Positions 1-64,000 of a stretch of 64,000 nucleotides of DNA are shown here, piece after piece. The notes under the pieces were generated by a model, which was not told the DNA's origin, did not search any database, and worked only from the letters and a program-made list of their open reading frames with translations. Position numbers and translations under genes: made by a program. Within the stretch, counting starts at the first letter, position 1; every line of letters starts with the position of its first letter. The DNA is from Alphaproteobacteria bacterium (lineage in GTDB: Bacteria; Pseudomonadota; Alphaproteobacteria; Sphingomonadales; Sphingomonadaceae), in the NCBI GenBank assembly GCA_018970445.1, contig JAGWWF010000019.1, positions 1 through 64,000 on the forward strand, read 5' to 3'.

Positions 1-82
1 AGCGGCCCGGCTCAGCGCTCGCTTCGCTTGGACGCACCCGATCGGGTGCGCCACGGCGCTCACTCACTCGTGCCGGGCCGCT
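1..82. repeat. Nested inverted repeat at window edge
   Basis: An 11-base arm at 1-11 is the exact reverse complement of 72-82, and inside it lies a perfect 18-bp palindrome at 33-50 (CGCACCCGATCGGGTGCG). The whole stretch can fold into a branched structure. There is no T-run that would make it a clear terminator. It could be the end of an upstream element or a dispersed repeat; the window edge prevents deciding. Confidence 0.4.
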
Positions 83-159
83 CCGGGCCGTGCCGGGGCA
101 TGGAATCAATGGGTCCTGACCCTAGGCCGATCGTGGCGGGCTGTCACGCGGGGGCGGCC

Positions 160-1845
160 GTGAGGCGCACCCTGCTGCTGGGGCTGGATGGCCTGTGCTG
201 GCCCGGCCTTGTGGCGGCGCGGCGGCAGGGGCTGGTGCCCAATCTGGCGCGGCTGGCCGATGGCGGTGCCACCGGCCTGTTGTGCGGCGTGCCGATGCTG
301 GGCCGGATGGGCGCGGCGGGCAGCATTGCCACCGGCCACTGGCCCGAAGACAGCGGCCTGTGGCACGACAGCGAACGCTGGGCCGGCGGCATCCGCCCTG
401 TCACCATGGCCAGCTGGCGGCGGCCACCGGCCTGGGCGGCGCTGGCGGCGGCCGGTGTGGCCACGGCCGGCGTGGGCTGGCCGGGCAGCGCGCCGGGGGC
501 GGCGGCATGCCATGTCGATGATCGCTTTGCCCTGATCAACGGCCAGACCGAAGCCGGCTGGGCGCTGCCGCCCGATTGCTGCCCGCCGGCCTGGCGGCCC
601 GAGGTGGCGGGCCGCCGCGTTCACCCATCGGCGATTGCCACGGCGCATCTGCTGCCGCTGGTGGATGTGGCGGCGGTGGATCAGAACAGCAGTGACGGGC
701 TGGTGCAGCTGGCCACCGGCCTGGCGATGGCGGCCAGCGTGCAGGGCGTGGCGGCCTGGCTGCTGCACGATCAGCGCGCCGATTGTGCCGCCGTGTGGCT
801 GCGCTGGCTGGGCGATGTGCGGGCGGTGGCCACCGATGCGCCGCCGCCCTGGCACCGGGTCGAACCCGGCGCCTGGCAGTTTCTGGACATGGTGGTGGGA
901 TCGCTGGCGGCGGTGGCGGCGGACCGGCAGATGTTGATCGTGGGCAGCGGCTGGCGCGACGCGCCGGGTGTGCTGCTGGCAACCGGCGGCGGCATCGGCG
1001 CGCAGGCATTGCCGGCGGCGCGGCTGATCGATGTGGCGCCAACGCTGCTGGCGGCGCACGGCCTGCACGATCCGGCCCTGCCCGGCCGGGCGCTGGCGCT
1101 GTGGCCGGGGGCCGCGCTGCGGCCGGTGGCAACGCCGGCCTTGCCGGTGGCGGACGACGCGGCGGCGGCGGAGGCCGCCCGCCTGTTGGCCCCGCTGATC
1201 GCTGAAGGGCATGTGCCGCTGCCGGAACCGCCGCCGGCGTGGACGGTGCAGCGGCTGCTGGGCCTGGGCCGCATGCTGCTGCCGCGCGATGCGGCCCGGG
1301 CGCAAACCCTGGCCGATGCCGCGCTGGCGCTGCTGCCCGATCATGTGGATGTGTTGACCTTGAAAGCCTGGTGCCGGCTGGCGGCGCGCGATGCGGCCGG
1401 GCTGGATGCCATCGGGCAGCGGCTGGCCGTGCTGGCACCCGATCGGCCCTGGGCCGCGGTGGCGCGCGGCGCGGCGGCGGCGCTGGCAGGCAATCTGGCG
1501 CTGGCGCGGCCCTGGCTGGAGGCGGCGGCCCAAGGCGATGGCGAAAGCCGGCTGCGCGCGGCGCAGGGCTGGCTGCACCTGAACCATGCCGCCACGGCAC
1601 GGCCGATGCTGGCCCGGCTGGTGGCGCAATGGCCGCACCGGATCGATGCCCGGCTGGCGCTGGCGCAGGCGGCGCAGGCGCTGGGCGACATGGCGGATGC
1701 CGAAGCGCAATTGCGGGCCGCGATTGCGATCGATCCGTTCGATGCGGCGCTGTGGGGGGCACTGGAATCGCTGCTGGCCAGCCTGGGCCGCCGGCCGGAT
1801 GCCGATCAGGTGGCCGGAATCGCGGCGCAACTGCGCGGGCAATGA
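160..1845 (+). CDS. Alkaline-phosphatase-superfamily/TPR protein, probably degenerate
   Basis: The N-terminal half looks like the type I phosphodiesterase/AlkP fold: an early GLDG strand (about residues 8-11), the NLARLADGGATGLLCG stretch, and the late IDVAPTLLAAHGL...PGRAL motif. The C-terminal 200 residues are alanine-rich helical repeats of TPR type ending in AEAQLRAAIAIDPFDAALWGAL. No signal peptide or membrane segment is visible. The usual SDHG metal ligands appear as VGSG (about residues 261-264), so catalysis is doubtful. GTG at 160 is preferred because it begins just before the first conserved strand. In-frame ATGs at 28, 100 and 109 would only add unconserved residues. The substrate is unknown. 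Confidence 0.75.
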   Translation: MRRTLLLGLDGLCWPGLVAARRQGLVPNLARLADGGATGLLCGVPMLGRMGAAGSIATGHWPEDSGLWHDSERWAGGIRPVTMASWRRPPAWAALAAAGVATAGVGWPGSAPGAAACHVDDRFALINGQTEAGWALPPDCCPPAWRPEVAGRRVHPSAIATAHLLPLVDVAAVDQNSSDGLVQLATGLAMAASVQGVAAWLLHDQRADCAAVWLRWLGDVRAVATDAPPPWHRVEPGAWQFLDMVVGSLAAVAADRQMLIVGSGWRDAPGVLLATGGGIGAQALPAARLIDVAPTLLAAHGLHDPALPGRALALWPGAALRPVATPALPVADDAAAAEAARLLAPLIAEGHVPLPEPPPAWTVQRLLGLGRMLLPRDAARAQTLADAALALLPDHVDVLTLKAWCRLAARDAAGLDAIGQRLAVLAPDRPWAAVARGAAAALAGNLALARPWLEAAAQGDGESRLRAAQGWLHLNHAATARPMLARLVAQWPHRIDARLALAQAAQALGDMADAEAQLRAAIAIDPFDAALWGALESLLASLGRRPDADQVAGIAAQLRGQ

Positions 1846-1937
1846 TCGGGCGCTGCTGTGGCATGGCGGCCGTGCAAATCCCTTGCCCCGATGCCCCCGC
1901 AATTCTATCGCTATCGAACGATCTGGGGGCACAGGCG

Positions 1938-4211
1938 ATGAGCAGCACAAGCGATGACAAGATGGGCGGCGATTTTGGCGACCGCGAGGCGCTGATCTAT
2001 CACCGCAGCGGCAAGGCCGGGAAGATCGAGATTGTCGCCTGCAAGCCGATGGCGACGCAGCGCGATCTGTCGCTGGCCTATTCCCCCGGTGTGGCAGCGC
2101 CGGTGCGCGCCATCGCGGCTGATCCCGACAGCGCCTATGATTACACGATCAAGGGCAATCTGGTGGCCGTCATCTCCAACGGCACCGCCATCCTGGGCCT
2201 GGGCAATCTGGGCGCGCTGGCATCAAAGCCGGTGATGGAGGGCAAGGCGGTGCTGTTCAAGCGCTTTGCCGATATCGATTCCATCGATCTGGAAGTGGCG
2301 ACCGAGGATGTCGACCGGTTCATCGCCTGTGTGGAGCTGCTGGAGCCGTCGTTCGGGGGGATCAACCTTGAAGATATCAAGGCCCCGGAATGTTTCATCA
2401 TCGAAACCACGCTGAAGGAGCGGATGAACATTCCGGTGTTCCATGATGATCAGCATGGCACTGCGATCGTGGCCGCCGCCGGCCTGCTCAATGCCCTGCA
2501 TCTGACCGGGCGGCGGCCGGAAGACGTGAAGATGGTGGTGAACGGCGCCGGCGCGGCCGCGATTGCCTGCACCGAACTGATCAAGCTGTCGGGCGTGAAG
2601 AATGTCATCATGTGTGACACCTCCGGCGTGATTTACGTGGGCCGGCAAAAGGGCATGAACCAGTGGAAATCCGCCCACGCCGCCATCACCGACGCGCGCA
2701 GCCTGGAAGAGGCGATGGTGGGCGCGGACGTGTTTCTGGGCCTGTCCCAGAAAGGCGCGGTGACGCCTGAAATGGTGGCCGGCATGGCTGCCAATCCAAT
2801 CATCTTTGCCATGGCCAATCCCGATCCGGAAATCACCCCCGAAGAGGTGGCCAGCGTGCGCAGCGATGCCATCGTGGCGACCGGGCGCAGCGATTATCCC
2901 AACCAGGTCAACAATGTCCTGTGCTTCCCCTATCTGTTCCGGGGCGCGCTGGATGTGCGGGCCACCGCCATCAACGAAGCGATGAAGCTGGCCGCGGCCA
3001 ATGCCATCGCCAGCCTGGCGCGCATGCCGGTGCCCGATGAGGTGGCCGCGGCCTATGGCGGCAAGGCCCGCGTGTTCGGCCCGGAATATATCATCCCGGC
3101 GCCGTTCGATCCGCGCCTGATCGAACATGTGCCCACCGCCGTGGCCAAGGCTGCCATGGCATCGGGCGTGGCGAAGAAGCCGTTCTTTGACGAGGATGCC
3201 TATCGGCAGGAACTGCGCGGGCGGCTGAACCCCACCACGTCGATCCTGCAGGGTGCGATCGAAAGCGCCCGGCAGCGCCCGCGCCGCGCGGTGTTTGCCG
3301 AAGCCGAACAGGAAGTGGTGCTGCGCGCCGCCGTCAACTGGAAGAACAGCGGCTATGGCACCCCGGTGCTGGTGGGCCGCGAAGAGCCGGTGCGCGAGGG
3401 CCTGGCGCGGCTGGGCGTGGAGGATATCGACAGTTTCGAGATCCACAACAGCGCCAAATCCCCGCTGGTGCCGCGCATGGTGGATCATCTTTATGCCCGG
3501 GTGCAGCGGCGCGGCATGTTGCACCGCGATGTGCAGCGGCTGGTGAACCATGAACGCAATGTGTTCGGCGCGCTGCTGGTGGCCCTGGGCGAAGCCGATC
3601 TGATGCTGACCGGTGTCACCCGCAATTTTGCCACCACCTATCGCCAGGTGCGGCAGGTGATCGATCCGGTGCCCGGCCACCGCCCGTTCGGCATCCACAT
3701 GCTGGTGGGCAAGCAGCAGACGATCTTTGTGGCCGATACCACGGTGACGGAACGGCCGACCGCGCAAACCCTGGCCGGCATCGCGATCGAGACCGCGGCC
3801 GTGGCCCGCCGGCTGGGCCAGGAGCCGCGCGTGGCCTTCCTGTCCTATTCCAATTTCGGCAATCCGCGCGGCGAATTTGTCGACAATGTGCGCGGCGCGG
3901 TGGAGTTGCTGGATCAGCGCCAGGTCGGCTTTGAATATGAAGGCGAAATGTCGGCCGATGTCGCGCTCAACCCGGCGATGCGGGCGCAATATCCGTTCAA
4001 CCGCCTGTCGGGCCCGGCCAATGTGCTGATCATGCCCGGCCTGCACAGCGCCAACATCGCCGCCAAGCTGATCAAGGAAGTGGCCAACCTGCGCGTGGTT
4101 GGCCCGATGCTGGTGAACATGAGCCAGCCGGTGCAGATCGTGCCGATGAACAGCAGCGCCAGCGACATCGTCACGCTGGGGGTGCTGGCATCGACGGGCG
4201 TGGTGTGTTGA
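1938..4211 (+). CDS. maeB: NADP-dependent malic enzyme with phosphotransacetylase-like C-terminus
   Basis: Decarboxylates malate to pyruvate, giving NADPH in the cytoplasm. The protein is 757 residues, the usual length for MaeB. The malic-enzyme N-domain carries [13 protein letters not shown] and [10 protein letters not shown], the NAD(P) domain carries NGAGAAAIA, and the last 320 residues are the phosphate acetyl/butyryltransferase-like domain typical of MaeB, which in characterised members is regulatory rather than transacetylating. ATG 1938 is chosen because the conserved sequence begins about ten codons later; the reading frame stays open far upstream but that part overlaps the preceding gene. 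The next gene starts 7 bases after the stop. Confidence 0.95.
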
Positions 4212-4218
4212 GGGGGGC

Positions 4219-4986
4219 GTGCTGAAACCGCCCGTTCTGCTGATCCACGGCATGTGGTCCACCCCGGCCACATTCGATCGGCTGCGCCCCGTGCTGGAGG
4301 CGGCGGGCCATGAAACCCATGCGCCGGCGCTGTTGTTTCACGATCGGCCGGTGGGCCTGCCGCCGGCGCCGGGCCTGCGCGATCTGCCGATCCGCGCCTA
4401 TGTCGATCAGCTGGAGGCCGAGGCGCTGAAGCTGGGGGCGCCGCCGATCATCCTGGGCCATTCGATGGGTGGCCTGTTGGCGCAGTTGCTCGGCGCCCGC
4501 ATCGATCATGCCGGGCTGGTGCTGCTGTCGCCAGCGGCGGCGGCCAATGCCCAGAGTTTCAGCCTTGATCCGTTCAAGACGCTGAAGAATGTCATCCTGA
4601 AATGGGGCTGGTGGGACGAGCCGACCCTGTGTGACGAGGCCGGCGCGCGCTGGGGCATCTTCAACGGCGTGCCCGAAGCGGTGACCCGCGCCGAAATCGC
4701 CGCGCTGGTGTGGGACAGTGGCCGGGTGCTGGCCGAAATGGCGCTGCCGCCCGCCTTTGGCCGCACCACGCAGGTGGATTATGCCCGGCTGGACCGGCCG
4801 GCGCTGGTGGTGGTGGGCAGCGATGATCGCATCACCCCGCCCGGCATCGCGCGGGCAACGGCGCGCAATCTGGCCGGCACCGTGGATTATCACGAGCTGC
4901 CCGGCGCACCGCACTGGATCTTCTGGGGCGAACTGGAACGGCAGGTGGCGGCCATGGTGGTGGAGTGGCTGGCGGGCCTGCATTGA
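4219..4986 (+). CDS. Alpha/beta hydrolase
   Basis: A 255-residue cytoplasmic alpha/beta-hydrolase of the lipase/lysophospholipase-like group. The catalytic triad is visible: Ser82 in GHSMGG, Asp in VVGSDDRI, and His in PGAPHW near the C-terminus; LIHGMW near residue 8 forms the oxyanion region. GTG 4219 is the only start close to the conserved LLIHG strand. The gene follows maeB by 7 bases and overlaps queG, so it is probably co-transcribed. The substrate cannot be told from sequence. Confidence 0.85.
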
Positions 4987-6008
4987 TCGCGGCATTGAAA
5001 GCCCAGGCGCTTGGCCTGGGCTTTGCCGATGTGGGCATTTGCGCCGCCGATGCGGTGCCGCAGGCCGGGCAGCGGCTGCGGGCCTGGCTGGAGGCTGGCT
5101 GCCACGGCGACATGATCTGGATGGAAGCCCGCGCGGACGAGCGGGCCAGTCCGAACGGCCTGTGGCCGGCGGTGAAGAGCGTGATCATGCTGGGCACCAG
5201 CTATGCCCCGGCGCTCGATCCCCTGCGGCTGGCCGGGGTGGGCGATACCGGGGTGATCAGCGTTTACGCCTGGAACCGGGATTATCATGATCTGATCAAG
5301 AAGCGGCTGAAGGCGCTGGCGCGCTGGCTGGTGGCCGAGGCTGGCGGGGATCTGAAGCTGTTTGTCGATACCGCGCCGGTGATGGAAAAACCGCTGGCTG
5401 CCGCCGCCGGGCTGGGCTGGCAGGGCAAGCACACCAATCTGGTCAGCCGCCGCCACGGATCGTGGCTGTTTCTGGGGGCGATCTACACCACGCTGGAACT
5501 GCCGGCGGATGGCGCCCACGCGGATCGCTGCGGCAGTTGCACCCGCTGCCAGACGGCCTGCCCCACCAACGCCTTTCCCGCGCCCTATCGCCTCGATGCG
5601 CGGCGCTGCCTGGCCTATCTCACCATCGAACATGCCGGGCCGATCCCGGAGGAATTCCGCCGACCCATGGCCAATCGCATCTATGGCTGCGATGATTGCC
5701 TGGCCGTGTGCCCGTGGAACCGCTTTGCGAAAGCGACGCAGGAACCGGCCTTCCTGCCGCGCGCCGAACTGACCGCGCCGAAGCTGGCGGCGTTGCTCAG
5801 CCTTGACGATGCCGCGTTCCGGGCGCTGTTTGCCGGCAGCGCCATCAAGCGCATCGGGGTGAAGCGGTTCATCCGCAACTGCCTGTATGCGGCCGGCAAC
5901 AGTGGCGATGCAGCGTTGATCCCCCACGTGGCGGCGCATCTGGGCAGTGATGATGCAGTGGTGGCCGAAGCGGCGGCCTGGGCGATGCAGCAACTGGAGG
6001 CAGCATGA
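4965..6008 (+). CDS. queG: Epoxyqueuosine reductase
   Basis: Last step of queuosine synthesis: reduces epoxyqueuosine to queuosine in the wobble position of GUN-decoding tRNAs, using cobalamin and two [4Fe-4S] clusters. Both cluster motifs are present: [14 protein letters not shown] near residue 189 and [11 protein letters not shown] near 242. The N-terminal cobalamin domain ([24 protein letters not shown]) and a C-terminal HEAT-like tail are also seen. Start is GTG 4965 or TTG 4983; the latter overlaps the upstream stop codon. The 3' end overlaps the nitrilase start (ATGA). Confidence 0.93.
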
Positions 6009-6925
6009 CGGGGATGCGCGGCACGGCGCGGCTGGCGGCGTTGCAGATCGGCAGCCGGGCGACGACGGCAGACACGCTGGCGGCGCTGCTGGACTGGCGC
6101 GATGAACTGAAGGCGGCGCGGCCCGACCTGCTGGTGCTGCCCGAAGCGCTGCTGGGCGGATATCCCAAGGGGGCGGATTTCGGTGTGCGGCTGGGCTATC
6201 GCACGGCCGCCGGGCGCGATGCGTTTCGGCGTTACTGGGAACAGGCCATCGATCTGGACGGGCCGGAGGTGGCGGCGCTGGGCGCGCTGGCGGCCGATAT
6301 CGGCTGCACGATGGTGGTGGGGGCGATTGTGCGCCGGGGCGCGACGCTGCATTGCTGCGCGCTGCATCTTGCGCCCGATGGGCGGCTGGCCGGCCAGCGC
6401 AGCAAGTTGAAACCAACGGCGGCCGAACGGCTGGTGTGGGGCGAAGGCGGGCCGGACGACGTGTGCACCTTCGACAGCCCGATTGGCCGCATCGCCCCGG
6501 TGATCTGCTGGGAAAATTACATGCCGCTGTTCCGGGCGGCGCTGTATGAACAGGGCATCACCCTGTGGGCCGCGCCCACGGTGGACGAACGGCCGCAGTG
6601 GGACATCACCATGCGCCACATCGCCCTGGAAAGCCGCTGTTTCCTGATCAGCGCCTGCCAGTGGCAACCGCCGGCACACACCGCACTGGGCGAGGCCATC
6701 ACCCTGATCGACCGCGCCGCCGATGTGCCGCTGATTGGCGGCGGCAGCCTGATCGTCTCGCCCATGGGCGAGGTGCTGGCCGGGCCGCTGCGTGGGCACG
6801 AGGGGCTGATCATGGCCGAGGTCGATCTGGCCGACATCGTGCGCGCCCGTTTTGATTTCGATGCCGCCGGCCATTATGCCCGGCCCGACATCTTCCGGCT
6901 GGACGTGACGCCCCCGACACGCTGA
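6005..6925 (+). CDS. Nitrilase (carbon-nitrogen hydrolase family)
   Basis: Converts a nitrile to the acid plus ammonia, or a related C-N bond cleavage. All three catalytic residues of the family are in place: Glu47 in [13 protein letters not shown], Lys134 in RSKLKPT, and Cys168 in [16 protein letters not shown]. The WGEG and [10 protein letters not shown] context is that of true aliphatic/aromatic nitrilases rather than amidases. The length of 306 residues is normal, though the C-terminal tail is short. It overlaps queG by 4 bases, suggesting translational coupling with an unrelated function. Confidence 0.88.
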
Positions 6926-6950
6926 AACTGCGGCCGCCAAGGAGAAATGC

Positions 6951-8510
6951 ATGACCGATTCCCTGTTCATCGGCCTGTCGGATCAGGATGCCCCGCAATC
7001 GCTGGTGCTGAAACGCGCCAACCGCCACGGCCTGATCGCCGGGGCGACCGGCACCGGCAAGACCGTCACGCTGCAGGGCCTGGCCGAAGGCTTCAGCAGG
7101 GCCGGGGTGCCGGTGTTTCTGGCCGATGTGAAGGGCGATATCGCCGGCATGGCCCGCGCCGGCAGCGAGGCAGCGGCCTGGACCGGCAAGCGCGCGCTGG
7201 AGCTGAAGATCGCCGATTATGACTGGGAAGCCATGCCGGTGGTGTTCTGGGATCTGTTCGGCGAACAGGGCCACCCGATCCGCACCACCATTTCCGAAAT
7301 GGGCCCGCTGCTGCTGTCGCGGCTGATGGGCTTGAACGACACGCAGGAAGGGGTGATGACCATCGCCTTCCGCTATGCCGACGACAACGACATGCTGCTG
7401 CTGGATCTGGAGGATCTGCAGGCGATGCTGGCCTTTGTGTCGGAGAACGCCGACGAATTGTCGGCCCGATATGGCAATGTCACCAAGGCCAGCGTGGGCA
7501 GCATCCAGCGGCAGCTGCTCACGCTCGACAGCCAGGGCGGCGCGGCCTTCTTTGGCGAGCCGGCGTTCGAGATCAGCGATTTCATTGCGCTGGACAGCAA
7601 GGGCCGCGGCCGGGTGAACATATTGGCGGCGGACAAGCTGATGCAATCGCCGCGCCTTTATGCCACCTTCCTGCTGTGGCTGTTGTCGGAACTGTTCGAA
7701 ACGCTGCCCGAGGTGGGCGATCCGGACAAGCCCCGGCTGGTGTTCTTCTTTGACGAGGCGCATCTGCTGTTCGACGAGGCGCCGGACGCGCTGATGGACA
7801 AGGTGGAACAGGTGGTGCGCCTGATCCGTTCGAAGGGCGTGGGCGTGTATTTCGTGACGCAGAACCCCATCGACATTCCCGAAAAGGTGGCGGGCCAGCT
7901 GGGCAACCGGGTGCAGCATGCGCTGCGCGCCTTCACCCCGCGCGATGCCCGCGCCATCAAGAGCGCTGCCGAAACCTTCCGGCCCAATCCGCGCCTGGAT
8001 GTGGCCGCGGTGATCACCGAAATGAAGGTGGGCGAGGCGCTGGTTTCCACCCTGATGCCCGATGGCGCCCCCAGCCCGGTGGAGCGCACCCGCATCGCGC
8101 CGCCGCGCAGCCGGGTGGGGCCGCTGACTTCGGGTGAGCGCATGGACGTGATCAACGCATCGCCGTTCGCGGGCAAGTATGAGGAGCGGGTGGACCGCGA
8201 ATCGGCTGCCGAACTGCTGGCGATGAAGCGCGAGGACAGCGCCGCCCAGGCCGCCGCCGACAAGCAGGCCGCGTTGCAGGCCAAGCTGGAAGCGCAGGCG
8301 GCGAAGGAAGAAGCAAAATTGCAGGCCATCCGCGCGCGCGAGGCAGCGCGGCTGGAAGCGGCCCGCGCCCGCGCCGCCGCCCGGCCGACCGCCACGCAAA
8401 AGGCCATCGAGGCGGCGGCGCGATCGGCCGCCAGCACCATCGGCCGGCAAGTGGCCGGCAGCCTGGGCAAGAGCCTGGTGCGCGGCATACTGGGCAGCCT
8501 GTTCAAATAG
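6951..8510 (+). CDS. HerA/YjgR-family ATPase (DUF853)
   Basis: A 519-residue P-loop ATPase of the helicase HerA-like C-terminal family. Walker A is GATGTGKT (31-38); Walker B is FFFDEAHLLF near 265, followed by FVTQNPIDIPEKV. The last 110 residues are an alanine/charged helical stretch, probably coiled coil, ending in GRQVAGSLGKSLVRGILGSLF. Good Shine-Dalgarno aaggaga at 6939-6945. The family's cellular role is not established; DNA translocation is inferred from homology only. It ends just before an inverted repeat. Confidence 0.88.
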   Translation: MTDSLFIGLSDQDAPQSLVLKRANRHGLIAGATGTGKTVTLQGLAEGFSRAGVPVFLADVKGDIAGMARAGSEAAAWTGKRALELKIADYDWEAMPVVFWDLFGEQGHPIRTTISEMGPLLLSRLMGLNDTQEGVMTIAFRYADDNDMLLLDLEDLQAMLAFVSENADELSARYGNVTKASVGSIQRQLLTLDSQGGAAFFGEPAFEISDFIALDSKGRGRVNILAADKLMQSPRLYATFLLWLLSELFETLPEVGDPDKPRLVFFFDEAHLLFDEAPDALMDKVEQVVRLIRSKGVGVYFVTQNPIDIPEKVAGQLGNRVQHALRAFTPRDARAIKSAAETFRPNPRLDVAAVITEMKVGEALVSTLMPDGAPSPVERTRIAPPRSRVGPLTSGERMDVINASPFAGKYEERVDRESAAELLAMKREDSAAQAAADKQAALQAKLEAQAAKEEAKLQAIRAREAARLEAARARAAARPTATQKAIEAAARSAASTIGRQVAGSLGKSLVRGILGSLFK

Positions 8511-8511
8511 G

Positions 8512-8626
8512 CTTCTCCCCTCCCTGCTTGCAGGGAGGAGCTGGGGGAGGGTGGTTTCTTGCACGCGCGGCGCGCGGGCGGTCAGACCCTCCCCCCGACC
8601 CCTCCCTTTGCACGGGAGGGGAGAAG
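8512..8626. repeat. Imperfect inverted repeat, REPIN-like family 2
   Basis: Two C/T-rich arms of about 40 bases (8512-8552 and 8586-8626) are imperfect reverse complements. The outer 13 bases, CTTCTCCCCTCCC and its complement, match exactly. Each arm contains its own short hairpin (for example CTCCCTGC/GCAGGGAG). It fills nearly the whole gap between two co-oriented genes and could act as a transcription terminator. This is a different family from the element near 45.3, 52.8 and 53.3 kb. Confidence 0.75.
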
Positions 8627-8652
8627 ATCATTCAAACCGGGGAGAAGACCAT

Positions 8653-9663
8653 ATGACCACCACCCGCCGCTGGCTGCTGAAATCCCGCCCGAACGGGCCG
8701 CTGCAGGACAGTGATTTCGAACTGGTCACGGTGCCGATGCCAGAGGTGGGCGACGGGCAGTTTCTGGTGCGCCTGACGCATTTTTCGTTCGATCCCACCC
8801 AGCGCGGCTGGCTGGGCGGCGATACCTATCTGCCGGCCGTGCCGATTGGCGGCGTGGTGCGCGCCGGCGGCATCGGCGAGGTGGTGGCCAGCCGGCATCC
8901 GGGCTTTGCCGTGGGCGATGTGGTGCAGGGCACGTTCGGCTGGCAGGAACATGCGCTGACCGACGGCACCACCGAAACCGGCCCGGTGACGAAGCTGCGC
9001 GCCGGCATCACGCCCGAACAGGCGCTGGGCGTGTTCGGTGTGACCGGCCTGACCGCCTGGTTCGGCCTGACCGAAATCGGCCAGCCCAGGGCGGGGGATA
9101 CGGTGCTGGTATCGGGCGCCGCCGGGGCCACCGGCAGCGTGGTGGTGCAGATCGCCAAGGCGCTGGGCTGCACGGTGATCGGCATTGCCGGTGGCCCGGA
9201 AAAATGCCGCTGGGTGGTGGAAACCGCAGGGGCTGATGCCTGCATCGATTATCGCGGCGGCAGCGTCGCGCGGCAGATCCGCCAGCATGCGCCCAGGGGC
9301 GTGAACGTGGTGTTTGAAAATGTCGGCGGCGAGATACTGGATGCGGCGCTGGCCAATCTGGCGCTCAATGCCCGCGTGGTGCTGTGCGGCGGCATTTCCA
9401 GTTACAACGACACCGCCGAAAGCCGGCAGCCGGGCCTGCGCAACTATATGAATCTCACCGTGATGCGCGGTCGCATGGAAGGCTTCATCGTGCTGGATTT
9501 TGCCAAACGCTATGGCGAGGGCGTGGCCGAACTGGCCAGGCTGATGGCGGCCGGCAAGCTGAAGACCGCCGAGGATGTGGCGCACGGCTTTGAACAATGC
9601 CCGGCAACGCTGCGCCGCCTGTTCGAAGGCAAGAATTTCGGCAAGCAGCTGCTGAAGGTCTGA
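8653..9663 (+). CDS. NADP-dependent MDR oxidoreductase (CurA/prostaglandin-reductase-like)
   Basis: A zinc-independent medium-chain dehydrogenase/reductase of 336 residues, like leukotriene B4 dehydrogenase or CurA enone reductases. The nucleotide site VSGAAGATGSVVVQIAKALG lies around residues 150-170, and FDPTQRGWL and YRGGSVARQI are typical of the group. It probably reduces an alpha,beta-unsaturated carbonyl with NADPH; the substrate is unknown. ATG 8653 has the purine-rich ggagaag just upstream. It is followed 69 bases later by an SDR gene on the same strand. Confidence 0.85.
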   Translation: MTTTRRWLLKSRPNGPLQDSDFELVTVPMPEVGDGQFLVRLTHFSFDPTQRGWLGGDTYLPAVPIGGVVRAGGIGEVVASRHPGFAVGDVVQGTFGWQEHALTDGTTETGPVTKLRAGITPEQALGVFGVTGLTAWFGLTEIGQPRAGDTVLVSGAAGATGSVVVQIAKALGCTVIGIAGGPEKCRWVVETAGADACIDYRGGSVARQIRQHAPRGVNVVFENVGGEILDAALANLALNARVVLCGGISSYNDTAESRQPGLRNYMNLTVMRGRMEGFIVLDFAKRYGEGVAELARLMAAGKLKTAEDVAHGFEQCPATLRRLFEGKNFGKQLLKV

Positions 9664-9732
9664 CACTCCCCATTGCGTGCGTTTCGCCGCTGCGGCCGGG
9701 GGCATAGGCTATGAGCGCAGGGGAGGAAAGGC

Positions 9733-10497
9733 ATGGCACGGCTGGCAGGCAAGGTGGCGCTGGTGACGGGGGCGGCATCGGGCATCGGTGCGGCCGCGGC
9801 GCGGCGGTTGGCCCGCGATGGCGCCGCCGTGCTGCTGACCGATGTTGACGCAGCCGGCGAGGATGTGGCGGCCGGCATCATTGCCGCCGGCGGCCGTGCC
9901 GGTTTCTGCCGGCACGATGTGGCCAGCCCGGATGATTGGGCCACAGCGGTGGCCGCGGCGCTGGCGCAGTTCGGCCGGATCGACATATTGGTGAACAACG
10001 CCGGCATCGCCGGTGGCCGGCATGAACTGATCAGCCATGATCTGGCGGCCTGGCGGCAGATATTGTCGATCAATCTGGATGGCGTGTTCCTGGGGCTGCG
10101 CCATGCCGGGCCGGCGATGGCGGCGGCCGGCGGCGGCAGCGTGATCAACATCAGCTCCATCCTGGGCAAGGTCGGCATGGGCGGGGCGGCGGCCTATTGC
10201 GCATCAAAGGGCGGGGTGACGCTGCTTTCCAAGGCGGCGGCGCTGGAATGGGCGCCGCTGGGCATCAGGGTGAACAGCGTGCACCCCGGTTTCATCGACA
10301 CGCCGCTGGTGAACAATGCCCTGGCCGGGCGCGAGGATGGCAATGAAGTGCGCGTGGCGCTGATGGCCGCGCATCCGCTGGCGCGGTTTGGCCGGCCGCA
10401 GGAAATCGGCGATGCCATCGCCTTTCTGGCCAGCGATGAAGCCGCCTTCATCACCGGCGCCGAACTGGTGGTGGACGGCGGCTATACCGCGCAATGA
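9733..10497 (+). CDS. SDR-family oxidoreductase
   Basis: A classical short-chain dehydrogenase/reductase of 254 residues. It has the cofactor motif TGAASGIG (12-19), NNAG (88-91) and the catalytic Ser142, Tyr155 and Lys159 in a YCASKGG context. Asp37-Val-Asp after the second strand (LLTDVDA) suggests NAD(H) preference. The end FITGAELVVDGGYTAQ is typical. A Shine-Dalgarno GGGGAGGAAAGG directly precedes the ATG. The substrate is unknown; it may act with the upstream reductase. Confidence 0.87.
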   Translation: MARLAGKVALVTGAASGIGAAAARRLARDGAAVLLTDVDAAGEDVAAGIIAAGGRAGFCRHDVASPDDWATAVAAALAQFGRIDILVNNAGIAGGRHELISHDLAAWRQILSINLDGVFLGLRHAGPAMAAAGGGSVINISSILGKVGMGGAAAYCASKGGVTLLSKAAALEWAPLGIRVNSVHPGFIDTPLVNNALAGREDGNEVRVALMAAHPLARFGRPQEIGDAIAFLASDEAAFITGAELVVDGGYTAQ

Positions 10498-10510
10498 TCG
10501 GCGCCAGGGT

Positions 10511-12304
10511 TCAGGCGGCCAGCTGATCGAATTGCAGCTTGGCCAGCCGGGCATAAAGGCCGCCGGCGGCCATCAGGCTGTCGTGCGTGCCGGTGGCCAC
10601 GATACGGCCCTTGTCCATCACCACGATGCGATTCGCGCCGCGCACGGTGGCCAGCCGGTGGGCGATCACCAGCGTGGTGCGGTGCTTCATCAGTTCATCC
10701 AGCGCCGCCTGCACCAGCCGTTCGCTTTCGGCATCCAGCGCGCTGGTGGCTTCATCCAGCAGCAGGATCGGCGCGTTGCGCAGGATGGCGCGGGCGATGG
10801 CGATGCGCTGGCGCTGCCCGCCCGAAAGCCGCGTGCCGCTTTCGCCCAGATAGGAGTGGATGCCATCGGGCAGTTCCTTGAGGAACAGATCGGCGTGGGC
10901 GGCCTGCGCCGCGGCCCACACCTCGGCCTCGCTGGCGTCGGGGCGGCCGTATCGGATATTGTCCATCGCGCTGGCGGCAAAGATCACGGTTTCCTGCGGC
11001 ACCACCGCCAGCCGGCTGCGGATGGCGTGCGGATCGGCGGCGGTATAGGCCACGCCGTCGATGGTGATGCTGCCGGCTTCGGGATCATAGAAACGCTGCA
11101 CCAGCTGGAACAGGGTGGATTTGCCCGCCCCCGACGGGCCGACCACCGCCACGGTTTCGCCCGGTTCGATGGCCAGGGTGAAGCCCTTCAAGGCCGCCAC
11201 ATCGGGCTTTGAGGGATAATGGAAACGGATGTCGCGCAGTTCCAGCCGGCCCTGTGGCGGCTGCGGCAGGGCGGTGACGGCGGCCGGGGCGCGGATCTGC
11301 GGCCGGGCGGCCAGCAATTCCTCCATCCGCCCCGATGCCCCGGCGGCACGCATGAAATCGCCATAGACTTCGGTGAGCGTGCCAAAGGCGCCGGCGACGA
11401 TGGCGGCGGCAAACACGAAGGCGGCAATCGAACCCCCCGACAGCGTGCCATCGATCACATCCAGCGCGCCCTGCCACAGCACCAGCGTGATCGCCCCGAA
11501 CACCAGGGTGATGATGCTGGCAGTCATGATGGCGCGCAGGCGGATGCGGCGGCGCGCGGTATCGAAGGTGCGTTCAACGGCCGCCCCGAAACGGGCGGCT
11601 TCGCGCGCTTCCTGCGTGAAGGCCTGGACGATGCGGATGGCCCCCAGCACTTCGGAGACCATGGTGCCGATATCGGCGACGCGATCCTGGCTGGCGCGGC
11701 TGATGTCGCGCACGCGGCGGCCCAGGATGAGGATGGGGCCCATGGTGAGCGGGATGACCAGCAGCATCAAGAGGGTGAGCCGCGGGCTGACCCAGAACAT
11801 GTAGCCGATGCCGCCAATGCCCATCACGCTGTTGCGCAGCGCCAGGCTGGCCGATGTGGCCACCACCTGTTCGATGATCGCGGTATCCGATGTGATGCGG
11901 CTGGCGATTTCGGCGGGGCGGTTTTCTTCGAAGAACACCGGATCCAGCGTGAGCAGGTGGCGCTGCACTGCGGTGCGCAGATCGGCCACCACCCGTTCGC
12001 CGATCCAGGTGACGAAATAGAAGCGCACGGCCGTCGCCAGGCCCAGCAGCACCACCAGCCCCAGAAAGGCGGCAAAGAAGGGCGTAATGGTGGCCGGGTC
12101 GCTGCCCTTGGCAAAGCCATTGTCCACCACCAGCTTCAGCCCCTGCGGGATGGCCAGGGTGGTGAGCGCCGCCACGCCCAGCGCCAGCAGTGCAGCAGCC
12201 AGTTGCAGCGGATAGGCGCGCGAAAACCGCCACAACAGCTTGAGGCGGGAGAGTTTCCGCTCGGCCGGGGGCGGGAGCGGGGGTTTCGGCGGACGGGAAG
12301 CCAT
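10511..12304 (-). CDS. ABC exporter, fused membrane and ATPase domains (MsbA-type half-transporter)
   Basis: A 597-residue half-transporter with an N-terminal six-helix type I exporter domain (about 20-310) and a C-terminal ATPase. Walker A is GPSGAGKST, the signature is LSGGQRQRIAIARA, Walker B is ILLLDEATSALD and the H-loop is VIAHRL. Works as a homodimer in the inner membrane. Lipid or drug export is plausible but the substrate cannot be assigned. It converges on the SDR gene and diverges from phaZ. Confidence 0.88.
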   Translation of the reverse strand: MASRPPKPPLPPPAERKLSRLKLLWRFSRAYPLQLAAALLALGVAALTTLAIPQGLKLVVDNGFAKGSDPATITPFFAAFLGLVVLLGLATAVRFYFVTWIGERVVADLRTAVQRHLLTLDPVFFEENRPAEIASRITSDTAIIEQVVATSASLALRNSVMGIGGIGYMFWVSPRLTLLMLLVIPLTMGPILILGRRVRDISRASQDRVADIGTMVSEVLGAIRIVQAFTQEAREAARFGAAVERTFDTARRRIRLRAIMTASIITLVFGAITLVLWQGALDVIDGTLSGGSIAAFVFAAAIVAGAFGTLTEVYGDFMRAAGASGRMEELLAARPQIRAPAAVTALPQPPQGRLELRDIRFHYPSKPDVAALKGFTLAIEPGETVAVVGPSGAGKSTLFQLVQRFYDPEAGSITIDGVAYTAADPHAIRSRLAVVPQETVIFAASAMDNIRYGRPDASEAEVWAAAQAAHADLFLKELPDGIHSYLGESGTRLSGGQRQRIAIARAILRNAPILLLDEATSALDAESERLVQAALDELMKHRTTLVIAHRLATVRGANRIVVMDKGRIVATGTHDSLMAAGGLYARLAKLQFDQLAA

Positions 12305-12360
12305 GACGGCTGATAACAGGCGTTCGAGCCCGGCTCAATGGCCGTGGCCGCTTCATTCAA

Positions 12361-12383
12361 GGCCGCGGCGCCGCGGCCGTTTT
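12361..12383 (+). terminator. Perfect GC palindrome followed by T-run, upstream of phaZ
   Basis: Positions 12361-12378 are an 18-bp palindrome (GGCCGCGGCGCCGCGGCC) followed by GTTTTT on the plus strand, the shape of an intrinsic terminator. No plus-strand gene ends nearby; the divergent ABC exporter starts at 12304. It may be an attenuator in a phaZ leader or a relic. Confidence 0.4.
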
Positions 12384-12493
12384 TCGATCATTGCGCCGGA
12401 TTAATGCGGCCAATCTTGGGTTTGCGGTTTATGTTGCAGTGCGGTATGACCCTGCCTGGGTGGTGGCGCTGGTTGGCCAGAAGGAACAGAGTG

Positions 12494-13798
12494 ATGCTGT
12501 ATACCGCGCACGAGATGCAGAAGGCCTGGATTGCCGGGCTGGGCATGGCCGCGTCCCAAAGCTCGCAATGGCTGTTGGCAGCATCCAACCCGCTGGCGTG
12601 GAACCCGGTGGCCCCGGTGATGGCGCGCGCGCTGGAGGTGTTCGCCCACAGCGCCGAAGTGCGCGGCAAGCCGGCCTTTGGCCTGAATGCCACCATCATC
12701 GATGGCGCATCGGTGCCGGTTTCGGAAGAGATCGTGTTGCGCAAGCCCTTTGGCCAGTTGAAATATTTCCGCCGCGGCATCGGCGGCCGGCGCGACCCGC
12801 GCATCCTGGTGGTGGCGCCGATGTCGGGCCATTATGCCACGCTGCTGCGCGGCACGGTGGAACGGCTGCTGCCCGATCACGAGGTGTATATCACCGATTG
12901 GCGCGATGCGCGCATGGTGCCTACCAGCGCCGGCCGTTTCGATCTGAATGATTATGTCGATTATCTGATCGAATTCCTGGAACTGCTGGGCCCCGACACG
13001 CACATGCTGGCCGTGTGCCAGCCATCGGTGCCGGCGCTGGCCGCGGTGGCCCTGATGAACGAGGATGATCATCCCTGCACCCCGCCCAGCCTGACGCTGA
13101 TGGGCGGCCCGGTGGACACGCGCCGCGCCCCGACGGCGGTGAATGATCTGGCCTTCAAGCGGCCGTTCGCCTGGTTTGAACAGATGGTGATCCAGCAGGT
13201 GCCCGACATCTATCCCGGTGCCGGCCGCAGCGTGTATCCCGGTTATCTGCAATTGTCGGGCTTCATGTCGATGAACCTAGCCAACCACATGAAATCCCAT
13301 TGGGAAATGTTCAAGCATCTGGTCGATGGCGACGAGGAATCGGCCGAGGCGACCAAGGCATTCTATGATGAATATCGCGCCGTGTGCGACATGACGGCGG
13401 AATTCTATCTGCAGACCATCGATCTGGTGTTCCAGCGCCAGGCGCTGGCCACCGGCCAGTTCGAGCATCGCGGCCGGCTGGCCGATCCGGGCCGGATCAC
13501 CCGCACCGCGCTGCTGGCGATCGAGGGCGAGCGCGACGATATTTCCGGCCTGGGCCAGACGAAGGCGGCGCTGGAACTGGCGGTGAACCTGCCCGACGAC
13601 AAGAAACGCTATCATCTGGCGCTGGGCGCCGGCCATTATGGCATCTTCAACGGCAGCAAGTGGCGCACCAGCATCGCCCCGGTGGTGGAGGAATTCGTGC
13701 GCGCCCACGACACCGGCCGGGTTGCGCCCGCCCCGGCGCGCGTGGTGCTGCCGCGCCATGTCGAACCCGATGTGCCGCCGGGGGTGGAAGTGGCCTAA
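12494..13798 (+). CDS. phaZ: Intracellular polyhydroxyalkanoate depolymerase
   Basis: Mobilises stored poly-3-hydroxybutyrate granules in the cytoplasm. The 434-residue length and MLYTAHEMQKAW start are characteristic. The active-site nucleophile is Cys175 in LAVCQPSVPALAAV, the cysteine variant of the lipase box found in PhaZ1-type enzymes. The acid residue is in EGERDDISG and the histidine in GAGHYGIF. ATG 12494 sits at the family's start; longer in-frame starts at 12338 add unconserved residues. The stop codon overlaps the stop of the convergent uup gene. Confidence 0.93.
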   Translation: MLYTAHEMQKAWIAGLGMAASQSSQWLLAASNPLAWNPVAPVMARALEVFAHSAEVRGKPAFGLNATIIDGASVPVSEEIVLRKPFGQLKYFRRGIGGRRDPRILVVAPMSGHYATLLRGTVERLLPDHEVYITDWRDARMVPTSAGRFDLNDYVDYLIEFLELLGPDTHMLAVCQPSVPALAAVALMNEDDHPCTPPSLTLMGGPVDTRRAPTAVNDLAFKRPFAWFEQMVIQQVPDIYPGAGRSVYPGYLQLSGFMSMNLANHMKSHWEMFKHLVDGDEESAEATKAFYDEYRAVCDMTAEFYLQTIDLVFQRQALATGQFEHRGRLADPGRITRTALLAIEGERDDISGLGQTKAALELAVNLPDDKKRYHLALGAGHYGIFNGSKWRTSIAPVVEEFVRAHDTGRVAPAPARVVLPRHVEPDVPPGVEVA

Positions 13799-15564
13799 CC
13801 GGCCAGCTGTTCTTCCATCTCGGCCAATTCCAGCCAGCGCAGTTCGGCCGCCTCCAGGCTGGCGCGCAGGGCGTCAAGCCGGGCGGTGAGGCTGGCAAAG
13901 CGGGCCGGGTTCCTCGCATACAGGTCGGGATCGGCCAGCGCGGCCTCGCCGCTGGCGATGTCGCGGTTCAGCGCCTCGATCCGGGCGGGCAGTTCGGCCA
14001 GTTCGCGCGCGTCCTTGTAACTCAACTTGCTGGCCTTTTTCGGGGCGGCGGCCACGGCGGCGGCGGATTTCGGCCGCAATGGCGCGGCCGCGACGCTCTG
14101 GCGGGCGGCCCAGTCGCTCCAGCCGCCCACGCTGATGCTGGCCGCGCCATTGCCATCCAGGGCGACGATCATCGTCACCACCCGATCCAGGAAGGCGCGA
14201 TCATGGCTGACCAGCAGCACCGTGCCGTCATAATCTCCGATCACCTCCTCGATCAGGTCCAGCGTTTCCATGTCGAGATCGTTGGTGGGTTCATCCAGCA
14301 CCATCAGGTTTGACGGCGTGGCGAATTCGCGGGCCAGCAGCAGGCGCGACTGTTCCCCGCCCGACAGGGTTTCGGCCGCCGCATCCAGCACGCCGGCATC
14401 GAACAGATAATCCTTCAGATGGCCGGCGACATGCTTCTTCACGCCGTTCACTTCCAGCCATTCGCCGCCATCGGCCAGCACCTCGCGCACGGTGCGGCCC
14501 TGCAGGCGCTGGCGGTGCTGATCGATGATGGTGGCGGCCAGATTGGCGCTGCGGGTGATGGTGCCGCTTCCGGGCGCCAGCTGGCCCAGCAGCAGCTTGA
14601 TCAGCGTGGATTTGCCGGCCCCATTGGGGCCGATGATGCCGATGCGATCGCCTTTGCGCACCCGCAGCGACAGATCCTGCACGATGGCGCGATTGCCAAA
14701 GGCCAGGCTGATGTTCTTGGCATCGATCAGGATCTTCGATCCCGGATCGTTCGATTCGGTGGCGATGCGGGCCGAAGTGGGCCCCCGATCAAGGCTGCGG
14801 CGGGTTTCGCGCAGGTCCATCAGCTTGGCCAGCCGGCCCATGTTGCGCTTGCGCCGGGCGGTGACGCCGCGTTGCAGCCAATGTTCCTCGGCGCGCAATT
14901 TCGTGTCCAGCCGCTGGGCGGTGCGTTCCTCTTCGGCGGCCACGGCTTCGGCCCAGGCATCAAAGCCGCCAAAACCCACTTCGGCGCGGCGCAGCGCACC
15001 GCGATCCAGCCACAGGCAATTGCGGGTCAGCCGGGTCAGGAAGGTGCGATCATGGCTGATCACCACCAGCGCGCAGCGGCTGCGGTCCAGCCAGGCTTCC
15101 AGCCATTCGATGGCGGCAATGTCGAGATGGTTGGTCGGTTCATCCAGCAGCAGCAGATCGGGCGCTTCGGCCAGCACCCGCACCAGCGCGGCGCGGCGGC
15201 GTTCGCCGCCCGATGCGGTGGCGGCCGGGCGGGCCAGATCCAGCCCCAGCTGATCGGCCAGGGCGGCCAGCTTGTGATCGGCCGCGCCGCCGGCCCCGGC
15301 ATAATCGGCCAGGGTGGCGCAGCCGGTCATCGGCGGGTCCTGCTCCAGCCGGCCGATGCGCAGGGCCCGGGCGGTGGCGCGGCGGCCGGCATCGGCCTCG
15401 ATGCTGCCATCGATGATCTTGAGCAGGGTGGATTTGCCCGCCCCATTGCGACCGATCAGCGCCAGCCGGTCGCGCGCATCGATGGTGAGCGACAGGCCGC
15501 TGAACAGCCAGCCGGTGCCGGCTTTCAGGCCGATATTGTCGAGGGTGAGGATGGGTTCGGGCAT
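13795..15564 (-). CDS. uup: ABC-F family ATPase, Uup-like
   Basis: A soluble tandem ATPase of 589 residues with no membrane domain. The first cassette has GRNGAGKST (38-46), SGGERRR and LLLLDEPTNHLD; the second has GPNGAGKST, LSGGEQSR and MVLDEPTNDLD. A charged linker lies between them, and the last 80 residues form the coiled-coil tail characteristic of Uup (LPARIEALNRDIASGEAAL...). ABC-F proteins act on ribosomes; Uup has also been tied to DNA transposition precision. ATG at 15564 starts directly before the first cassette. Confidence 0.9.
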   Translation of the reverse strand: MPEPILTLDNIGLKAGTGWLFSGLSLTIDARDRLALIGRNGAGKSTLLKIIDGSIEADAGRRATARALRIGRLEQDPPMTGCATLADYAGAGGAADHKLAALADQLGLDLARPAATASGGERRRAALVRVLAEAPDLLLLDEPTNHLDIAAIEWLEAWLDRSRCALVVISHDRTFLTRLTRNCLWLDRGALRRAEVGFGGFDAWAEAVAAEEERTAQRLDTKLRAEEHWLQRGVTARRKRNMGRLAKLMDLRETRRSLDRGPTSARIATESNDPGSKILIDAKNISLAFGNRAIVQDLSLRVRKGDRIGIIGPNGAGKSTLIKLLLGQLAPGSGTITRSANLAATIIDQHRQRLQGRTVREVLADGGEWLEVNGVKKHVAGHLKDYLFDAGVLDAAAETLSGGEQSRLLLAREFATPSNLMVLDEPTNDLDMETLDLIEEVIGDYDGTVLLVSHDRAFLDRVVTMIVALDGNGAASISVGGWSDWAARQSVAAAPLRPKSAAAVAAAPKKASKLSYKDARELAELPARIEALNRDIASGEAALADPDLYARNPARFASLTARLDALRASLEAAELRWLELAEMEEQLAG

Positions 15565-15753
15565 GGCAGCCAAGGCCAGTGGCGAAAGCGGCGGCGGCTG
15601 GCAAGCGGCAACTGCCGCCGCCGCGCCATTAAGCAATTTGCAATTCCTGTCAGTGCAATAGACTTGATACCATATGACAGAAATGCGAAGGACATGGCCG
15701 GCGTTCAGAGGCGGTTCAACCGCCCGGCGCGATACGGGCTGATGCATGATGGG

Positions 15754-16086
15754 ATGATCAGAGCGGCAGGAATGATGGTGCGGTTGGCGGTCTTGATGGC
15801 GGTGGCGGCGGGGCTGGCCGGGCCGGTGGTGGCCGGGGCCGGCGATGCCGATCCGGGCGCATCCGGGGCCATGGCGTTGCAGGAACTGCGCCGTGCCGGC
15901 GAAATCATGCCGTTCGACGTGATCCAGCGCCGGGTGCTGCAAGACGCGCCGGGGGAATATGTGGGGGCGCAGTTTGATGCGGGCAGCCGGCGTTACCGGT
16001 TCCGCTTCATGCGCGACGGCAATGTGATCAATGTGGACGTGGACGCGCGCACCGGCGAGCGCCTGCGGCCGCGCCAGAGTTATTGA
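15754..16086 (+). CDS. Secreted PepSY-like protein preceding a two-component system
   Basis: About 110 residues: a signal peptide (VRLAVLMAVAAGLAGPVVAGA) followed by an alpha+beta domain of PepSY type (EIMPFDVIQRRVLQDAPGEYVGAQFD...YRFRFMRDGNVINVDVDARTGE). Such small periplasmic proteins often sit next to OmpR-type two-component genes in sphingomonads and may tune the sensor. Several ATGs are possible (15742, 15754, 15772, 15775); the exact start is uncertain. The response-regulator start lies 18 bases after the stop. Confidence 0.75.
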   Translation: MIRAAGMMVRLAVLMAVAAGLAGPVVAGAGDADPGASGAMALQELRRAGEIMPFDVIQRRVLQDAPGEYVGAQFDAGSRRYRFRFMRDGNVINVDVDARTGERLRPRQSY

Positions 16087-16103
16087 AGCCGGCGGAGTGG
16101 GGC

Positions 16104-16766
16104 ATGCGCATTTTGGTGGTGGAAGACGAGCCGAGCCTGCGGCGCCAGCTGCGTACCGGGCTGGAACAGGCCGGCTATGCCGTCGATGCGGCCGGTGATG
16201 GCGAGGAAGGCCATTATCTGGGCGCCAACGAAAGCTATGACGCGGTGGTGCTGGATCTGGGGCTGCCGGGGCTGGACGGGCTGACCGTGCTGGACCGCTG
16301 GCGCCGCGAAGGCCGCACCATGCCGGTGCTGGTGCTGACCGCGCGCGACAGCTGGGCCGACAAGGTGGCCGGTCTGGATGCCGGGGCCGATGATTATCTG
16401 GCCAAGCCGTTCCAGACCGAGGAACTGGTGGCGCGGCTGCGCGCGCTGATCCGCCGCGCGGCCGGCAAGGCGACATCGGAATTGCTGGCCGGCGGTGTGC
16501 GGCTGGATGGCCGGTCGGGCCGGGTGACGCTGCACGGTGAACCGGTGAAGATGACGGCGCAGGAATTCAAGCTGTTGAGTTACCTGATGCACCACAAGGG
16601 CAAGGTGGTGAGCCGCACCGAATTGATCGAACATATCTATGACCAGGATTTCGATCGCGATTCCAACACCATCGAGGTGTTCATCACCCGCATCCGCAAG
16701 AAGCTGGGCGCCGATCTGATCCAGACCACGCGCGGCCTTGGCTATAGCCTGAACGACCAGATCTGA
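16104..16766 (+). CDS. OmpR/PhoP-family response regulator
   Basis: A DNA-binding regulator of 220 residues. The receiver domain has the acidic pocket EDE (7-9), phospho-acceptor Asp51 in VVLDLGLPGLDG, Thr in LTARD and Lys in AKPF. The C-terminal winged helix contains MTAQEFKLLSYLMHHKGKVVSR and the wing TTRGLGYSL. ATG 16104 has GGAG six bases upstream and opens exactly at the conserved strand; TTG 16083 is the longer alternative. The kinase gene begins one base after the stop, so the two are co-transcribed. Confidence 0.92.
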   Translation: MRILVVEDEPSLRRQLRTGLEQAGYAVDAAGDGEEGHYLGANESYDAVVLDLGLPGLDGLTVLDRWRREGRTMPVLVLTARDSWADKVAGLDAGADDYLAKPFQTEELVARLRALIRRAAGKATSELLAGGVRLDGRSGRVTLHGEPVKMTAQEFKLLSYLMHHKGKVVSRTELIEHIYDQDFDRDSNTIEVFITRIRKKLGADLIQTTRGLGYSLNDQI

Positions 16767-16767
16767 G

Positions 16768-18156
16768 ATGATGGCGCCGCCGGTTTCGACCGGGCGTTCG
16801 CTGCGCCGCCGCATGATCCTGATTGCGGCGGTGTGGATCTCGTTGCTGCTGGCGCTGGGCGGGTTTGCGCTGGATCGGGTGCTGGCCGATACGCTGCGAT
16901 CCAGTTTCGATGAACAATTGGCCAGCAATCTCAAAGCGATGATCAACACCGCCGAACTGGATGAGGCAGGTGAGGTGCGGCTGCTGCGGCCGTTGGGTGA
17001 TCAGCGCTTTTCCGAGCCTTATTCCGGCCTCTACTGGCAGATCAGCGGCGCCGGCATGGCGGTGTTCCCCTCGCGCAGCCTGTGGGATCGCCAGTTGGGC
17101 CCGCCACCGCGCGGGGCCGATTGCCGCCAGCCGTGCGTGCATGATTCCACGCTGTTCGCCGGCGAGCCACTGCGCATCATGGGCCGCAGCGTGCGCCTGC
17201 CCGGCGCGCGGGCCAGCATCTATTTCCAGGTGGCGCAATCCAGCCGCGATCTGGAACGGCAACTGGCCCGCACGCGGTCCATCCTGGTGTGGTCGCTCAC
17301 GGTGCTGGGCCTGGGCCTGATCGGCATGGCGGCGTTCCAGTCCACCTATGGCCTGGCGCCGTTGCGGCGGGTTTCCGATGCGATTGCCGCCATCCGCAGT
17401 GGCCGGGCGCAACGGGTGCAGGCGCGCTTTCCGGTGGAGGTGGCGCCGTTGGTGAGCGAGATCAACGAGCTGCTGGCCCATGGCGAGGCCCAGGCCGAAG
17501 CCGCGCGCCGCCATGCCGGCAATCTGGCCCATGCGCTGAAAACCCCGATGAGCGTGCTGGTGGGTGAAGCGCAGGGGCGCGACGATCCGCTGGCCCGCGC
17601 CATCGAGGCGCAGGTGCAGGTGATGCGCCGCCATGTCGATCACCAATTGGCCCGCGCCCGCGCCGCCGGCCGCCGCGCCGCCAGCACGGCGCGCACCCCG
17701 GTGTGGCCGGTGGTGGAGGCGATCGCGCGCACGGTGGAGCGGCTGCACGCCGGCCGGGTGACCATCGATCTGGCCGGTGACAGGGCGGTGGCGTTTCGCG
17801 GCGAGCGCCAGGATCTGGAAGAAATGGTGGGCAATCTGATCGAGAATGCCGCCATCCACGGCGGCGGCCGCGCCTTTGTCACCATCGAGCCGGCCGATGC
17901 CATGCTGCGCATCCTGGTGGAGGATGATGGCCGCGGCATTGGCCCGGCCGCGCGCGACCGCCTGTTCCAACGCGGCGAACGGCTGGATACCGACAAGCCG
18001 GGCACCGGCCTGGGCCTGGCCATCGTGAAGGAGGTGGCCGAGCTGTATGGCGGCGAGGTCAGCCTGGGCGAATCCGATGATCTGGGCGGGCTGCTGGCAA
18101 CGCTCAGCCTGCCGCGCGCGGCAGAGCGCGGCGACGACGGGCAACCGCGCCGGTAA
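16768..18156 (+). CDS. Sensor histidine kinase partner
   Basis: An inner-membrane kinase of 462 residues: transmembrane helix 1 at about 17-35, a periplasmic domain with a Cys-containing loop (GADCRQPCVHD, 116-126), helix 2 at about 172-190, HAMP, then the dimerisation helix with phospho-acceptor His255 in NLAHALKTP. The ATPase core has N-box NLIENAAIHGG, G1 EDDGRGIG and G2 GTGLGLAIVKEVAELYGG. The topology and NLAHALKTP motif resemble PhoQ. The periplasmic cysteine pair is worth noting as a possible redox or metal site. The 3' end overlaps the convergent PEP-CTERM gene by 53 bases. Confidence 0.9.
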   Translation: MMAPPVSTGRSLRRRMILIAAVWISLLLALGGFALDRVLADTLRSSFDEQLASNLKAMINTAELDEAGEVRLLRPLGDQRFSEPYSGLYWQISGAGMAVFPSRSLWDRQLGPPPRGADCRQPCVHDSTLFAGEPLRIMGRSVRLPGARASIYFQVAQSSRDLERQLARTRSILVWSLTVLGLGLIGMAAFQSTYGLAPLRRVSDAIAAIRSGRAQRVQARFPVEVAPLVSEINELLAHGEAQAEAARRHAGNLAHALKTPMSVLVGEAQGRDDPLARAIEAQVQVMRRHVDHQLARARAAGRRAASTARTPVWPVVEAIARTVERLHAGRVTIDLAGDRAVAFRGERQDLEEMVGNLIENAAIHGGGRAFVTIEPADAMLRILVEDDGRGIGPAARDRLFQRGERLDTDKPGTGLGLAIVKEVAELYGGEVSLGESDDLGGLLATLSLPRAAERGDDGQPRR

Positions 18157-18970
18157 CAGCAAAACCGGCAAGCAGCATGGCCCAGCTGGCCGGTTCGGGC
18201 ACGCCGCCCACCAGCATCGACGGGCCGTTGGTGGAGATGGTGAAACCGGACACGCCGGGCGCGATCTTGATGACCGGATCGACATAGGCATAGGCCGTGC
18301 CGCTGCGCAGCGTGCCGGGGCCGCCAACGCTGATGCTGTTGTGATCGGGCTGGCGCTGCTGCACCGCCGCGCTCATCGACAAGGTGTAATCGCGGTTGGG
18401 CAGCATGTGGAACACATGATCCGTCACGTCCCAGCCGCCGGCACCCTTGATGCCGAACACGCAGTTGTGGGCCGAACCGGTGCAGGACTCCGAATAGAAG
18501 CTGAAGGCGATCGGCAGATAGAAATCAAAGGGATGCAGCGAATCGGGCAACAGCGAAATGCCGGCGGTGGCGCGATGGAAACCGGTTGTGCTGGTGATGC
18601 CCTTGGTGGTGACCCGCATTTCCACCATGCCAAAGGCGTTCAGTGGCCCGCTGCCATCCACCCGGAAATTGTACATGATGTTGCCAGAGGCATCGGATTC
18701 GGTGTTGCCATTGCCGCTCACCTCGACAAAGCCGCCAAGGCCGGGCCCGACGGTGAGATCGACCCGGCTGCCATTGTCGGCCACGTTCGAAAAACTGCCG
18801 TAGCTGTTGTAATATTGAAAGCCGCCGGTGGTGGTGTTGAGGCCGCTGTTGACCATCAATGATTGGCCCCCGGCAATCAGCGGGCCACTGGCCAGGGCCG
18901 CCACCGGCGTTGCCAGCGCCACCACGGCGGCCAGCGCGAGGCGCATGGACGTGCGAACATGATTGTGCAT
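18104..18970 (-). CDS. PEP-CTERM sorting-domain protein
   Basis: A 288-residue exported protein. Signal peptide at 1-28 (LALAAVVALATPVAALA), a beta-rich, Gly/Ser/Asn-rich body, and the sorting signal VPEPASWAMLLAGFAVTGAVARRRR at the C-terminus: PEP motif, hydrophobic helix and arginine cluster. In characterised systems an exosortase processes such proteins on the way to the surface or biofilm matrix; no exosortase gene is in this window. ATG at 18970 follows a GGGGGA Shine-Dalgarno; longer starts add charged residues before the signal. Confidence 0.85.
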   Translation of the reverse strand: MHNHVRTSMRLALAAVVALATPVAALASGPLIAGGQSLMVNSGLNTTTGGFQYYNSYGSFSNVADNGSRVDLTVGPGLGGFVEVSGNGNTESDASGNIMYNFRVDGSGPLNAFGMVEMRVTTKGITSTTGFHRATAGISLLPDSLHPFDFYLPIAFSFYSESCTGSAHNCVFGIKGAGGWDVTDHVFHMLPNRDYTLSMSAAVQQRQPDHNSISVGGPGTLRSGTAYAYVDPVIKIAPGVSGFTISTNGPSMLVGGVPEPASWAMLLAGFAVTGAVARRRRALPRAAG

Positions 18971-19056
18971 CGAAATCCCCCGATTTTCGCTGCGACCTGT
19001 TTTTTTCAGTGTTTCACCATTCCTGAGTTGCCGCAAATTGCATTGCTGTAATGCGT

Positions 19057-19335
19057 TCAGCCGCGCGCGGCCTGGTGGTGGCGGATCACCTCATCGATGA
19101 TGAAGCGCAGGAATTTTTCGGAAAATTCCGGATCAAGATTGGCGCTGGCGGCCAGGCTGCGCAGGCGGGCGATCTGTTCGGCCTCGCGGCCGGGATCGGC
19201 CGGGGGCAGCCCGGTTTCGGCCTTGTACTGGCCCACCGCCTGGGTGATCTTGAAGCGTTCGGCCAGCATGAACACCAGCGCTGCATCGATATTGTCGATG
19301 CTCTGGCGAAAGGATGTCAGTCTGGCGTCGGTCAT
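19057..19335 (-). CDS. Chorismate mutase, AroQ type
   Basis: Rearranges chorismate to prephenate for Phe/Tyr synthesis. The 92-residue all-helical monofunctional form is complete: R10 in FRQSIDNIDAALVFMLAERF, K in QYKAETGLPPADPGREAEQI and the C-terminal helix FLRFIIDEVIRHHQ. No signal peptide, so cytoplasmic. A second, PchB-like mutase lies at 38056-38415. It diverges from the polyprenyl synthase gene. Confidence 0.88.
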   Translation of the reverse strand: MTDARLTSFRQSIDNIDAALVFMLAERFKITQAVGQYKAETGLPPADPGREAEQIARLRSLAASANLDPEFSEKFLRFIIDEVIRHHQAARG

Positions 19336-19432
19336 GATGTGGCCCCCTCACGTGCCGCACCGCTTTGCGGCACAGCGGCGCGGCCGGCAAGGCCAAGCTT
19401 GCACGGCTGCGCAACTGCGGTAAGGAAGCGGC

Positions 19433-20446
19433 GTGACTGCCACCGTCCATACGCTGCGCCCCGGGCGCGATCCGTCGATCCAGGCGCTGATGAACCTGAC
19501 AGCGCCAGGCCTGAACGCGGTGAACCATGTGATCCTGGATCGCATGCAGTCGCCGGTGGCGCTGATCCCCGAACTGGCCGGCCATCTGATTGCCGGCGGC
19601 GGCAAGCGGCTGCGGCCGATGCTCACGCTGGGGTGCGCTGCCGTGCTGGGCTATGAAGGCACGCGCCATCACCGGCTGGCGGCCGCGGTGGAGTTCATCC
19701 ACACCGCCACGCTGCTGCATGATGATGTGGTGGATGCATCCGGCCTGCGGCGCGGCAAGGTCACGGCCAATGCGCTCTATGGCAATCCGGCCAGCGTGCT
19801 GGTGGGCGATTTCCTGTTTTCGCGCGCCTTTGAACTGATGGTGGAGGATGGCAGTTTGCGCGTCCTCAAGATTCTCAGCCGCGCCTCTGCGGTGATTGCC
19901 GAAGGCGAGGTGGCGCAGCTGACCGCGCAGCGCGATGTGTCCACCACCGAAGATCGCTATCTGGAGATCATCAGCGCCAAGACCGCGGCGCTGTTTGCCG
20001 CCGCCTGCCAGATTGCCGCGGTGGTGGCCGAACGCGACGAGAAGGTGGAGGCCGCGCTGTCCAGCTATGGCCGCTATCTTGGCATCGCCTTCCAGCTGGT
20101 GGATGATGCCATTGATTATGTCTCCGATGCCGAAACCATGGGCAAGAACGCCGGCGATGATTTCCGTGATGGCAAGATCACCCTGCCGGTGATCCTGGCT
20201 TATGCCCGCGGCGACGAGGCGGAACGCGAATTCTGGCGCCTGGCGATGACCGGCCGTGCCAATGGCGATGCCGAACTGGCCCGTGCCGGCGAATTGCTGC
20301 GCAGCACCAATGCCGTGGCCGATACCATGGCTCGTGCCCGCCATTATGGCCAGCGCGCCATCGATGTGCTGGCCGGCTTCCCGAAAGGCCCGGCGCGCGA
20401 CGCGCTCACCGAAACGGTGGAATTCGCCATTCACCGCGCCTATTGA
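19433..20446 (+). CDS. Polyprenyl diphosphate synthase (quinone side chain)
   Basis: A trans-prenyl chain elongase of 337 residues that makes the C40-C50 tail for ubiquinone. Both aspartate-rich motifs are present: LLHDDVVD (first) and QLVDDAIDY (second). GGGKRLRPML, LVGDFLFSRAF and DFRDGKITLPVI are family hallmarks. The residues preceding the first motif (small ones) fit a long-chain product; sphingomonads use Q10, so decaprenyl is the likely product by inference. GTG 19433 follows a taaggaag Shine-Dalgarno. The NDUFS4-like gene begins 38 bases later. Confidence 0.92.
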   Translation: MTATVHTLRPGRDPSIQALMNLTAPGLNAVNHVILDRMQSPVALIPELAGHLIAGGGKRLRPMLTLGCAAVLGYEGTRHHRLAAAVEFIHTATLLHDDVVDASGLRRGKVTANALYGNPASVLVGDFLFSRAFELMVEDGSLRVLKILSRASAVIAEGEVAQLTAQRDVSTTEDRYLEIISAKTAALFAAACQIAAVVAERDEKVEAALSSYGRYLGIAFQLVDDAIDYVSDAETMGKNAGDDFRDGKITLPVILAYARGDEAEREFWRLAMTGRANGDAELARAGELLRSTNAVADTMARARHYGQRAIDVLAGFPKGPARDALTETVEFAIHRAY

Positions 20447-20484
20447 CCCTTGCCTGCGGCAGCCTGTCGCTGCACAAGGGCGCC

Positions 20485-20763
20485 ATGCACGCGCGCCTGT
20501 ATCAACGCCCCAAACATGCCCTGCAATCGGGCCATGCCCGCACCGGCGAATGGCTGCTGGAATTTGAACGCGATGATCGGCTCCGCGCCGATCCGCTCAC
20601 CGGCTGGGCCGGTTCGGGCTTCACCGCCGGCCAGATCCAGCTGCGCTTTCCCAGCCAGGACGCGGCGCTGGCCTATGCGCAGCGCCATGGCCTGGCGGTG
20701 GAGATCGTGCCGCTGGGCCCGCGCATGCTGAAACTTCAGGCCTACGCCGACAATTTCCGCTGA
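20485..20763 (+). CDS. NDUFS4-like complex I accessory subunit
   Basis: A 92-residue protein of the ETC complex I conserved-region (NDUFS4, 18-kDa subunit) family. It carries MHARLYQRPKHALQSG, EWLLEFE, DPLTGWAGS and QIQLRFPSQDAALAYAQRHG. In mitochondria and alphaproteobacteria this subunit stabilises the NADH-oxidising arm. ATG 20485 has CAAGGG just upstream; an earlier in-frame start at 20443 overlaps the synthase gene and is less likely. Located 26 kb from the nuo genes but next to a quinone-synthesis gene. Confidence 0.88.
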   Translation: MHARLYQRPKHALQSGHARTGEWLLEFERDDRLRADPLTGWAGSGFTAGQIQLRFPSQDAALAYAQRHGLAVEIVPLGPRMLKLQAYADNFR

Positions 20764-20960
20764 TGCGCTCCACCTTCGGTTCGGCCAGCGTTCGGCTCTA
20801 TCATCTTGATGATGGCGATCCGGTGGCGCAGACCCTGTTTTATGGCCCCTTGAACGAAGCGCTGGCATTGGCCGCTGCCCAGCCCGAAACCGTGCAGGCC
20901 GGCCTGTGGATCGCCACCGACAATGATGTTGCCGCCTATCTTGATCTGGTGGGCGAGTAG
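20763..20960 (+). CDS. Small hypothetical protein coupled to NDUFS4-like gene
   Basis: A 65-residue acidic soluble protein (LYHLDDGDPVAQTLFYGPLNEALALAAAQPETVQAGLWIATDNDVAAYLDLVGE). Its ATG shares a base with the stop of the preceding gene (TGATG), indicating translational coupling. No signal or membrane segment and no family recognised. The tight linkage suggests a partner role in complex I, but this is inference. Confidence 0.7.
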   Translation: MRSTFGSASVRLYHLDDGDPVAQTLFYGPLNEALALAAAQPETVQAGLWIATDNDVAAYLDLVGE

Positions 20961-21001
20961 GGCTGGATTTTCGCTGCCATGAAAGGCAATGCAGCGCCAA
21001 C

Positions 21002-21078
21002 GCGCCCATAGCTCAGCTGGATAGAGCACGTGCCTTCTAAGCTCGGGGTCGCAGGTTCGAGTCCTGCTGGGCGCGCCA
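21002..21078 (+). tRNA. tRNA-Arg (anticodon TCT)
   Basis: A 77-base cloverleaf with encoded CCA: acceptor GCGCCCA/TGGGCGC, D arm GCTC..GAGC, anticodon loop CTTCTAA giving TCT for AGA codons, and T arm GCAGG-TTCGAGT-CCTGC. The anticodon stem CGTGC/GCTCG has a central T-T mismatch. All other stems pair fully. Confidence 0.92.
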
Positions 21079-21173
21079 TTATTGCAGGCGCGATTGCGCC
21101 AACCAACCCATCGCGCGGGTTCGACTTTGCTCCGCTCAGCCGCGCCACATTGCGGCGGGCATGAAAGCAATGC

Positions 21174-21201
21174 GGCCCCGGCCACGCGGGTGGCCGGGGC
21201 C
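21174..21201. terminator. GC-rich hairpin between tRNA-Arg and TonB receptor gene
   Basis: A perfect 12-bp stem (GGCCCCGGCCAC / GTGGCCGGGGCC) with a GCGG loop, 16 bases past the stop codon of the minus-strand TonB receptor gene. There is no long T-run, so termination is inferred from position and stability. It could also serve the tRNA transcript from the other side. Confidence 0.6.
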
Positions 21202-21217
21202 AGGGCGGCGCTGTGGA

Positions 21218-23872
21218 TCAGAAGCGATAGCCGGCGCGCATGCCGAAGAATTGCGGCCGGATCGGGAACACCCGCGAGGAATCGGCGCAGATGGCGATCG
21301 AGCAGAAGGTGTTGGTGGTGAGCAGGCCGCGCCGGTCAAAGGCGTTCTGCAGATAGATGTCGAACGTCCATTTGTCCTTCTTGATGCCGGCGACGAAATC
21401 GAAGCTGACAAAGCCCGATGTGTTGCCCAGATCGGCATTGAGCGCTTCGTTCAGATCCTGGGTGGCGCCGCTCTGATACAGGGCGGCACCCTGCACGAAC
21501 ACATCATAATCGCGCCACTGCGTGTCATACCGGATCGAGGTGGTGCCCTTGAAGCGCGGCTGGCGCGGAAGGCGGGTGCCATCGGCGGCGGCGACTTCGG
21601 GGGTGGGCGGATTGCCCGGCACGAAGCGGCCGACGGTGCAGCTGGACAGCTGGGCGATCGACAGGGTGGCGGCGTTGGCGGCAAAGTTGCAGAAATTGCC
21701 CTTCAGCTTGCCGTCATTATAGGCGCCCGAGGTGGAGATCGTCACCTTGCCCAGCCGCAGATCGGCATCAAATTCCACGCCGCGCACCTCGGCATTGCCG
21801 GCGTTGCCGGTGATGCCAGCCCCCTGGGCCCCGGCGACGACCACCGAATATTGCAGATCCTTCCATTTTTCCAGATAGATGGCCGCGTTGAACCGGAACA
21901 TGTTGTTCCAGGTGGTCTTGAAGCCGACTTCGAAGTTGATCAGATCTTCAGACCGGAACGGCGCCACTGCATAAACCTGGCCGCCCACGCGCAGCGGCCG
22001 GCCCTGGCCACCGGGGCGGAAGCCGGTGGAATAATTGGCATAGACCATCTTGGAGGGTGCCACCTGCCAATCCAGCGCGATCTTGTGGGTTTCGCCCTGC
22101 TCGCGATAGATCAGCTTGTGATCGGGCCGGCTGAAATTGGTGTTCAGGCATTGCAGCCGTGTTGCCGGCAGGGGCAGCGGGCATCCGGCAGCGCCGGTGG
22201 GCACGAAGGTGGTGCGCACGTTGCGGGCCGAAGCGGCAACACCGCCAAAGCCGACCACGTCAAGCTCCGTCCAGAAATAGCGGATGCCGCCTGTCACCTT
22301 GAGTGTTGGGGTGATGTTGTAATGGCCTTCGGCGAACACGGCATAATCGCGGGTGATGCGATCCTGTTCGGCCAGATAGAAGGCATCGCGCTTCACCGCC
22401 GGTGATCCCAGGATCATGCTGCCGCCCTGCGCCTGCGGCACGCCAAAGCTGGTGGCGAAATCGGCGCGATCGCCGCCGCCCGATTCGGTGTAGCCGACAA
22501 TCTGGCTGAGGCCGCGGGTGGCGTAATCGTCGTTGCTCTCGATCTTCTGATATTGATAGAAACCGCCCACCGTCACATCCACCGGCCAGCTTTGCGGGGT
22601 TTTCAGCCGCACTTCCTGGGTGAAGATGCGTTCGTTGCGGTTGCCGCTGTAATATTGGGTGGGGTTGAGCAGCGTGGAACAGCGCAGGGTGACGCCAGCC
22701 CCGGTGCAGCCCGAACGGTCGAAGAACTGGAGATAATTCTCGTAACCGGGGCCGAAGCCGTCATAGGCGACGGTGTAATAGGTATAATCGTTCAGCAGCT
22801 TGATGTTGCGGCGGAAATAGCCGGTGGCGCTGACCAGGTCGAAATCGCCGATATGGCCGTGGATGGCCATTTGCGCCTGATACCATTTGTCGTCCTGACG
22901 GGTCTGGTCGTAATCATGCACCTCCAGATCGCCGACGCGGGCATCAAACCCGAAATAGCCGCGCGAAATCTGGCGCTGGGCGGTGATCTGCGGGCTGATC
23001 GACCAGCCATCGGCCGGTTCCCACAACAGCGACAGCCGGCCGCCGATTTCATCGATGCTGTTGTAATCTTCGCGCGCGATGGCGGCGTTGTTCAGCGCAA
23101 AGCTGGTGCGCGGGTTGTTGTCACCCAGCGCCAGCACGGCCGGGCGGCCATCATTGAAGCGGCCAGCGTTGGGCACATTGTCGATATAGCCGCCTTCGCG
23201 CCGGTAATAGGCCATGGCGCGCACCGCCATGGTTTCGCCCAGCGGCAGGTTGACAAAGCCCTGGGCCTGGCCGCCGGCATCGCCCTTGCCGAACTTGTTG
23301 GCTTCCAGATCGATGCCGCCGCCGGTTTCGCCCAGCTTGGGCTTGTTGGTGATGATGCGGATGGTGCCGGCCAGGCTGCCGGCGCCGAACAACGTGCCCT
23401 GCGGCCCGGACAGCGCCTCGATGCGTTCGATGTCATAGATGTGGACATCGGGCAGGCCGTTCACGTTGATCGAGATGTCGTCCAGATAATAGCCGGTGGC
23501 CGGATAGGCCCCACCCGCCGGCACGATGCCGCGGAAATAGACTTCGGTGCGGCCCGGCCCCAGGCCGGCGAACGACACCGATGGCATCAGGATGGTGAAA
23601 TCGGTGAGGCCTTTGACCTGACGGCTTTCCAGCGCGCTGGCATCAAGCGCCTGCATGGAAATCGGCACCTTCTGGATGCTGGTGGCGGTGCGGGTGGCGG
23701 TGACGATGATCTCGCCCAGCCCTTCCTCCTCCTCCGCGGCGGCAGCCACCGCCTGATCATCGGCAACGGCCGCCTCAGCGGCCGCATGGGCCGGCGCGGC
23801 AAGGCCGGCCAGCATGGTGGAAATGCCCAGCAGGCGCAGCAGCGCCGTGCGACGATGAGAAGTGCGTGACAT
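21218..23872 (-). CDS. TonB-dependent outer-membrane receptor
   Basis: A 884-residue importer: signal peptide (LLGISTMLAGLAAPAHA), TonB box-like EEGLGEIIVTATRTATS, plug domain (SIQKVPISMQAL...YLDDISINVNGLPDVHIYDIERIEALSGPQGTLFG) and a 22-strand barrel ending in the terminal Phe (FFGMRAGYRF) needed for BAM insertion. Energised by TonB-ExbBD to take up a large or scarce ligand; the ligand is unknown. ATG 23872 opens the signal peptide. Divergent from a TPR-sulfotransferase gene across a 377-base gap, a pairing that often recurs in sphingomonads. Confidence 0.92.
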   Translation of the reverse strand: MSRTSHRRTALLRLLGISTMLAGLAAPAHAAAEAAVADDQAVAAAAEEEEGLGEIIVTATRTATSIQKVPISMQALDASALESRQVKGLTDFTILMPSVSFAGLGPGRTEVYFRGIVPAGGAYPATGYYLDDISINVNGLPDVHIYDIERIEALSGPQGTLFGAGSLAGTIRIITNKPKLGETGGGIDLEANKFGKGDAGGQAQGFVNLPLGETMAVRAMAYYRREGGYIDNVPNAGRFNDGRPAVLALGDNNPRTSFALNNAAIAREDYNSIDEIGGRLSLLWEPADGWSISPQITAQRQISRGYFGFDARVGDLEVHDYDQTRQDDKWYQAQMAIHGHIGDFDLVSATGYFRRNIKLLNDYTYYTVAYDGFGPGYENYLQFFDRSGCTGAGVTLRCSTLLNPTQYYSGNRNERIFTQEVRLKTPQSWPVDVTVGGFYQYQKIESNDDYATRGLSQIVGYTESGGGDRADFATSFGVPQAQGGSMILGSPAVKRDAFYLAEQDRITRDYAVFAEGHYNITPTLKVTGGIRYFWTELDVVGFGGVAASARNVRTTFVPTGAAGCPLPLPATRLQCLNTNFSRPDHKLIYREQGETHKIALDWQVAPSKMVYANYSTGFRPGGQGRPLRVGGQVYAVAPFRSEDLINFEVGFKTTWNNMFRFNAAIYLEKWKDLQYSVVVAGAQGAGITGNAGNAEVRGVEFDADLRLGKVTISTSGAYNDGKLKGNFCNFAANAATLSIAQLSSCTVGRFVPGNPPTPEVAAADGTRLPRQPRFKGTTSIRYDTQWRDYDVFVQGAALYQSGATQDLNEALNADLGNTSGFVSFDFVAGIKKDKWTFDIYLQNAFDRRGLLTTNTFCSIAICADSSRVFPIRPQFFGMRAGYRF

Positions 23873-24249
23873 CAGATCTGGTCCCCCAACTGTGTGACGA
23901 GACCCTCCCCCCGGTGAACGATGCGCCACCGGCGCATCGCCATTCATGCCATCGACCGGGTGAACCCCGGGGCGTGCCGGTTCGGCATCTGCCCGCTTCA
24001 CCCGGCCAACCCTGATCCGCACCGGCCGCGCCCACTCGATGGCGGCTGGCAGGATCAGTCTGCCCCTGATCGCCCGCCACTGCCGATGCCCGGCCTGGGT
24101 TGCAGGGCGGGATCGACGGCACCGGACAATGTTGCAAGAATGTGGCATGCAGCGGCAAGCGCAATGGACATTTTGCCACTATCGCTTTGCACCGTCGCAG
24201 GCCGAACCTTTGCCGCCGCTCGGCGTGGGGGGTTGAATTGGGAACGAAC
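23873..24249. other. Divergent intergenic region, 377 bases
   Basis: The largest gene-free stretch of the window. It holds an 8-bp hairpin GATGCGCC-acc-GGCGCATC at 23920-23938 within the 5' leader of the TonB receptor transcript. A GGGTGAACCCCGG repeat lies near 23960. The 100 bases before 24249 are the least GC-rich part and probably hold the promoters, but no -35/-10 pair could be assigned with confidence. The weak open frames here have no recognisable protein. Confidence 0.5.
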
Positions 24250-26304
24250 ATGAGCCTTGCCGGCAGCCGGGCCGCAACCGGCGAGGATCGTCTGGCCGGG
24301 CAACTGGCCGCTGCCGCTGCCATGCTGGCCCGCGATCCCGCCGCTGCGCTGGCGGCCGCCGAAGCCCTGTTGCAGCAGCAGCCCGGCCATCCCGCGGCCG
24401 AACTGCTGGCTGGCCAGGCCGTGCGCGCCAGCGGCGATGCGGCGGCGGCCCAGGCCCGGTTGGCGGCACTGGCGCGGCAGCATCCCAGGGTGCCGGCCGT
24501 GCAATGGGAACTGGCGCAGGCGGCCGTGGCCAATCAGGATCGGGCCGTGGCGATCGCGGCGCTGAAAGCCTTGACGGCGCAGGTGCCCGATGTGGCGGGT
24601 GGCTGGTTCCTGCTGGCCAGCCAGCTGCGCGCCGGTGGAGAGGTGCAGGCCGCCTGGCGCGCCGATCTGTCGGGCGTGCATGCCGCCACGCGCGATCCCG
24701 AGTTGCTGCGCGCGGCCATGGCCATGCGTGATGGCCGGATGGATGCGGCCGCCGAACAGATGGTGGCGCGGCTGGCGCGGGCGGGTGACGATGCGCCGGC
24801 CTGCCGGCTGCTGGGCGAAATCCGCTGGCGCCAGGGCGACATGAGCGCAGCGCTGGCGCTGGTGGAGCAGGCGGTGGCCCTGGCCCCCGGTTATGATCTG
24901 GCGCGCGAATTCCTGATCCGCCTGCTGATCCAGTGCAACCGGCTGGAAGCGGCGCTGGGCCATGCCGACACGCTGGTGCAATCGCCGCTGCGCATGGCCG
25001 GCCATGATCTGCTGCGGGCATCGGTGCTGGTGCGGCTGGGCGAACAGGAGGCGGCGCGCGATGTGTATGAGGCGCTGCTGGCCGCGCAGCCGGAGCAGCC
25101 GCTGGTGTGGCAGAATCTGGGCCATGTGCTCAAGACCCTGGGCCGTCAGGCCGAGGCGATCGCCGCCTATCGCGCCGCCGTGCAGCGCCAGCCCACCCTG
25201 GGCGAGGCCTGGTGGAGCCTGGCCAATCTGAAGACGGTGAAGCTGGACGCCGCCGACATCGCCGCCATGACCGGCGCCCTGGCAACACTGGCACCCGATG
25301 CGCAGGCCCGGGCCGATGATGTGTTCCACCTGCATTTCTCGCTGGGCAAGGCCCACGAGGATCAGGGCGATGCCGCCGCCGCCTTTGGCCATTATGCCAC
25401 CGGCAACCGGCTGCGGCGGCTGCAATTGCGCTATGACTCCGATGATTTCGCGCGCGAGATTGCCGCCACGGCGGCGGCCTTTCCGGCCCCGTTTCTGGCC
25501 GCACTGCCGCCCGGCGGCTGCACCGCGCCCGATCCCATCTTCATCCTGGGCCTGCCACGATCGGGATCCACGCTGGTGGAACAGATATTGGCCAGCCACA
25601 GCCAGATCGAGGGCACGATGGAACTGCCCGACATGATGATGATTGCCAGCCGGTTGCAGGCGCGGGTGGACGAGGGCGAATTTGCCGATCATGCCGCGAT
25701 GATTGCCAGCCTGGGGCCGGCCGATCGCCGCCGTCTGGGCGAAGAATATCTGGATCGCACCGCCGTGCACCGCAAGTCCGGCCGGCCCCGCTTCATCGAC
25801 AAGATGCCCAACAACTGGCAGCATGTCGGCCTGATCCGGCTGGTCCTGCCGGGGGCCAGCATCATCGATGCGCGCCGGCACCCGATGGGCTGCTGTTTTT
25901 CGGCCTGGAAACAGCATTTCGCCCGTGGCCAGAGCTTTTCCTATGATCTGGACGATGTCGGCCGTTATTACCGCGACTATGTTGGCCTGATGGCGCATTT
26001 CGATGCGGTGATGCCCGGCGCGGTGCACCGGGTGATCTATGAAGCCATGGTGGCCGATACCGAAACCGAAGTGCGCCGCCTGCTGGCCCATGTCGGCGTG
26101 CCGTTCGAAGCGGCCTGCCTGGCCTTCTGGAAAACCGAACGGGCGGTGCGCACCGCCAGTTCCGAACAGGTGCGCCAGCCGATCTTCACCGCCGGGGTGG
26201 ATCATTGGCAGCGGTTTGAACCCTGGCTGGGCCCGCTGGCGGCGGCGCTGGGCGATGTGGTGCCGGCCTATCCGGCGGTGCCGGCCAGCCTGTCCGTCAC
26301 TTGA
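24250..26304 (+). CDS. TPR-containing sulfotransferase
   Basis: A 684-residue protein with about 400 residues of TPR-like helical repeats (e.g. LVWQNLGHVLKTLGRQAEAIAAYRAAVQ) followed by a sulfotransferase domain. The PAPS 5'-phosphosulfate loop is FILGLPRSGSTLVEQIL (about 430-446), with RFIDKMPNNWQHVGLI and IIDARRHPMGCCFSAWKQHF downstream. It would move sulfate from PAPS to an unknown acceptor, perhaps a peptide recognised by the repeats. No signal peptide. ATG 24250 lies at the start of the helical repeats. Divergent to the TonB receptor; convergent, with an 8-base overlap, to a cytochrome c gene. Confidence 0.87.
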   Translation: MSLAGSRAATGEDRLAGQLAAAAAMLARDPAAALAAAEALLQQQPGHPAAELLAGQAVRASGDAAAAQARLAALARQHPRVPAVQWELAQAAVANQDRAVAIAALKALTAQVPDVAGGWFLLASQLRAGGEVQAAWRADLSGVHAATRDPELLRAAMAMRDGRMDAAAEQMVARLARAGDDAPACRLLGEIRWRQGDMSAALALVEQAVALAPGYDLAREFLIRLLIQCNRLEAALGHADTLVQSPLRMAGHDLLRASVLVRLGEQEAARDVYEALLAAQPEQPLVWQNLGHVLKTLGRQAEAIAAYRAAVQRQPTLGEAWWSLANLKTVKLDAADIAAMTGALATLAPDAQARADDVFHLHFSLGKAHEDQGDAAAAFGHYATGNRLRRLQLRYDSDDFAREIAATAAAFPAPFLAALPPGGCTAPDPIFILGLPRSGSTLVEQILASHSQIEGTMELPDMMMIASRLQARVDEGEFADHAAMIASLGPADRRRLGEEYLDRTAVHRKSGRPRFIDKMPNNWQHVGLIRLVLPGASIIDARRHPMGCCFSAWKQHFARGQSFSYDLDDVGRYYRDYVGLMAHFDAVMPGAVHRVIYEAMVADTETEVRRLLAHVGVPFEAACLAFWKTERAVRTASSEQVRQPIFTAGVDHWQRFEPWLGPLAAALGDVVPAYPAVPASLSVT

Positions 26305-26785
26305 TCAGCCCTTCGGCCACCAGCTGCGCACGCAGGGCGCGGTTGTCGGCCATGCTGCCCGGGCCTTCGCCGCGCACCGCTGCCACTTCGGCCGGGGTGA
26401 CCGGCCTTGGCGGCCGGGCGGGCTTGCCCAGGCTGATGGCATGGCTCAACACGGCGGCGATATCGGCATCGGAAAGGCTGGCCATGCCCGGCATCACCCC
26501 GGCGATGCGCGTGCCTTCCACCTCGATCGGGCCGGCCATGCCGTGCAGCACCACCCGCACCAGATAGCGCCGGCCGGCCGGCGCGCCGGCGATGGCGGCG
26601 GCGCGGCCGGCCAGGCGCGGAAACTGCCCGGCCAGGCCTTCGCCGCCGGCCTGGTGGCACATGGCGCAGCGGGCGACGAACGCCGCCTTTGGATCGGCCA
26701 GGGCGGCCGCGGCCGGCAGCAGCAGCGCGGCCAGCACCATCAGACGGAATTGACGCAGACGAATGTGCGGCACCGGCGGCTCCAT
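26297..26785 (-). CDS. c-type cytochrome, single heme, divergent to amine dehydrogenase genes
   Basis: A periplasmic class I cytochrome c of about 162 residues: signal peptide ending AAAALA (to about 30), heme site CAMCH (40-44), and candidate axial Met in VMPGMAS. It has GEGLAGQFPRLAGR and SDADIAAVLSH, typical of small electron carriers. Starts at 26785 (MEPP), 26806 or 26824 are all possible; 26785 gives the most normal signal peptide. Transcribed away from the amine dehydrogenase operon across a shared 253-base promoter region, so it may be its electron acceptor. Confidence 0.82.
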   Translation of the reverse strand: MEPPVPHIRLRQFRLMVLAALLLPAAAALADPKAAFVARCAMCHQAGGEGLAGQFPRLAGRAAAIAGAPAGRRYLVRVVLHGMAGPIEVEGTRIAGVMPGMASLSDADIAAVLSHAISLGKPARPPRPVTPAEVAAVRGEGPGSMADNRALRAQLVAEGLIK

Positions 26786-27038
26786 GGCTGAGGCAGCGCC
26801 ATTCATGCTGCGCCGCACAACCACGATATGTGGACAGGCATGCCGTGGCCGTCAAGCCGGTGATCGGCGGTGACGGCACCAGGCTTCTACGCATTTCGGG
26901 CAAGTGCGGCAACCGCCCCTTGACGAAGATTCGGCACCCGCCCAGCATATTGCAAACACGGGCAGGGTGTTGGCCGATGGGCGAATCGGGTTGCGGCGGC
27001 CGGGCCAGCCGGGTGGTGACGGGAAACGGGGGACAGGC

Positions 27039-28244
27039 ATGAGCAAGGCGATCCATTTCTTGGGCAGCATCGGCCCTGCCGCAGCGCTGCTGATCGCGCT
27101 GGCCGGGGCGCAGTCTGGGGCGCAGGCGCAAACCCCGGCTGCGCCAGCGGCCCCGGCGGCCCCGGCCGGGCTGGAACCCGAAACGCCGTTCACCCACAAA
27201 TTGCCGCCGCTGTCGACGCGCTGGGGCTTCATCCGTGGCGGCTGGGAAAGCGGTGGCACCCACATCTTCGACGGCGATTCCGGCAAGATGGTCGGCACGG
27301 TGCAGACCACCCGCTGGTCCGACATGGCGCTCGATCCGGCGGGCAAGGCGATCTATGTCGCCGAAACCATCTGGTCGCGGATCAATCGGGGCACCCGCCA
27401 AGATTATGTGGCCGTCTATGATCCCACCACCATGGCGCTGCTGGCCGAAATCACCCTGCCGGGCCGGCTGATCATCGGCGCCATGAAGAATAATTTCGTC
27501 ATCAGCGACGATGGCAAGACCGGCTTTGTCTATAATTTCAGCCCGGCCGCGTCGGTGAACGTGGTGGATCTGGAAAAGCGCAAGCTGGCCCGCGTGGTGG
27601 AATTGCCGGGCTGTGCCAGCCTGGTGCCGGTGGCCGGCGTGGGCTTTTCGGCGCTGTGCAGCGATGGCACGCTGGCCACGGTGGCGCTGGCCGGCAAGGC
27701 CCCGGTGATCACCCACAGCCAGCCCTTCTTCAAGGCCGCCGAAGACCCGATCTTCGATTCCCATGTGCATGATCGCGGCAAGGGCGAGGTGCTGCTGCTC
27801 ACCTACACCGGCCAGTTGCGCACGGCCAGGCTGGGCGCCACCCCGACGATCGGCGAGGCCTGGTCGCTGCAGGCAGCCGCCGGCCTGCGCCCGGGCGACA
27901 CCAGGCCGCTGGATATCAACTGGCTGCCGGGCGGCCGCCAGCTGATGGCGCTGCACCGCAAATCGGGCACGGCCTATGTGCTGATGCATCGGGGCGAATA
28001 TTGGACGCAGAAACAGGGCGGCGAGGAAATCTGGGTGGTCGATGTGGCGGCCCGCACTGTCAAGAAGCGCGTGCCGCTGAAGCATGAGCCCACCAACATC
28101 GAAGTGACGCAGGACGACAAGCCGCTGATCTTCCTGTCGGGCGATGGGCGCAATGCCTGGGTGATGGATGCCACCAGCTTTGAACAGAAGCACGAGATCG
28201 AGAACGCCGGTGGCGGCCTCGTCACCGTGCTGGAATCCCGGTAA
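27039..28244 (+). CDS. aauB: Quinoprotein amine dehydrogenase, large (beta-propeller) subunit
   Basis: The large subunit of a TTQ enzyme that oxidises primary amines to aldehydes and ammonia in the periplasm. Signal peptide to about residue 30, then a Pro/Ala linker and a seven-bladed propeller. Family marks are SRINRGTRQDYVAVYD, FSPAASVNVVDL, ELPGCASLVP, DPIFDSHVHD and LHRKSGTAYVLMH. By recollected family sequences it is nearer aromatic amine dehydrogenase (AauB) than MauB. ATG 27039 opens the signal peptide; the open frame upstream is unconserved. First gene of a five-gene operon, with 6 bases to mauE. Confidence 0.88.
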   Translation: MSKAIHFLGSIGPAAALLIALAGAQSGAQAQTPAAPAAPAAPAGLEPETPFTHKLPPLSTRWGFIRGGWESGGTHIFDGDSGKMVGTVQTTRWSDMALDPAGKAIYVAETIWSRINRGTRQDYVAVYDPTTMALLAEITLPGRLIIGAMKNNFVISDDGKTGFVYNFSPAASVNVVDLEKRKLARVVELPGCASLVPVAGVGFSALCSDGTLATVALAGKAPVITHSQPFFKAAEDPIFDSHVHDRGKGEVLLLTYTGQLRTARLGATPTIGEAWSLQAAAGLRPGDTRPLDINWLPGGRQLMALHRKSGTAYVLMHRGEYWTQKQGGEEIWVVDVAARTVKKRVPLKHEPTNIEVTQDDKPLIFLSGDGRNAWVMDATSFEQKHEIENAGGGLVTVLESR

Positions 28245-28250
28245 GTCGCC

Positions 28251-28790
28251 GTGAACGGCCAGCTTCCCGCCATCATCGGCCTTGCGGCGGCGGTGGCCTG
28301 TGCCCTGCTGTTGCTGGTGGCCGGGGTGGACAAGCTGCGCCACCGGGCGCTGCTGCCGGGCGTGATTGCCAATTACCGGCTGCTGCCCGCAGGGCTGGTG
28401 GCGCCGGCCGCGCTGCTGTTGCCGGCGGCCGAACTGGCGGTGGCCGGCGGCCTGCTGTTGGGGTTGCGGCCGTGGGCGCCGCTGGCCGCCATGCTGTTGC
28501 TGCTGCTGTTTGCAGCCGCGATGGCGATCAACATCGGGCGCGGGCGTCGCCACATCGATTGCGGTTGCGGCCATGTGGCCTTGCGCCAGCAACTGGGCTG
28601 GGGCCAGGTGGGCCGCAACCTGCTGCTGGCCTCGGCGCTGCTGCCCGGCCTGGCGCCGCTGCCGGCGGGGCTGGGGCCGGCCGCGGTGGCGGTGGCGGTG
28701 GCGGCCGGGGTGGTGGCCTGGCTGTTTCTGATCCTGTTTGAACAATTGCGCGCGCTGGCGGCCTCGGCGCCCGGCCAGCTGCGTGGGTGA
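28251..28790 (+). CDS. mauE: MauE-like membrane protein for amine dehydrogenase maturation
   Basis: A 179-residue inner-membrane protein with four to five hydrophobic helices (for example 6-25, 46-72, 74-95, 150-170). The MauE/DoxX-like core is LLVAGVDKLRHR and GRRHIDCGCGHVALRQQLGWGQVGRNLLL; the two cysteines in DCGCG are the family's redox pair. With MauD it helps fold the disulfide-rich small subunit. Starts at GTG 28251. The gene lies between the two structural genes, as in mau and aau operons. Confidence 0.87.
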   Translation: MNGQLPAIIGLAAAVACALLLLVAGVDKLRHRALLPGVIANYRLLPAGLVAPAALLLPAAELAVAGGLLLGLRPWAPLAAMLLLLLFAAAMAINIGRGRRHIDCGCGHVALRQQLGWGQVGRNLLLASALLPGLAPLPAGLGPAAVAVAVAAGVVAWLFLILFEQLRALAASAPGQLRG

Positions 28791-28800
28791 GGGGGGTGTG

Positions 28801-29436
28801 ATGTCCAGCCTGATGATCATCAACGAAGTCCTGCAATGGCTGGTGCTGGCGGGGCTGGTGCTGGCCGGGGTGGCGCTGGCCCGGCAGGTGGGCGTGCTGC
28901 ATGTGCGCGTGGCCCCGGCCGGCGCGCTGGATGCCAATCGTGGCCCGGCGGTGGGCGAAAAGGCCCCGGCCATGCCGCTGATCACCATGGATGGCCGGCC
29001 GTTCGTGCTGGGTGGCGCAGCGATCGGGGCGGGGCCGGCGGGCCTGCGGCTGCTGATGTTCGTCTCTGCGGCGTGCCCGATGTGCAAGACGCTGATTCCG
29101 GTGGCCAAATCCTTTGCCGCCGCCGAACGCATCAGCCTGGTTTTCGTGGGCGATGATGATCCGGCAACCCAGCAGGCGCTGATCGCGGCGCAGGGGCTGG
29201 CGGCCTTTCCCTTCATCAACAGCGGCGAGGTGGGCCGGGCGTTCGAAGTGGACAAGCTGCCCCATGCCGTGCTGCTGGATGGTGCCGGCACGGTGCTGGC
29301 CAAGGGGCTGGTCAACAGCCGCGAGCATCTGGAAAGCCTGATTGTCAGCCACGAAATGGGCGTGACCCATGTGCAGGATTATATTGCCGGCCTGAAGCCG
29401 GCGACCGCCAGGCCGGCGGTGGAGGCGGTGGGCTGA
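28801..29436 (+). CDS. mauD: MauD-like thioredoxin-fold protein for amine dehydrogenase maturation
   Basis: A 211-residue membrane-anchored thioredoxin-like protein: N-terminal helix (LQWLVLAGLVLAGVALA), GEKAPAMPLITMDG, redox motif CPMC in FVSAACPMCKTLIPVA, and cis-Pro region KLPHAVLLDGAGTVLAKGLVNSREHLE. It probably makes or rearranges the six disulfides of the small subunit in the periplasm. ATG 28801 follows a GAGGGGGG Shine-Dalgarno; a longer in-frame start overlaps mauE. Confidence 0.9.
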   Translation: MSSLMIINEVLQWLVLAGLVLAGVALARQVGVLHVRVAPAGALDANRGPAVGEKAPAMPLITMDGRPFVLGGAAIGAGPAGLRLLMFVSAACPMCKTLIPVAKSFAAAERISLVFVGDDDPATQQALIAAQGLAAFPFINSGEVGRAFEVDKLPHAVLLDGAGTVLAKGLVNSREHLESLIVSHEMGVTHVQDYIAGLKPATARPAVEAVG

Positions 29437-29479
29437 AGCAGCCAGGGCGGCGCGTTGCGGCCAAGCAAGGGGAACAGGG

Positions 29480-30025
29480 ATGTCGCGGTTCAGCATCGAT
29501 GCACTGGGAGAAAAATGGCTGCGCGGCTTTGCCGGCCGTTCATCGCGGCGGTCGTTCCTGACCAGATTGGGGGCGACGCTGGTGGCGGCACCGGTGTTTC
29601 CGCTGCTGCCGGTCAGCCGGGCCAATGCCGCAAAGACCGACCGGTCGCCAGAGGCCAAGACCGCCTTTGCCCGCAACGCCCAGACCACGGATGACACCAA
29701 GTGCAATTACTGGCGCTATTGCGCCATCGATGGATCCTTGTGCAGCTGCTGCGGCGGCGGGGTGAGCAGTTGCCCGGCCGGCACCGAACCATCGCCGGTG
29801 TCGTGGGTGGGCAGCTGCATCAATCCGGACAATGGCAAGGCCTATCTGATCGCCTATCGCGATTGCTGCGGCAAGGCCGGCTGCGGCCAGTGCGGTTGCG
29901 ACAACACCGATCGCGAGACGCCGCTGTACATGCCGCAGCTCAACAACAATGTGATCTGGTGTTTCGGCACCAGCAGCATGGAATATCACTGCTCCACCGC
30001 CGTGCTGGTGGGCGAGGCGCAATAA
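29480..30025 (+). CDS. aauA: Quinoprotein amine dehydrogenase, small (TTQ) subunit
   Basis: The catalytic subunit, 181 residues. A long Tat leader (SSRRSFLTRLGA, Arg23-Arg24) is followed by a cysteine-rich domain starting CNYWRYCAIDGSLCSCCGG. The two tryptophans that crosslink into tryptophan tryptophylquinone align as Trp109 (PVSWVGSC) and Trp160 (VIWCFG), 51 residues apart as in methylamine dehydrogenase. The catalytic base aligns as Asp128 (AYRDCCG). The conserved active-site Thr after YHC is Ser172 here. The CNYWRYCA and SCCGG wording favours the aromatic amine dehydrogenase branch. The stop overlaps the next ATG. Confidence 0.93.
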   Translation: MSRFSIDALGEKWLRGFAGRSSRRSFLTRLGATLVAAPVFPLLPVSRANAAKTDRSPEAKTAFARNAQTTDDTKCNYWRYCAIDGSLCSCCGGGVSSCPAGTEPSPVSWVGSCINPDNGKAYLIAYRDCCGKAGCGQCGCDNTDRETPLYMPQLNNNVIWCFGTSSMEYHCSTAVLVGEAQ

Positions 30026-30534
30026 TGGCCGGCGTGGCGGCACTGGCGGCCCTGGCGCTGGCCGGCGCTGTGGCCGCCGGCCCGCACGAGGATGCGCTGG
30101 CGCCCGATTATCCGGCCCACATGACCCAGGCCCAGTCTGATTATGTCGAACATTGCGGCGGCTGCCATGGCATCCGGGGCATTGCCGCCCCGGCCGATCT
30201 GCCCACGCTGAAGGATCGGGTCGGCTGGTTCCTGTGTCTGCCCGAAGGCCGATCCTATCTGGTGCGGCTGCCCAATATCTCGCGTTCCCGCATCGACGAC
30301 AATGCGCAGCTGGCCGATCTGTTGAACTTCATGCTGTTTGGCCTGGGCGGCCGTTCGGTGCCGGCCGGGGCCAGGCCCTTCACCGCGGCCGAGGTGGCGC
30401 GGGAACGGGCCTCCCCCTTCACCTCGGTCTCGCTGGTGGAAACCCGGCGGGTGCTGGTGGAACGACTGGTGCGGCAGTGCGGGGCGCCGGCTTCGCTGCG
30501 GCTGATGTATCCGGCCCAGACCGCGGCGCGCTGA
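30025..30534 (+). CDS. c-type cytochrome of the amine dehydrogenase operon
   Basis: A 169-residue periplasmic protein with a signal peptide (to about Ala18) and a single heme motif CGGCH (44-48) followed by GIRGIAAPADLPTLKDRVG. A fixed axial Met is not obvious; candidates are in LLNFMLFG and LRLMYPAQ. Its ATG overlaps the stop of the small-subunit gene (TAATG), so it is almost surely co-expressed as an electron acceptor or maturation partner. It is not a close match to MauG, which carries two hemes. Confidence 0.83.
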   Translation: MAGVAALAALALAGAVAAGPHEDALAPDYPAHMTQAQSDYVEHCGGCHGIRGIAAPADLPTLKDRVGWFLCLPEGRSYLVRLPNISRSRIDDNAQLADLLNFMLFGLGGRSVPAGARPFTAAEVARERASPFTSVSLVETRRVLVERLVRQCGAPASLRLMYPAQTAAR

Positions 30535-30537
30535 CGA

Positions 30538-31413
30538 TCACTCCGCCAGCTGCAACGGCAGCCGCAGGAACCGCCGACCGCGCGCATCGGCGGGCGGCAG
30601 CGCGCCGGCCGCGATGTTCACCTGCAGGCTGGGCAGGATCAGCGCCGGCGGTGCCAGCGTGGCATCACGGGCGCGACGCATGGCGATGAAATCGGCCGCG
30701 GCAATGCCATCATGCACATGGACATTGTGGGCGCGCTGCGCCGCCACGCTGGACTGGCAGGCAAATTTGCTGCGGCCGGCCGGCAGATAATCATGGCCGA
30801 CAAACAGCCGTGTGGCGGCGGGCAGGGCCAACAGGGCCTGGATGGAGGCATGCAGCCGGGCCGCATCGCCACCGGGAAAATCACAGCGCGCCGTGCCATA
30901 ATCCGGCATGAACAGCGTATCGCCCACAAAGGCGGCATCGCCGATGAGATAGGTGACACAGGCCGGCGTGTGGCCGGGGGTGTGCAGCACCCGGATGGTC
31001 AAGCCGCCCAGCGGCAGCGTATCGCCATCGGCCACCAGCCGATCGAACTGGCGGCCATCGCAGGGCAGATCATCCATGCCGAAGCGCGGCGCGAATTCGG
31101 CCTGCACATCGGCAATGTGCGCACCGATCACCAGCGGCGCACCGGTCTGCTGGCGCAGCCAGTCACCGCCCGACAGATGATCGGCATGGGCATGGGTTTC
31201 CAGCAGCCATTTCAGGCTGAGCTGGCGCTGCTGCACCAGCGCCAGCAGGCGATCCAGGCTGGCGTGGGAAATGGTCGCGCCCTTGGGCTCATACTCCAGC
31301 ACGGCATCGATGATGGCGGCTTCACCGCTGGCCGGATCGGCGACCAGATAGGTCCAGCTGTTGGTGGCGGCATCGAAGACCGGGGTGACATCGGGGCTGG
31401 CTTGTGCGGACAC
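30538..31413 (-). CDS. MBL-fold hydrolase, persulfide-dioxygenase-like (Blh type)
   Basis: A metallo-beta-lactamase-fold protein of 291 residues with THAHADHLSGG (His74, His76, Asp78, His79), LHTPGHTPACVTYLIGD, VGDTLF, and LFVGHDY. The family of single-iron persulfide dioxygenases/Blh proteins oxidises glutathione persulfide to sulfite. GTG 31413 is chosen as start: it has GGAAGGA eight bases upstream, while the upstream ATG at 31443 lies inside a palindromic operator. Convergent with the cytochrome gene (3-base gap). Confidence 0.85.
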   Translation of the reverse strand: MSAQASPDVTPVFDAATNSWTYLVADPASGEAAIIDAVLEYEPKGATISHASLDRLLALVQQRQLSLKWLLETHAHADHLSGGDWLRQQTGAPLVIGAHIADVQAEFAPRFGMDDLPCDGRQFDRLVADGDTLPLGGLTIRVLHTPGHTPACVTYLIGDAAFVGDTLFMPDYGTARCDFPGGDAARLHASIQALLALPAATRLFVGHDYLPAGRSKFACQSSVAAQRAHNVHVHDGIAAADFIAMRRARDATLAPPALILPSLQVNIAAGALPPADARGRRFLRLPLQLAE

Positions 31414-31433
31414 GGCCGGATTCCTTCCAGTTG

Positions 31434-31453
31434 ATATTAGCATTATCTAATAT
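31434..31453. promoter_or_regulatory. Palindromic operator upstream of MBL-fold gene
   Basis: ATATTAGCATTATCTAATAT: 7-bp perfect arms around six bases, in a strikingly AT-rich patch. On the minus strand it contains GATAAT, a possible -10 element, so a bound repressor would block the promoter. The AT-rich ATTAG/CTAAT arms are the sort of site used by ArsR-family persulfide sensors (BigR/SqrR group) that control such genes; no ArsR gene is adjacent, so this assignment is inference. Confidence 0.65.
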
Positions 31454-31554
31454 AAAAAGCGCCGGCGTGCAAGAAGGCAGTTGACCTTGCCGGCCAGCCT
31501 GCCACCTTGCCGCGGCCGGCCGGGCAGAAGGCCGGCACCAGGGGGGACAGGATC

Positions 31555-32841
31555 TTGACGACACCGACGATCGATGCTGCCGCGGCGCCAGCGGGTGGTG
31601 CCAGCCAGAATCCGCGCCTGCAAGGCTTTGTGTTCGCCCTGTTCTTCATCTTTGGCGGCATCACCAGCCTCAATGATGTGATCATCCCCAAGCTCAAGGA
31701 GCTGTTCACGCTCAGCTATACCCAGGCCATGCTGGTGCAGGTGTGTTTCTTCACCGCCTATGCCGTGATCGGCATTCCGGGCGCGCGGCTGGTGCAGCGC
31801 ATCGGTTACATGCGCGGTGCGGTGGCCGGGCTGGGCATCATGCTGCTGGGCTGTCTGATGTTCATTCCGGCCAGCCAGACGGCGGCCTATCCCCTGTTCC
31901 TGGCGGCGCTGTTCGTGCTGGCCAGCGGTGTGGTGATCGTGCAGGTGGTGGCCAACCCGTTGATTTCCATGCTGGGCCGGCCGGAAACCACCCACAGCCG
32001 TTTGACCTTCGCGCAAGGCTTCAATTCGCTGGGCACCACCATCTTTCCCTATTTCGGGGCGATCCTGATCCTGGGCGCGCTGGCCGGCCAGTCGGCTCAG
32101 GGCCTGTCGGGGGCGGCGCTGGATGCCTATCGCACGGCGGAAACCCAGGCCATCGTGGCCGGCTATCTGGGGCTGGCGGCGGCGCTGGCGCTGGTGGCCG
32201 GCGTCGTCTGGCTATTGCGCAACAGTGTCACTGGCGAGCGCCATGCCGCATCGGCCGGCCTGGCGGGGCTGGATCTGCTGCGCCAGTCGCGTTTTGGCCT
32301 GGGGGCGCTGTGCATCTTTCTCTATGTGGGGGCCGAAGTGTCGATCGGTTCGTTGATCGTCTCCTATCTCAGCGATGCCAGCGTGATGGGCCTGGCCGAA
32401 CAGGATGCCGGCAAGCTGATCGGGCTCTATTGGGGCGGGGCGATGGTGGGGCGCTTCATCGGTTCGGCGGCGCTGCGGCTGATCGTGCCGGGCCGGCTGC
32501 TGGCGGCGGTGGCGGTGGGGGCCATCGCCCTGATCGCCGTTTCCACCAACAGCACGGGCGCGGTGGCGGGCTACAGCCTGCTGGCCATCGGCCTGATGAA
32601 TGCCATCATGTTTCCCACCATCTTCAGCCTGGCCTGCGAAGGGCTGGGGCCGCGATCGGCGGATGGATCGGGCATCATCAATGTCGCCATCGTGGGTGGG
32701 GCGGTGGTGCCGCTGCTCACCGGCCTGCTGGTCGATGCCAGCGGCAGCATCGCCACCGGGCTGGCGCTGCCGGCGGCCTGTTATGCCGTGATTGCGCTGT
32801 TCGGCTGGCAGACCGCGCGGCCGGAAAGACTGGTGGAGTAG
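31555..32841 (+). CDS. Sugar MFS transporter, FucP/GluP-like
   Basis: A 12-helix inner-membrane permease of 428 residues. FALFFIFGGITSLNDVIIPKLKELF, the loop GIPGARLVQRIGYMRG, VVANPLISMLGRPETTHSRLTFAQGFNSLGTTIFP and YWGGAMVGRFIGS are typical of the fucose/glucose-galactose proton symporter family. TTG 31555 is preferred: GGGGGG lies eight bases upstream and the N-terminus matches family length; TTG 31507 is the alternative. The 3' end runs 11 bases into the antisense tRNA-Ala. Confidence 0.87.
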   Translation: MTTPTIDAAAAPAGGASQNPRLQGFVFALFFIFGGITSLNDVIIPKLKELFTLSYTQAMLVQVCFFTAYAVIGIPGARLVQRIGYMRGAVAGLGIMLLGCLMFIPASQTAAYPLFLAALFVLASGVVIVQVVANPLISMLGRPETTHSRLTFAQGFNSLGTTIFPYFGAILILGALAGQSAQGLSGAALDAYRTAETQAIVAGYLGLAAALALVAGVVWLLRNSVTGERHAASAGLAGLDLLRQSRFGLGALCIFLYVGAEVSIGSLIVSYLSDASVMGLAEQDAGKLIGLYWGGAMVGRFIGSAALRLIVPGRLLAAVAVGAIALIAVSTNSTGAVAGYSLLAIGLMNAIMFPTIFSLACEGLGPRSADGSGIINVAIVGGAVVPLLTGLLVDASGSIATGLALPAACYAVIALFGWQTARPERLVE

Positions 32842-32906
32842 AGGGGGATCGAACCCCTGACCTCAGCAGTGCGATTGCTGCGCTCTCCCATCTGAGCTAC
32901 TACCCC
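32831..32906 (-). tRNA. tRNA-Ala (anticodon CGC)
   Basis: A 76-base tRNA with encoded CCA. Acceptor GGGGTAG/CTACTCC (one G-T pair), D arm GCTC..GAGC, anticodon arm CAGCA-ATCGCAC-TGCTG with CGC for GCG codons, and T arm AGGGG-TTCGATC-CCCTC. The 3' CCA end lies under the last codons of the convergent sugar transporter. Confidence 0.93.
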
Positions 32907-33042
32907 GCACCAGTTCTGGCCCCCGCCGCGCGGGAACGGTTCGTATAACGCGCCAGCCGCTGTTTGCAACGGGCTATTTCATCGCTGGGGCCGGCACAAG
33001 TTCAGCCGTGACGCAACTGGCGGGAACCGGTAAGGCCGGCCC

Positions 33043-34242
33043 ATGCAGCATGACGCCATCATCCTGGGGGCCGGCGGGGCCGGGCTGTTCTGCGCGGCCA
33101 CGGCCGGGCAGGCCGGCGCGCGCGTGGTGGTGATCGATCACAATGGCGAACCGGGGCGCAAGATCCTGATTTCCGGTGGCGGCCGCTGCAATTTCACCAA
33201 TGTCGGCGCGGTGCCTGATCGATATTTGAGCGAAAACCGTCACTTCGCCCGCTCGGCCCTGTCGCGCTATACCCCGGCCGATTTCGTCGCGCTGGTGCAA
33301 CGACACCGCATCGCCTTTCACGAAAAGACACTGGGCCAGTTGTTCTGCGATGGATCGGCCCGGCAGATCGTTGCCCTGCTGATGGACGAATGCGCCGCCG
33401 GCAGCGCCGATTTCGCCTTTGGCGCGGCCATCACCGCTGTGGGCCATGCCGATGGCATCTTCACCGTCGCCACCAGCGCCGGGGTGTTCAGCGCGCCCAA
33501 TCTGGTGATCGCCACCGGCGGCCCGGCCATTCCCAAGCTGGGCGCGACCGGCTTTGCCTATCAATGCGCCAAGCAATTTGGCCTGAAGATCATCCCGCCG
33601 CGCCCGGCGCTGGTGCCCTTCACCCTGCCGGGCGCGGAAAATCTGTTCCGCGAACTGGCCGGCGTCGCGGCCGACGTGGTGGCACAAACAGTCTCCGGGG
33701 CCGGCAAGGCCGCCTTTCGCGAGGCCGCGCTGTTCACCCACAAGGGGCTTTCCGGCCCGGCGATGCTGCAGGCATCCAGTTACTGGCGGCACGGCGAGGC
33801 GATTGCGGTGGATTTCCTGCCCGATGCCCCGGCCGACTGGCTGGTGCAGGCCAAGCGGCAGCGCCCGAAGGCAGGGCTGAAAAGCGTGCTGGCCACCGCG
33901 CTGCCGGAACGGCTGGCCGATGCGCTGGCGGCACAGCTGGCGCTGGCCGGCGACATGGCCAGCCAGAAGGATGCCGCACTGGCCAGCGCGATGCAGCGAC
34001 TGAAGGCCTGGGCCTTTCGCCCCGATGGCACCGAAGGCTTTGCCAAGGCCGAAGTGACCGCTGGCGGCATCGATACCGCCGGCCTGTCATCGCGCACGAT
34101 GATGGCCAATCACATTGGGGGGCTGTTCGCCATCGGCGAGGCAGTGGATGTGACAGGCTGGCTGGGCGGTTACAATTTCCAGTGGGCCTGGGCCTCTGGC
34201 CATGCCGCCGGGCAGGCGATTGCGGAAAGGGTGCACGGATGA
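33043..34242 (+). CDS. HI0933/YhiN-family flavoprotein
   Basis: A 399-residue FAD enzyme of the HI0933 (aminoacetone oxidase-like) family. FAD-binding AIILGAGGAGLFCAA at the start, GRKILISGGGRCNFTN, NLVIATGGPAIPKLGATGFAY, and the C-terminal FAKAEVTAGGIDTAGLSSRTM...GLFAIGEAVDVTGWLGGYNFQWAWASG are all hallmarks. The physiological substrate of this family is not firmly known. The stop overlaps the nitroreductase start. Confidence 0.88.
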   Translation: MQHDAIILGAGGAGLFCAATAGQAGARVVVIDHNGEPGRKILISGGGRCNFTNVGAVPDRYLSENRHFARSALSRYTPADFVALVQRHRIAFHEKTLGQLFCDGSARQIVALLMDECAAGSADFAFGAAITAVGHADGIFTVATSAGVFSAPNLVIATGGPAIPKLGATGFAYQCAKQFGLKIIPPRPALVPFTLPGAENLFRELAGVAADVVAQTVSGAGKAAFREAALFTHKGLSGPAMLQASSYWRHGEAIAVDFLPDAPADWLVQAKRQRPKAGLKSVLATALPERLADALAAQLALAGDMASQKDAALASAMQRLKAWAFRPDGTEGFAKAEVTAGGIDTAGLSSRTMMANHIGGLFAIGEAVDVTGWLGGYNFQWAWASGHAAGQAIAERVHG

Positions 34243-34913
34243 TGAGCTATGACGAGGTGGTGCTGGGCCGCCGTTCCATCCGGGGCTTTCTGGACAAGCC
34301 GGTGCCGATGGCGCTGATCAGGGAGATTTTGGGCCTTGCCATGCGCAGCCCATCATCGATGAACACCCAGCCGTGGAATTTCACGGTGGTGACCGGCGAG
34401 CCGCTGGACCGCATCCGCGCCGGCAATACGCAGCGCAATCTGGCCGGGGTGCCCCACAGCCGCGAATTCCGCACCGGCACGGCGTTCGAAGGCGTGCACC
34501 GCGAACGCCAGATCGGCGTGGCCAAGCAATTGTTCAGCGCCATGGGCATCGCGCGTGATGATGCCGCGGCCCGGCAGGATTGGGTGCTGCGCGGCTTTCG
34601 CCAGTTCGATGCGCCGGTGTGCGTGATCATCACCTACGACAAGGTGCTTTCGGGCAGCGACGATACGCCGTTCGATTGCGGGGCGGTTTCGACCGCGCTG
34701 GTCAACGCCGCCTGGTCGCGCGGGCTGGGCGCGGTGATCAACAGCCAGGGCATCATGCAATCCCCGGTGGTGCGCGAACATGCCGGGATTGCCGATGATC
34801 AGGTGATCATGAAGGCAATCGCGCTGGGCTGGCCGGACGAGCGTTTCCCGGCCAACGCCGTGGTGTCGGAACGCAAGAGCGTGGACGAGGCGGCGCGCTT
34901 TGTCGGGTTCTGA
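34239..34913 (+). CDS. Nitroreductase-family FMN enzyme
   Basis: A 224-residue FMN-dependent reductase. VVLGRRSIRGFLDKPVP and MRSPSSMNTQPWNFTVV form the FMN site, and DCGAVSTALVNAAWSRGLGAVINSQGIM and KAIALGWPD are conserved. Acts as a homodimer with NAD(P)H on nitro compounds or quinones; the substrate is unknown. ATG 34239 overlaps the upstream stop (ATGA), indicating an operon with the flavoprotein gene. Confidence 0.88.
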   Translation: MMSYDEVVLGRRSIRGFLDKPVPMALIREILGLAMRSPSSMNTQPWNFTVVTGEPLDRIRAGNTQRNLAGVPHSREFRTGTAFEGVHRERQIGVAKQLFSAMGIARDDAAARQDWVLRGFRQFDAPVCVIITYDKVLSGSDDTPFDCGAVSTALVNAAWSRGLGAVINSQGIMQSPVVREHAGIADDQVIMKAIALGWPDERFPANAVVSERKSVDEAARFVGF

Positions 34914-34919
34914 GCGCGC

Positions 34920-35465
34920 ATGAGCGGGTTTGAATTCTTCTTTTCGCTGGTCGGCCTGCTGCTGGGCCTGGCGCTGGCCGAAGGGTTGGGCGGCCTGTCG
35001 CGGGCGGTGAAGGCCAGCCACCGGGTGCGCATCGGCTGGCCCACTGCACTGCTGGGCATCTTTGTTTCGTGCGATGTCGTGTCGTTCTGGATGTATGGCT
35101 GGGCGCTGCGCGACAAATTGCCGATCAGCTGGCCGATGATGTTCGGCGGCTTCCTGCTCACCGGTGTCTATTATGTCTGCGCGTCGCTGATCTTTCCCGA
35201 TGATGATCTTGCCGATCTGGATGCGCATTTCGCCCGCAACCACCGCAAGGTGCTGGCCGGGGTGATGGCCTGCAACGCCGCGCTGATCGGCGTGACCCTG
35301 TCGCTGTTTCCGGATTATCCGATCCTCAACCTGAACGGCCTCTTGTTCACCTGGTCCTTCTTTCCGCTGGCGCTGCTGGCGATATTGGCGCGCAATCAGC
35401 GCATCAAGATCGCCTGCCTGCTGCTGCTGATCGCCACCTATCCGGCATCGGCGCTTTCGGCCTGA
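34920..35465 (+). CDS. Hypothetical membrane protein, about five helices
   Basis: A 181-residue integral membrane protein. Hydrophobic segments lie near residues 5-22, 40-62, 70-90, 112-130 and 138-178; a charged loop PDDDLADLDAHFARNHRK separates the third and fourth. No family recognised. It follows the nitroreductase gene by 6 bases and is probably in the same operon. The stop abuts the convergent hydrolase gene. Confidence 0.75.
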   Translation: MSGFEFFFSLVGLLLGLALAEGLGGLSRAVKASHRVRIGWPTALLGIFVSCDVVSFWMYGWALRDKLPISWPMMFGGFLLTGVYYVCASLIFPDDDLADLDAHFARNHRKVLAGVMACNAALIGVTLSLFPDYPILNLNGLLFTWSFFPLALLAILARNQRIKIACLLLLIATYPASALSA

Positions 35466-36323
35466 TCACACCCCGTTGGCCTTGAAATGCGCCAGCAGGC
35501 GGCCCCAGGCATCGGTGCCGGCCGCCGCGTTGTAACTGGGGCGATAATCGGCCAGGAAGCCGTGATCGGCCTGTGGGTACAGGATGATGCTGCTTTGCGT
35601 GCCCTTCAGCGCCGCCTGCATCGCCTCCACATCGGCCACCGGGATGCCCTTGTCGAGCGCACCATAGAGGCCCAGCACCGGGGCCTTCAGCGCGCCGGCC
35701 ACCTCCAGCGGCCATTGGCGCCCTTCGGCGCCGGCATCGCCCTTGATGCGGCCATACCAGGCGCCACCGGCCTTGAGCTGGGGAAAGCGCGCCGCGGCCA
35801 TCCAGGTGACGGCGCCGCCCCAGCAGAAGCCGGTGATGGCAAGCCGTTTGCCGTTCACGAAGCCCTGCTGGCCCAGCCAGTCGAGCGTGACCTTTGTGTC
35901 GGCCATCACCTGTTCGTGGCCGGCCTTGGCGACGATGGCGCGGATGGCGGTGAAATCGGTGAGTTTGGGCAGGGATTTTTCGGGATCGCCGCGGAAGAAA
36001 TATTCCGGCGCGATGGCGACATAGCCCGCCTTGGCCAGGCGGCGGCAGATATCCTGGATCCATTCATGCACGCCGAAAATCTCGTTCACCACGATCACGG
36101 CCGGGTGTTTGCCCCCAGAACCCCTGGCGCCAGAGGGGCGCGCGACATAGGCCGGCAGGCCGCCGGGCAGCGTTTCCCAGCCGGTGATCAGGCCATCGGC
36201 CGGGGTGCGGATCGGTTCGGCGCTGGCGGCCACGTCAAAGGCGGCATAGCCGGCGGCCAGCAGCATGGCGCGGCGCGACAGGGCCAGGTCTTCGGGCAGC
36301 GTGCCTTCGGGGCGGGTGAGCAT
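35466..36323 (-). CDS. Dienelactone-hydrolase-family protein, probably exported
   Basis: A 285-residue alpha/beta hydrolase of the dienelactone hydrolase type. The nucleophile is Cys in ITGFCWGGAVTW, the acid is in YGALDKGI, and the histidine in QADHGF. The N-terminus LSRRAMLLAAGYAAFDVAASAEP resembles a Tat signal, so a periplasmic site is likely. VNEIFGVHEWIQDICRRLAKAGYVAIAPEYF is typical. ATG at 36323 is the only start that leaves the signal intact. Confidence 0.87.
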   Translation of the reverse strand: MLTRPEGTLPEDLALSRRAMLLAAGYAAFDVAASAEPIRTPADGLITGWETLPGGLPAYVARPSGARGSGGKHPAVIVVNEIFGVHEWIQDICRRLAKAGYVAIAPEYFFRGDPEKSLPKLTDFTAIRAIVAKAGHEQVMADTKVTLDWLGQQGFVNGKRLAITGFCWGGAVTWMAAARFPQLKAGGAWYGRIKGDAGAEGRQWPLEVAGALKAPVLGLYGALDKGIPVADVEAMQAALKGTQSSIILYPQADHGFLADYRPSYNAAAGTDAWGRLLAHFKANGV

Positions 36324-36411
36324 GGATCAGGGCCTTGGCTGGGGTGGACGCCCAAGGATAGGCCGCTGGCGGGGCCATGCAAGCGCTGCCCCTTGTTGCC
36401 GGGCCGGCAAG

Positions 36412-36431
36412 AGATTACATTGATGTAATCT
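36412..36431. promoter_or_regulatory. Perfect palindrome upstream of histidine-rich secreted protein
   Basis: AGATTACATTGATGTAATCT: two perfect 9-bp arms around TG, ending 22 bases before the ATG at 36454, so it overlaps the likely promoter or leader. The embedded TACA/TGTA pairs recall operators of the BlaI/MecI/CopY repressor family; this is suggestive only. It is an AT-rich island in GC-rich DNA. Confidence 0.65.
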
Positions 36432-36453
36432 TGCCTCTGTCCGGGATGACATC

Positions 36454-36897
36454 ATGCGCCTGCACTCCCTGTTCTTCATCATGGTCGGGGCGGTGGCCAG
36501 CGCCGGCGTGCAGGCCCAGACCCAGGCGGTACCGCCCGATCCCCGGCTGGCCGCCGAACATCGCGGCTGGATCGACGATCATGCCCGCTGGAATGCCCAG
36601 CATCTGGCCGCCGCCCGCCGGCTGGAGGCGGTGGCAGCAGCGCTGCGCCGGCACGACACCAGCTTTGATCAGCATGGCATCGAACTGCGCGCCCATGATC
36701 GCCGGGTGAGCACGGATGGCCATGGCAGCGCGCTGCGCGACCAGCATGCAAGGCTGCGCGCCGCCCATGCCGAAGCCGCAGCCAGCCACCGCCGGCTGAT
36801 GGCCGAAGTGGCCGATCTGGAACGCACCATCGCGGCCGATCTGCATGCCGAGAAATTCCGGCCCGGCGGTGGCCGCAAGCCGGTTCAGGGCCGATAG
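36454..36897 (+). CDS. Histidine-rich secreted helical protein, unknown function
   Basis: A 147-residue protein with a signal peptide (LFFIMVGAVASAGVQAQ) and a largely helical body rich in His and Arg. Histidines recur in patterns such as RRHDTSFDQHGIELRAHDRR and GHGSALRDQHARLRAAH, giving more than ten His in about 100 residues. No cysteines, no known domain. Metal binding is possible but unproven. A perfect palindromic operator lies directly upstream, so it is likely conditionally expressed. The 3' end overlaps convergent tesB by 13 bases. Confidence 0.7.
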   Translation: MRLHSLFFIMVGAVASAGVQAQTQAVPPDPRLAAEHRGWIDDHARWNAQHLAAARRLEAVAAALRRHDTSFDQHGIELRAHDRRVSTDGHGSALRDQHARLRAAHAEAAASHRRLMAEVADLERTIAADLHAEKFRPGGGRKPVQGR

Positions 36898-37799
36898 CGG
36901 ATCAGCCCTTCCTGCATCACGCAGGCAATCGGGCGGCCGGCGATATCATGCACGATGGCGCGGTTGGTGCCGCGACCGCCGGCGGCCATCGGCGAATCCT
37001 GATCGAACAGATGCCACTGGTTCATGTCGGGCGTCTGGTTGAACCAGATGGCATGATCCAGGCTGGCCGATTGCAGCGCCGGGTTGGCCCAGCTGATGCC
37101 GTGCGGCGCCAGGCAGGTATCCAGCAGCGTCATGTCGCTGGCATAGGCGAACAGGCAGCGTTGCAGCACCGGATCGGCGGCCTGTTCGGGCGACAGGGCC
37201 GCCGCCAGGCGCACCCAGTGCCGCTGCTGCGGCGGGCGCTTGACCGGATTGAAGAAATCATCCGATTCGACGGCGCGCACGTCCAGCGGGCGTTCGCGCG
37301 TCAGCCAGATGGTGCGCCAGGGTTCGGGCGCATTGGGGGCATTGCGCTTCGCCCAGTCCGAATCGCTTTCCAGGCCTTGTGGATGGGGCACGTCGGCTGG
37401 CGGCGACACGGCATGTTCCAGCCCGTCTTCCGGCACCTGGAAACTGGCGGCCATGTTGAAGATCGGCCGGCCCTTCTGGATGGCGATGATGCGGCGCGTG
37501 GTGAAACCGGCGCCATCGCGATCGCGCTCCACCTTGTAGACGATGGGCAGCTTCGGATCGCCGGGCCGGATGAAATAGCTGTGCAGGCTGTGGCACAGAC
37601 GGGGCGATTCGACCGTGCGGCTGGCCGCCATCAGTGCCTGGGCCACCACCTGTCCGCCATAGACGCGAATCCACCCCTCGTCGGTGGACTGGCTGCGGAA
37701 CAGATCGGTTTCCACCTCTTCCAGGTTGAGCAGGTTCAACAGGCGGATGACGGCGCGGGCGGCAACAGCGTCGGGAGAGTCGGCGGGATCGGGGATCAT
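36885..37799 (-). CDS. tesB: Acyl-CoA thioesterase II
   Basis: Hydrolyses acyl-CoA to fatty acid and CoA in the cytoplasm. A double-hotdog protein of 304 residues: first hotdog with GGQVVAQALMAASRTV and LHSYFIRPGDPKLPIVYKVE, second with SLDHAIWFNQ and QWHLFDQDSPMAAGGRGTNRA. These include the Asp, Thr and Gln regions of the TesB active site. ATG 37799 has GGACGAG upstream; ATG 37832 lacks a ribosome site. Confidence 0.92.
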   Translation of the reverse strand: MIPDPADSPDAVAARAVIRLLNLLNLEEVETDLFRSQSTDEGWIRVYGGQVVAQALMAASRTVESPRLCHSLHSYFIRPGDPKLPIVYKVERDRDGAGFTTRRIIAIQKGRPIFNMAASFQVPEDGLEHAVSPPADVPHPQGLESDSDWAKRNAPNAPEPWRTIWLTRERPLDVRAVESDDFFNPVKRPPQQRHWVRLAAALSPEQAADPVLQRCLFAYASDMTLLDTCLAPHGISWANPALQSASLDHAIWFNQTPDMNQWHLFDQDSPMAAGGRGTNRAIVHDIAGRPIACVMQEGLIRYRP

Positions 37800-37899
37800 G
37801 GCCCTCGTCCTAACCGATCGGCGCTTGTCCACAAGCTGAAATGAAACGACGCTTGACAGCGCAGCGCCGCCCCCGTATCGGCGCGCTTCCGCAAGACAC

Positions 37900-37976
37900 G
37901 CGGGTGTAGCTCAGTCGGTTAGAGCGTCGGCCTGTCACGCCGAAGGTCGCGGGTTCGAGCCCCGTCACTCGCGCCA
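37900..37976 (+). tRNA. tRNA-Asp (anticodon GTC)
   Basis: A 77-base tRNA with encoded CCA: acceptor GCGGGTG/CACTCGC, D arm, anticodon arm TCGGC-CTGTCAC-GCCGA (GTC) and T arm CGGGTTCGAGCCCCG. A strong terminator follows 23 bases later. Confidence 0.95.
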
Positions 37977-37998
37977 CTTGTTTCAAGTGGCGGCCTGA

Positions 37999-38034
37999 AA
38001 AAGCCCCGCTGCCAGCACTGGCAGCGGGGCTTTT
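37999..38034. terminator. Intrinsic terminator, probably bidirectional
   Basis: A perfect 12-bp stem GCCCCGCTGCCA/TGGCAGCGGGGC with loop GCAC, flanked by AAAA and TTTT, so it can end both the tRNA-Asp transcript (plus) and the chorismate mutase operon (minus, stop at 38056). Confidence 0.93.
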
Positions 38035-38055
38035 CATTGCGCGGCGCGCGGCGGT

Positions 38056-38415
38056 TCAGGCCGCGTCGGGGGTGGCGAGATCGGGGGCCAGATCAGCGGC
38101 CAGATCAGGGGCGGCGCGCAGGCGATCCCACACGCCGAATTCATGGGCGATCGAGGCTTCGACCAGGGTTTCCCACAGCGATTCGGCCAGGCCGGCGGGC
38201 AGGCCGGCGGCAGCGGCGGCCGCCGCCGCATTGGCGATCACCTGCGCCTTGCGGGCTTCGTCGCGCACCGCGCTGCGGGCCGGCTTGATGCGGGCAGCCG
38301 CGTTCATATAGCCAAAGCGCCGGGCGAGCAGGGCGACCAGTTCTCGGTCCAGCGCGTCAACGCCGGCGCGCACCTCGGTCATGGTCTGGCAGGCTTCGGG
38401 GGGCAGCACGGTCAT
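38056..38415 (-). CDS. PchB-like chorismate mutase-fold protein
   Basis: A 119-residue helical protein of the AroQ fold nearest to isochorismate pyruvate-lyase/chorismate mutase PchB: MTEVRAGVDALDRELVALLARRFGYMNAAARIK, with the RRFGYMNAAARIK stretch matching PchB better than the AroQ protein at 19057. The C-terminus has a DLAADLAPDLATPD repeat of no clear role. No salicylate genes are near, so plain chorismate mutase activity is as likely. Start ATG 38415 has GGAGGG; it overlaps the stop of the upstream DUF2842 gene (ATGA). Confidence 0.8.
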   Translation of the reverse strand: MTVLPPEACQTMTEVRAGVDALDRELVALLARRFGYMNAAARIKPARSAVRDEARKAQVIANAAAAAAAAGLPAGLAESLWETLVEASIAHEFGVWDRLRAAPDLAADLAPDLATPDAA

Positions 38416-38651
38416 TTCACCCTCCAGCGGCCGGTGTTCATCCACAGCAACACCGGTTTCAGCGGCGCGATCCAGGCCAGGCCGGCCACGGCATAGACCA
38501 GCATTTCCACCAGGCGCGGCAGCCCCTGCAACCAGCCGGACAGCGCCGCGATGGCAAGCGCATAGGCCGCGATATACAGCACGATGCCCAGCATGCCGAC
38601 CGGCTTGCGCCAGCTGGGTTCGGGCGGGATACGATGCGGGGACACGCTCAT
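38412..38651 (-). CDS. DUF2842 small membrane protein
   Basis: A 79-residue protein with two transmembrane helices (about 18-38 and 46-64) and the family pattern PSWRKPVGMLGIVLYI...VYAVAGLAWIAPLKPVLLWMNTGRW. Function unknown; widespread in alphaproteobacteria. Translationally coupled to the mutase gene downstream and 11 bases after the cyclo-ligase gene, in one operon. Confidence 0.83.
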   Translation of the reverse strand: MSVSPHRIPPEPSWRKPVGMLGIVLYIAAYALAIAALSGWLQGLPRLVEMLVYAVAGLAWIAPLKPVLLWMNTGRWRVK

Positions 38652-38662
38652 GCTGCGCGGCC

Positions 38663-39220
38663 TTAGCGATGTTTGCGGCAGTCCACCAGCCGCCCAGGTG
38701 TCGCGATCATGTCCAGCGGCATGTCCCACGCATCGGCGGGCAGGGCGGGCGCGATCTGGCATTCCCAGGCCAGGCCGATCGCCAGCACCGGCCGCCGCCG
38801 GCGCAAGGCGGCCAGCGCGCGATCATAATAGCCGCGGCCCTGGCCCAGCCGAACGCCGGCCAGCGTGACCGCGATCAGCGGCACCAGCAGCAGATCGGGT
38901 TCGACTCGCGGCGCACTGGCCGGCGGTTCGGGGATGCCCTGGAACCCCGGCACCAGTTCGTGCCATTCCACCTGGTGAAACTGGATGTCGGGCCCGGTCA
39001 CGCGCGGGAAGGCGTGCGGGCCCAGCTGCTTTTCGATCCACACCGGGTCGATCTCATCGGCAACCGCGGCATAGCTGCCGGCCATGCCCACGCCGGCCAG
39101 CGCCGGGGCGATGCTGCTGGCCAGCTGCCGTTCCAGCCGTTCCCGCTCACCGGGGGCCAGGCCGGCAACAAAGGCCTTGCGGGCAGCGCGATAGGTGCGG
39201 CGCAGATCGGTCTTGGTCAC
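38663..39220 (-). CDS. ygfA: 5-formyltetrahydrofolate cyclo-ligase
   Basis: Converts 5-formyl-THF to 5,10-methenyl-THF with ATP in the cytoplasm. 185 residues with basic N-terminus LRRTYRAARKAF, FPRVTGPDIQFHQVE, DLLLVPLIAVTLAGVRLGQGRGYYDRALA (the phosphate/folate loop) and IGLAWECQIAPALPADAWDMPLDMIATP. GTG 39220 is chosen because AGAG precedes it; ATG 39253 lacks a ribosome site and would lie in the 6S RNA. Placement directly after the 6S RNA gene is conserved in proteobacteria. Confidence 0.92.
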   Translation of the reverse strand: MTKTDLRRTYRAARKAFVAGLAPGERERLERQLASSIAPALAGVGMAGSYAAVADEIDPVWIEKQLGPHAFPRVTGPDIQFHQVEWHELVPGFQGIPEPPASAPRVEPDLLLVPLIAVTLAGVRLGQGRGYYDRALAALRRRRPVLAIGLAWECQIAPALPADAWDMPLDMIATPGRLVDCRKHR

Positions 39221-39254
39221 GTCATGCTCTTTGCGGTGTGGCGGGACCACCATG

Positions 39255-39400
39255 GGCCGTTGGACTTGAAGATCCTCTGACGCCAGTAACGTCAGGTGGG
39301 AACCGGATGTGGTGAACCACGGTTCACCCAGGGCCAGCCCCCGATAGGATGATTATCGCCTCAGGGATGCTTGCTTGCTCGTACCGGGCAGTGCCCGCCG
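39255..39400 (-). ncRNA. ssrS: 6S RNA
   Basis: The gap between zapA and the cyclo-ligase gene is the conserved site of 6S RNA, which binds sigma70 RNA polymerase in stationary phase. On the minus strand it has the family-like run GCGGGCACTGCCCGG..., then CCCTGAGGCGATAATCATCC in the closing region, and near the 3' side the hairpin GGTGAACC-GT-GGTTCACC (39311-39328), comparable to the E. coli TTGAACC hairpin. Ends are estimated: 5' from the promoter at 39407-39435, 3' from the gene start of the cyclo-ligase. Confidence 0.78.
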
Positions 39401-39406
39401 CCCCCG

Positions 39407-39435
39407 GCTATAGGCGCAGTGGCCCCCATCCTCAA
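39407..39435 (-). promoter_or_regulatory. Sigma70-type promoter for 6S RNA
   Basis: On the minus strand TTGAGG (39435-39430) and TATAGC (39412-39407) are spaced by exactly 17 bases. The -35 box overlaps the TGA stop of zapA. Start of transcription is expected near 39400. Confidence 0.6.
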
Positions 39436-39722
39436 GTGCGGGCAATCGCCTCAAGCCGTTCCACCAGGGCGGCCAGGCGCAAAAGATCGATGCCGGCCGG
39501 TTGCGCCGCCGGTGCGGGCCTGTGCCCGTCGGCCAGTTCATCGGCCAGCATCAGGGCGATCAGCACCAGCAGCTGGTTTTCCGGCAGCACGCCCAGTGCC
39601 GTGGTGAGACGCTGGGCGCGGGCCGAGAGTTCATCCCCCAGCCGGGCGATGCGGGCTTCATCGCCATCGCGTGCCGGGATGCGATAACTGCGCCCGGCAA
39701 TGGTGAGCAGCGCCTGGCCCAT
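39432..39722 (-). CDS. zapA: Cell division protein ZapA
   Basis: A small FtsZ-bundling protein of 96 residues: N-terminal beta strand ALLTIAGRSYRI and GDEARIARLGDELSARAQRL, then the helix LPENQLLVLIALMLADEL. Cytoplasmic, at the Z ring. Its ATG shares a base with the stop of the coiled-coil gene upstream; 6S RNA starts just downstream. Confidence 0.9.
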   Translation of the reverse strand: MGQALLTIAGRSYRIPARDGDEARIARLGDELSARAQRLTTALGVLPENQLLVLIALMLADELADGHRPAPAAQPAGIDLLRLAALVERLEAIART

Positions 39723-39952
39723 CAGGCGGTTCCGGCCAGCAGGGCATCGAGCGCGGCGACGGCATCGCTGGTGGCGGCTTCGATCCGGGCGAGACGGGCG
39801 CGGTCACCGGCTTGCTGCATGCGCAGATCGGTGATGGCGGCGGCGTCGCGGTGGCGCTGCTGTTCGATGGCCAGGAGCGCGCGTTCGAATCGCACCAGCA
39901 GGCTTTCCAGATCGGAAATGGCCGTTCTCCCCCGCCATGGTGCCCCTGACAT
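39722..39952 (-). CDS. Small coiled-coil protein upstream of zapA
   Basis: A 76-residue, almost wholly helical protein (ISDLESLLVRFERALLAIEQQRHRDAAAITDLRMQQ...) with heptad spacing, predicted coiled coil, no membrane segment. A coiled-coil gene in this position (DUF4164-like) is common in alphaproteobacteria and may be a ZapB-like partner of ZapA; that role is inferred from position. Confidence 0.75.
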   Translation of the reverse strand: MSGAPWRGRTAISDLESLLVRFERALLAIEQQRHRDAAAITDLRMQQAGDRARLARIEAATSDAVAALDALLAGTA

Positions 39953-39970
39953 CAGTGGCTTGCAGCCTGT

Positions 39971-39999
39971 TCATAAGTGCAATTGTCAACCAGGGTCAA
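39971..39999 (-). promoter_or_regulatory. Candidate promoter of the zapA operon
   Basis: On the minus strand TTGACC (39999-39994) and TTATGA (39976-39971) with a 17-base spacer, about 20 bases upstream of the coiled-coil gene start at 39952. It lies in the divergent gap with tkt. Confidence 0.5.
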
Positions 40000-40135
40000 G
40001 AAACGGCGCGGCCAAAATCGCCGCTGCGGGCAAGCAAGAACTTGACGATGGTGCAGTGCATCGGCCAAAGCCGGCGCACTTCTCCTCAAGGCTTGCGGCA
40101 CCATCATGCGTGGTGTCCCATAAGGACGGGCCGCG

Positions 40136-42100
40136 ATGACCGATCTTTCCCGCTGCGCCAACGCCATCCGGGCGCTTGCCATGGATGCGGTGGAGGCCGC
40201 CAACAGCGGCCACCCCGGCATGCCGATGGGCATGGCCGATGTGGCGACCGTGCTGTTTGCCAGGCACCTGAAGTTCGATCCGTCAGCGCCGCGCTGGCCG
40301 GATCGTGATCGCTTCGTGCTGTCGGCCGGCCATGGTTCGATGCTGGTCTATGCCCTGCTGCACCTCACCGGCTATGCCAGCCCGACGCTGGACGACGTAA
40401 GGCGTTTTCGCCAGTGGCACAGCCCGTGCGCCGGCCACCCGGAAAGCACCGAGCTGCCGGGCGTGGAATGCACCACCGGGCCGCTGGGCCAGGGGCTGGC
40501 CATGGCGGTGGGCATGGCCATGGCCGAACGCCATCTGAACGGCGTGTTCGGTGATGCGCTGGTGGATCACGCCACCTGGGTGATTGCCGGCGATGGCTGC
40601 CTGATGGAAGGCATTTCCCAGGAAGCGATCAGCCTGGCCGGCCATCTGCAACTGGGCCGCCTGAACCTGATCTGGGATGACAACCGGATCAGCATCGATG
40701 GCCCGGTCAGCCTGTCCTCCTCCGAAGACATGGCGGGCCGCTTTGCGGCGGCCGGCTGGCATGTCGTGGCCTGCGATGGCCATGATTTCGCATCGATCGA
40801 TGCGGCACTCACGGCGGCCAGGGCCGATCCGCGCCCCAGCCTGATTGCGGCGCGCACCACCATCGGCAAGGGTGCCCCCACCAAGGCCGGCACCAGCGGC
40901 AGCCACGGCAGCCCGCTGGGCGCCAAGGAGATCGAGGGCGCGCGCGAAGCGCTGGGCTGGCCCCATGGCCCGTTTGAAATTCCAGCCGACATCAAGGCGT
41001 GGTGGGAAGGGCTGGGTGCCCGCGGCGCGGCCGCCCGGGCCGACTGGGAAGCGCGACTGGCCGCCAGCCCGGATGCCGATGAATTCAGCCGCCGCATGGC
41101 CGGGCAGTTGCCGGATCATGATCCGCTGCCGGCGCATCTGGCCAGTCTGGTCGCCAATGCGCCCAAGATTGCCACCCGCAAGGCCAGCGAGCTGGCGCTG
41201 GACGTGCTGGTGCCGGCGCTGCCCGAACTGCTGGGCGGTTCGGCCGATTTGACCGGTTCCAACAACACCAAGGCCAGGGGACAGACGCTGTTTTCAGCGA
41301 CGGACCATGCCGGCCGCTATGTCCATTATGGCATTCGCGAATTCGGCATGGCCGCGGCGATGAACGGCATGGCGCTGCACGGCGGCATCATCCCCTATGG
41401 CGGCACCTTCCTGGTGTTCAGCGATTACATGCGCAACGCCATCCGGCTGGCGGCGATCCAGCAGATCCGCGTGATCCATGTGGCGACGCACGACAGCATC
41501 GGCCTGGGCGAGGATGGCCCCACCCACCAGCCGATCGAGCATCTGGCGTCTTTGCGCGCCATGCCCAATGTGGCGGTGTGGCGGCCGGCCGATGCGGTGG
41601 AAACTGCCGAAGCCTGGGCCTGTGCGCTGCGGGACGAAACCCGCCCGTCCGTGCTGGCCCTGTCGCGCCAGAATCTGCCGGCGCTGCGCCAGGATGTGGC
41701 CGAAAACCGCAGCGCGCGCGGCGCCTATCGGCTGGTGGCCGCCAGCAACCAGCGCGGCGCGGTGCTGATCGCCACCGGTTCGGAAGTGCATGTCGCGGCC
41801 GAGGCGGCGGCGCTGCTGGAATCCGATGGCATTGGCTGCGATGTGGTGTCGATGCCGTGCTGGGAGATGTTTGCCGCCCAGGATGATGTCTATCGCGCCG
41901 ATCTGCTGCCGGCCGACGTGCTGAAGATTTCGGTGGAAGCGGGCGTTACCATGGGCTGGGAACGCTGGACCGGCAGTGATGGCATCACCATCGGCATCGA
42001 TCATTTCGGGGCCTCGGCCCCGGCGGAACGGCTTTATGCCGAGTATGGTTTGACCGCACCGGCAATCGCCGCGCGGGTGAAGGCCCGTCTGGGCCGCTGA
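40136..42100 (+). CDS. tkt: Transketolase
   Basis: Moves two-carbon units between sugar phosphates using thiamine diphosphate, in the pentose phosphate pathway. 654 residues, normal length. Thiamine motif GDGCLMEGISQEAISLAGHL...WDDNRIS; N-terminal NSGHPGMPMGMADVATVLF; pyrimidine domain with GIREFGMAAAMNGMALHGG and DSIGLGEDGPTHQPIEHL. ATG 40136 has TAAGGAC upstream. First of four co-oriented sugar-phosphate genes; 15 bases to gap. Confidence 0.96.
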   Translation: MTDLSRCANAIRALAMDAVEAANSGHPGMPMGMADVATVLFARHLKFDPSAPRWPDRDRFVLSAGHGSMLVYALLHLTGYASPTLDDVRRFRQWHSPCAGHPESTELPGVECTTGPLGQGLAMAVGMAMAERHLNGVFGDALVDHATWVIAGDGCLMEGISQEAISLAGHLQLGRLNLIWDDNRISIDGPVSLSSSEDMAGRFAAAGWHVVACDGHDFASIDAALTAARADPRPSLIAARTTIGKGAPTKAGTSGSHGSPLGAKEIEGAREALGWPHGPFEIPADIKAWWEGLGARGAAARADWEARLAASPDADEFSRRMAGQLPDHDPLPAHLASLVANAPKIATRKASELALDVLVPALPELLGGSADLTGSNNTKARGQTLFSATDHAGRYVHYGIREFGMAAAMNGMALHGGIIPYGGTFLVFSDYMRNAIRLAAIQQIRVIHVATHDSIGLGEDGPTHQPIEHLASLRAMPNVAVWRPADAVETAEAWACALRDETRPSVLALSRQNLPALRQDVAENRSARGAYRLVAASNQRGAVLIATGSEVHVAAEAAALLESDGIGCDVVSMPCWEMFAAQDDVYRADLLPADVLKISVEAGVTMGWERWTGSDGITIGIDHFGASAPAERLYAEYGLTAPAIAARVKARLGR

Positions 42101-42115
42101 GGAAGGAACGGACAA

Positions 42116-43123
42116 ATGGCTGTGAAGGTTGCAATCAACGGGTTCGGGCGCATCGGGCGCAATGTGCTGCGCGCCATTGCCGAATCCGGGCGGACGGATA
42201 TCGAAGTGGTGGCGATCAACGATCTGGCCTCCGCCCAGGCCAATGCCCGGCTGCTGGCGCGCGACAGCGTGCACGGCGCCTTTCCGGGCAGCGTGAGCGT
42301 GGATGGCGATGCGATCGTGGTGAACGGCCAGCGCATCGCCGTCACCGCCGAGCGTGATCCCGCAAAGCTGCCGCATTCCGCCATGGGCGTCGATATCGCG
42401 CTGGAATGCACCGGCTTCTTCACCGATGCCGCGAAGGCCGGTGCCCACATCACGGCCGGCGCGAAGAAGGTGTTGATTTCCGCGCCGGGCAAGAATGTCG
42501 ATCTCACCGTGGTCTATGGCGTGAACCACGCCAAGCTGGCGGCGGAGCACAATATCGTTTCCAACGCCTCGTGCACCACCAACTGCCTGGCGCCGGTGGC
42601 CATGGTGCTGGATCGCGAATTCGGCATCGTGAAGGGTCTGATGACGACGGTGCACGCCTATACCAACGATCAGAAGATCCTGGATCAGATCCACGATGAT
42701 CCGCGCCGCGCCCGTGCCGCTGCCCTGTCGATGATCCCCACCACCACCGGCGCCGCCCGCGCCGTGGGCGAGGTGCTGCCGCAGTTGAAGGGCAAGCTGG
42801 ATGGTTCGGCCATCCGCGTGCCCACCCCGAATGTGTCGGTGGTGGACCTGACCTTCGAAAGCGCGCGCACCACGACGAAGGACGAGATCAACGCCGCGCT
42901 GGCCGCCGCGGCCGCTGGCGAGCTGAAGGGCGTGCTGGATTTTGCCATCGAACCGCTGGTGTCGATCGATTTCAACCACAGCCCGGCCAGTTCCACCGTG
43001 GACAGCCTGGAAACCGCGGTGATCGGCGGCACGCTGGTGCGCGTGCTGGCCTGGTATGACAATGAATGGGGCTTTTCCAACCGCATGGCCGATACGGCCG
43101 TGGCGATGGGCAAGTTCCTGTAA
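42116..43123 (+). CDS. gap: Glyceraldehyde-3-phosphate dehydrogenase, type I
   Basis: Oxidises glyceraldehyde 3-phosphate to 1,3-bisphosphoglycerate. 335 residues: NGFGRIGR, catalytic Cys153 in [12 protein letters not shown], His in [10 protein letters not shown], and [12 protein letters not shown]. Asp36 in AINDLA fits NAD rather than NADP as cofactor. AAGGAACGG precedes the ATG. Only 5 bases separate the stop from pgk. Confidence 0.96.
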
Positions 43124-43128
43124 TCGCC

Positions 43129-44337
43129 ATGGCCGGCTTTCGCACCATCGATGACATGCCGGCCCTGGTCGGCAAGACCGTGCTGGTCCGCGCCGATCTG
43201 AACGTGCCGATGGCCGATGGCCCAGATGGGCAAAAGATCGTGGGCGACACCACCCGCCTGCGCGCCGCCGTCGCCACCATCGCGGCGCTGGCCGATGCCG
43301 GCGCGCGCGTGGGCGTGCTGTCGCACTTTGGCCGGCCCAAGGGGCGGGATGCCAGGAACAGCCTGCAACCGGTGGCCGCCGCGCTGGCCGGGGTGCTGGG
43401 CCGCGATGTGGCCTTCATCCCGGATTGCGTGGGCGAGGCGGCCGCCGCCGCGCTGGCCGCCTTGCCGGGCGGGTCGGTTGCGGTGCTGGAAAACACCCGC
43501 TTCCACGCCGGCGAGGAGGCCAATGATCCGGCCTTCGTGACCGAACTGGCCAGGCTGGGCGATTATTACGTGAACGATGCCTTTTCGGCCGCGCACCGCG
43601 CCCATGCCAGCACCGAAGGCCTGGCGCATCACCTGCCGGCCTTTGCCGGCCGCACGATGGAAGCCGAACTCAAGGCGTTGCAGGCCGCGCTGGGCAGCCC
43701 GAAGCGGCCGGTGGCGGCCGTGGTCGGCGGCGCCAAGGTGTCGAGCAAGATCGACGTGCTGACCAATCTGGTGGGCAAGGTCGATCATCTGATGATCGGC
43801 GGCGGCATGGCCAACACCTTCCTGGCCGCCCGCGGGATCGATGTCGGCCAATCGCTGTGCGAGCATGATCTGAAAGACACGGCGCTGGCCATCATGGCGC
43901 GGGCCGAAGCGGCGGGATGCACCATCCACCTGCCCTATGACGTGGTGGTGGCCAAGGAGTTCAAGGCCCACGCCCAGAACCGCGTCGCCAACATCCACGA
44001 CATCGCGGCGGACGAGATGGTGCTGGATATCGGCCCGGCGGCGGTTGAGGCCTTGGCCGATGCCCTGAAAACCTGTGCCACTTGTGTGTGGAACGGGCCT
44101 TTGGGTGCGTTTGAAATCGCGCCGTTCGATGCTGCCACGGTGGCCCTGGCCCGCACGGCAGCCGCGCTCACGCAAGGTGGCACGCTGCTCACCGTCGCCG
44201 GCGGTGGGGACACGGTGGCCGCGCTGGCCCATGCCGGCGTGACCCAGGATTTCAGCTTCATTTCCACGGCCGGCGGTGCCTTCCTCGAATGGATGGAAGG
44301 CAAGGCCTTGCCCGGCGTTGTTGCACTTCAGCACTGA
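43129..44337 (+). CDS. pgk: Phosphoglycerate kinase
   Basis: Makes ATP and 3-phosphoglycerate. 402 residues: [55 protein letters not shown] and the C-terminal [12 protein letters not shown] with [25 protein letters not shown] 43129 is close to the gap stop, so both are in one transcript; longer in-frame starts overlap gap. Confidence 0.96.
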
Positions 44338-44351
44338 CAAAAGGGGATATC

Positions 44352-45266
44352 ATGTCGATCACACCAACCGTGAAAGCCATATTGGCCAATTACGAAAGCG
44401 ACAATCCCGGCACCAAGGCCAATCTGGCCCGCATGATGATGCAGGGCCGTCTGGGCGGCACCGGCAAGATGGTGATCCTGCCGGTTGACCAGGGCTTCGA
44501 ACATGGCCCGGCGCGCAGCTTTGCGCCCAATCCCGAAGCCTATGACCCGCACTATCATTATCAGCTCGCCATCGATGCGGGGCTTTCGGCCTATGCCGCG
44601 CCGCTGGGCATGCTGGAGGCCGGGGCCGACACGTTCGCCGGTCAGATCCCCACCATCCTCAAGGTCAACAGTTCCAACAGCTGGGCCACCGGCATCAACC
44701 AGGCCGTGACCGGCGGGGTGGATGATGCGCTGCGCCTGGGCTGTGCGGCCATCGGCTTCACCATCTATCCGGGTGCCGATGATGTGTTCGACATGATGGA
44801 GGAATTCCGCGAACTGGCCGCCGAAGCCAAGTCGGTCGGCCTCGCCACCGTGCTGTGGAGCTATCCGCGCGGCGGCAAGCTCTCCAAGGACGGCGAGCTG
44901 GCGCTGGATGTGGGCGCCTATGCCGCGCACATGGCGGCGCTGCTGGGCGCGCACATCATCAAGGTGAAGCTGCCGAGCGCGCATGTCGAGCAGAAGGATG
45001 CCGTGAAGGCCTATGAAGGCCATGACTGGTCCACCCAGGCCAGCCGTGTGAGCCATGTGGTGAAATCCTGCCTGAACGGCCGCCGGCTGGTGGTGTTTTC
45101 GGGCGGCGCCACCAAGGGCACCGATGCGGTGTTCGACGATGCGATCGCCATCCGCGACGGCGGCGGCAACGGCAGCATCATCGGCCGCAACACCTTCCAG
45201 CGCCCCCGCGCCGAAGCGCTGGCGATGCTGGACCGGATCGTGGACATCTATCTGGGCAAGGCGTGA
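44352..45266 (+). CDS. Fructose-bisphosphate aldolase, DhnA-type class I
   Basis: Cleaves fructose 1,6-bisphosphate by a Schiff-base mechanism. The protein is 304 residues, of the archaeal/DhnA-DeoC type (MVILPVDQGFEHGP, SYPRGGKLSKDGELALDVGAYAAHMAALLGAHIIKVKLPS, FSGGATKG, GRNTFQRPRAEAL). The Schiff-base lysine is probably in HIIKVKLPS. AAAGGGGAT precedes ATG 44352. Last gene of the tkt-gap-pgk-fba set; a REPIN-like repeat follows. Confidence 0.92.
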   Translation: MSITPTVKAILANYESDNPGTKANLARMMMQGRLGGTGKMVILPVDQGFEHGPARSFAPNPEAYDPHYHYQLAIDAGLSAYAAPLGMLEAGADTFAGQIPTILKVNSSNSWATGINQAVTGGVDDALRLGCAAIGFTIYPGADDVFDMMEEFRELAAEAKSVGLATVLWSYPRGGKLSKDGELALDVGAYAAHMAALLGAHIIKVKLPSAHVEQKDAVKAYEGHDWSTQASRVSHVVKSCLNGRRLVVFSGGATKGTDAVFDDAIAIRDGGGNGSIIGRNTFQRPRAEALAMLDRIVDIYLGKA

Positions 45267-45295
45267 TTTTCGCGCGGCTTTTCCCGCAAGGGACT

Positions 45296-45390
45296 CGTCA
45301 TGCTGGCGCAGGCCAGCATCCAGAGTGGTGCTGTTACCGGCTGCTGACGTCCTGGCTCCACCGTGGATGCTGGTCTGCGCCAGCATGACG
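45296..45390. repeat. REPIN-like inverted repeat, copy A
   Basis: Arms of 27 bases at 45296-45322 and 45364-45390 are reverse complements with one mismatch. Each arm contains a small hairpin, TGCTGG-CGCAGG-CCAGCA. The same arms occur at 52.8 kb and 53.3 kb. The right end lies directly upstream of thiE; its GACGAAGG provides the Shine-Dalgarno. Confidence 0.9.
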
Positions 45391-45398
45391 AAGGCTGT

Positions 45399-46088
45399 AT
45401 GATGACCGAAGACGACCTGATCCCGCTGCCGGCTGACTTCGCCGATCGCTTCGATGCCGAAGCCCGGCCGCCGTGCCAGCTTTATGTCGTGTCGCCGCCG
45501 CGCATCACCATCCCCGCCTTTGTCGACGGCCTGAAGGCGGCGCTGGATGGCGGGCCGGTGGCGGCGTTCCAGCTGCGGCTGAAGGACGTGGGCGACGATG
45601 ACGTGCTGCGCGCCTGCGAAGCCTTGCTGCCCATCTGCCGCGAACGCGATGTTGCCTTCATCCTGAACGATCGGGCCGACCTGGCAGCGAAGGCCGGCGC
45701 CGATGGCGTGCATCTGGGGCAGGGCGATGGCGACATCGCGCAGGCCCGCGCCCTGTTGGGCCATGACGCCCAGATCGGCCGCACCTGCCACGACAGCCGG
45801 CATCTGGCCATGGAGGCCGGCGAGCAGGGTGCCGATTATGTCGCGTTCGGGGCCTTTTACGACACCACCACCAAGCCCAGCCATTATCGCCCGCAGCCGG
45901 ACATATTGGGCTGGTGGACAACGCTGAGCCAGATCCCCTGTGTCGCCATTGGCGGCATCTTCCCGCACAACGCCGCGCCGCTGGTGGCGGCCGGGGCGGA
46001 TTTCATCGCGGTGGTGCGCGCCGTGTGGGATCATGCCGGCGGGCCGGGGGCGGGGGTTGCCGCGTTTGGCGAGGTGCTGGGCTGGTAG
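45399..46088 (+). CDS. thiE: Thiamine-phosphate synthase
   Basis: Joins the pyrimidine and thiazole moieties to thiamine phosphate. 229 residues, TIM barrel: AAFQLRLKDV, FILNDRADLAAKAGADGVHLGQGDGDI, IGRTCHDSRHLAMEAGEQGADYVAFGAFYDTTTKP (the usual GPI/FxT-TK loop varied) and VAIGGIFPHNAAPLVAAGADFIAVVRAVW. Start is ATG 45399 or 45402. Its product feeds transketolase upstream. Confidence 0.88.
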   Translation: MMTEDDLIPLPADFADRFDAEARPPCQLYVVSPPRITIPAFVDGLKAALDGGPVAAFQLRLKDVGDDDVLRACEALLPICRERDVAFILNDRADLAAKAGADGVHLGQGDGDIAQARALLGHDAQIGRTCHDSRHLAMEAGEQGADYVAFGAFYDTTTKPSHYRPQPDILGWWTTLSQIPCVAIGGIFPHNAAPLVAAGADFIAVVRAVWDHAGGPGAGVAAFGEVLGW

Positions 46089-46197
46089 GGTGGTTGCCGC
46101 CGCCGTCCGCATCCGCTAAGGCCCCGCCCGTTCAATTCCCGCTCTTTCGCATCCCTGTATCCCCGTCACGGCCCTGCTGGCCGCAAGGACTTGCCCC

Positions 46198-46995
46198 ATG
46201 GTTGCCCATTCATCGCTGATCACCGTCATGGAAAAGGCGGCGCGCAAGGCGTCGCCCAAGCTGCGCCGCGATTTCGGGGAAGTGGATGCGTTGCAGGTCA
46301 GCCGCAAGGGCCCGGCCGATTTCGTTTCCAATGCCGACAAGGCCGCCGAAGCCGCCATCGTGGAGGTGCTGCGCCACGCCCGGCCGGATTGGGGCCTGGT
46401 GCTGGAAGAAGGCGGCACCATCACGGGGGCGGATGACCGCTGCCGCTGGATCGTCGATCCGCTGGATGGCACCTCCAACTTCCTGCACGGCATTCCGCAT
46501 TTTGCCATTTCCATCGCCGCCGAAGTGGATGGCGAGATCGTTTCCGGCCTGATCCACCAGCCGTTGACGGGGGAAAGCTACTGGGCGGAAAAAGGCCGTG
46601 GCGCCTGGCTTTCGGATCGGCGGCTGCGCGTGTCGGGCCGGCGCGAGCTGAACGATTGCCTGATCGCCACCGGCATTCCCTATCAGGGCCACGGCAACCG
46701 GGCGCAGTTTTCCACCATCCTGGATGCGGTGATGCCGGAAGTGGCCGGCGTGCGCCGCTTTGGCGCGGCCAGCCTGGATCTGGCCTGGGTGGCGGCCGGG
46801 CGTTTCGATGGCTTCTGGGAAACCGGCCTGTCCTATTGGGACATTGCCGCTGGCATGCTGCTGATCCGCGAAGCCGGCGGCTTCGTTTCGGATTTCCGCG
46901 GCCAGCAGGAGATGGTGGACCGGCGCGAGATCGTCGCCGGCAACCAGTCCATCCAGTCGCGCCTGCACAAGCTGGTGGCGGGCGCCCTGCGCTGA
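46198..46995 (+). CDS. suhB: Inositol-1-monophosphatase family protein
   Basis: A Mg-dependent sugar/inositol phosphatase of 265 residues. Metal ligands are in VLEEGG, DPLDGTSNFLHGIPHFAISIA and YWDIAAGMLLIREAGG. KGPADFVSNADKAAEAAIVEVL is typical of SuhB. In many bacteria SuhB also acts on rRNA transcription; whether that holds here is unknown. A 109-base gap to thiE leaves room for its own promoter. Confidence 0.92.
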   Translation: MVAHSSLITVMEKAARKASPKLRRDFGEVDALQVSRKGPADFVSNADKAAEAAIVEVLRHARPDWGLVLEEGGTITGADDRCRWIVDPLDGTSNFLHGIPHFAISIAAEVDGEIVSGLIHQPLTGESYWAEKGRGAWLSDRRLRVSGRRELNDCLIATGIPYQGHGNRAQFSTILDAVMPEVAGVRRFGAASLDLAWVAAGRFDGFWETGLSYWDIAAGMLLIREAGGFVSDFRGQQEMVDRREIVAGNQSIQSRLHKLVAGALR

Positions 46996-47147
46996 GGCGG
47001 GTGCCGGCCGATTGCACCGGGGCGGTGGCGATACGGCCGGAAATCATGACAAATTGTCGCATTTTTTGGGCTTGAGAGGTTGCCCCTGCCGGCCGGGGCG
47101 GCTAATCATGGTGCATCGCAACAGGCAAGTGAAGGCGCACCCAGGCC

Positions 47148-47525
47148 ATGTCGGCCATCGCATCAGATTATTTGCCGGTGCTGCTGTTTCTGGCAGTGGG
47201 CATCGCCTTTGCGCTGATCTTCGTCAGCGCGCCCATCGCCGTGTCGGCGCTCACCGGCACGGCCAAGCCGGAAGCGGTGAAACTGTCGGAATATGAAAGC
47301 GGCTTCCCCGCCTTTTCCGACGCCCGCGCCAAATTTGATGTGCAATTCTATCTGGTTGCCATCCTGTTCATCGTGTTCGATCTGGAAGCGGCCTTCCTGT
47401 TCCCCTGGGCGGTGTCGCTGCATTGGGGCGGCGAAAGCGCCTGGTGGGCGATGATGGAATTCTTGGGCGAACTGGCCATCGGCCTGGTCTATGCCTGGAA
47501 AGTGGGAGCATTGGAGTGGGAGTGA
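47148..47525 (+). CDS. nuoA: NADH-quinone oxidoreductase subunit A
   Basis: Membrane subunit of complex I, 125 residues with three helices (about 8-28, 65-87, 94-115). [42 protein letters not shown] is the family signature. First gene of the nuo run; the 152 bases upstream hold the promoter, in which no clear sigma70 pair was found. The stop overlaps nuoB (GTGA). Confidence 0.95.
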
Positions 47526-48067
47526 TCGTGCCTCAGGATGGCACCGGCGCCATTGCGCTGCCGGAAACCAACCGCGACCTGTTTCTGACCGATGTCTCCC
47601 AGGAAGTGGCGGACAAGGGCTTTCTGGTCACCTCGACCGAGGATCTGTTCCACTGGGCCCGCACCGGCAGCCTGTGGTGGATGACGTTCGGCCTGGCCTG
47701 TTGCGCCGTGGAGATGATGCACACCAACATGCCGCGGTACGACATGGAGCGGTTTGGCATCGCGCCGCGCGCGTCCCCGCGCCAATCCGATGTGATGATC
47801 GTGGCCGGCACGCTGTGCAACAAGATGGCCCCGGCGCTGCGCCGCGTGTACGACCAGATGGCCGAGCCGCGCTATGTCATTTCCATGGGCAGCTGCGCCA
47901 ATGGCGGCGGCTATTATCACTACAGCTATTCGGTGGTGCGCGGCTGTGACCGGATCGTGCCGGTGGACATTTATGTGCCCGGCTGCCCGCCCACCGCCGA
48001 AGCGCTGCTGTACGGCATCCTGGCCCTCCAGCGGAAAATCCGCCGGGTGGGCGTGTTCGAGCGATAA
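47522..48067 (+). CDS. nuoB: NADH-quinone oxidoreductase subunit B
   Basis: Peripheral subunit carrying cluster N2, next to the quinone site. 181 residues; the four ligands are in [11 protein letters not shown] (adjacent cysteines), [10 protein letters not shown] and [17 protein letters not shown] 47522 overlaps the nuoA stop and has GGAG ahead; GTG 47528 is also possible. nuoC follows after 3 bases. Confidence 0.95.
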
Positions 48068-48070
48068 GCC

Positions 48071-48718
48071 ATGACCATCATTGCGCCTGAACTGGGCACG
48101 CACAGCTGGCCGGTGATGGGCCGGCACCCCGATCTGCACGGCCGGCTGGCCGCCGTGCTGGGCGATGCGCTGATCGCCATCGCCGATCATGCAGGCGAAA
48201 CCAGCGTGACCTTGGCGCGCGACGCGCTGGTGGATTGTGTGGTCGCCCTGCGCGATGCGCCCGATCTGCGCTTCAACCAGCTCACCGACATTTGCGGCGC
48301 GGATTATCCGGATCGGGCCGAGCGGTTCGAGGTGGTGGTGCAGCTGCTGTCGATGGCGCACAACCTGCGCCTGCGGGTGAAGGTGGCCACCGATGGCGCG
48401 GCCCCCGTGCCCAGCCTGGTGGGCGTGTTTGCCAATGCCGGCTGGTATGAGCGTGAGACCTGGGATTGTTATGGCGTGATGTTCGCCGGCAACCCCGACA
48501 TGCGCCGCATCCTGACCGACTATGGCTTTGAAGGCCATCCGTTCCGCAAGGATTTCCCGCTCACTGGCCATGTCGAGCTGCGCTGGTCGGAAGAGCACAA
48601 GCGCGTGGTGTATGAACCGGTGCGGCTGGCGCAGGATTTCCGCAGCTTTGATTTCCTGTCCCCCTGGGAAGGCACGGATTATGTGCTGCCCGGTGACGAG
48701 AAGGCGGGTGTGAAATGA
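48071..48718 (+). CDS. nuoC: NADH-quinone oxidoreductase subunit C
   Basis: Peripheral 30-kDa subunit, 215 residues. [74 protein letters not shown] is the family core, and the end [21 protein letters not shown] is typical. nuoC and nuoD are separate here, as in most alphaproteobacteria, not fused as in E. coli. Confidence 0.95.
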
Positions 48719-48727
48719 GCAGCAGCC

Positions 48728-49972
48728 ATGAGTAGTTTGGGCAATGCCGGTGCCGCCTGGACGGCGGCAGACACGATGGACGTGCTGCCGGCGAAGGACG
48801 GCAACGAGATCCAGAATTACATGATCAATTTCGGGCCCCAGCACCCGGCGGCGCACGGCGTGCTGCGGCTGGTGATGGAGCTGGACGGCGAGATCATCGA
48901 ACGCTGCGATCCGCATATCGGCCTGCTGCACCGCGGCACCGAAAAGCTGATCGAATACAAGACCTATCTGCAGGCGCTGCCCTATATGGACCGCCTGGAT
49001 TATGTCTCCCCGATGTGCATGGAGCACAGCTATGTGCTCGCCATCGAGAAACTGGCCGGCATCGAGGTGCCGCTGCGCGCCAAATATATCCGCACCATGT
49101 TTGCGGAAATCACCCGCATCCTGAACCATATCCTGAACACCACGGCGCACGCGATGGACGTGGGCGCGATGACGCCGATGCTGTGGCTGTTCGAGGAACG
49201 CGAAAAGCTGATGGAGTTCTACGAGCGGGTGTCGGGCGCGCGCTTCCACGCTGCCTGGTTCCGCCCCGGCGGCGTGCACCAGGATCTGCCGGCCGGGATG
49301 CTCGATGATATAGGCCGCTGGTGCGAAGGCTTCCCGCGCCTGCTCGATGAATTCCAGGGCCTGGTGGCCGACAATCGCATCTTCAAGCAGCGCAATGTCG
49401 ATATCGGGGTGATTTCCAAGGAGGATGCGATTCTGTGGGGCTTCACCGGCCCGTGCATCCGCGCCAGCGGCGTGGCCTGGGATCTGCGGAAAAGCCAGCC
49501 CTATGACGCCTATCATCTGGTCGATTTCAACGTGCCGGTTTCGAACGACGGCGATTGTTATGCCCGTTTCATGGTGCGCATGGAGGAAATGCGCGAAAGC
49601 GTGAAGATCATCCAGCAGTGCGTGCGCGACATGCCGGCGGGCGCCCACATCACCGACAACCGCAAGGTGGCGCCGCCGTCGCGCCGCGAGATGAAGCGGT
49701 CGATGGAAGCGCTGATCCATCATTTCAAACTGTATACCGAAGGCCTGCACGTGCCGGCCGGCGAAGCCTATGTCGCCACCGAAAGCCCCAAGGGCGAGTT
49801 CGGCATCTACATGGTGGCCGATGGCACCAACAAGCCATGGCGCTGCCACATCCGCGCCACCGGCATGGCGCATCTGCAGGCGATGGATTTCCTGTGCAAG
49901 GGCCATCTGCTGGCCGATGCGCCGGCGGTGCTGGGCAGCCTGGACATCGTGTTCGGCGAGGTGGACCGGTGA
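48728..49972 (+). CDS. nuoD: NADH-quinone oxidoreductase subunit D
   Basis: The 49-kDa subunit, 414 residues, forming the quinone pocket with Nuo[65 protein letters not shown] and the C-terminal [29 protein letters not shown] are hallmarks. The stop overlaps the small gene that follows (GTGA). Confidence 0.96.
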
Positions 49973-50139
49973 AGCGCGGCGCGACCTTCTGGGCCATGGC
50001 GCTTGGCGGCCCGGCTGCGATCGCCGCGGCGGCCTTTGCCGTGGGCCTGTCCGGCGGCAACGGCATGCTGGTCGTGGCCGCAGCGGCCGGCCTGTGGACG
50101 GCGGTGTTCGTCGCCTGGGCGAAAAGGCAGGGCCAATGA
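49969..50139 (+). CDS. Small membrane protein inside the nuo operon
   Basis: A 56-residue protein with two hydrophobic segments (about 7-26 and 30-48) and a basic end WAKRQGQ. GTG 49969 overlaps the nuoD stop by 4 bases and the stop overlaps the next ATG, so it is locked into the operon. No family recognised; an accessory or assembly role is only a guess. Confidence 0.72.
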
Positions 50140-50468
50140 GCCGGCTGGCCATCGCACAGGCGATGATCGCGCATTACAACGCGCAGGATGCCGATGCCTA
50201 TGTCGCGCTGATGACCGATGATGCGGTGGAGGCCGGCTATCGCGGCGCGGTTCTGCGCGATGGCAGGGAAGGCGTGCGCGCCGGCCTGAAAGCGATGTTT
50301 GCCCAGTTCCCCGAAAACCGCGCCGAGATCATCACCGGATACGAGCTGGGGCCGTTTGCCGTGCTGCACGAGAAGGTGTGGCGCACGAACGACGGCGAAC
50401 CGTTCGAGGTGATGAGCGTTTACAGTTTCGACGGCGACCTGTGCAGCCGCGTGGAGTTCATCCGGTGA
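50136..50468 (+). CDS. NTF2-like (SnoaL-type) protein inside the nuo operon
   Basis: A 110-residue cone-fold protein: AQAMIAHYNAQDADAYVALMTDDAV, GREGVRAGLKAMFAQFPENRAEI and VMSVYSFDGDLCSRVEFIR match the nuclear transport factor 2/SnoaL pattern. Ligand unknown. Both ends overlap the neighbouring genes by 4 bases. Confidence 0.8.
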   Translation: MSRLAIAQAMIAHYNAQDADAYVALMTDDAVEAGYRGAVLRDGREGVRAGLKAMFAQFPENRAEIITGYELGPFAVLHEKVWRTNDGEPFEVMSVYSFDGDLCSRVEFIR

Positions 50469-51064
50469 GCGATTTTTCCGATTTTGCCTGGACCGCCGAA
50501 AATGCCGCCGAAGCGCAGCGGCTGATCGGCCTGTATCCCCCCGGCCGGCAAGCGAGCGCGGTGATGCCGCTGTTGTGGCTGGCGCAATATCAGATGCGCG
50601 ATGAAACCGGCGTGGCCTGGCTGCCGGTGCCGGTGATCGAGTATGTCGCGAACCAGATCGGCATGCCCTATATCCGCGCCTACGAAGTGGCCAGCTTCTA
50701 CACCATGTACAATCTCAAGCCGATCGGCCGCTATCATGTGCAGCTGTGCGGCACCACGCCGTGCCTGCTGCGCGGCAGCGACGAGATCATGAAAGCTTGT
50801 CATGACAAGGGCCTGAAGAAGGGTGCCACCACCGCTGATGGCCTGTTCACCCTCACCGAGGTGGAATGCCTGGGCGCCTGCGCCAATGCGCCGATGGTGC
50901 AGATCAACGATCACAATTATGAAGACCTGACCTATGCGACGATGCGTTCGATCCTGGACGCGCTGGAACGCGGCGAAACGCCGGCAACTGGCAGCCAGAT
51001 CGGCCGCACCGCCTCGTGCCCCGAAGGCGGTGCGACAACGCTGAAGGAGATGGTTGGTGGCTGA
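50465..51064 (+). CDS. nuoE: NADH-quinone oxidoreductase subunit E
   Basis: The 24-kDa subunit with the [2Fe-2S] cluster N1a. 199 residues; ligands in LCGTTPCLLRGS and VECLGACANAPMVQIND. IEYVANQIGMPYIRAYEVASFYTMYNLKPIGRYHVQ is conserved. GTG 50465 overlaps the upstream stop; a longer in-frame start at 50378 lies in the NTF2-like gene. Confidence 0.95.
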   Translation: MSDFSDFAWTAENAAEAQRLIGLYPPGRQASAVMPLLWLAQYQMRDETGVAWLPVPVIEYVANQIGMPYIRAYEVASFYTMYNLKPIGRYHVQLCGTTPCLLRGSDEIMKACHDKGLKKGATTADGLFTLTEVECLGACANAPMVQINDHNYEDLTYATMRSILDALERGETPATGSQIGRTASCPEGGATTLKEMVGG

Positions 51065-51308
51065 ACAGGAAATCCTGAACTTCATCGGCGAGCAGTTCCG
51101 GCGGCTGAACACCCGCTTTGACAAGCTGGAGATGGACATCGGCGAAATCAAATCCCGGCTGATTGTGCTGGAAGAAGGCCAGGCTTCAATGTCGGCCCGT
51201 ATCGCCACGGTTGAAGTCAGCATGGCCGGCATGAACAAGCGTATGGATCGGGTCGACAACCGGCTGGACCGGATAGAACGCAGGCTTGATCTGGTGGAGC
51301 AGCATTGA
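51057..51308 (+). CDS. Small coiled-coil protein inside the nuo operon
   Basis: About 83 residues, almost all coiled coil: LNFIGEQFRRLNTRFDKLEMDIGEIKSRLIVLEE and MNKRMDRVDNRLDRIERRLDLVEQ show heptads with a short break between. GTG 51057 has AAGGAG seven bases upstream; TTG 51054 is an alternative. It overlaps the nuoE end and shares a base with the next gene's ATG. Function unknown. Confidence 0.72.
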   Translation: MAEQEILNFIGEQFRRLNTRFDKLEMDIGEIKSRLIVLEEGQASMSARIATVEVSMAGMNKRMDRVDNRLDRIERRLDLVEQH

Positions 51309-51484
51309 TGGTGAAGCTGCTGCTTGGTTTCGCGTTCGTGCTGATGCTGGCTTCGATCGGCCTGTTGATCTTTGGCATCATGAACAAGACGCCGATGATC
51401 CCCATCGCCATGGCGCTGCTGGTCACCGGCATTTCGCTGCTCACCGTGGCCAACGCCCAGAACGCCAAGAACAAGAAGAAGTGA
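51308..51484 (+). CDS. 58-residue membrane protein inside the nuo operon
   Basis: A very short gene: MVKLLLGFAFVLMLASIGLL... with two hydrophobic helices (about 3-25 and 30-48) and a lysine-rich tail (KNKKK). Its ATG overlaps the preceding stop (TGATG), and nuoF follows after 6 bases. Easily missed by gene callers with a 60-residue cut-off. Function unknown. Confidence 0.7.
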   Translation: MVKLLLGFAFVLMLASIGLLIFGIMNKTPMIPIAMALLVTGISLLTVANAQNAKNKKK

Positions 51485-51490
51485 ACCGCC

Positions 51491-52798
51491 ATGCTGGCTG
51501 ACAAGGACCGCATCTTCACCAACCTCTATGGCTTCCAGCCGTGGAATCTGGACGCCGCGCGCACGCGCGGCGATTGGGCCGACACCAAGGAACTGATGAG
51601 CGTTGGGCCCGATGCGGTGATCGACGCCGTCAAGGCCAGTGGCCTGCGCGGGCGCGGCGGCGCAGGCTTTCCCACTGGCATGAAGTGGAGCTTCATGCCC
51701 AAGACGCCGAACCCGGACCGGCCCAGCTATCTGGTCGTGAACGCCGACGAATCCGAACCCGGCAGCTGCAAGGATCGCGAGATCATCCGCCATGATCCGC
51801 ACAAGCTGATCGAAGGCGCGCTGATCGCCGGCTTTGCCATGCGCGCCCGCGCCGCCTTCATCTATATCCGCGGCGAATATATTGCCGAGGCCAGGGTGCT
51901 GATGGCCGCCGTTGAGGAGGCTTATGCCGCCGGCCTGATCGGCAGGAATGCCTGTGGCACCGGCTATGATTTCGATGTCGTCGTGCATCGGGGTGGTGGG
52001 GCCTATATCTGCGGCGAAGAAACCGCGATGATCGAAAGCCTGGAAGGCAAGAAGGGCCAGCCGCGCCTGAAACCGCCGTTCCCGGCCGGCGCCGGCCTCT
52101 ATGGCAATCCCACCACGGTGAACAATGTCGAATCCATCGCCGTGGTGCCGACCATCCTGCGCCGCGGCCCCGAATGGTTCGCCGCCATCGGCCGGCCCAA
52201 GAATGAAGGCACCAAGCTGTTCCAGATTTCCGGCCATGTGAACCGGCCGTGCGTGGTGGAAGAGGCGATGAGCATCCCCTTCCGCCAGCTGATCGATGAA
52301 CATTGCGGTGGCATCAGGGGCGGGTGGGACAATCTGCTGGCCGTCATCCCCGGCGGTTCATCGGTGCCGCTGGTGCCGGCGCACCAGATCATTGATTGCC
52401 CGATGGATTTCGATGCCCTGCGCGATCTGAAATCCGGCCTGGGCACCGCCGCCATCATCGTGATGGACAAGAGCACCGACATCGTGCGGGCGATCGCGCG
52501 GCTGAGTTATTTCTACAAGCATGAAAGCTGCGGCCAGTGCACGCCGTGCCGTGAGGGCACGGGCTGGATGTGGCGGGTGATGGAACGGCTGGTGACCGGC
52601 GATGCCGAGGCCCACGAGATCGACATGCTGCTGGAGGTGACCACCCAGGTGGAAGGCCACACCATCTGCGCCCTGGGCGACGCGGCGGCCTGGCCGATCC
52701 AGGGCCTGATCCGCCATTTCCGCCCGGAGATCGAGGCGCGGATCGCGCGGCGCAAGGGCTTTGTGCAGGTGCCTGGGCTGGCCGTGGCGGCGGAGTAG
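51491..52798 (+). CDS. nuoF: NADH-quinone oxidoreductase subunit F
   Basis: The NADH-binding 51-kDa subunit, 435 residues, with FMN and cluster N3. [20 protein letters not shown] and [15 protein letters not shown] form the NADH/FMN site; [19 protein letters not shown] and the later [15 protein letters not shown] give the four cluster ligands. This is the last complex I gene here: nuoG does not follow. A REPIN-like repeat begins 9 bases after the stop. Confidence 0.96.
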
Positions 52799-52807
52799 CA
52801 TTTCACT

Positions 52808-52904
52808 GTCATGCTGACGAAGGCCAGCATCCACGGTGGAGAGGGTGTTCGTTCACTCGCCATGGGTGCAGGTGGCGCGTTGAATGCTGTCCTGCGCCAG
52901 CATG
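52808..52904. repeat. REPIN-like inverted repeat, copy B (diverged)
   Basis: Left arm from 52808 (GTCATGCTGACGAAGGCCAG...) and right arm 52881-52904 match the copy A/C arms with several substitutions. The right arm ends 18 bases before the GIY-YIG start. It lies directly after nuoF. Confidence 0.82.
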
Positions 52905-52922
52905 GCAGGGGAAGGCTGGAAC

Positions 52923-53231
52923 ATGGCCAAACCGGGTTGGGTCTATATGATGGCCAGCCAACCACGCGGCACGCTGTATCTGGGCGTGACACCAAACCTG
53001 ATCAACCGCGTGCAGCAGCACCGCACCGGCCATTTCGAAGGCTTCACCGCTCGCTATGGCGTGAAGCGGATCGTGTGGAACGAGCATCATGCAGACATCG
53101 CCGATGCCATTGCGCGCGAGAAGGCGATGAAATTCTGGAAGCGGGACTGGAAGATCAGCCTGATTGAAGAGCTCAAGCCGCGTTGGGATGATCTGGCGGT
53201 TGGCTGGGGGTTTCCGCCTGTGGGCGATTGA
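52923..53231 (+). CDS. GIY-YIG nuclease-family protein
   Basis: A 102-residue single-domain protein of the YhbQ/UPF0213-like GIY-YIG group: GWVYMMASQPRGTLYLGVTPNLINRVQQHRTGHFEGFTARYGVKRIVWNEHHADIADAIAREKAMKFWKRDWKISLIEE. The first motif reads WVY...LYLGV; Arg in NLINRVQQH and Glu in AREKAMK are the expected catalytic residues. ATG 52923 has GGAAGG upstream; longer starts run into the repeat. It stands between two REPIN-like repeats, separate from its neighbours' functions. Confidence 0.88.
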   Translation: MAKPGWVYMMASQPRGTLYLGVTPNLINRVQQHRTGHFEGFTARYGVKRIVWNEHHADIADAIAREKAMKFWKRDWKISLIEELKPRWDDLAVGWGFPPVGD

Positions 53232-53244
53232 GTGCGTCCTCCGT

Positions 53245-53348
53245 CCTGTCATGCTGGCGCAGGCCAGCATCCACGGTGGGAATGGTGCATATCATGCAAC
53301 ATGGGCGCGGGGGGCACGGTGGATGCTGGCCTGCGCCAGCATGACAGG
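53245..53348. repeat. REPIN-like inverted repeat, copy C (perfect)
   Basis: Two perfectly complementary 30-base arms at 53245-53274 and 53319-53348 around a 44-base spacer. Each arm holds the TGCTGG-CGCAGG-CCAGCA hairpin. It begins 14 bases after the GIY-YIG stop; gyrA starts 100 bases further on. Being the cleanest copy, it looks the most recent. Confidence 0.93.
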
Positions 53349-53447
53349 CGAGGGGTGGAAAAACAGCCTTTCCACTGGCCTTTTCCTGCCGTTTCCCCTA
53401 ATCCGGTCACGCGTTTGCAACATTCAATATTGAGCCAATAAAAGCCC

Positions 53448-56135
<2,688 letters not shown>

Positions 56136-56143
56136 TCCGCCGA

Positions 56144-56833
56144 TCAGCCGCCGTGGTGGGCCTTGGCCAGCAGGCCACGGGCGACGCCCAGCGTGATCAG
56201 CCATTGGCCGCTGAAATACAGGCTCCACACCAGGGCACCATCCACCACCGGATCGATCAGCCCGCCGCCGCCCAGCCGCAGCACCAGCAGCGTGTCGGAC
56301 GCGATGAACAGCAGGGCGCCAATGGCTGCCAGGCGCGGAAACCGGCTGAGCCACAGGCTGGACGCCATGGCACAGAGCAGCAGGCCATAGACCAGCGTGG
56401 CGGTGAAGCTTTGCCCCGGCGGCGTCAGCAGCGGCGGCATGGCCAGCCCGAAGGCCATCAGCGCGGCCAGCATGATCAGATCGCCGATGGCCAGGCGCCG
56501 GCGATGGCGCAGATAAAAGGCGATGGCCACCGCATGGCCCAGGGCAAAGCAGCCGGCGCCGGCCAGGAACAGGCCGGGCATGGCCAGCAACATGTCGCCC
56601 GCCGCGCCCAGCAGCATGATTGTTGCCAGCCAGCCTGCGCCGGCGCAGCGCAGTTGCAGGGCCGAACAGGCCAGCAACAGCACGCCGCTGCCTTTCAGCA
56701 CGACATGCGCCGGCCCGGTGCTGAGCGGCCCCAGCAGCAGATAGGCAAGGCCAGCAAGGCCGGCCATGGCCAGCACCGCCCGGAACCGTACGGGCAGGCC
56801 CGCACTGCCATCGATCGAAAGGAGAGCGGTCAT
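56144..56833 (-). CDS. YhhN-family membrane protein (lysoplasmalogenase-like)
   Basis: A 229-residue integral membrane protein with about eight helices. AGDMLLAM, AGCFALGHAVAIAFYL, SDTLLVL and SLYFSGQWLITLGVA are the conserved Asp/His/Tyr positions of YhhN. Eukaryotic relatives (TMEM86B) hydrolyse lysoplasmalogens; the bacterial substrate is unclear. Convergent with gyrA (8-base gap). Confidence 0.85.
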   Translation of the reverse strand: MTALLSIDGSAGLPVRFRAVLAMAGLAGLAYLLLGPLSTGPAHVVLKGSGVLLLACSALQLRCAGAGWLATIMLLGAAGDMLLAMPGLFLAGAGCFALGHAVAIAFYLRHRRRLAIGDLIMLAALMAFGLAMPPLLTPPGQSFTATLVYGLLLCAMASSLWLSRFPRLAAIGALLFIASDTLLVLRLGGGGLIDPVVDGALVWSLYFSGQWLITLGVARGLLAKAHHGG

Positions 56834-56994
56834 GGCCGCAGTCTCGACTTTTGGGCGCTGAACGGCAAGGCTGCATGATCTCCCTCACCGATTGTTCATG
56901 TTGGGACGGCTATCGGGCGGCCAGATGCGTGTGACCGGTTGACGCGGATTGAGCGACGGCTTAGCCCAAGTCGAATTGCTTGAGGGAGGCATGA

Positions 56995-58236
56995 ATGAGG
57001 ATCTTGACGACTGCGCTGGCCATCGCCCTGATGGCTGGCACCACTTTGGGCGCAGCTGCCCCGGCGCTGGCCCAGAAGAAGGCCGAAGCACCCAAGCCGG
57101 TGCCGCCCAAGCTGTCAAAGCCGGTGCTGGCCGTGGTGATGGCGGTGCAGAAGCTGCAACAGGCCGGTGATCATGCCGGCGCGCTGGCCAAGCTGGCCGA
57201 AGCCGCCGCCGTGCCGCGCGCCGAAAAGGATGACGCGCTGATCCTGGCCAAGCTGAAGCTGTTTTCGGCGCAGACCATCAAGGACAATGCCAAGCTGGAA
57301 GAAGGGCTGACCGAAGCCGCCGACGCGCCGAGCATCAGCCCGGAGGAAAAGCTGACCTTTTCCAAGTTCATCGCCGGCCTGGCCAGCAACCGCAAGGATT
57401 ATGGCAAGGCCTGGACCTGGTATGAGTTTTATCTGGCGCAAAAGCCGGACGATGTGGACATGACCGTACAGGCCGCCAGCGTGGCCGCCGCGCTGAAGCA
57501 GCCGGCGCGCGTGCACGAACTGCTCACCAAGGCCATCGACCTGCGCGAAGCCAAGGGCGAGACCGGCGATCGCAGCTGGTATGAATTCCGCGCCCAGCTG
57601 GTCATCGACAACAAGATGGACGACAAGATCCTGCCGGCGCTGCTGAGCTGGGTGAAGGCGTTCCCTGAGCCCAAGAGCTATAATCTGGCCATCGAGCTGG
57701 TGAAGCAGCGCCAGGGCAATCTGGACAACAACACGCTGATCGATTTCGGCCGTCTGCTGGCCACCGCCGGCGCCATGACCACGGCCAACAATTATCTGGA
57801 ATATGCCGATGCGGCGCTGGATCGCGGCATGCCCAACGAAGCCGAGATCGTGTTGAAGGAAGGCATCGCCAAGCAGCTGCTGGATGGCACCAAGCAGAAC
57901 ATCAAGGAATTCGTGACGCTGGCAGCCACCAAGAATGCCGAAAGCAAGGCCGGCATCGCCGGGCTGGAACGGGATGCCAAGACCAGCCCGCGCCTGGCGC
58001 TGGTGGTGGCCGATACCTTTGCCAACCTGAAACAATATCCTAAGGCCGTCACCTGGTACAAGACGCTGATCGGCAACGCCAATGTCGATCAGGACACGGT
58101 GAACCTGCGGCTGGCCTTTGCCCTGAAGAACAGCGGCGATGCCGCCGGTGCCAAGGCGGCGCTGGCCAATGTGAAGGGCGGCGCGCGCGCCGTGATCGCC
58201 AAATTCTTTGAAACCCTGTTCACCGATCCGGCCTGA
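56995..58236 (+). CDS. Secreted helical-repeat protein
   Basis: A 413-residue exported protein: signal peptide (ILTTALAIALMAGTTLGAAAPALAQ) then helix pairs of TPR/Sel1-like spacing (e.g. AVTWYKTLIGNANVDQDTVNLRLAFALKNSGDAAGA). It is lysine-rich and without cysteines. Probably a periplasmic scaffold; no named family recognised. GAGG lies just before ATG 56995, and a strong terminator follows the stop. Confidence 0.8.
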   Translation: MRILTTALAIALMAGTTLGAAAPALAQKKAEAPKPVPPKLSKPVLAVVMAVQKLQQAGDHAGALAKLAEAAAVPRAEKDDALILAKLKLFSAQTIKDNAKLEEGLTEAADAPSISPEEKLTFSKFIAGLASNRKDYGKAWTWYEFYLAQKPDDVDMTVQAASVAAALKQPARVHELLTKAIDLREAKGETGDRSWYEFRAQLVIDNKMDDKILPALLSWVKAFPEPKSYNLAIELVKQRQGNLDNNTLIDFGRLLATAGAMTTANNYLEYADAALDRGMPNEAEIVLKEGIAKQLLDGTKQNIKEFVTLAATKNAESKAGIAGLERDAKTSPRLALVVADTFANLKQYPKAVTWYKTLIGNANVDQDTVNLRLAFALKNSGDAAGAKAALANVKGGARAVIAKFFETLFTDPA

Positions 58237-58255
58237 TCCGGCGGCCGGGCTGATG

Positions 58256-58291
58256 GAGCGCGCCGCACGGCTGCGTGCGGCGCGCTCTTTT
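58256..58291 (+). terminator. Intrinsic terminator after the secreted repeat protein
   Basis: A perfect 13-bp stem GAGCGCGCCGCAC/GTGCGGCGCGCTC with a six-base loop and TTTT directly after. It separates this gene from guaB, which must therefore have its own promoter within 58292-58360. Confidence 0.92.
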
Positions 58292-58315
58292 CATGTGCGC
58301 GCTGCGCCCCTATAG

Positions 58316-61008
<2,693 letters not shown>

Positions 61009-61020
61009 TATTGGGGTGCC

Positions 61021-61494
61021 ATGATCCAGCGTCTTGCCCTGTTGTCCCTGATCCTGATCGCGGTGCCGGCCGCTGCCGTGGCGCGCGATGATCAGTTGAA
61101 GCCGGCTTCCAGCCAGTTTGCCGCCGCTGGCCAGGCCGCGCTGGCCGCCGGCAAGCCGCAGGACGCCATTGACAGTTTCGAAGCGGCGCTGGCGGTGGAC
61201 CCGCGCAATGTCGCGGCCTTTGCCGGCATTGCAGCGGCCTATGAAAAACTGGGCCTGCCCGGCCGCGCGGTGAAATATTATCGCGAGGCGCTGGCGCTGA
61301 ACCCGTCCGACATTGCCGCGCTGGAAGGCCAGGGCCGGGCGCTGGTGGCGCGCGGTGCCACCGCCCGCGCCCAGATCAACCTGGCGCGCATCAAGGCGCT
61401 GTGCAAGGCCGATTGCAGCGCCGCGGCCCGGCTGGAAGGCGTGATCGGCAAGGCGGCCGAAACCGCTGCGGCTGCGGCCAAGCCCAAGGGCTGA
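61021..61494 (+). CDS. Small exported TPR protein
   Basis: A 157-residue protein with a signal peptide (LALLSLILIAVPAAAVA) and about three TPR units (FAAAGQAALAAGKPQDAIDSFEAALAVDPRN, FAGIAAAYEKLGLPGRAVKYYREALALNPSD). Two cysteines in LCKADCS near the end may pair. Follows rsmB by 12 bases. Role unknown; periplasmic protein-protein binding is inferred. Confidence 0.82.
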   Translation: MIQRLALLSLILIAVPAAAVARDDQLKPASSQFAAAGQAALAAGKPQDAIDSFEAALAVDPRNVAAFAGIAAAYEKLGLPGRAVKYYREALALNPSDIAALEGQGRALVARGATARAQINLARIKALCKADCSAAARLEGVIGKAAETAAAAAKPKG

Positions 61495-61501
61495 GGCCGT
61501 T

Positions 61502-62326
61502 CTACCCCAGCCGCGCGGCCGCCCGGGCAAAGGCCTCCACCGGCACGGTTTCGGCGCGGGCTTCAGCCCTGATGCCCTCGGCTTCCAGGGCTTCCAGCGC
61601 GCCGGGCAGGCCCTTCACGCTGGCGCGCAGCATCTTGCGGCGCTGGCCAAAGGCGGCCGCTGTCAATGCCGCCAGCCGGGCCGGATCGGCGGCGGCAAGC
61701 GGGGTTGCGGGCAGCAGGTGCACCACCGCCGATTCCACCTTGGGCGCCGGCACGAAGGCACGGGCGGGCAGGGTGAGGGCAATTTTCGGCGTCGCGCGCC
61801 ACTGCGCCAGCACCGCCAGCCGGCCATAGGCATCGCTGCCGGGCTGCGCCACGATGCGCTGCGCCACTTCCTTCTGGAACATCAGGGTCAGGCTGGCCCA
61901 CCACGGCGGCCATGCCGCGCCTTCCAGCCAGCCGGTGAACAGCGCGGTGCCGATGTTGTAGGGCAGATTGGCGACGACATGCGCGCCATCGCCGGCCAGC
62001 GCGCGCGCGTCCACCGCCATGGCATCGCCGCCCACCACGTGCAGCCGGCCATCGGCGGCCGCGGCCAGTTCGGCCAGCGCGGGCAGGGCGCGATCATCGC
62101 GCTCCACCGCCACCACGGCCGCCCCGGTGCGCAGCAGCGCGCGGGTGAGGCCGCCGGGGCCGGGGCCGACTTCATAGACGCGCGATTCGGGGCCAAGGCC
62201 GGGGATGCGGGCAATGCGGTCGAGCAGATTGGTATCGGTGAGGAAATTCTGGCCGAGCGATTTTTTCGCGTTCAGCCCATGCGCGGCAATCACGGCGCGC
62301 AGCGGCGGCAGATCGGCCAGCGCCAT
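61502..62326 (-). CDS. rsmA: 16S rRNA dimethyladenosine transferase
   Basis: Dimethylates the two adjacent adenosines near the 3' end of 16S rRNA (KsgA). 274 residues: [23 protein letters not shown] loop [15 protein letters not shown], and catalytic [23 protein letters not shown] is the C-terminal motif. ATG 62326 lies 5 bases after the pdxA stop; TTG 62353 inside pdxA is less likely. Confidence 0.93.
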
Positions 62327-62331
62327 GCCTG

Positions 62332-63330
62332 TCAGCGGCGGCGGGCGGCGCAATCGGCCGCCATGCGGATCGCCGCGATCATCGCGCCGGGGGATGCGGT
62401 GCCGGTGCCGGCAATATCGAAGGCGGTGCCATGATCGGGCGAGGTGCGGATGATCGGCAGGCCGAGCGTGATGTTGACGCCATCATCGAAATGCAGCGCC
62501 TTCAACGGGATTAGCGCCTGATCATGATAGGTGCACAGGGCCGCATCATAACGGGCGCGGGCGGCGGCGTGGAACATGGTATCGGCCGGCAGCGGGCCGA
62601 TCACATCAATGCCATCCTCGTGCAATTGTTCGATGGCCGGGCGGATGATCTCCACCTCTTCGCGGCCGATGGTGCCGCTTTCGCCGGCATGGGGGTTCAG
62701 CCCGGCAATGGCCAGGCGCGGCGCGGCAATGCCGAAATCGCGGATCAGGCCGCGCGCCGTGATGCGGGCGCGGGTGACGATCAGTTCGGTGCTGATCAGC
62801 CGCGGCACCTCGGCCAGCGGCACATGCACGGTCAGCGGCACGGTGCGCAAGCTTGGGCCGGCCAGCATCATCACTGCATTGGCCGCCGCCACGCCGCAGC
62901 GTTCGGCAACAAATTCGGTCTGGCCCGGATAGGAAAAGCCGATGGCGGCCAGCTGCGATTTGGCCACCGGCCCGGTGACCAGCGCCGATGCCATGCCCTG
63001 CCGCGCCAGGCCGCAGGCCAGTTCCAGGCTGTCGAGCGCGCAGCGTGCGCCGGGCAGATTGGGCTGGCCGGGCAGGATCTCGCCGGGATCATCCACCTGG
63101 ATCAACGGCAGCGCGCCGGCAAAGGCGGCGGCGGCGTGGGTGGGATCAGACAGGGTGGCAATCGGCCCATCCCACACGGCGCGGATGGCGCGGGCATCGC
63201 CGATGGCCAGAAACGGCGGCAGCCCGGCGGTGTTGCGCTGTTCCCAGGCCGCCGCGATGATTTCCGGGCCAACACCGGCGGGATCGCCGATGGACACCGC
63301 CAGCGGCGCGGCAAGCGCAGCCGGCCCCAT
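62332..63330 (-). CDS. pdxA: 4-hydroxythreonine-4-phosphate dehydrogenase
   Basis: NAD-dependent step of the DXP-dependent vitamin B6 pathway. 332 residues: [34 protein letters not shown], metal ligands in the [16 protein letters not shown] and [41 protein letters not shown] stretches. Shares a base with the surA stop and precedes rsmA, the conserved surA-pdxA-rsmA order. Confidence 0.95.
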
Positions 63331-64000
63331 CAGCGATAATCAACGATGGCGTCGCGGCGCAGATCGCGCAGGTAACGGCGGGCGCGCATCGTCACCCGTT
63401 CCTCGTTCATCTGGTTGTAGATCTCGTCGAAATTGGCAGCGCGGGCCTGCACCTGGCTGTCATCCCGGCCGCACAGCACCAGCACGCGCAGGCCTTCATC
63501 GGCCGAACCAAAGGCCGGCGTTGCCTCTCCGATCGACAGCCGGCCCAGGATGGTCTGCAGCGCCGGCGGCAGATCCTTCATCCGGATGGCATCGTTGGTG
63601 GCGACATCGCCGCCCACCTGCTTGGCCAGCGCCTCCACCCCGCCGCAGCCGCCCATCTTCTGGGTGAGCGCGCCGATTTCGGCCACCTTGGCGCGGGCCT
63701 GCGCCTCGCTGGTATCGGCTTTCAGCGGGATGGTGAGCTGCTTGAGGCTGAGGATGGCCAGGGTGGGATCGGCGGCCAGCACCTGGCGCTTTTCGATCAG
63801 CGACACGATGGCGATGCCGCCGGGCACGGCGATCGGATCGCTGATCTGGCCGGGCTGCATCCCGGCCAGCACCGGGGCCAGCGCATCGTTGAGCTGTTCG
63901 GCGCGCACCCAGCCCAGATCGCCGCCCAGGCCGGCGGTGGAGGCTTCGGAAAATTGCCGGGCATAGGCAACAAAGCTGGCGCCGCCGCGCACCTGGCCAA
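63330..64000 (-). CDS. surA: SurA-like periplasmic peptidyl-prolyl isomerase, partial
   Basis: C-terminal part only; the 5' end lies beyond the window. About 223 residues are visible: a parvulin domain (FVAYARQFSEASTAGLGGDLGWVRAEQLNDALAPVLAGMQPGQISDPIAVPGGIAIVSLIEKRQ) and the helical C-terminal segment. SurA chaperones outer-membrane proteins such as the TonB receptor above. Identity rests on the parvulin motif and on position before pdxA-rsmA. Confidence 0.88.
   Translation of the reverse strand, partial: GQVRGGASFVAYARQFSEASTAGLGGDLGWVRAEQLNDALAPVLAGMQPGQISDPIAVPGGIAIVSLIEKRQVLAADPTLAILSLKQLTIPLKADTSEAQARAKVAEIGALTQKMGGCGGVEALAKQVGGDVATNDAIRMKDLPPALQTILGRLSIGEATPAFGSADEGLRVLVLCGRDDSQVQARAANFDEIYNQMNEERVTMRARRYLRDLRRDAIVDYR

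Follow-up and report, generated by a model that had tools for sequence, protein, structure and literature searches.

A small GIY-YIG nuclease gene between CGTC-type REP dimers: covariation of protein and hairpin suggests a cognate pair

Introduction

Why does the gene of a small nuclease lie between two copies of a repeat, and does its product recognise the repeat that surrounds it? This question was raised by a locus in the window, by which the whole stretch of 64,000 nucleotides analysed here is meant. A first-pass annotation of the window described a GIY-YIG gene between two inverted hairpin dimers, and proposed that gene and repeats belong to an undescribed repeat family with the architecture of REPINs, driven by the nuclease in place of a RAYT transposase. 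Among known repeats, the CGTC-tagged REPs of Di Nocera 2013 are defined by their tag, a stem of 8-9 bp starting with AT, a loop of 4-5 nt, a CCA tail and an arrangement as inverted dimers (PMC3733652). In the available part of that survey, they are recorded from five phyla or more and from every alphaproteobacterial order examined in 2013, show no association with transposase genes and apparently have no dedicated transposase, and the question of what moves them is left open (PMC3733652).

Results

The nuclease gene and the dimers in the window

The three inverted hairpin dimers were recovered where the annotation had placed them (45296-45390, 52808-52904 and 53245-53348), and the gene between two of them proved to be a GIY-YIG gene with a product of 102 residues. 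The features of the locus are as follows.

45296-45390, no strand: third REP dimer, without nuclease; arms 45297-45322 (+) and 45364-45389 (-)
51491-52798, + strand: left neighbour, nuoF-like (name from ORF reading), the anchor for comparing the site in relatives
52807-52905, no strand: upstream CGTC-type REP dimer, worn; arms 52808-52833 (+) and 52881-52904 (-)
52923-53231, + strand: GIY-YIG nuclease gene (Ssn/UPF0213-like), 102 aa; residue 71 is F, residue 85 is K
53245-53348, no strand: downstream CGTC-type REP dimer, intact; arms 53248-53273 (+) and 53320-53345 (-)
53448-56135, + strand: right neighbour, parC/gyrA-like topoisomerase gene (name from ORF reading)

The product of the ORF at 52923-53231 scored 42.4 bits against PF01541 in a profile search (cut-off 22.6). 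The ORF is separated by 17 bases from the upstream dimer and by about 13 from the downstream dimer; a longer in-frame version (115 aa) has its start at 52884, within the upstream repeat. The AlphaFold model of the protein had a pLDDT of 92. Comparison among three orthologues gave dN/dS values of about 0.09-0.15 (about 0.11, 0.15 and 0.09), and the gene is under purifying selection. The nuclease positions were conserved among 107 homologues, with Y8 and Y19 in 106, R29 and H33 in 107 and E66 in 105. At position 85 (window 53175-53177), the window nuclease alone has K, and 106 of the 107 aligned homologues have N. The idea that N85K made the window enzyme dead was set aside, because the C-terminal Asn is also absent from the Slx1-like group of GIY-YIG proteins, as far as the available text describes that group (PMC1564403), and because dN/dS is low. 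With K85 and a worn upstream dimer, the window copy may nevertheless be declining.

Only one other PF01541 match was present in the 3.03-Mb assembly, in a 658-aa ORF of UvrC size. PADLOC gave zero matches for the window locus, and the four NCBIfam matches (E 0.002-0.35) were all far under the cut-off. Rfam in evalue mode over 45000-54000 gave four matches, all to microRNA families and all under the gathering score; the two on the downstream dimer were taken for inverted-repeat noise.

Each arm consists of GTC, a stem starting with AT, a 4-nt loop, the returning stem ending in AT, and CCA; the arm of the window reads C/TGTC-ATGCTGGC-GCAG-GCCAGCAT-CCA, with 2 mismatches in each arm of the upstream dimer. 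When folded as single-stranded DNA, the downstream dimer at 53245 (z -12.0) and the dimer at 45296 (z -9.7) were matched by 0 of 200 shuffles each, and the upstream dimer was unremarkable (z -1.9, equalled by 8 of 200 shuffles). The dimer at 45296-45390 sits between fructose-bisphosphate aldolase-like and thiE-like genes (names from ORF reading). The 24-base arm, with up to 3 mismatches allowed, had 9 copies in the 3.03-Mb assembly, 6 of them inside the window, and none in the control read backwards; the arms outside the window formed one dimer within ileS and one single arm. Given the five repeat sites of the genome, bracketing of a gene on both sides by chance was roughly estimated at ~1e-7 and occurred in 0 of 200000 simulations. 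The same genome (G000) also holds 25 arms of another CGTC-type stem, ATGCTGAACTTGTTTCAGCAT (C22:117311-117411, for example), which outnumber the arms of the window type; a PF01541 search of G000 found no GIY-YIG gene matching them.

Class of the repeats

The window repeats fit the CGTC-tagged REPs, as judged from their sequence and the available text of the 2013 survey, so the family is one already described (PMC3733652). The definition places an unpaired CGTC, or TGTC or CCTC, at one end, and the arms found by the strict scan start with CGTC or TGTC; the sixth window arm (52881-52904) is worn and stands apart from these. The stem, loop and tail of the definition are found in ATGCTGGC-GCAG-GCCAGCAT-CCA, and its dispersed inverted dimers in the three window dimers, the dimer in ileS and one single arm.

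The likeness to REPINs held for the inverted hairpin dimers and did not extend to tag and transposase: the tag is C/TGTC and not the GTAG of REPINs, and no RAYT accompanies it. As the annotation had said of the window, RAYT was absent, with 0 matches to PF01797 in a profile search of the whole assembly. Among the 24 genomes of the genus, a single one (G009) had a match. A RAYT or other transposase that moves the repeats and carries the nuclease gene as a passenger would account for the REPIN-like architecture and for the RAYT-family match in G009. However, PF01797, the one family covered by our transposase search, was found in 1 of 24 genomes and was missing from the arm-rich G010, G019, G008 and G003, and no case of CGTC repeats flanking a transposase gene is given in the survey's available part (PMC3733652). 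Covariation with the hairpin at a single residue, as seen for the nuclease (see below), would also be surprising in a passenger. We consider such a passenger highly improbable.

Association of nuclease and hairpin across homologous loci

Homologues were chosen by protein similarity alone. This gave 30 loci, which came from 25 of the 41 genomes searched, among them the genome of the window, and to these the best 80 of 573 loci from a named species collection were added. After removal of 3 duplicates from the 110 loci, 107 remained, one of which is the window locus itself. In a motif-free test, in which a hairpin in one 250-base flank had to recur in the other, a hairpin common to both flanks was found at 70 of the 107 loci (including the best 80 of 573) and at none of 534 shifted placements within these loci; 37 of the 107, with the same inclusion, had no shared hairpin. 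The annotation had suggested comparing repeats near GIY-YIG genes with those near control genes, and the enrichment was clear: a relaxed CGTC-type hairpin lay on both sides in 68 of 107 loci (including the best 80 of 573) compared with 2 of 300 control ORFs from the same loci. Within about 300 bases on at least one side, the corresponding counts were 89 of 107 (again including the best 80 of 573) and 34 of 300, for a relaxed motif that also matches by chance (83 times in reversed sequence, 354 in the real one). Among the best 80 of 573 loci of the named collection, a strict motif occurred near the gene in 46 and on both sides in 28; its density was 41x higher near the gene (106 in 49.5 kb) than far from it (29 in 559 kb), and it was found 0 times in the reversed sequence of these loci. 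No CGTC-type hairpin lay near the gene in 18 of the 107 loci (including the best 80 of 573), 6 of which were from Mesorhizobium, and several of the 18 carried a near-variant hairpin. The association spans classes and phyla. Chance proximity, or a mere preference of the repeats for gaps between genes, could be argued from the liking of REPs for intergenic space noted in the survey's available text (PMC3733652), but is refuted by the contrast between 2 of 300 control genes and 68 of 107 loci (including the best 80 of 573) together with the covariation of protein and hairpin, and we give it practically no weight.

On plasmid AZO_p3 of Azospirillum lipoferum 4B (L213), the GIY-YIG gene and its repeats lie between sufB and sufC, and on a Planktothrix agardhii plasmid (L224 1186-1470), a homologue without a hairpin nearby lies between an MmeI-type restriction enzyme and the DISARM gene drmA. 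In the open-licence literature, no paper was found that ties GIY-YIG genes to CGTC-type repeats.

Covariation of protein and hairpin

Protein identity and hairpin identity were correlated over 89 loci (r 0.30; at most 0.13 in 2000 permutations), and the correlation persisted among non-syntenic pairs from different genomes with less than 70% identity (r 0.215, permutation maximum 0.131). Relative to the nearest non-syntenic relative, hairpin identity was 0.79 where 0.57 was expected (permutation maximum 0.64). Six genomes yielded two fetched paralogues each. Their hairpins differed in four pairs (G019, G015, G036 and JAAFIS); the pair in G026, with proteins 92% identical, shared one hairpin, and the pair in G005 was unscored. 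The G019 paralogues, 54% identical, carry ATGCTGAACTTGTTTCAGCAT and ATGCCAGCGAAGGCTGGCAT, and each of these hairpins is that of the protein's nearest relatives elsewhere. Inheritance of whole loci does not explain the link, because only 10 of 62 pairs at 0.70-0.80 identity shared a neighbour gene when two ORFs per side were compared. By these comparisons, the hairpin follows the protein, not the genome or the locus.

For the analysis of a recognition code, the 18 of 107 rows without a CGTC-type hairpin and one unclassed row were dropped. The remaining loci fell into a class with a 4-nt loop of CGNA type (48 loci) and a class with a 5-nt loop of CTTG type (40 loci), assigned by a text pattern that misclassed at least L097, which was left uncorrected. 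Of all positions, residues 71, 73 and 75 shared the most information with the loop class; they are interleaved with K70, W72, R74, W76 and K77, which are nearly invariant. In the 4-nt class, residue 71 predicted stem pairs 5-6. Of the 24 loci with K71, 20 had CC; all 8 with E71 had CG, all 6 with F71 had TG, 5 of the 6 with A71 had CA and both with the rarer R71 had CC, while H and T occurred once each. By the record labels, the E71 group comprised Alpha- and Betaproteobacteria and the K71 group several phyla. Between proteins less than 60% identical, the same stem pairs 5-6 were found in 72% of pairs that shared residue 71 and in 7% of those that did not, compared with 24% and 0% for the next position. 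Position 71 was found by scanning, for which the shuffle maximum over all positions accounts. When the rows were thinned to less than 68% identity, residue 71 stood about twofold above that maximum in 400 shuffles; with thinning to less than 62% (15-18 rows), it was still the top position but no more than level with the shuffle maximum (0.67-0.76 versus 0.72-0.73). The code was weaker in the 5-nt class, where position 71 was not at the top of the list: R71 with H73 went with CTGA in 9 of 10, R71 with Y73 with CTCG in 4 of 4, and R71 alone was mixed. In the AlphaFold model, residues 70-73 lie in the turn that connects the E66 helix to the one that follows. On a tree built without residues 66-80, the loop class changed 21 times (shuffled mean 29.2, minimum 22). 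A test of independent pairs on the protein tree was without power because it found only two supported pairs.

Prediction on held-out loci

The rule was fixed before it was applied to 31 held-out loci, of which 13 came from genomes of relatives, 15 from a plasmid collection (34 records found and 15 fetched, one of them at two places) and 3 (L227-L229) were added after the first 28 had been scored. Sixteen of the 31 combined a prediction with a hairpin, and the loop class was called correctly in all 16. The stem was right in 11 of the 12 with a stem prediction, the miss being L199 (K71 with CG). Residue 71 was K, R or H in all scored rows and never E, F or A. Several scored proteins are close to a training protein or to one another, L216, L219, L220 and L222 being 72-76% identical to a training protein, and L220/L222 and L227/L228 forming close pairs within the set. 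A hairpin near the gene was missing in 13 of the 31, including all five weak homologues L207-L211, which made the predictions for L202, L205, L210, L217, L218 and L221 unscorable; L203, with a broken gene, and L206 had no readable motif. Scans of viral contigs with an E71 protein, the window protein (F71) and an A71 protein returned 2, 0 and 0 loci, both of those found being K71; a phage search for held-out E71, F71 and A71 loci gave none, and a plasmid search for them gave the same organisms as in the earlier set.

Hairpins shared by the two flanks, a hairpin that tracks the protein, the correspondence at residue 71 and the held-out prediction together make it well supported that nuclease and repeat are a cognate pair. 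As the best explanation of the locus, we propose that the small GIY-YIG nuclease recognises the CGTC-tagged REP hairpin beside it, with a probability of about 0.7.

Movement of the repeats and states of the sites

Comparison with relatives showed that repeats have moved in this lineage. The dimer within ileS lies in frame in G000 (G000:C32:109229-109311; L012 2230-2312) and was absent from the 10 other genomes among the 11 that were readable (14 of 22 matching loci analysed, 3 unparsed). Between fba and thiE, a dimer or half-dimer was present in 5 of the 12 genomes read, out of 24 with a match (G000, G010, G005, G014 and G009), and absent in 7. At the nuoF-parC site, read in 22 genomes including the window's own, repeat-gene-repeat was found in 3 (G000, G010 and G020, with a different right neighbour in G010), a solo dimer in 2 (G009 and G011), neither repeat nor gene in 4 (G022, G002, G004 and G013) and other sequence in 6, and 7 were uninformative. 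The gene might have been kept at this site in species without the repeats, a possibility the annotation had raised against its own proposal; all 3 genomes with the gene there have repeats on both sides.

In homing endonuclease systems, the gene lies within an intron or intein and thereby disrupts its own target. Spread of a homing-like kind, in which the nuclease cuts solo dimers and repair from a cassette copy installs repeat-gene-repeat with the repeats as homology, would suit the three states seen at nuoF-parC (no repeat, solo dimer and repeat-gene-repeat), and GIY-YIG domains are common in homing enzymes according to the available text of PMC1564403. Solo dimer and cassette alternate at the site with no direction given, however, and loss of the gene by recombination between the flanking repeats explains solo dimers equally well. 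Read by eye on a three-gene tree with some weak branches, the states of the site on the species tree can also be taken as one old insertion of the cassette with later losses. Homing-like spread is unlikely in our judgement.

Repeats without a cognate nuclease

Repeats were also found without a cognate gene. G018 contains 30 arms of one stem and G003 contains 23 arms of another, and neither genome has a PF01541 match other than UvrC. The 25 ATGCTGAACTTGTTTCAGCAT arms of G000 likewise have no nuclease of their own in that genome. Decay after gene loss is not visible in G018, because 23 of its 30 arms are perfect; some absences of the nuclease may be gaps, because the assemblies are fragmented. 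In a hand count of three stems in 24 genomes, all 9 cognate combinations and 16 of the 63 non-cognate ones had arms away from the gene (Fisher 2e-5), where cognate status was defined by the flanking arms, the genomes are related and the broken copy of G008 was counted as cognate. The idea that repeat number tracks the presence of the nuclease is thus only partly true, since the 16 of 63 non-cognate combinations also hold arms. The copy in question (L203, G008:C17) is a GIY-YIG gene beside ATGCTGGCGAACGCCAGCAT arms, apparently broken because it was matched in two overlapping pieces, and G008 holds 30 such arms at up to 2 mismatches. Repeats persist longer or spread further than the nuclease gene, and orphan repeats without nuclease count against the simple version in which the nuclease moves the repeats.

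These orphans fit another explanation, in which the repeats spread by separate means and merely mark sites: an Ssn-like single-strand nuclease would act on them in incoming or replicating DNA and limit or shape recombination nearby. The Ssn nuclease of Neisseria reportedly cleaves its target repeats in single-stranded form and influences natural transformation, and the N. gonorrhoeae homologue, which we take to be the published Ssn, lies among 16 arms of ATTCCCN8GGGAAT within 3.3 kb. Marking alone leaves unexplained why the gene is so frequently placed between repeat copies and why cassettes at unrelated places carry the same hairpin. We rate it as a serious contender, though at somewhat worse than even odds.

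Discussion

Co-occurrence of nuclease and hairpin, their covariation, the held-out prediction and past movement of the repeats in the lineage were computed directly; from these we infer hairpin binding, cleavage and a role of cleavage in spread. In the proposed cognate pair, recognition would probably take place through the stretch K70-x71-W72-x73-R74-x75-W76-K77, directly after the helix with the conserved E66, where residue 71 would read stem pairs 5-6 and residues 71, 73 and 75 would set the loop class. The nuclease would probably nick the hairpin when it is extruded or single-stranded, on the lagging strand or in DNA that has been taken up. Flanked by REP dimers, the gene may be maintained and disseminated as a cassette, and the dimers that stand alone would be its companions or remnants, much as REPINs are to RAYTs.

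That the nuclease moves the repeats is plausible. In the widest form of this idea, GIY-YIG nucleases would be the missing mobilisers of CGTC-tagged REPs in Proteobacteria and beyond, each nicking the hairpin read by its code, with repair copying the repeats and the gene they bracket, in analogy to REPIN and RAYT; we offer this tentatively and think it rather more doubtful than probable. If the cognate pair is real, the open question of what moves CGTC-tagged REPs becomes a simple test of binding and cleavage, and single residues can be used to predict the hairpin that a given enzyme reads. A one-domain hairpin nuclease with a readable code, if real, would also be a useful reagent. The observation is more general than the first-pass annotation of one locus could show. 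Its link between nuclease and repeats stood; its claim that the family is undescribed did not, as the repeats correspond to CGTC-tagged REPs in the available text of the survey (PMC3733652).

Comparison with known systems

The window repeats share with the CGTC-tagged REPs the C/TGTC tag, the 8-bp stem starting with AT, the 4-nt loop and the CCA tail, as well as inverted dimers, intragenic copies and an alphaproteobacterial range, as these are given in the available part of the survey (PMC3733652). Of the CGTC hosts named there, S. chlorophenolicum, A. lipoferum and Neisseria have hairpin-flanked homologues in our set (L109, L213 and L212), and N. aromaticivorans has a homologue without a hairpin nearby (L221). 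No dedicated enzyme is given for these REPs in that text, whereas in the present analysis a GIY-YIG nuclease travels with them (PMC3733652). With REPIN and RAYT, as described in the same text, the system shares two inverted hairpins, an enzyme gene between its repeats and many non-autonomous copies, but the GTAG tag and the Y1 transposase of REPINs are missing here and the window enzyme is a GIY-YIG nuclease (PMC3733652).

Among solved structures, the best sequence matches were UPF0213 or bacterial Slx1-like proteins (1zg2 and 1ywl), and the best fold matches to the window protein were 1zg2 and Slx1, none of them reaching E 0.001. As aligned, 1zg2 and 1ywl differ in lacking the K-x-W-x-R-x-W-K stretch.

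The N. gonorrhoeae homologue shares 53% identity with the window protein over 85 residues and 70% with L098, and has K71. Its surrounding arms are taken for dRS3-like elements by their sequence, and CGTC-1 elements of Neisseria are equated with dRS3 in the available text of the survey (PMC3733652). The N. gonorrhoeae records NZ_CP119140.1 and NZ_CP119142.1, of 2.17 Mb, are filed as plasmids and look like chromosomes. A 2025 study reportedly described this GIY-YIG family under the name Ssn, as site-specific single-strand nucleases whose target is repeated in Neisseria, so that GIY-YIG nucleases tied to a genomic repeat would already be published. The Ssn/NTS system reportedly has the same layout, a stand-alone GIY-YIG protein of ~100 aa beside a repeated palindrome, and both the homologous stand-alone domain and the cognate repeats around the gene are found in the window. 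The stem is ATTCCCGC with K71 there and ATGCTGGC with F71 in the window; Ssn is said to be defined by site-specific cleavage of single-stranded DNA. If the 2025 description is as reported, the window nuclease would be a member of Ssn with a different target.
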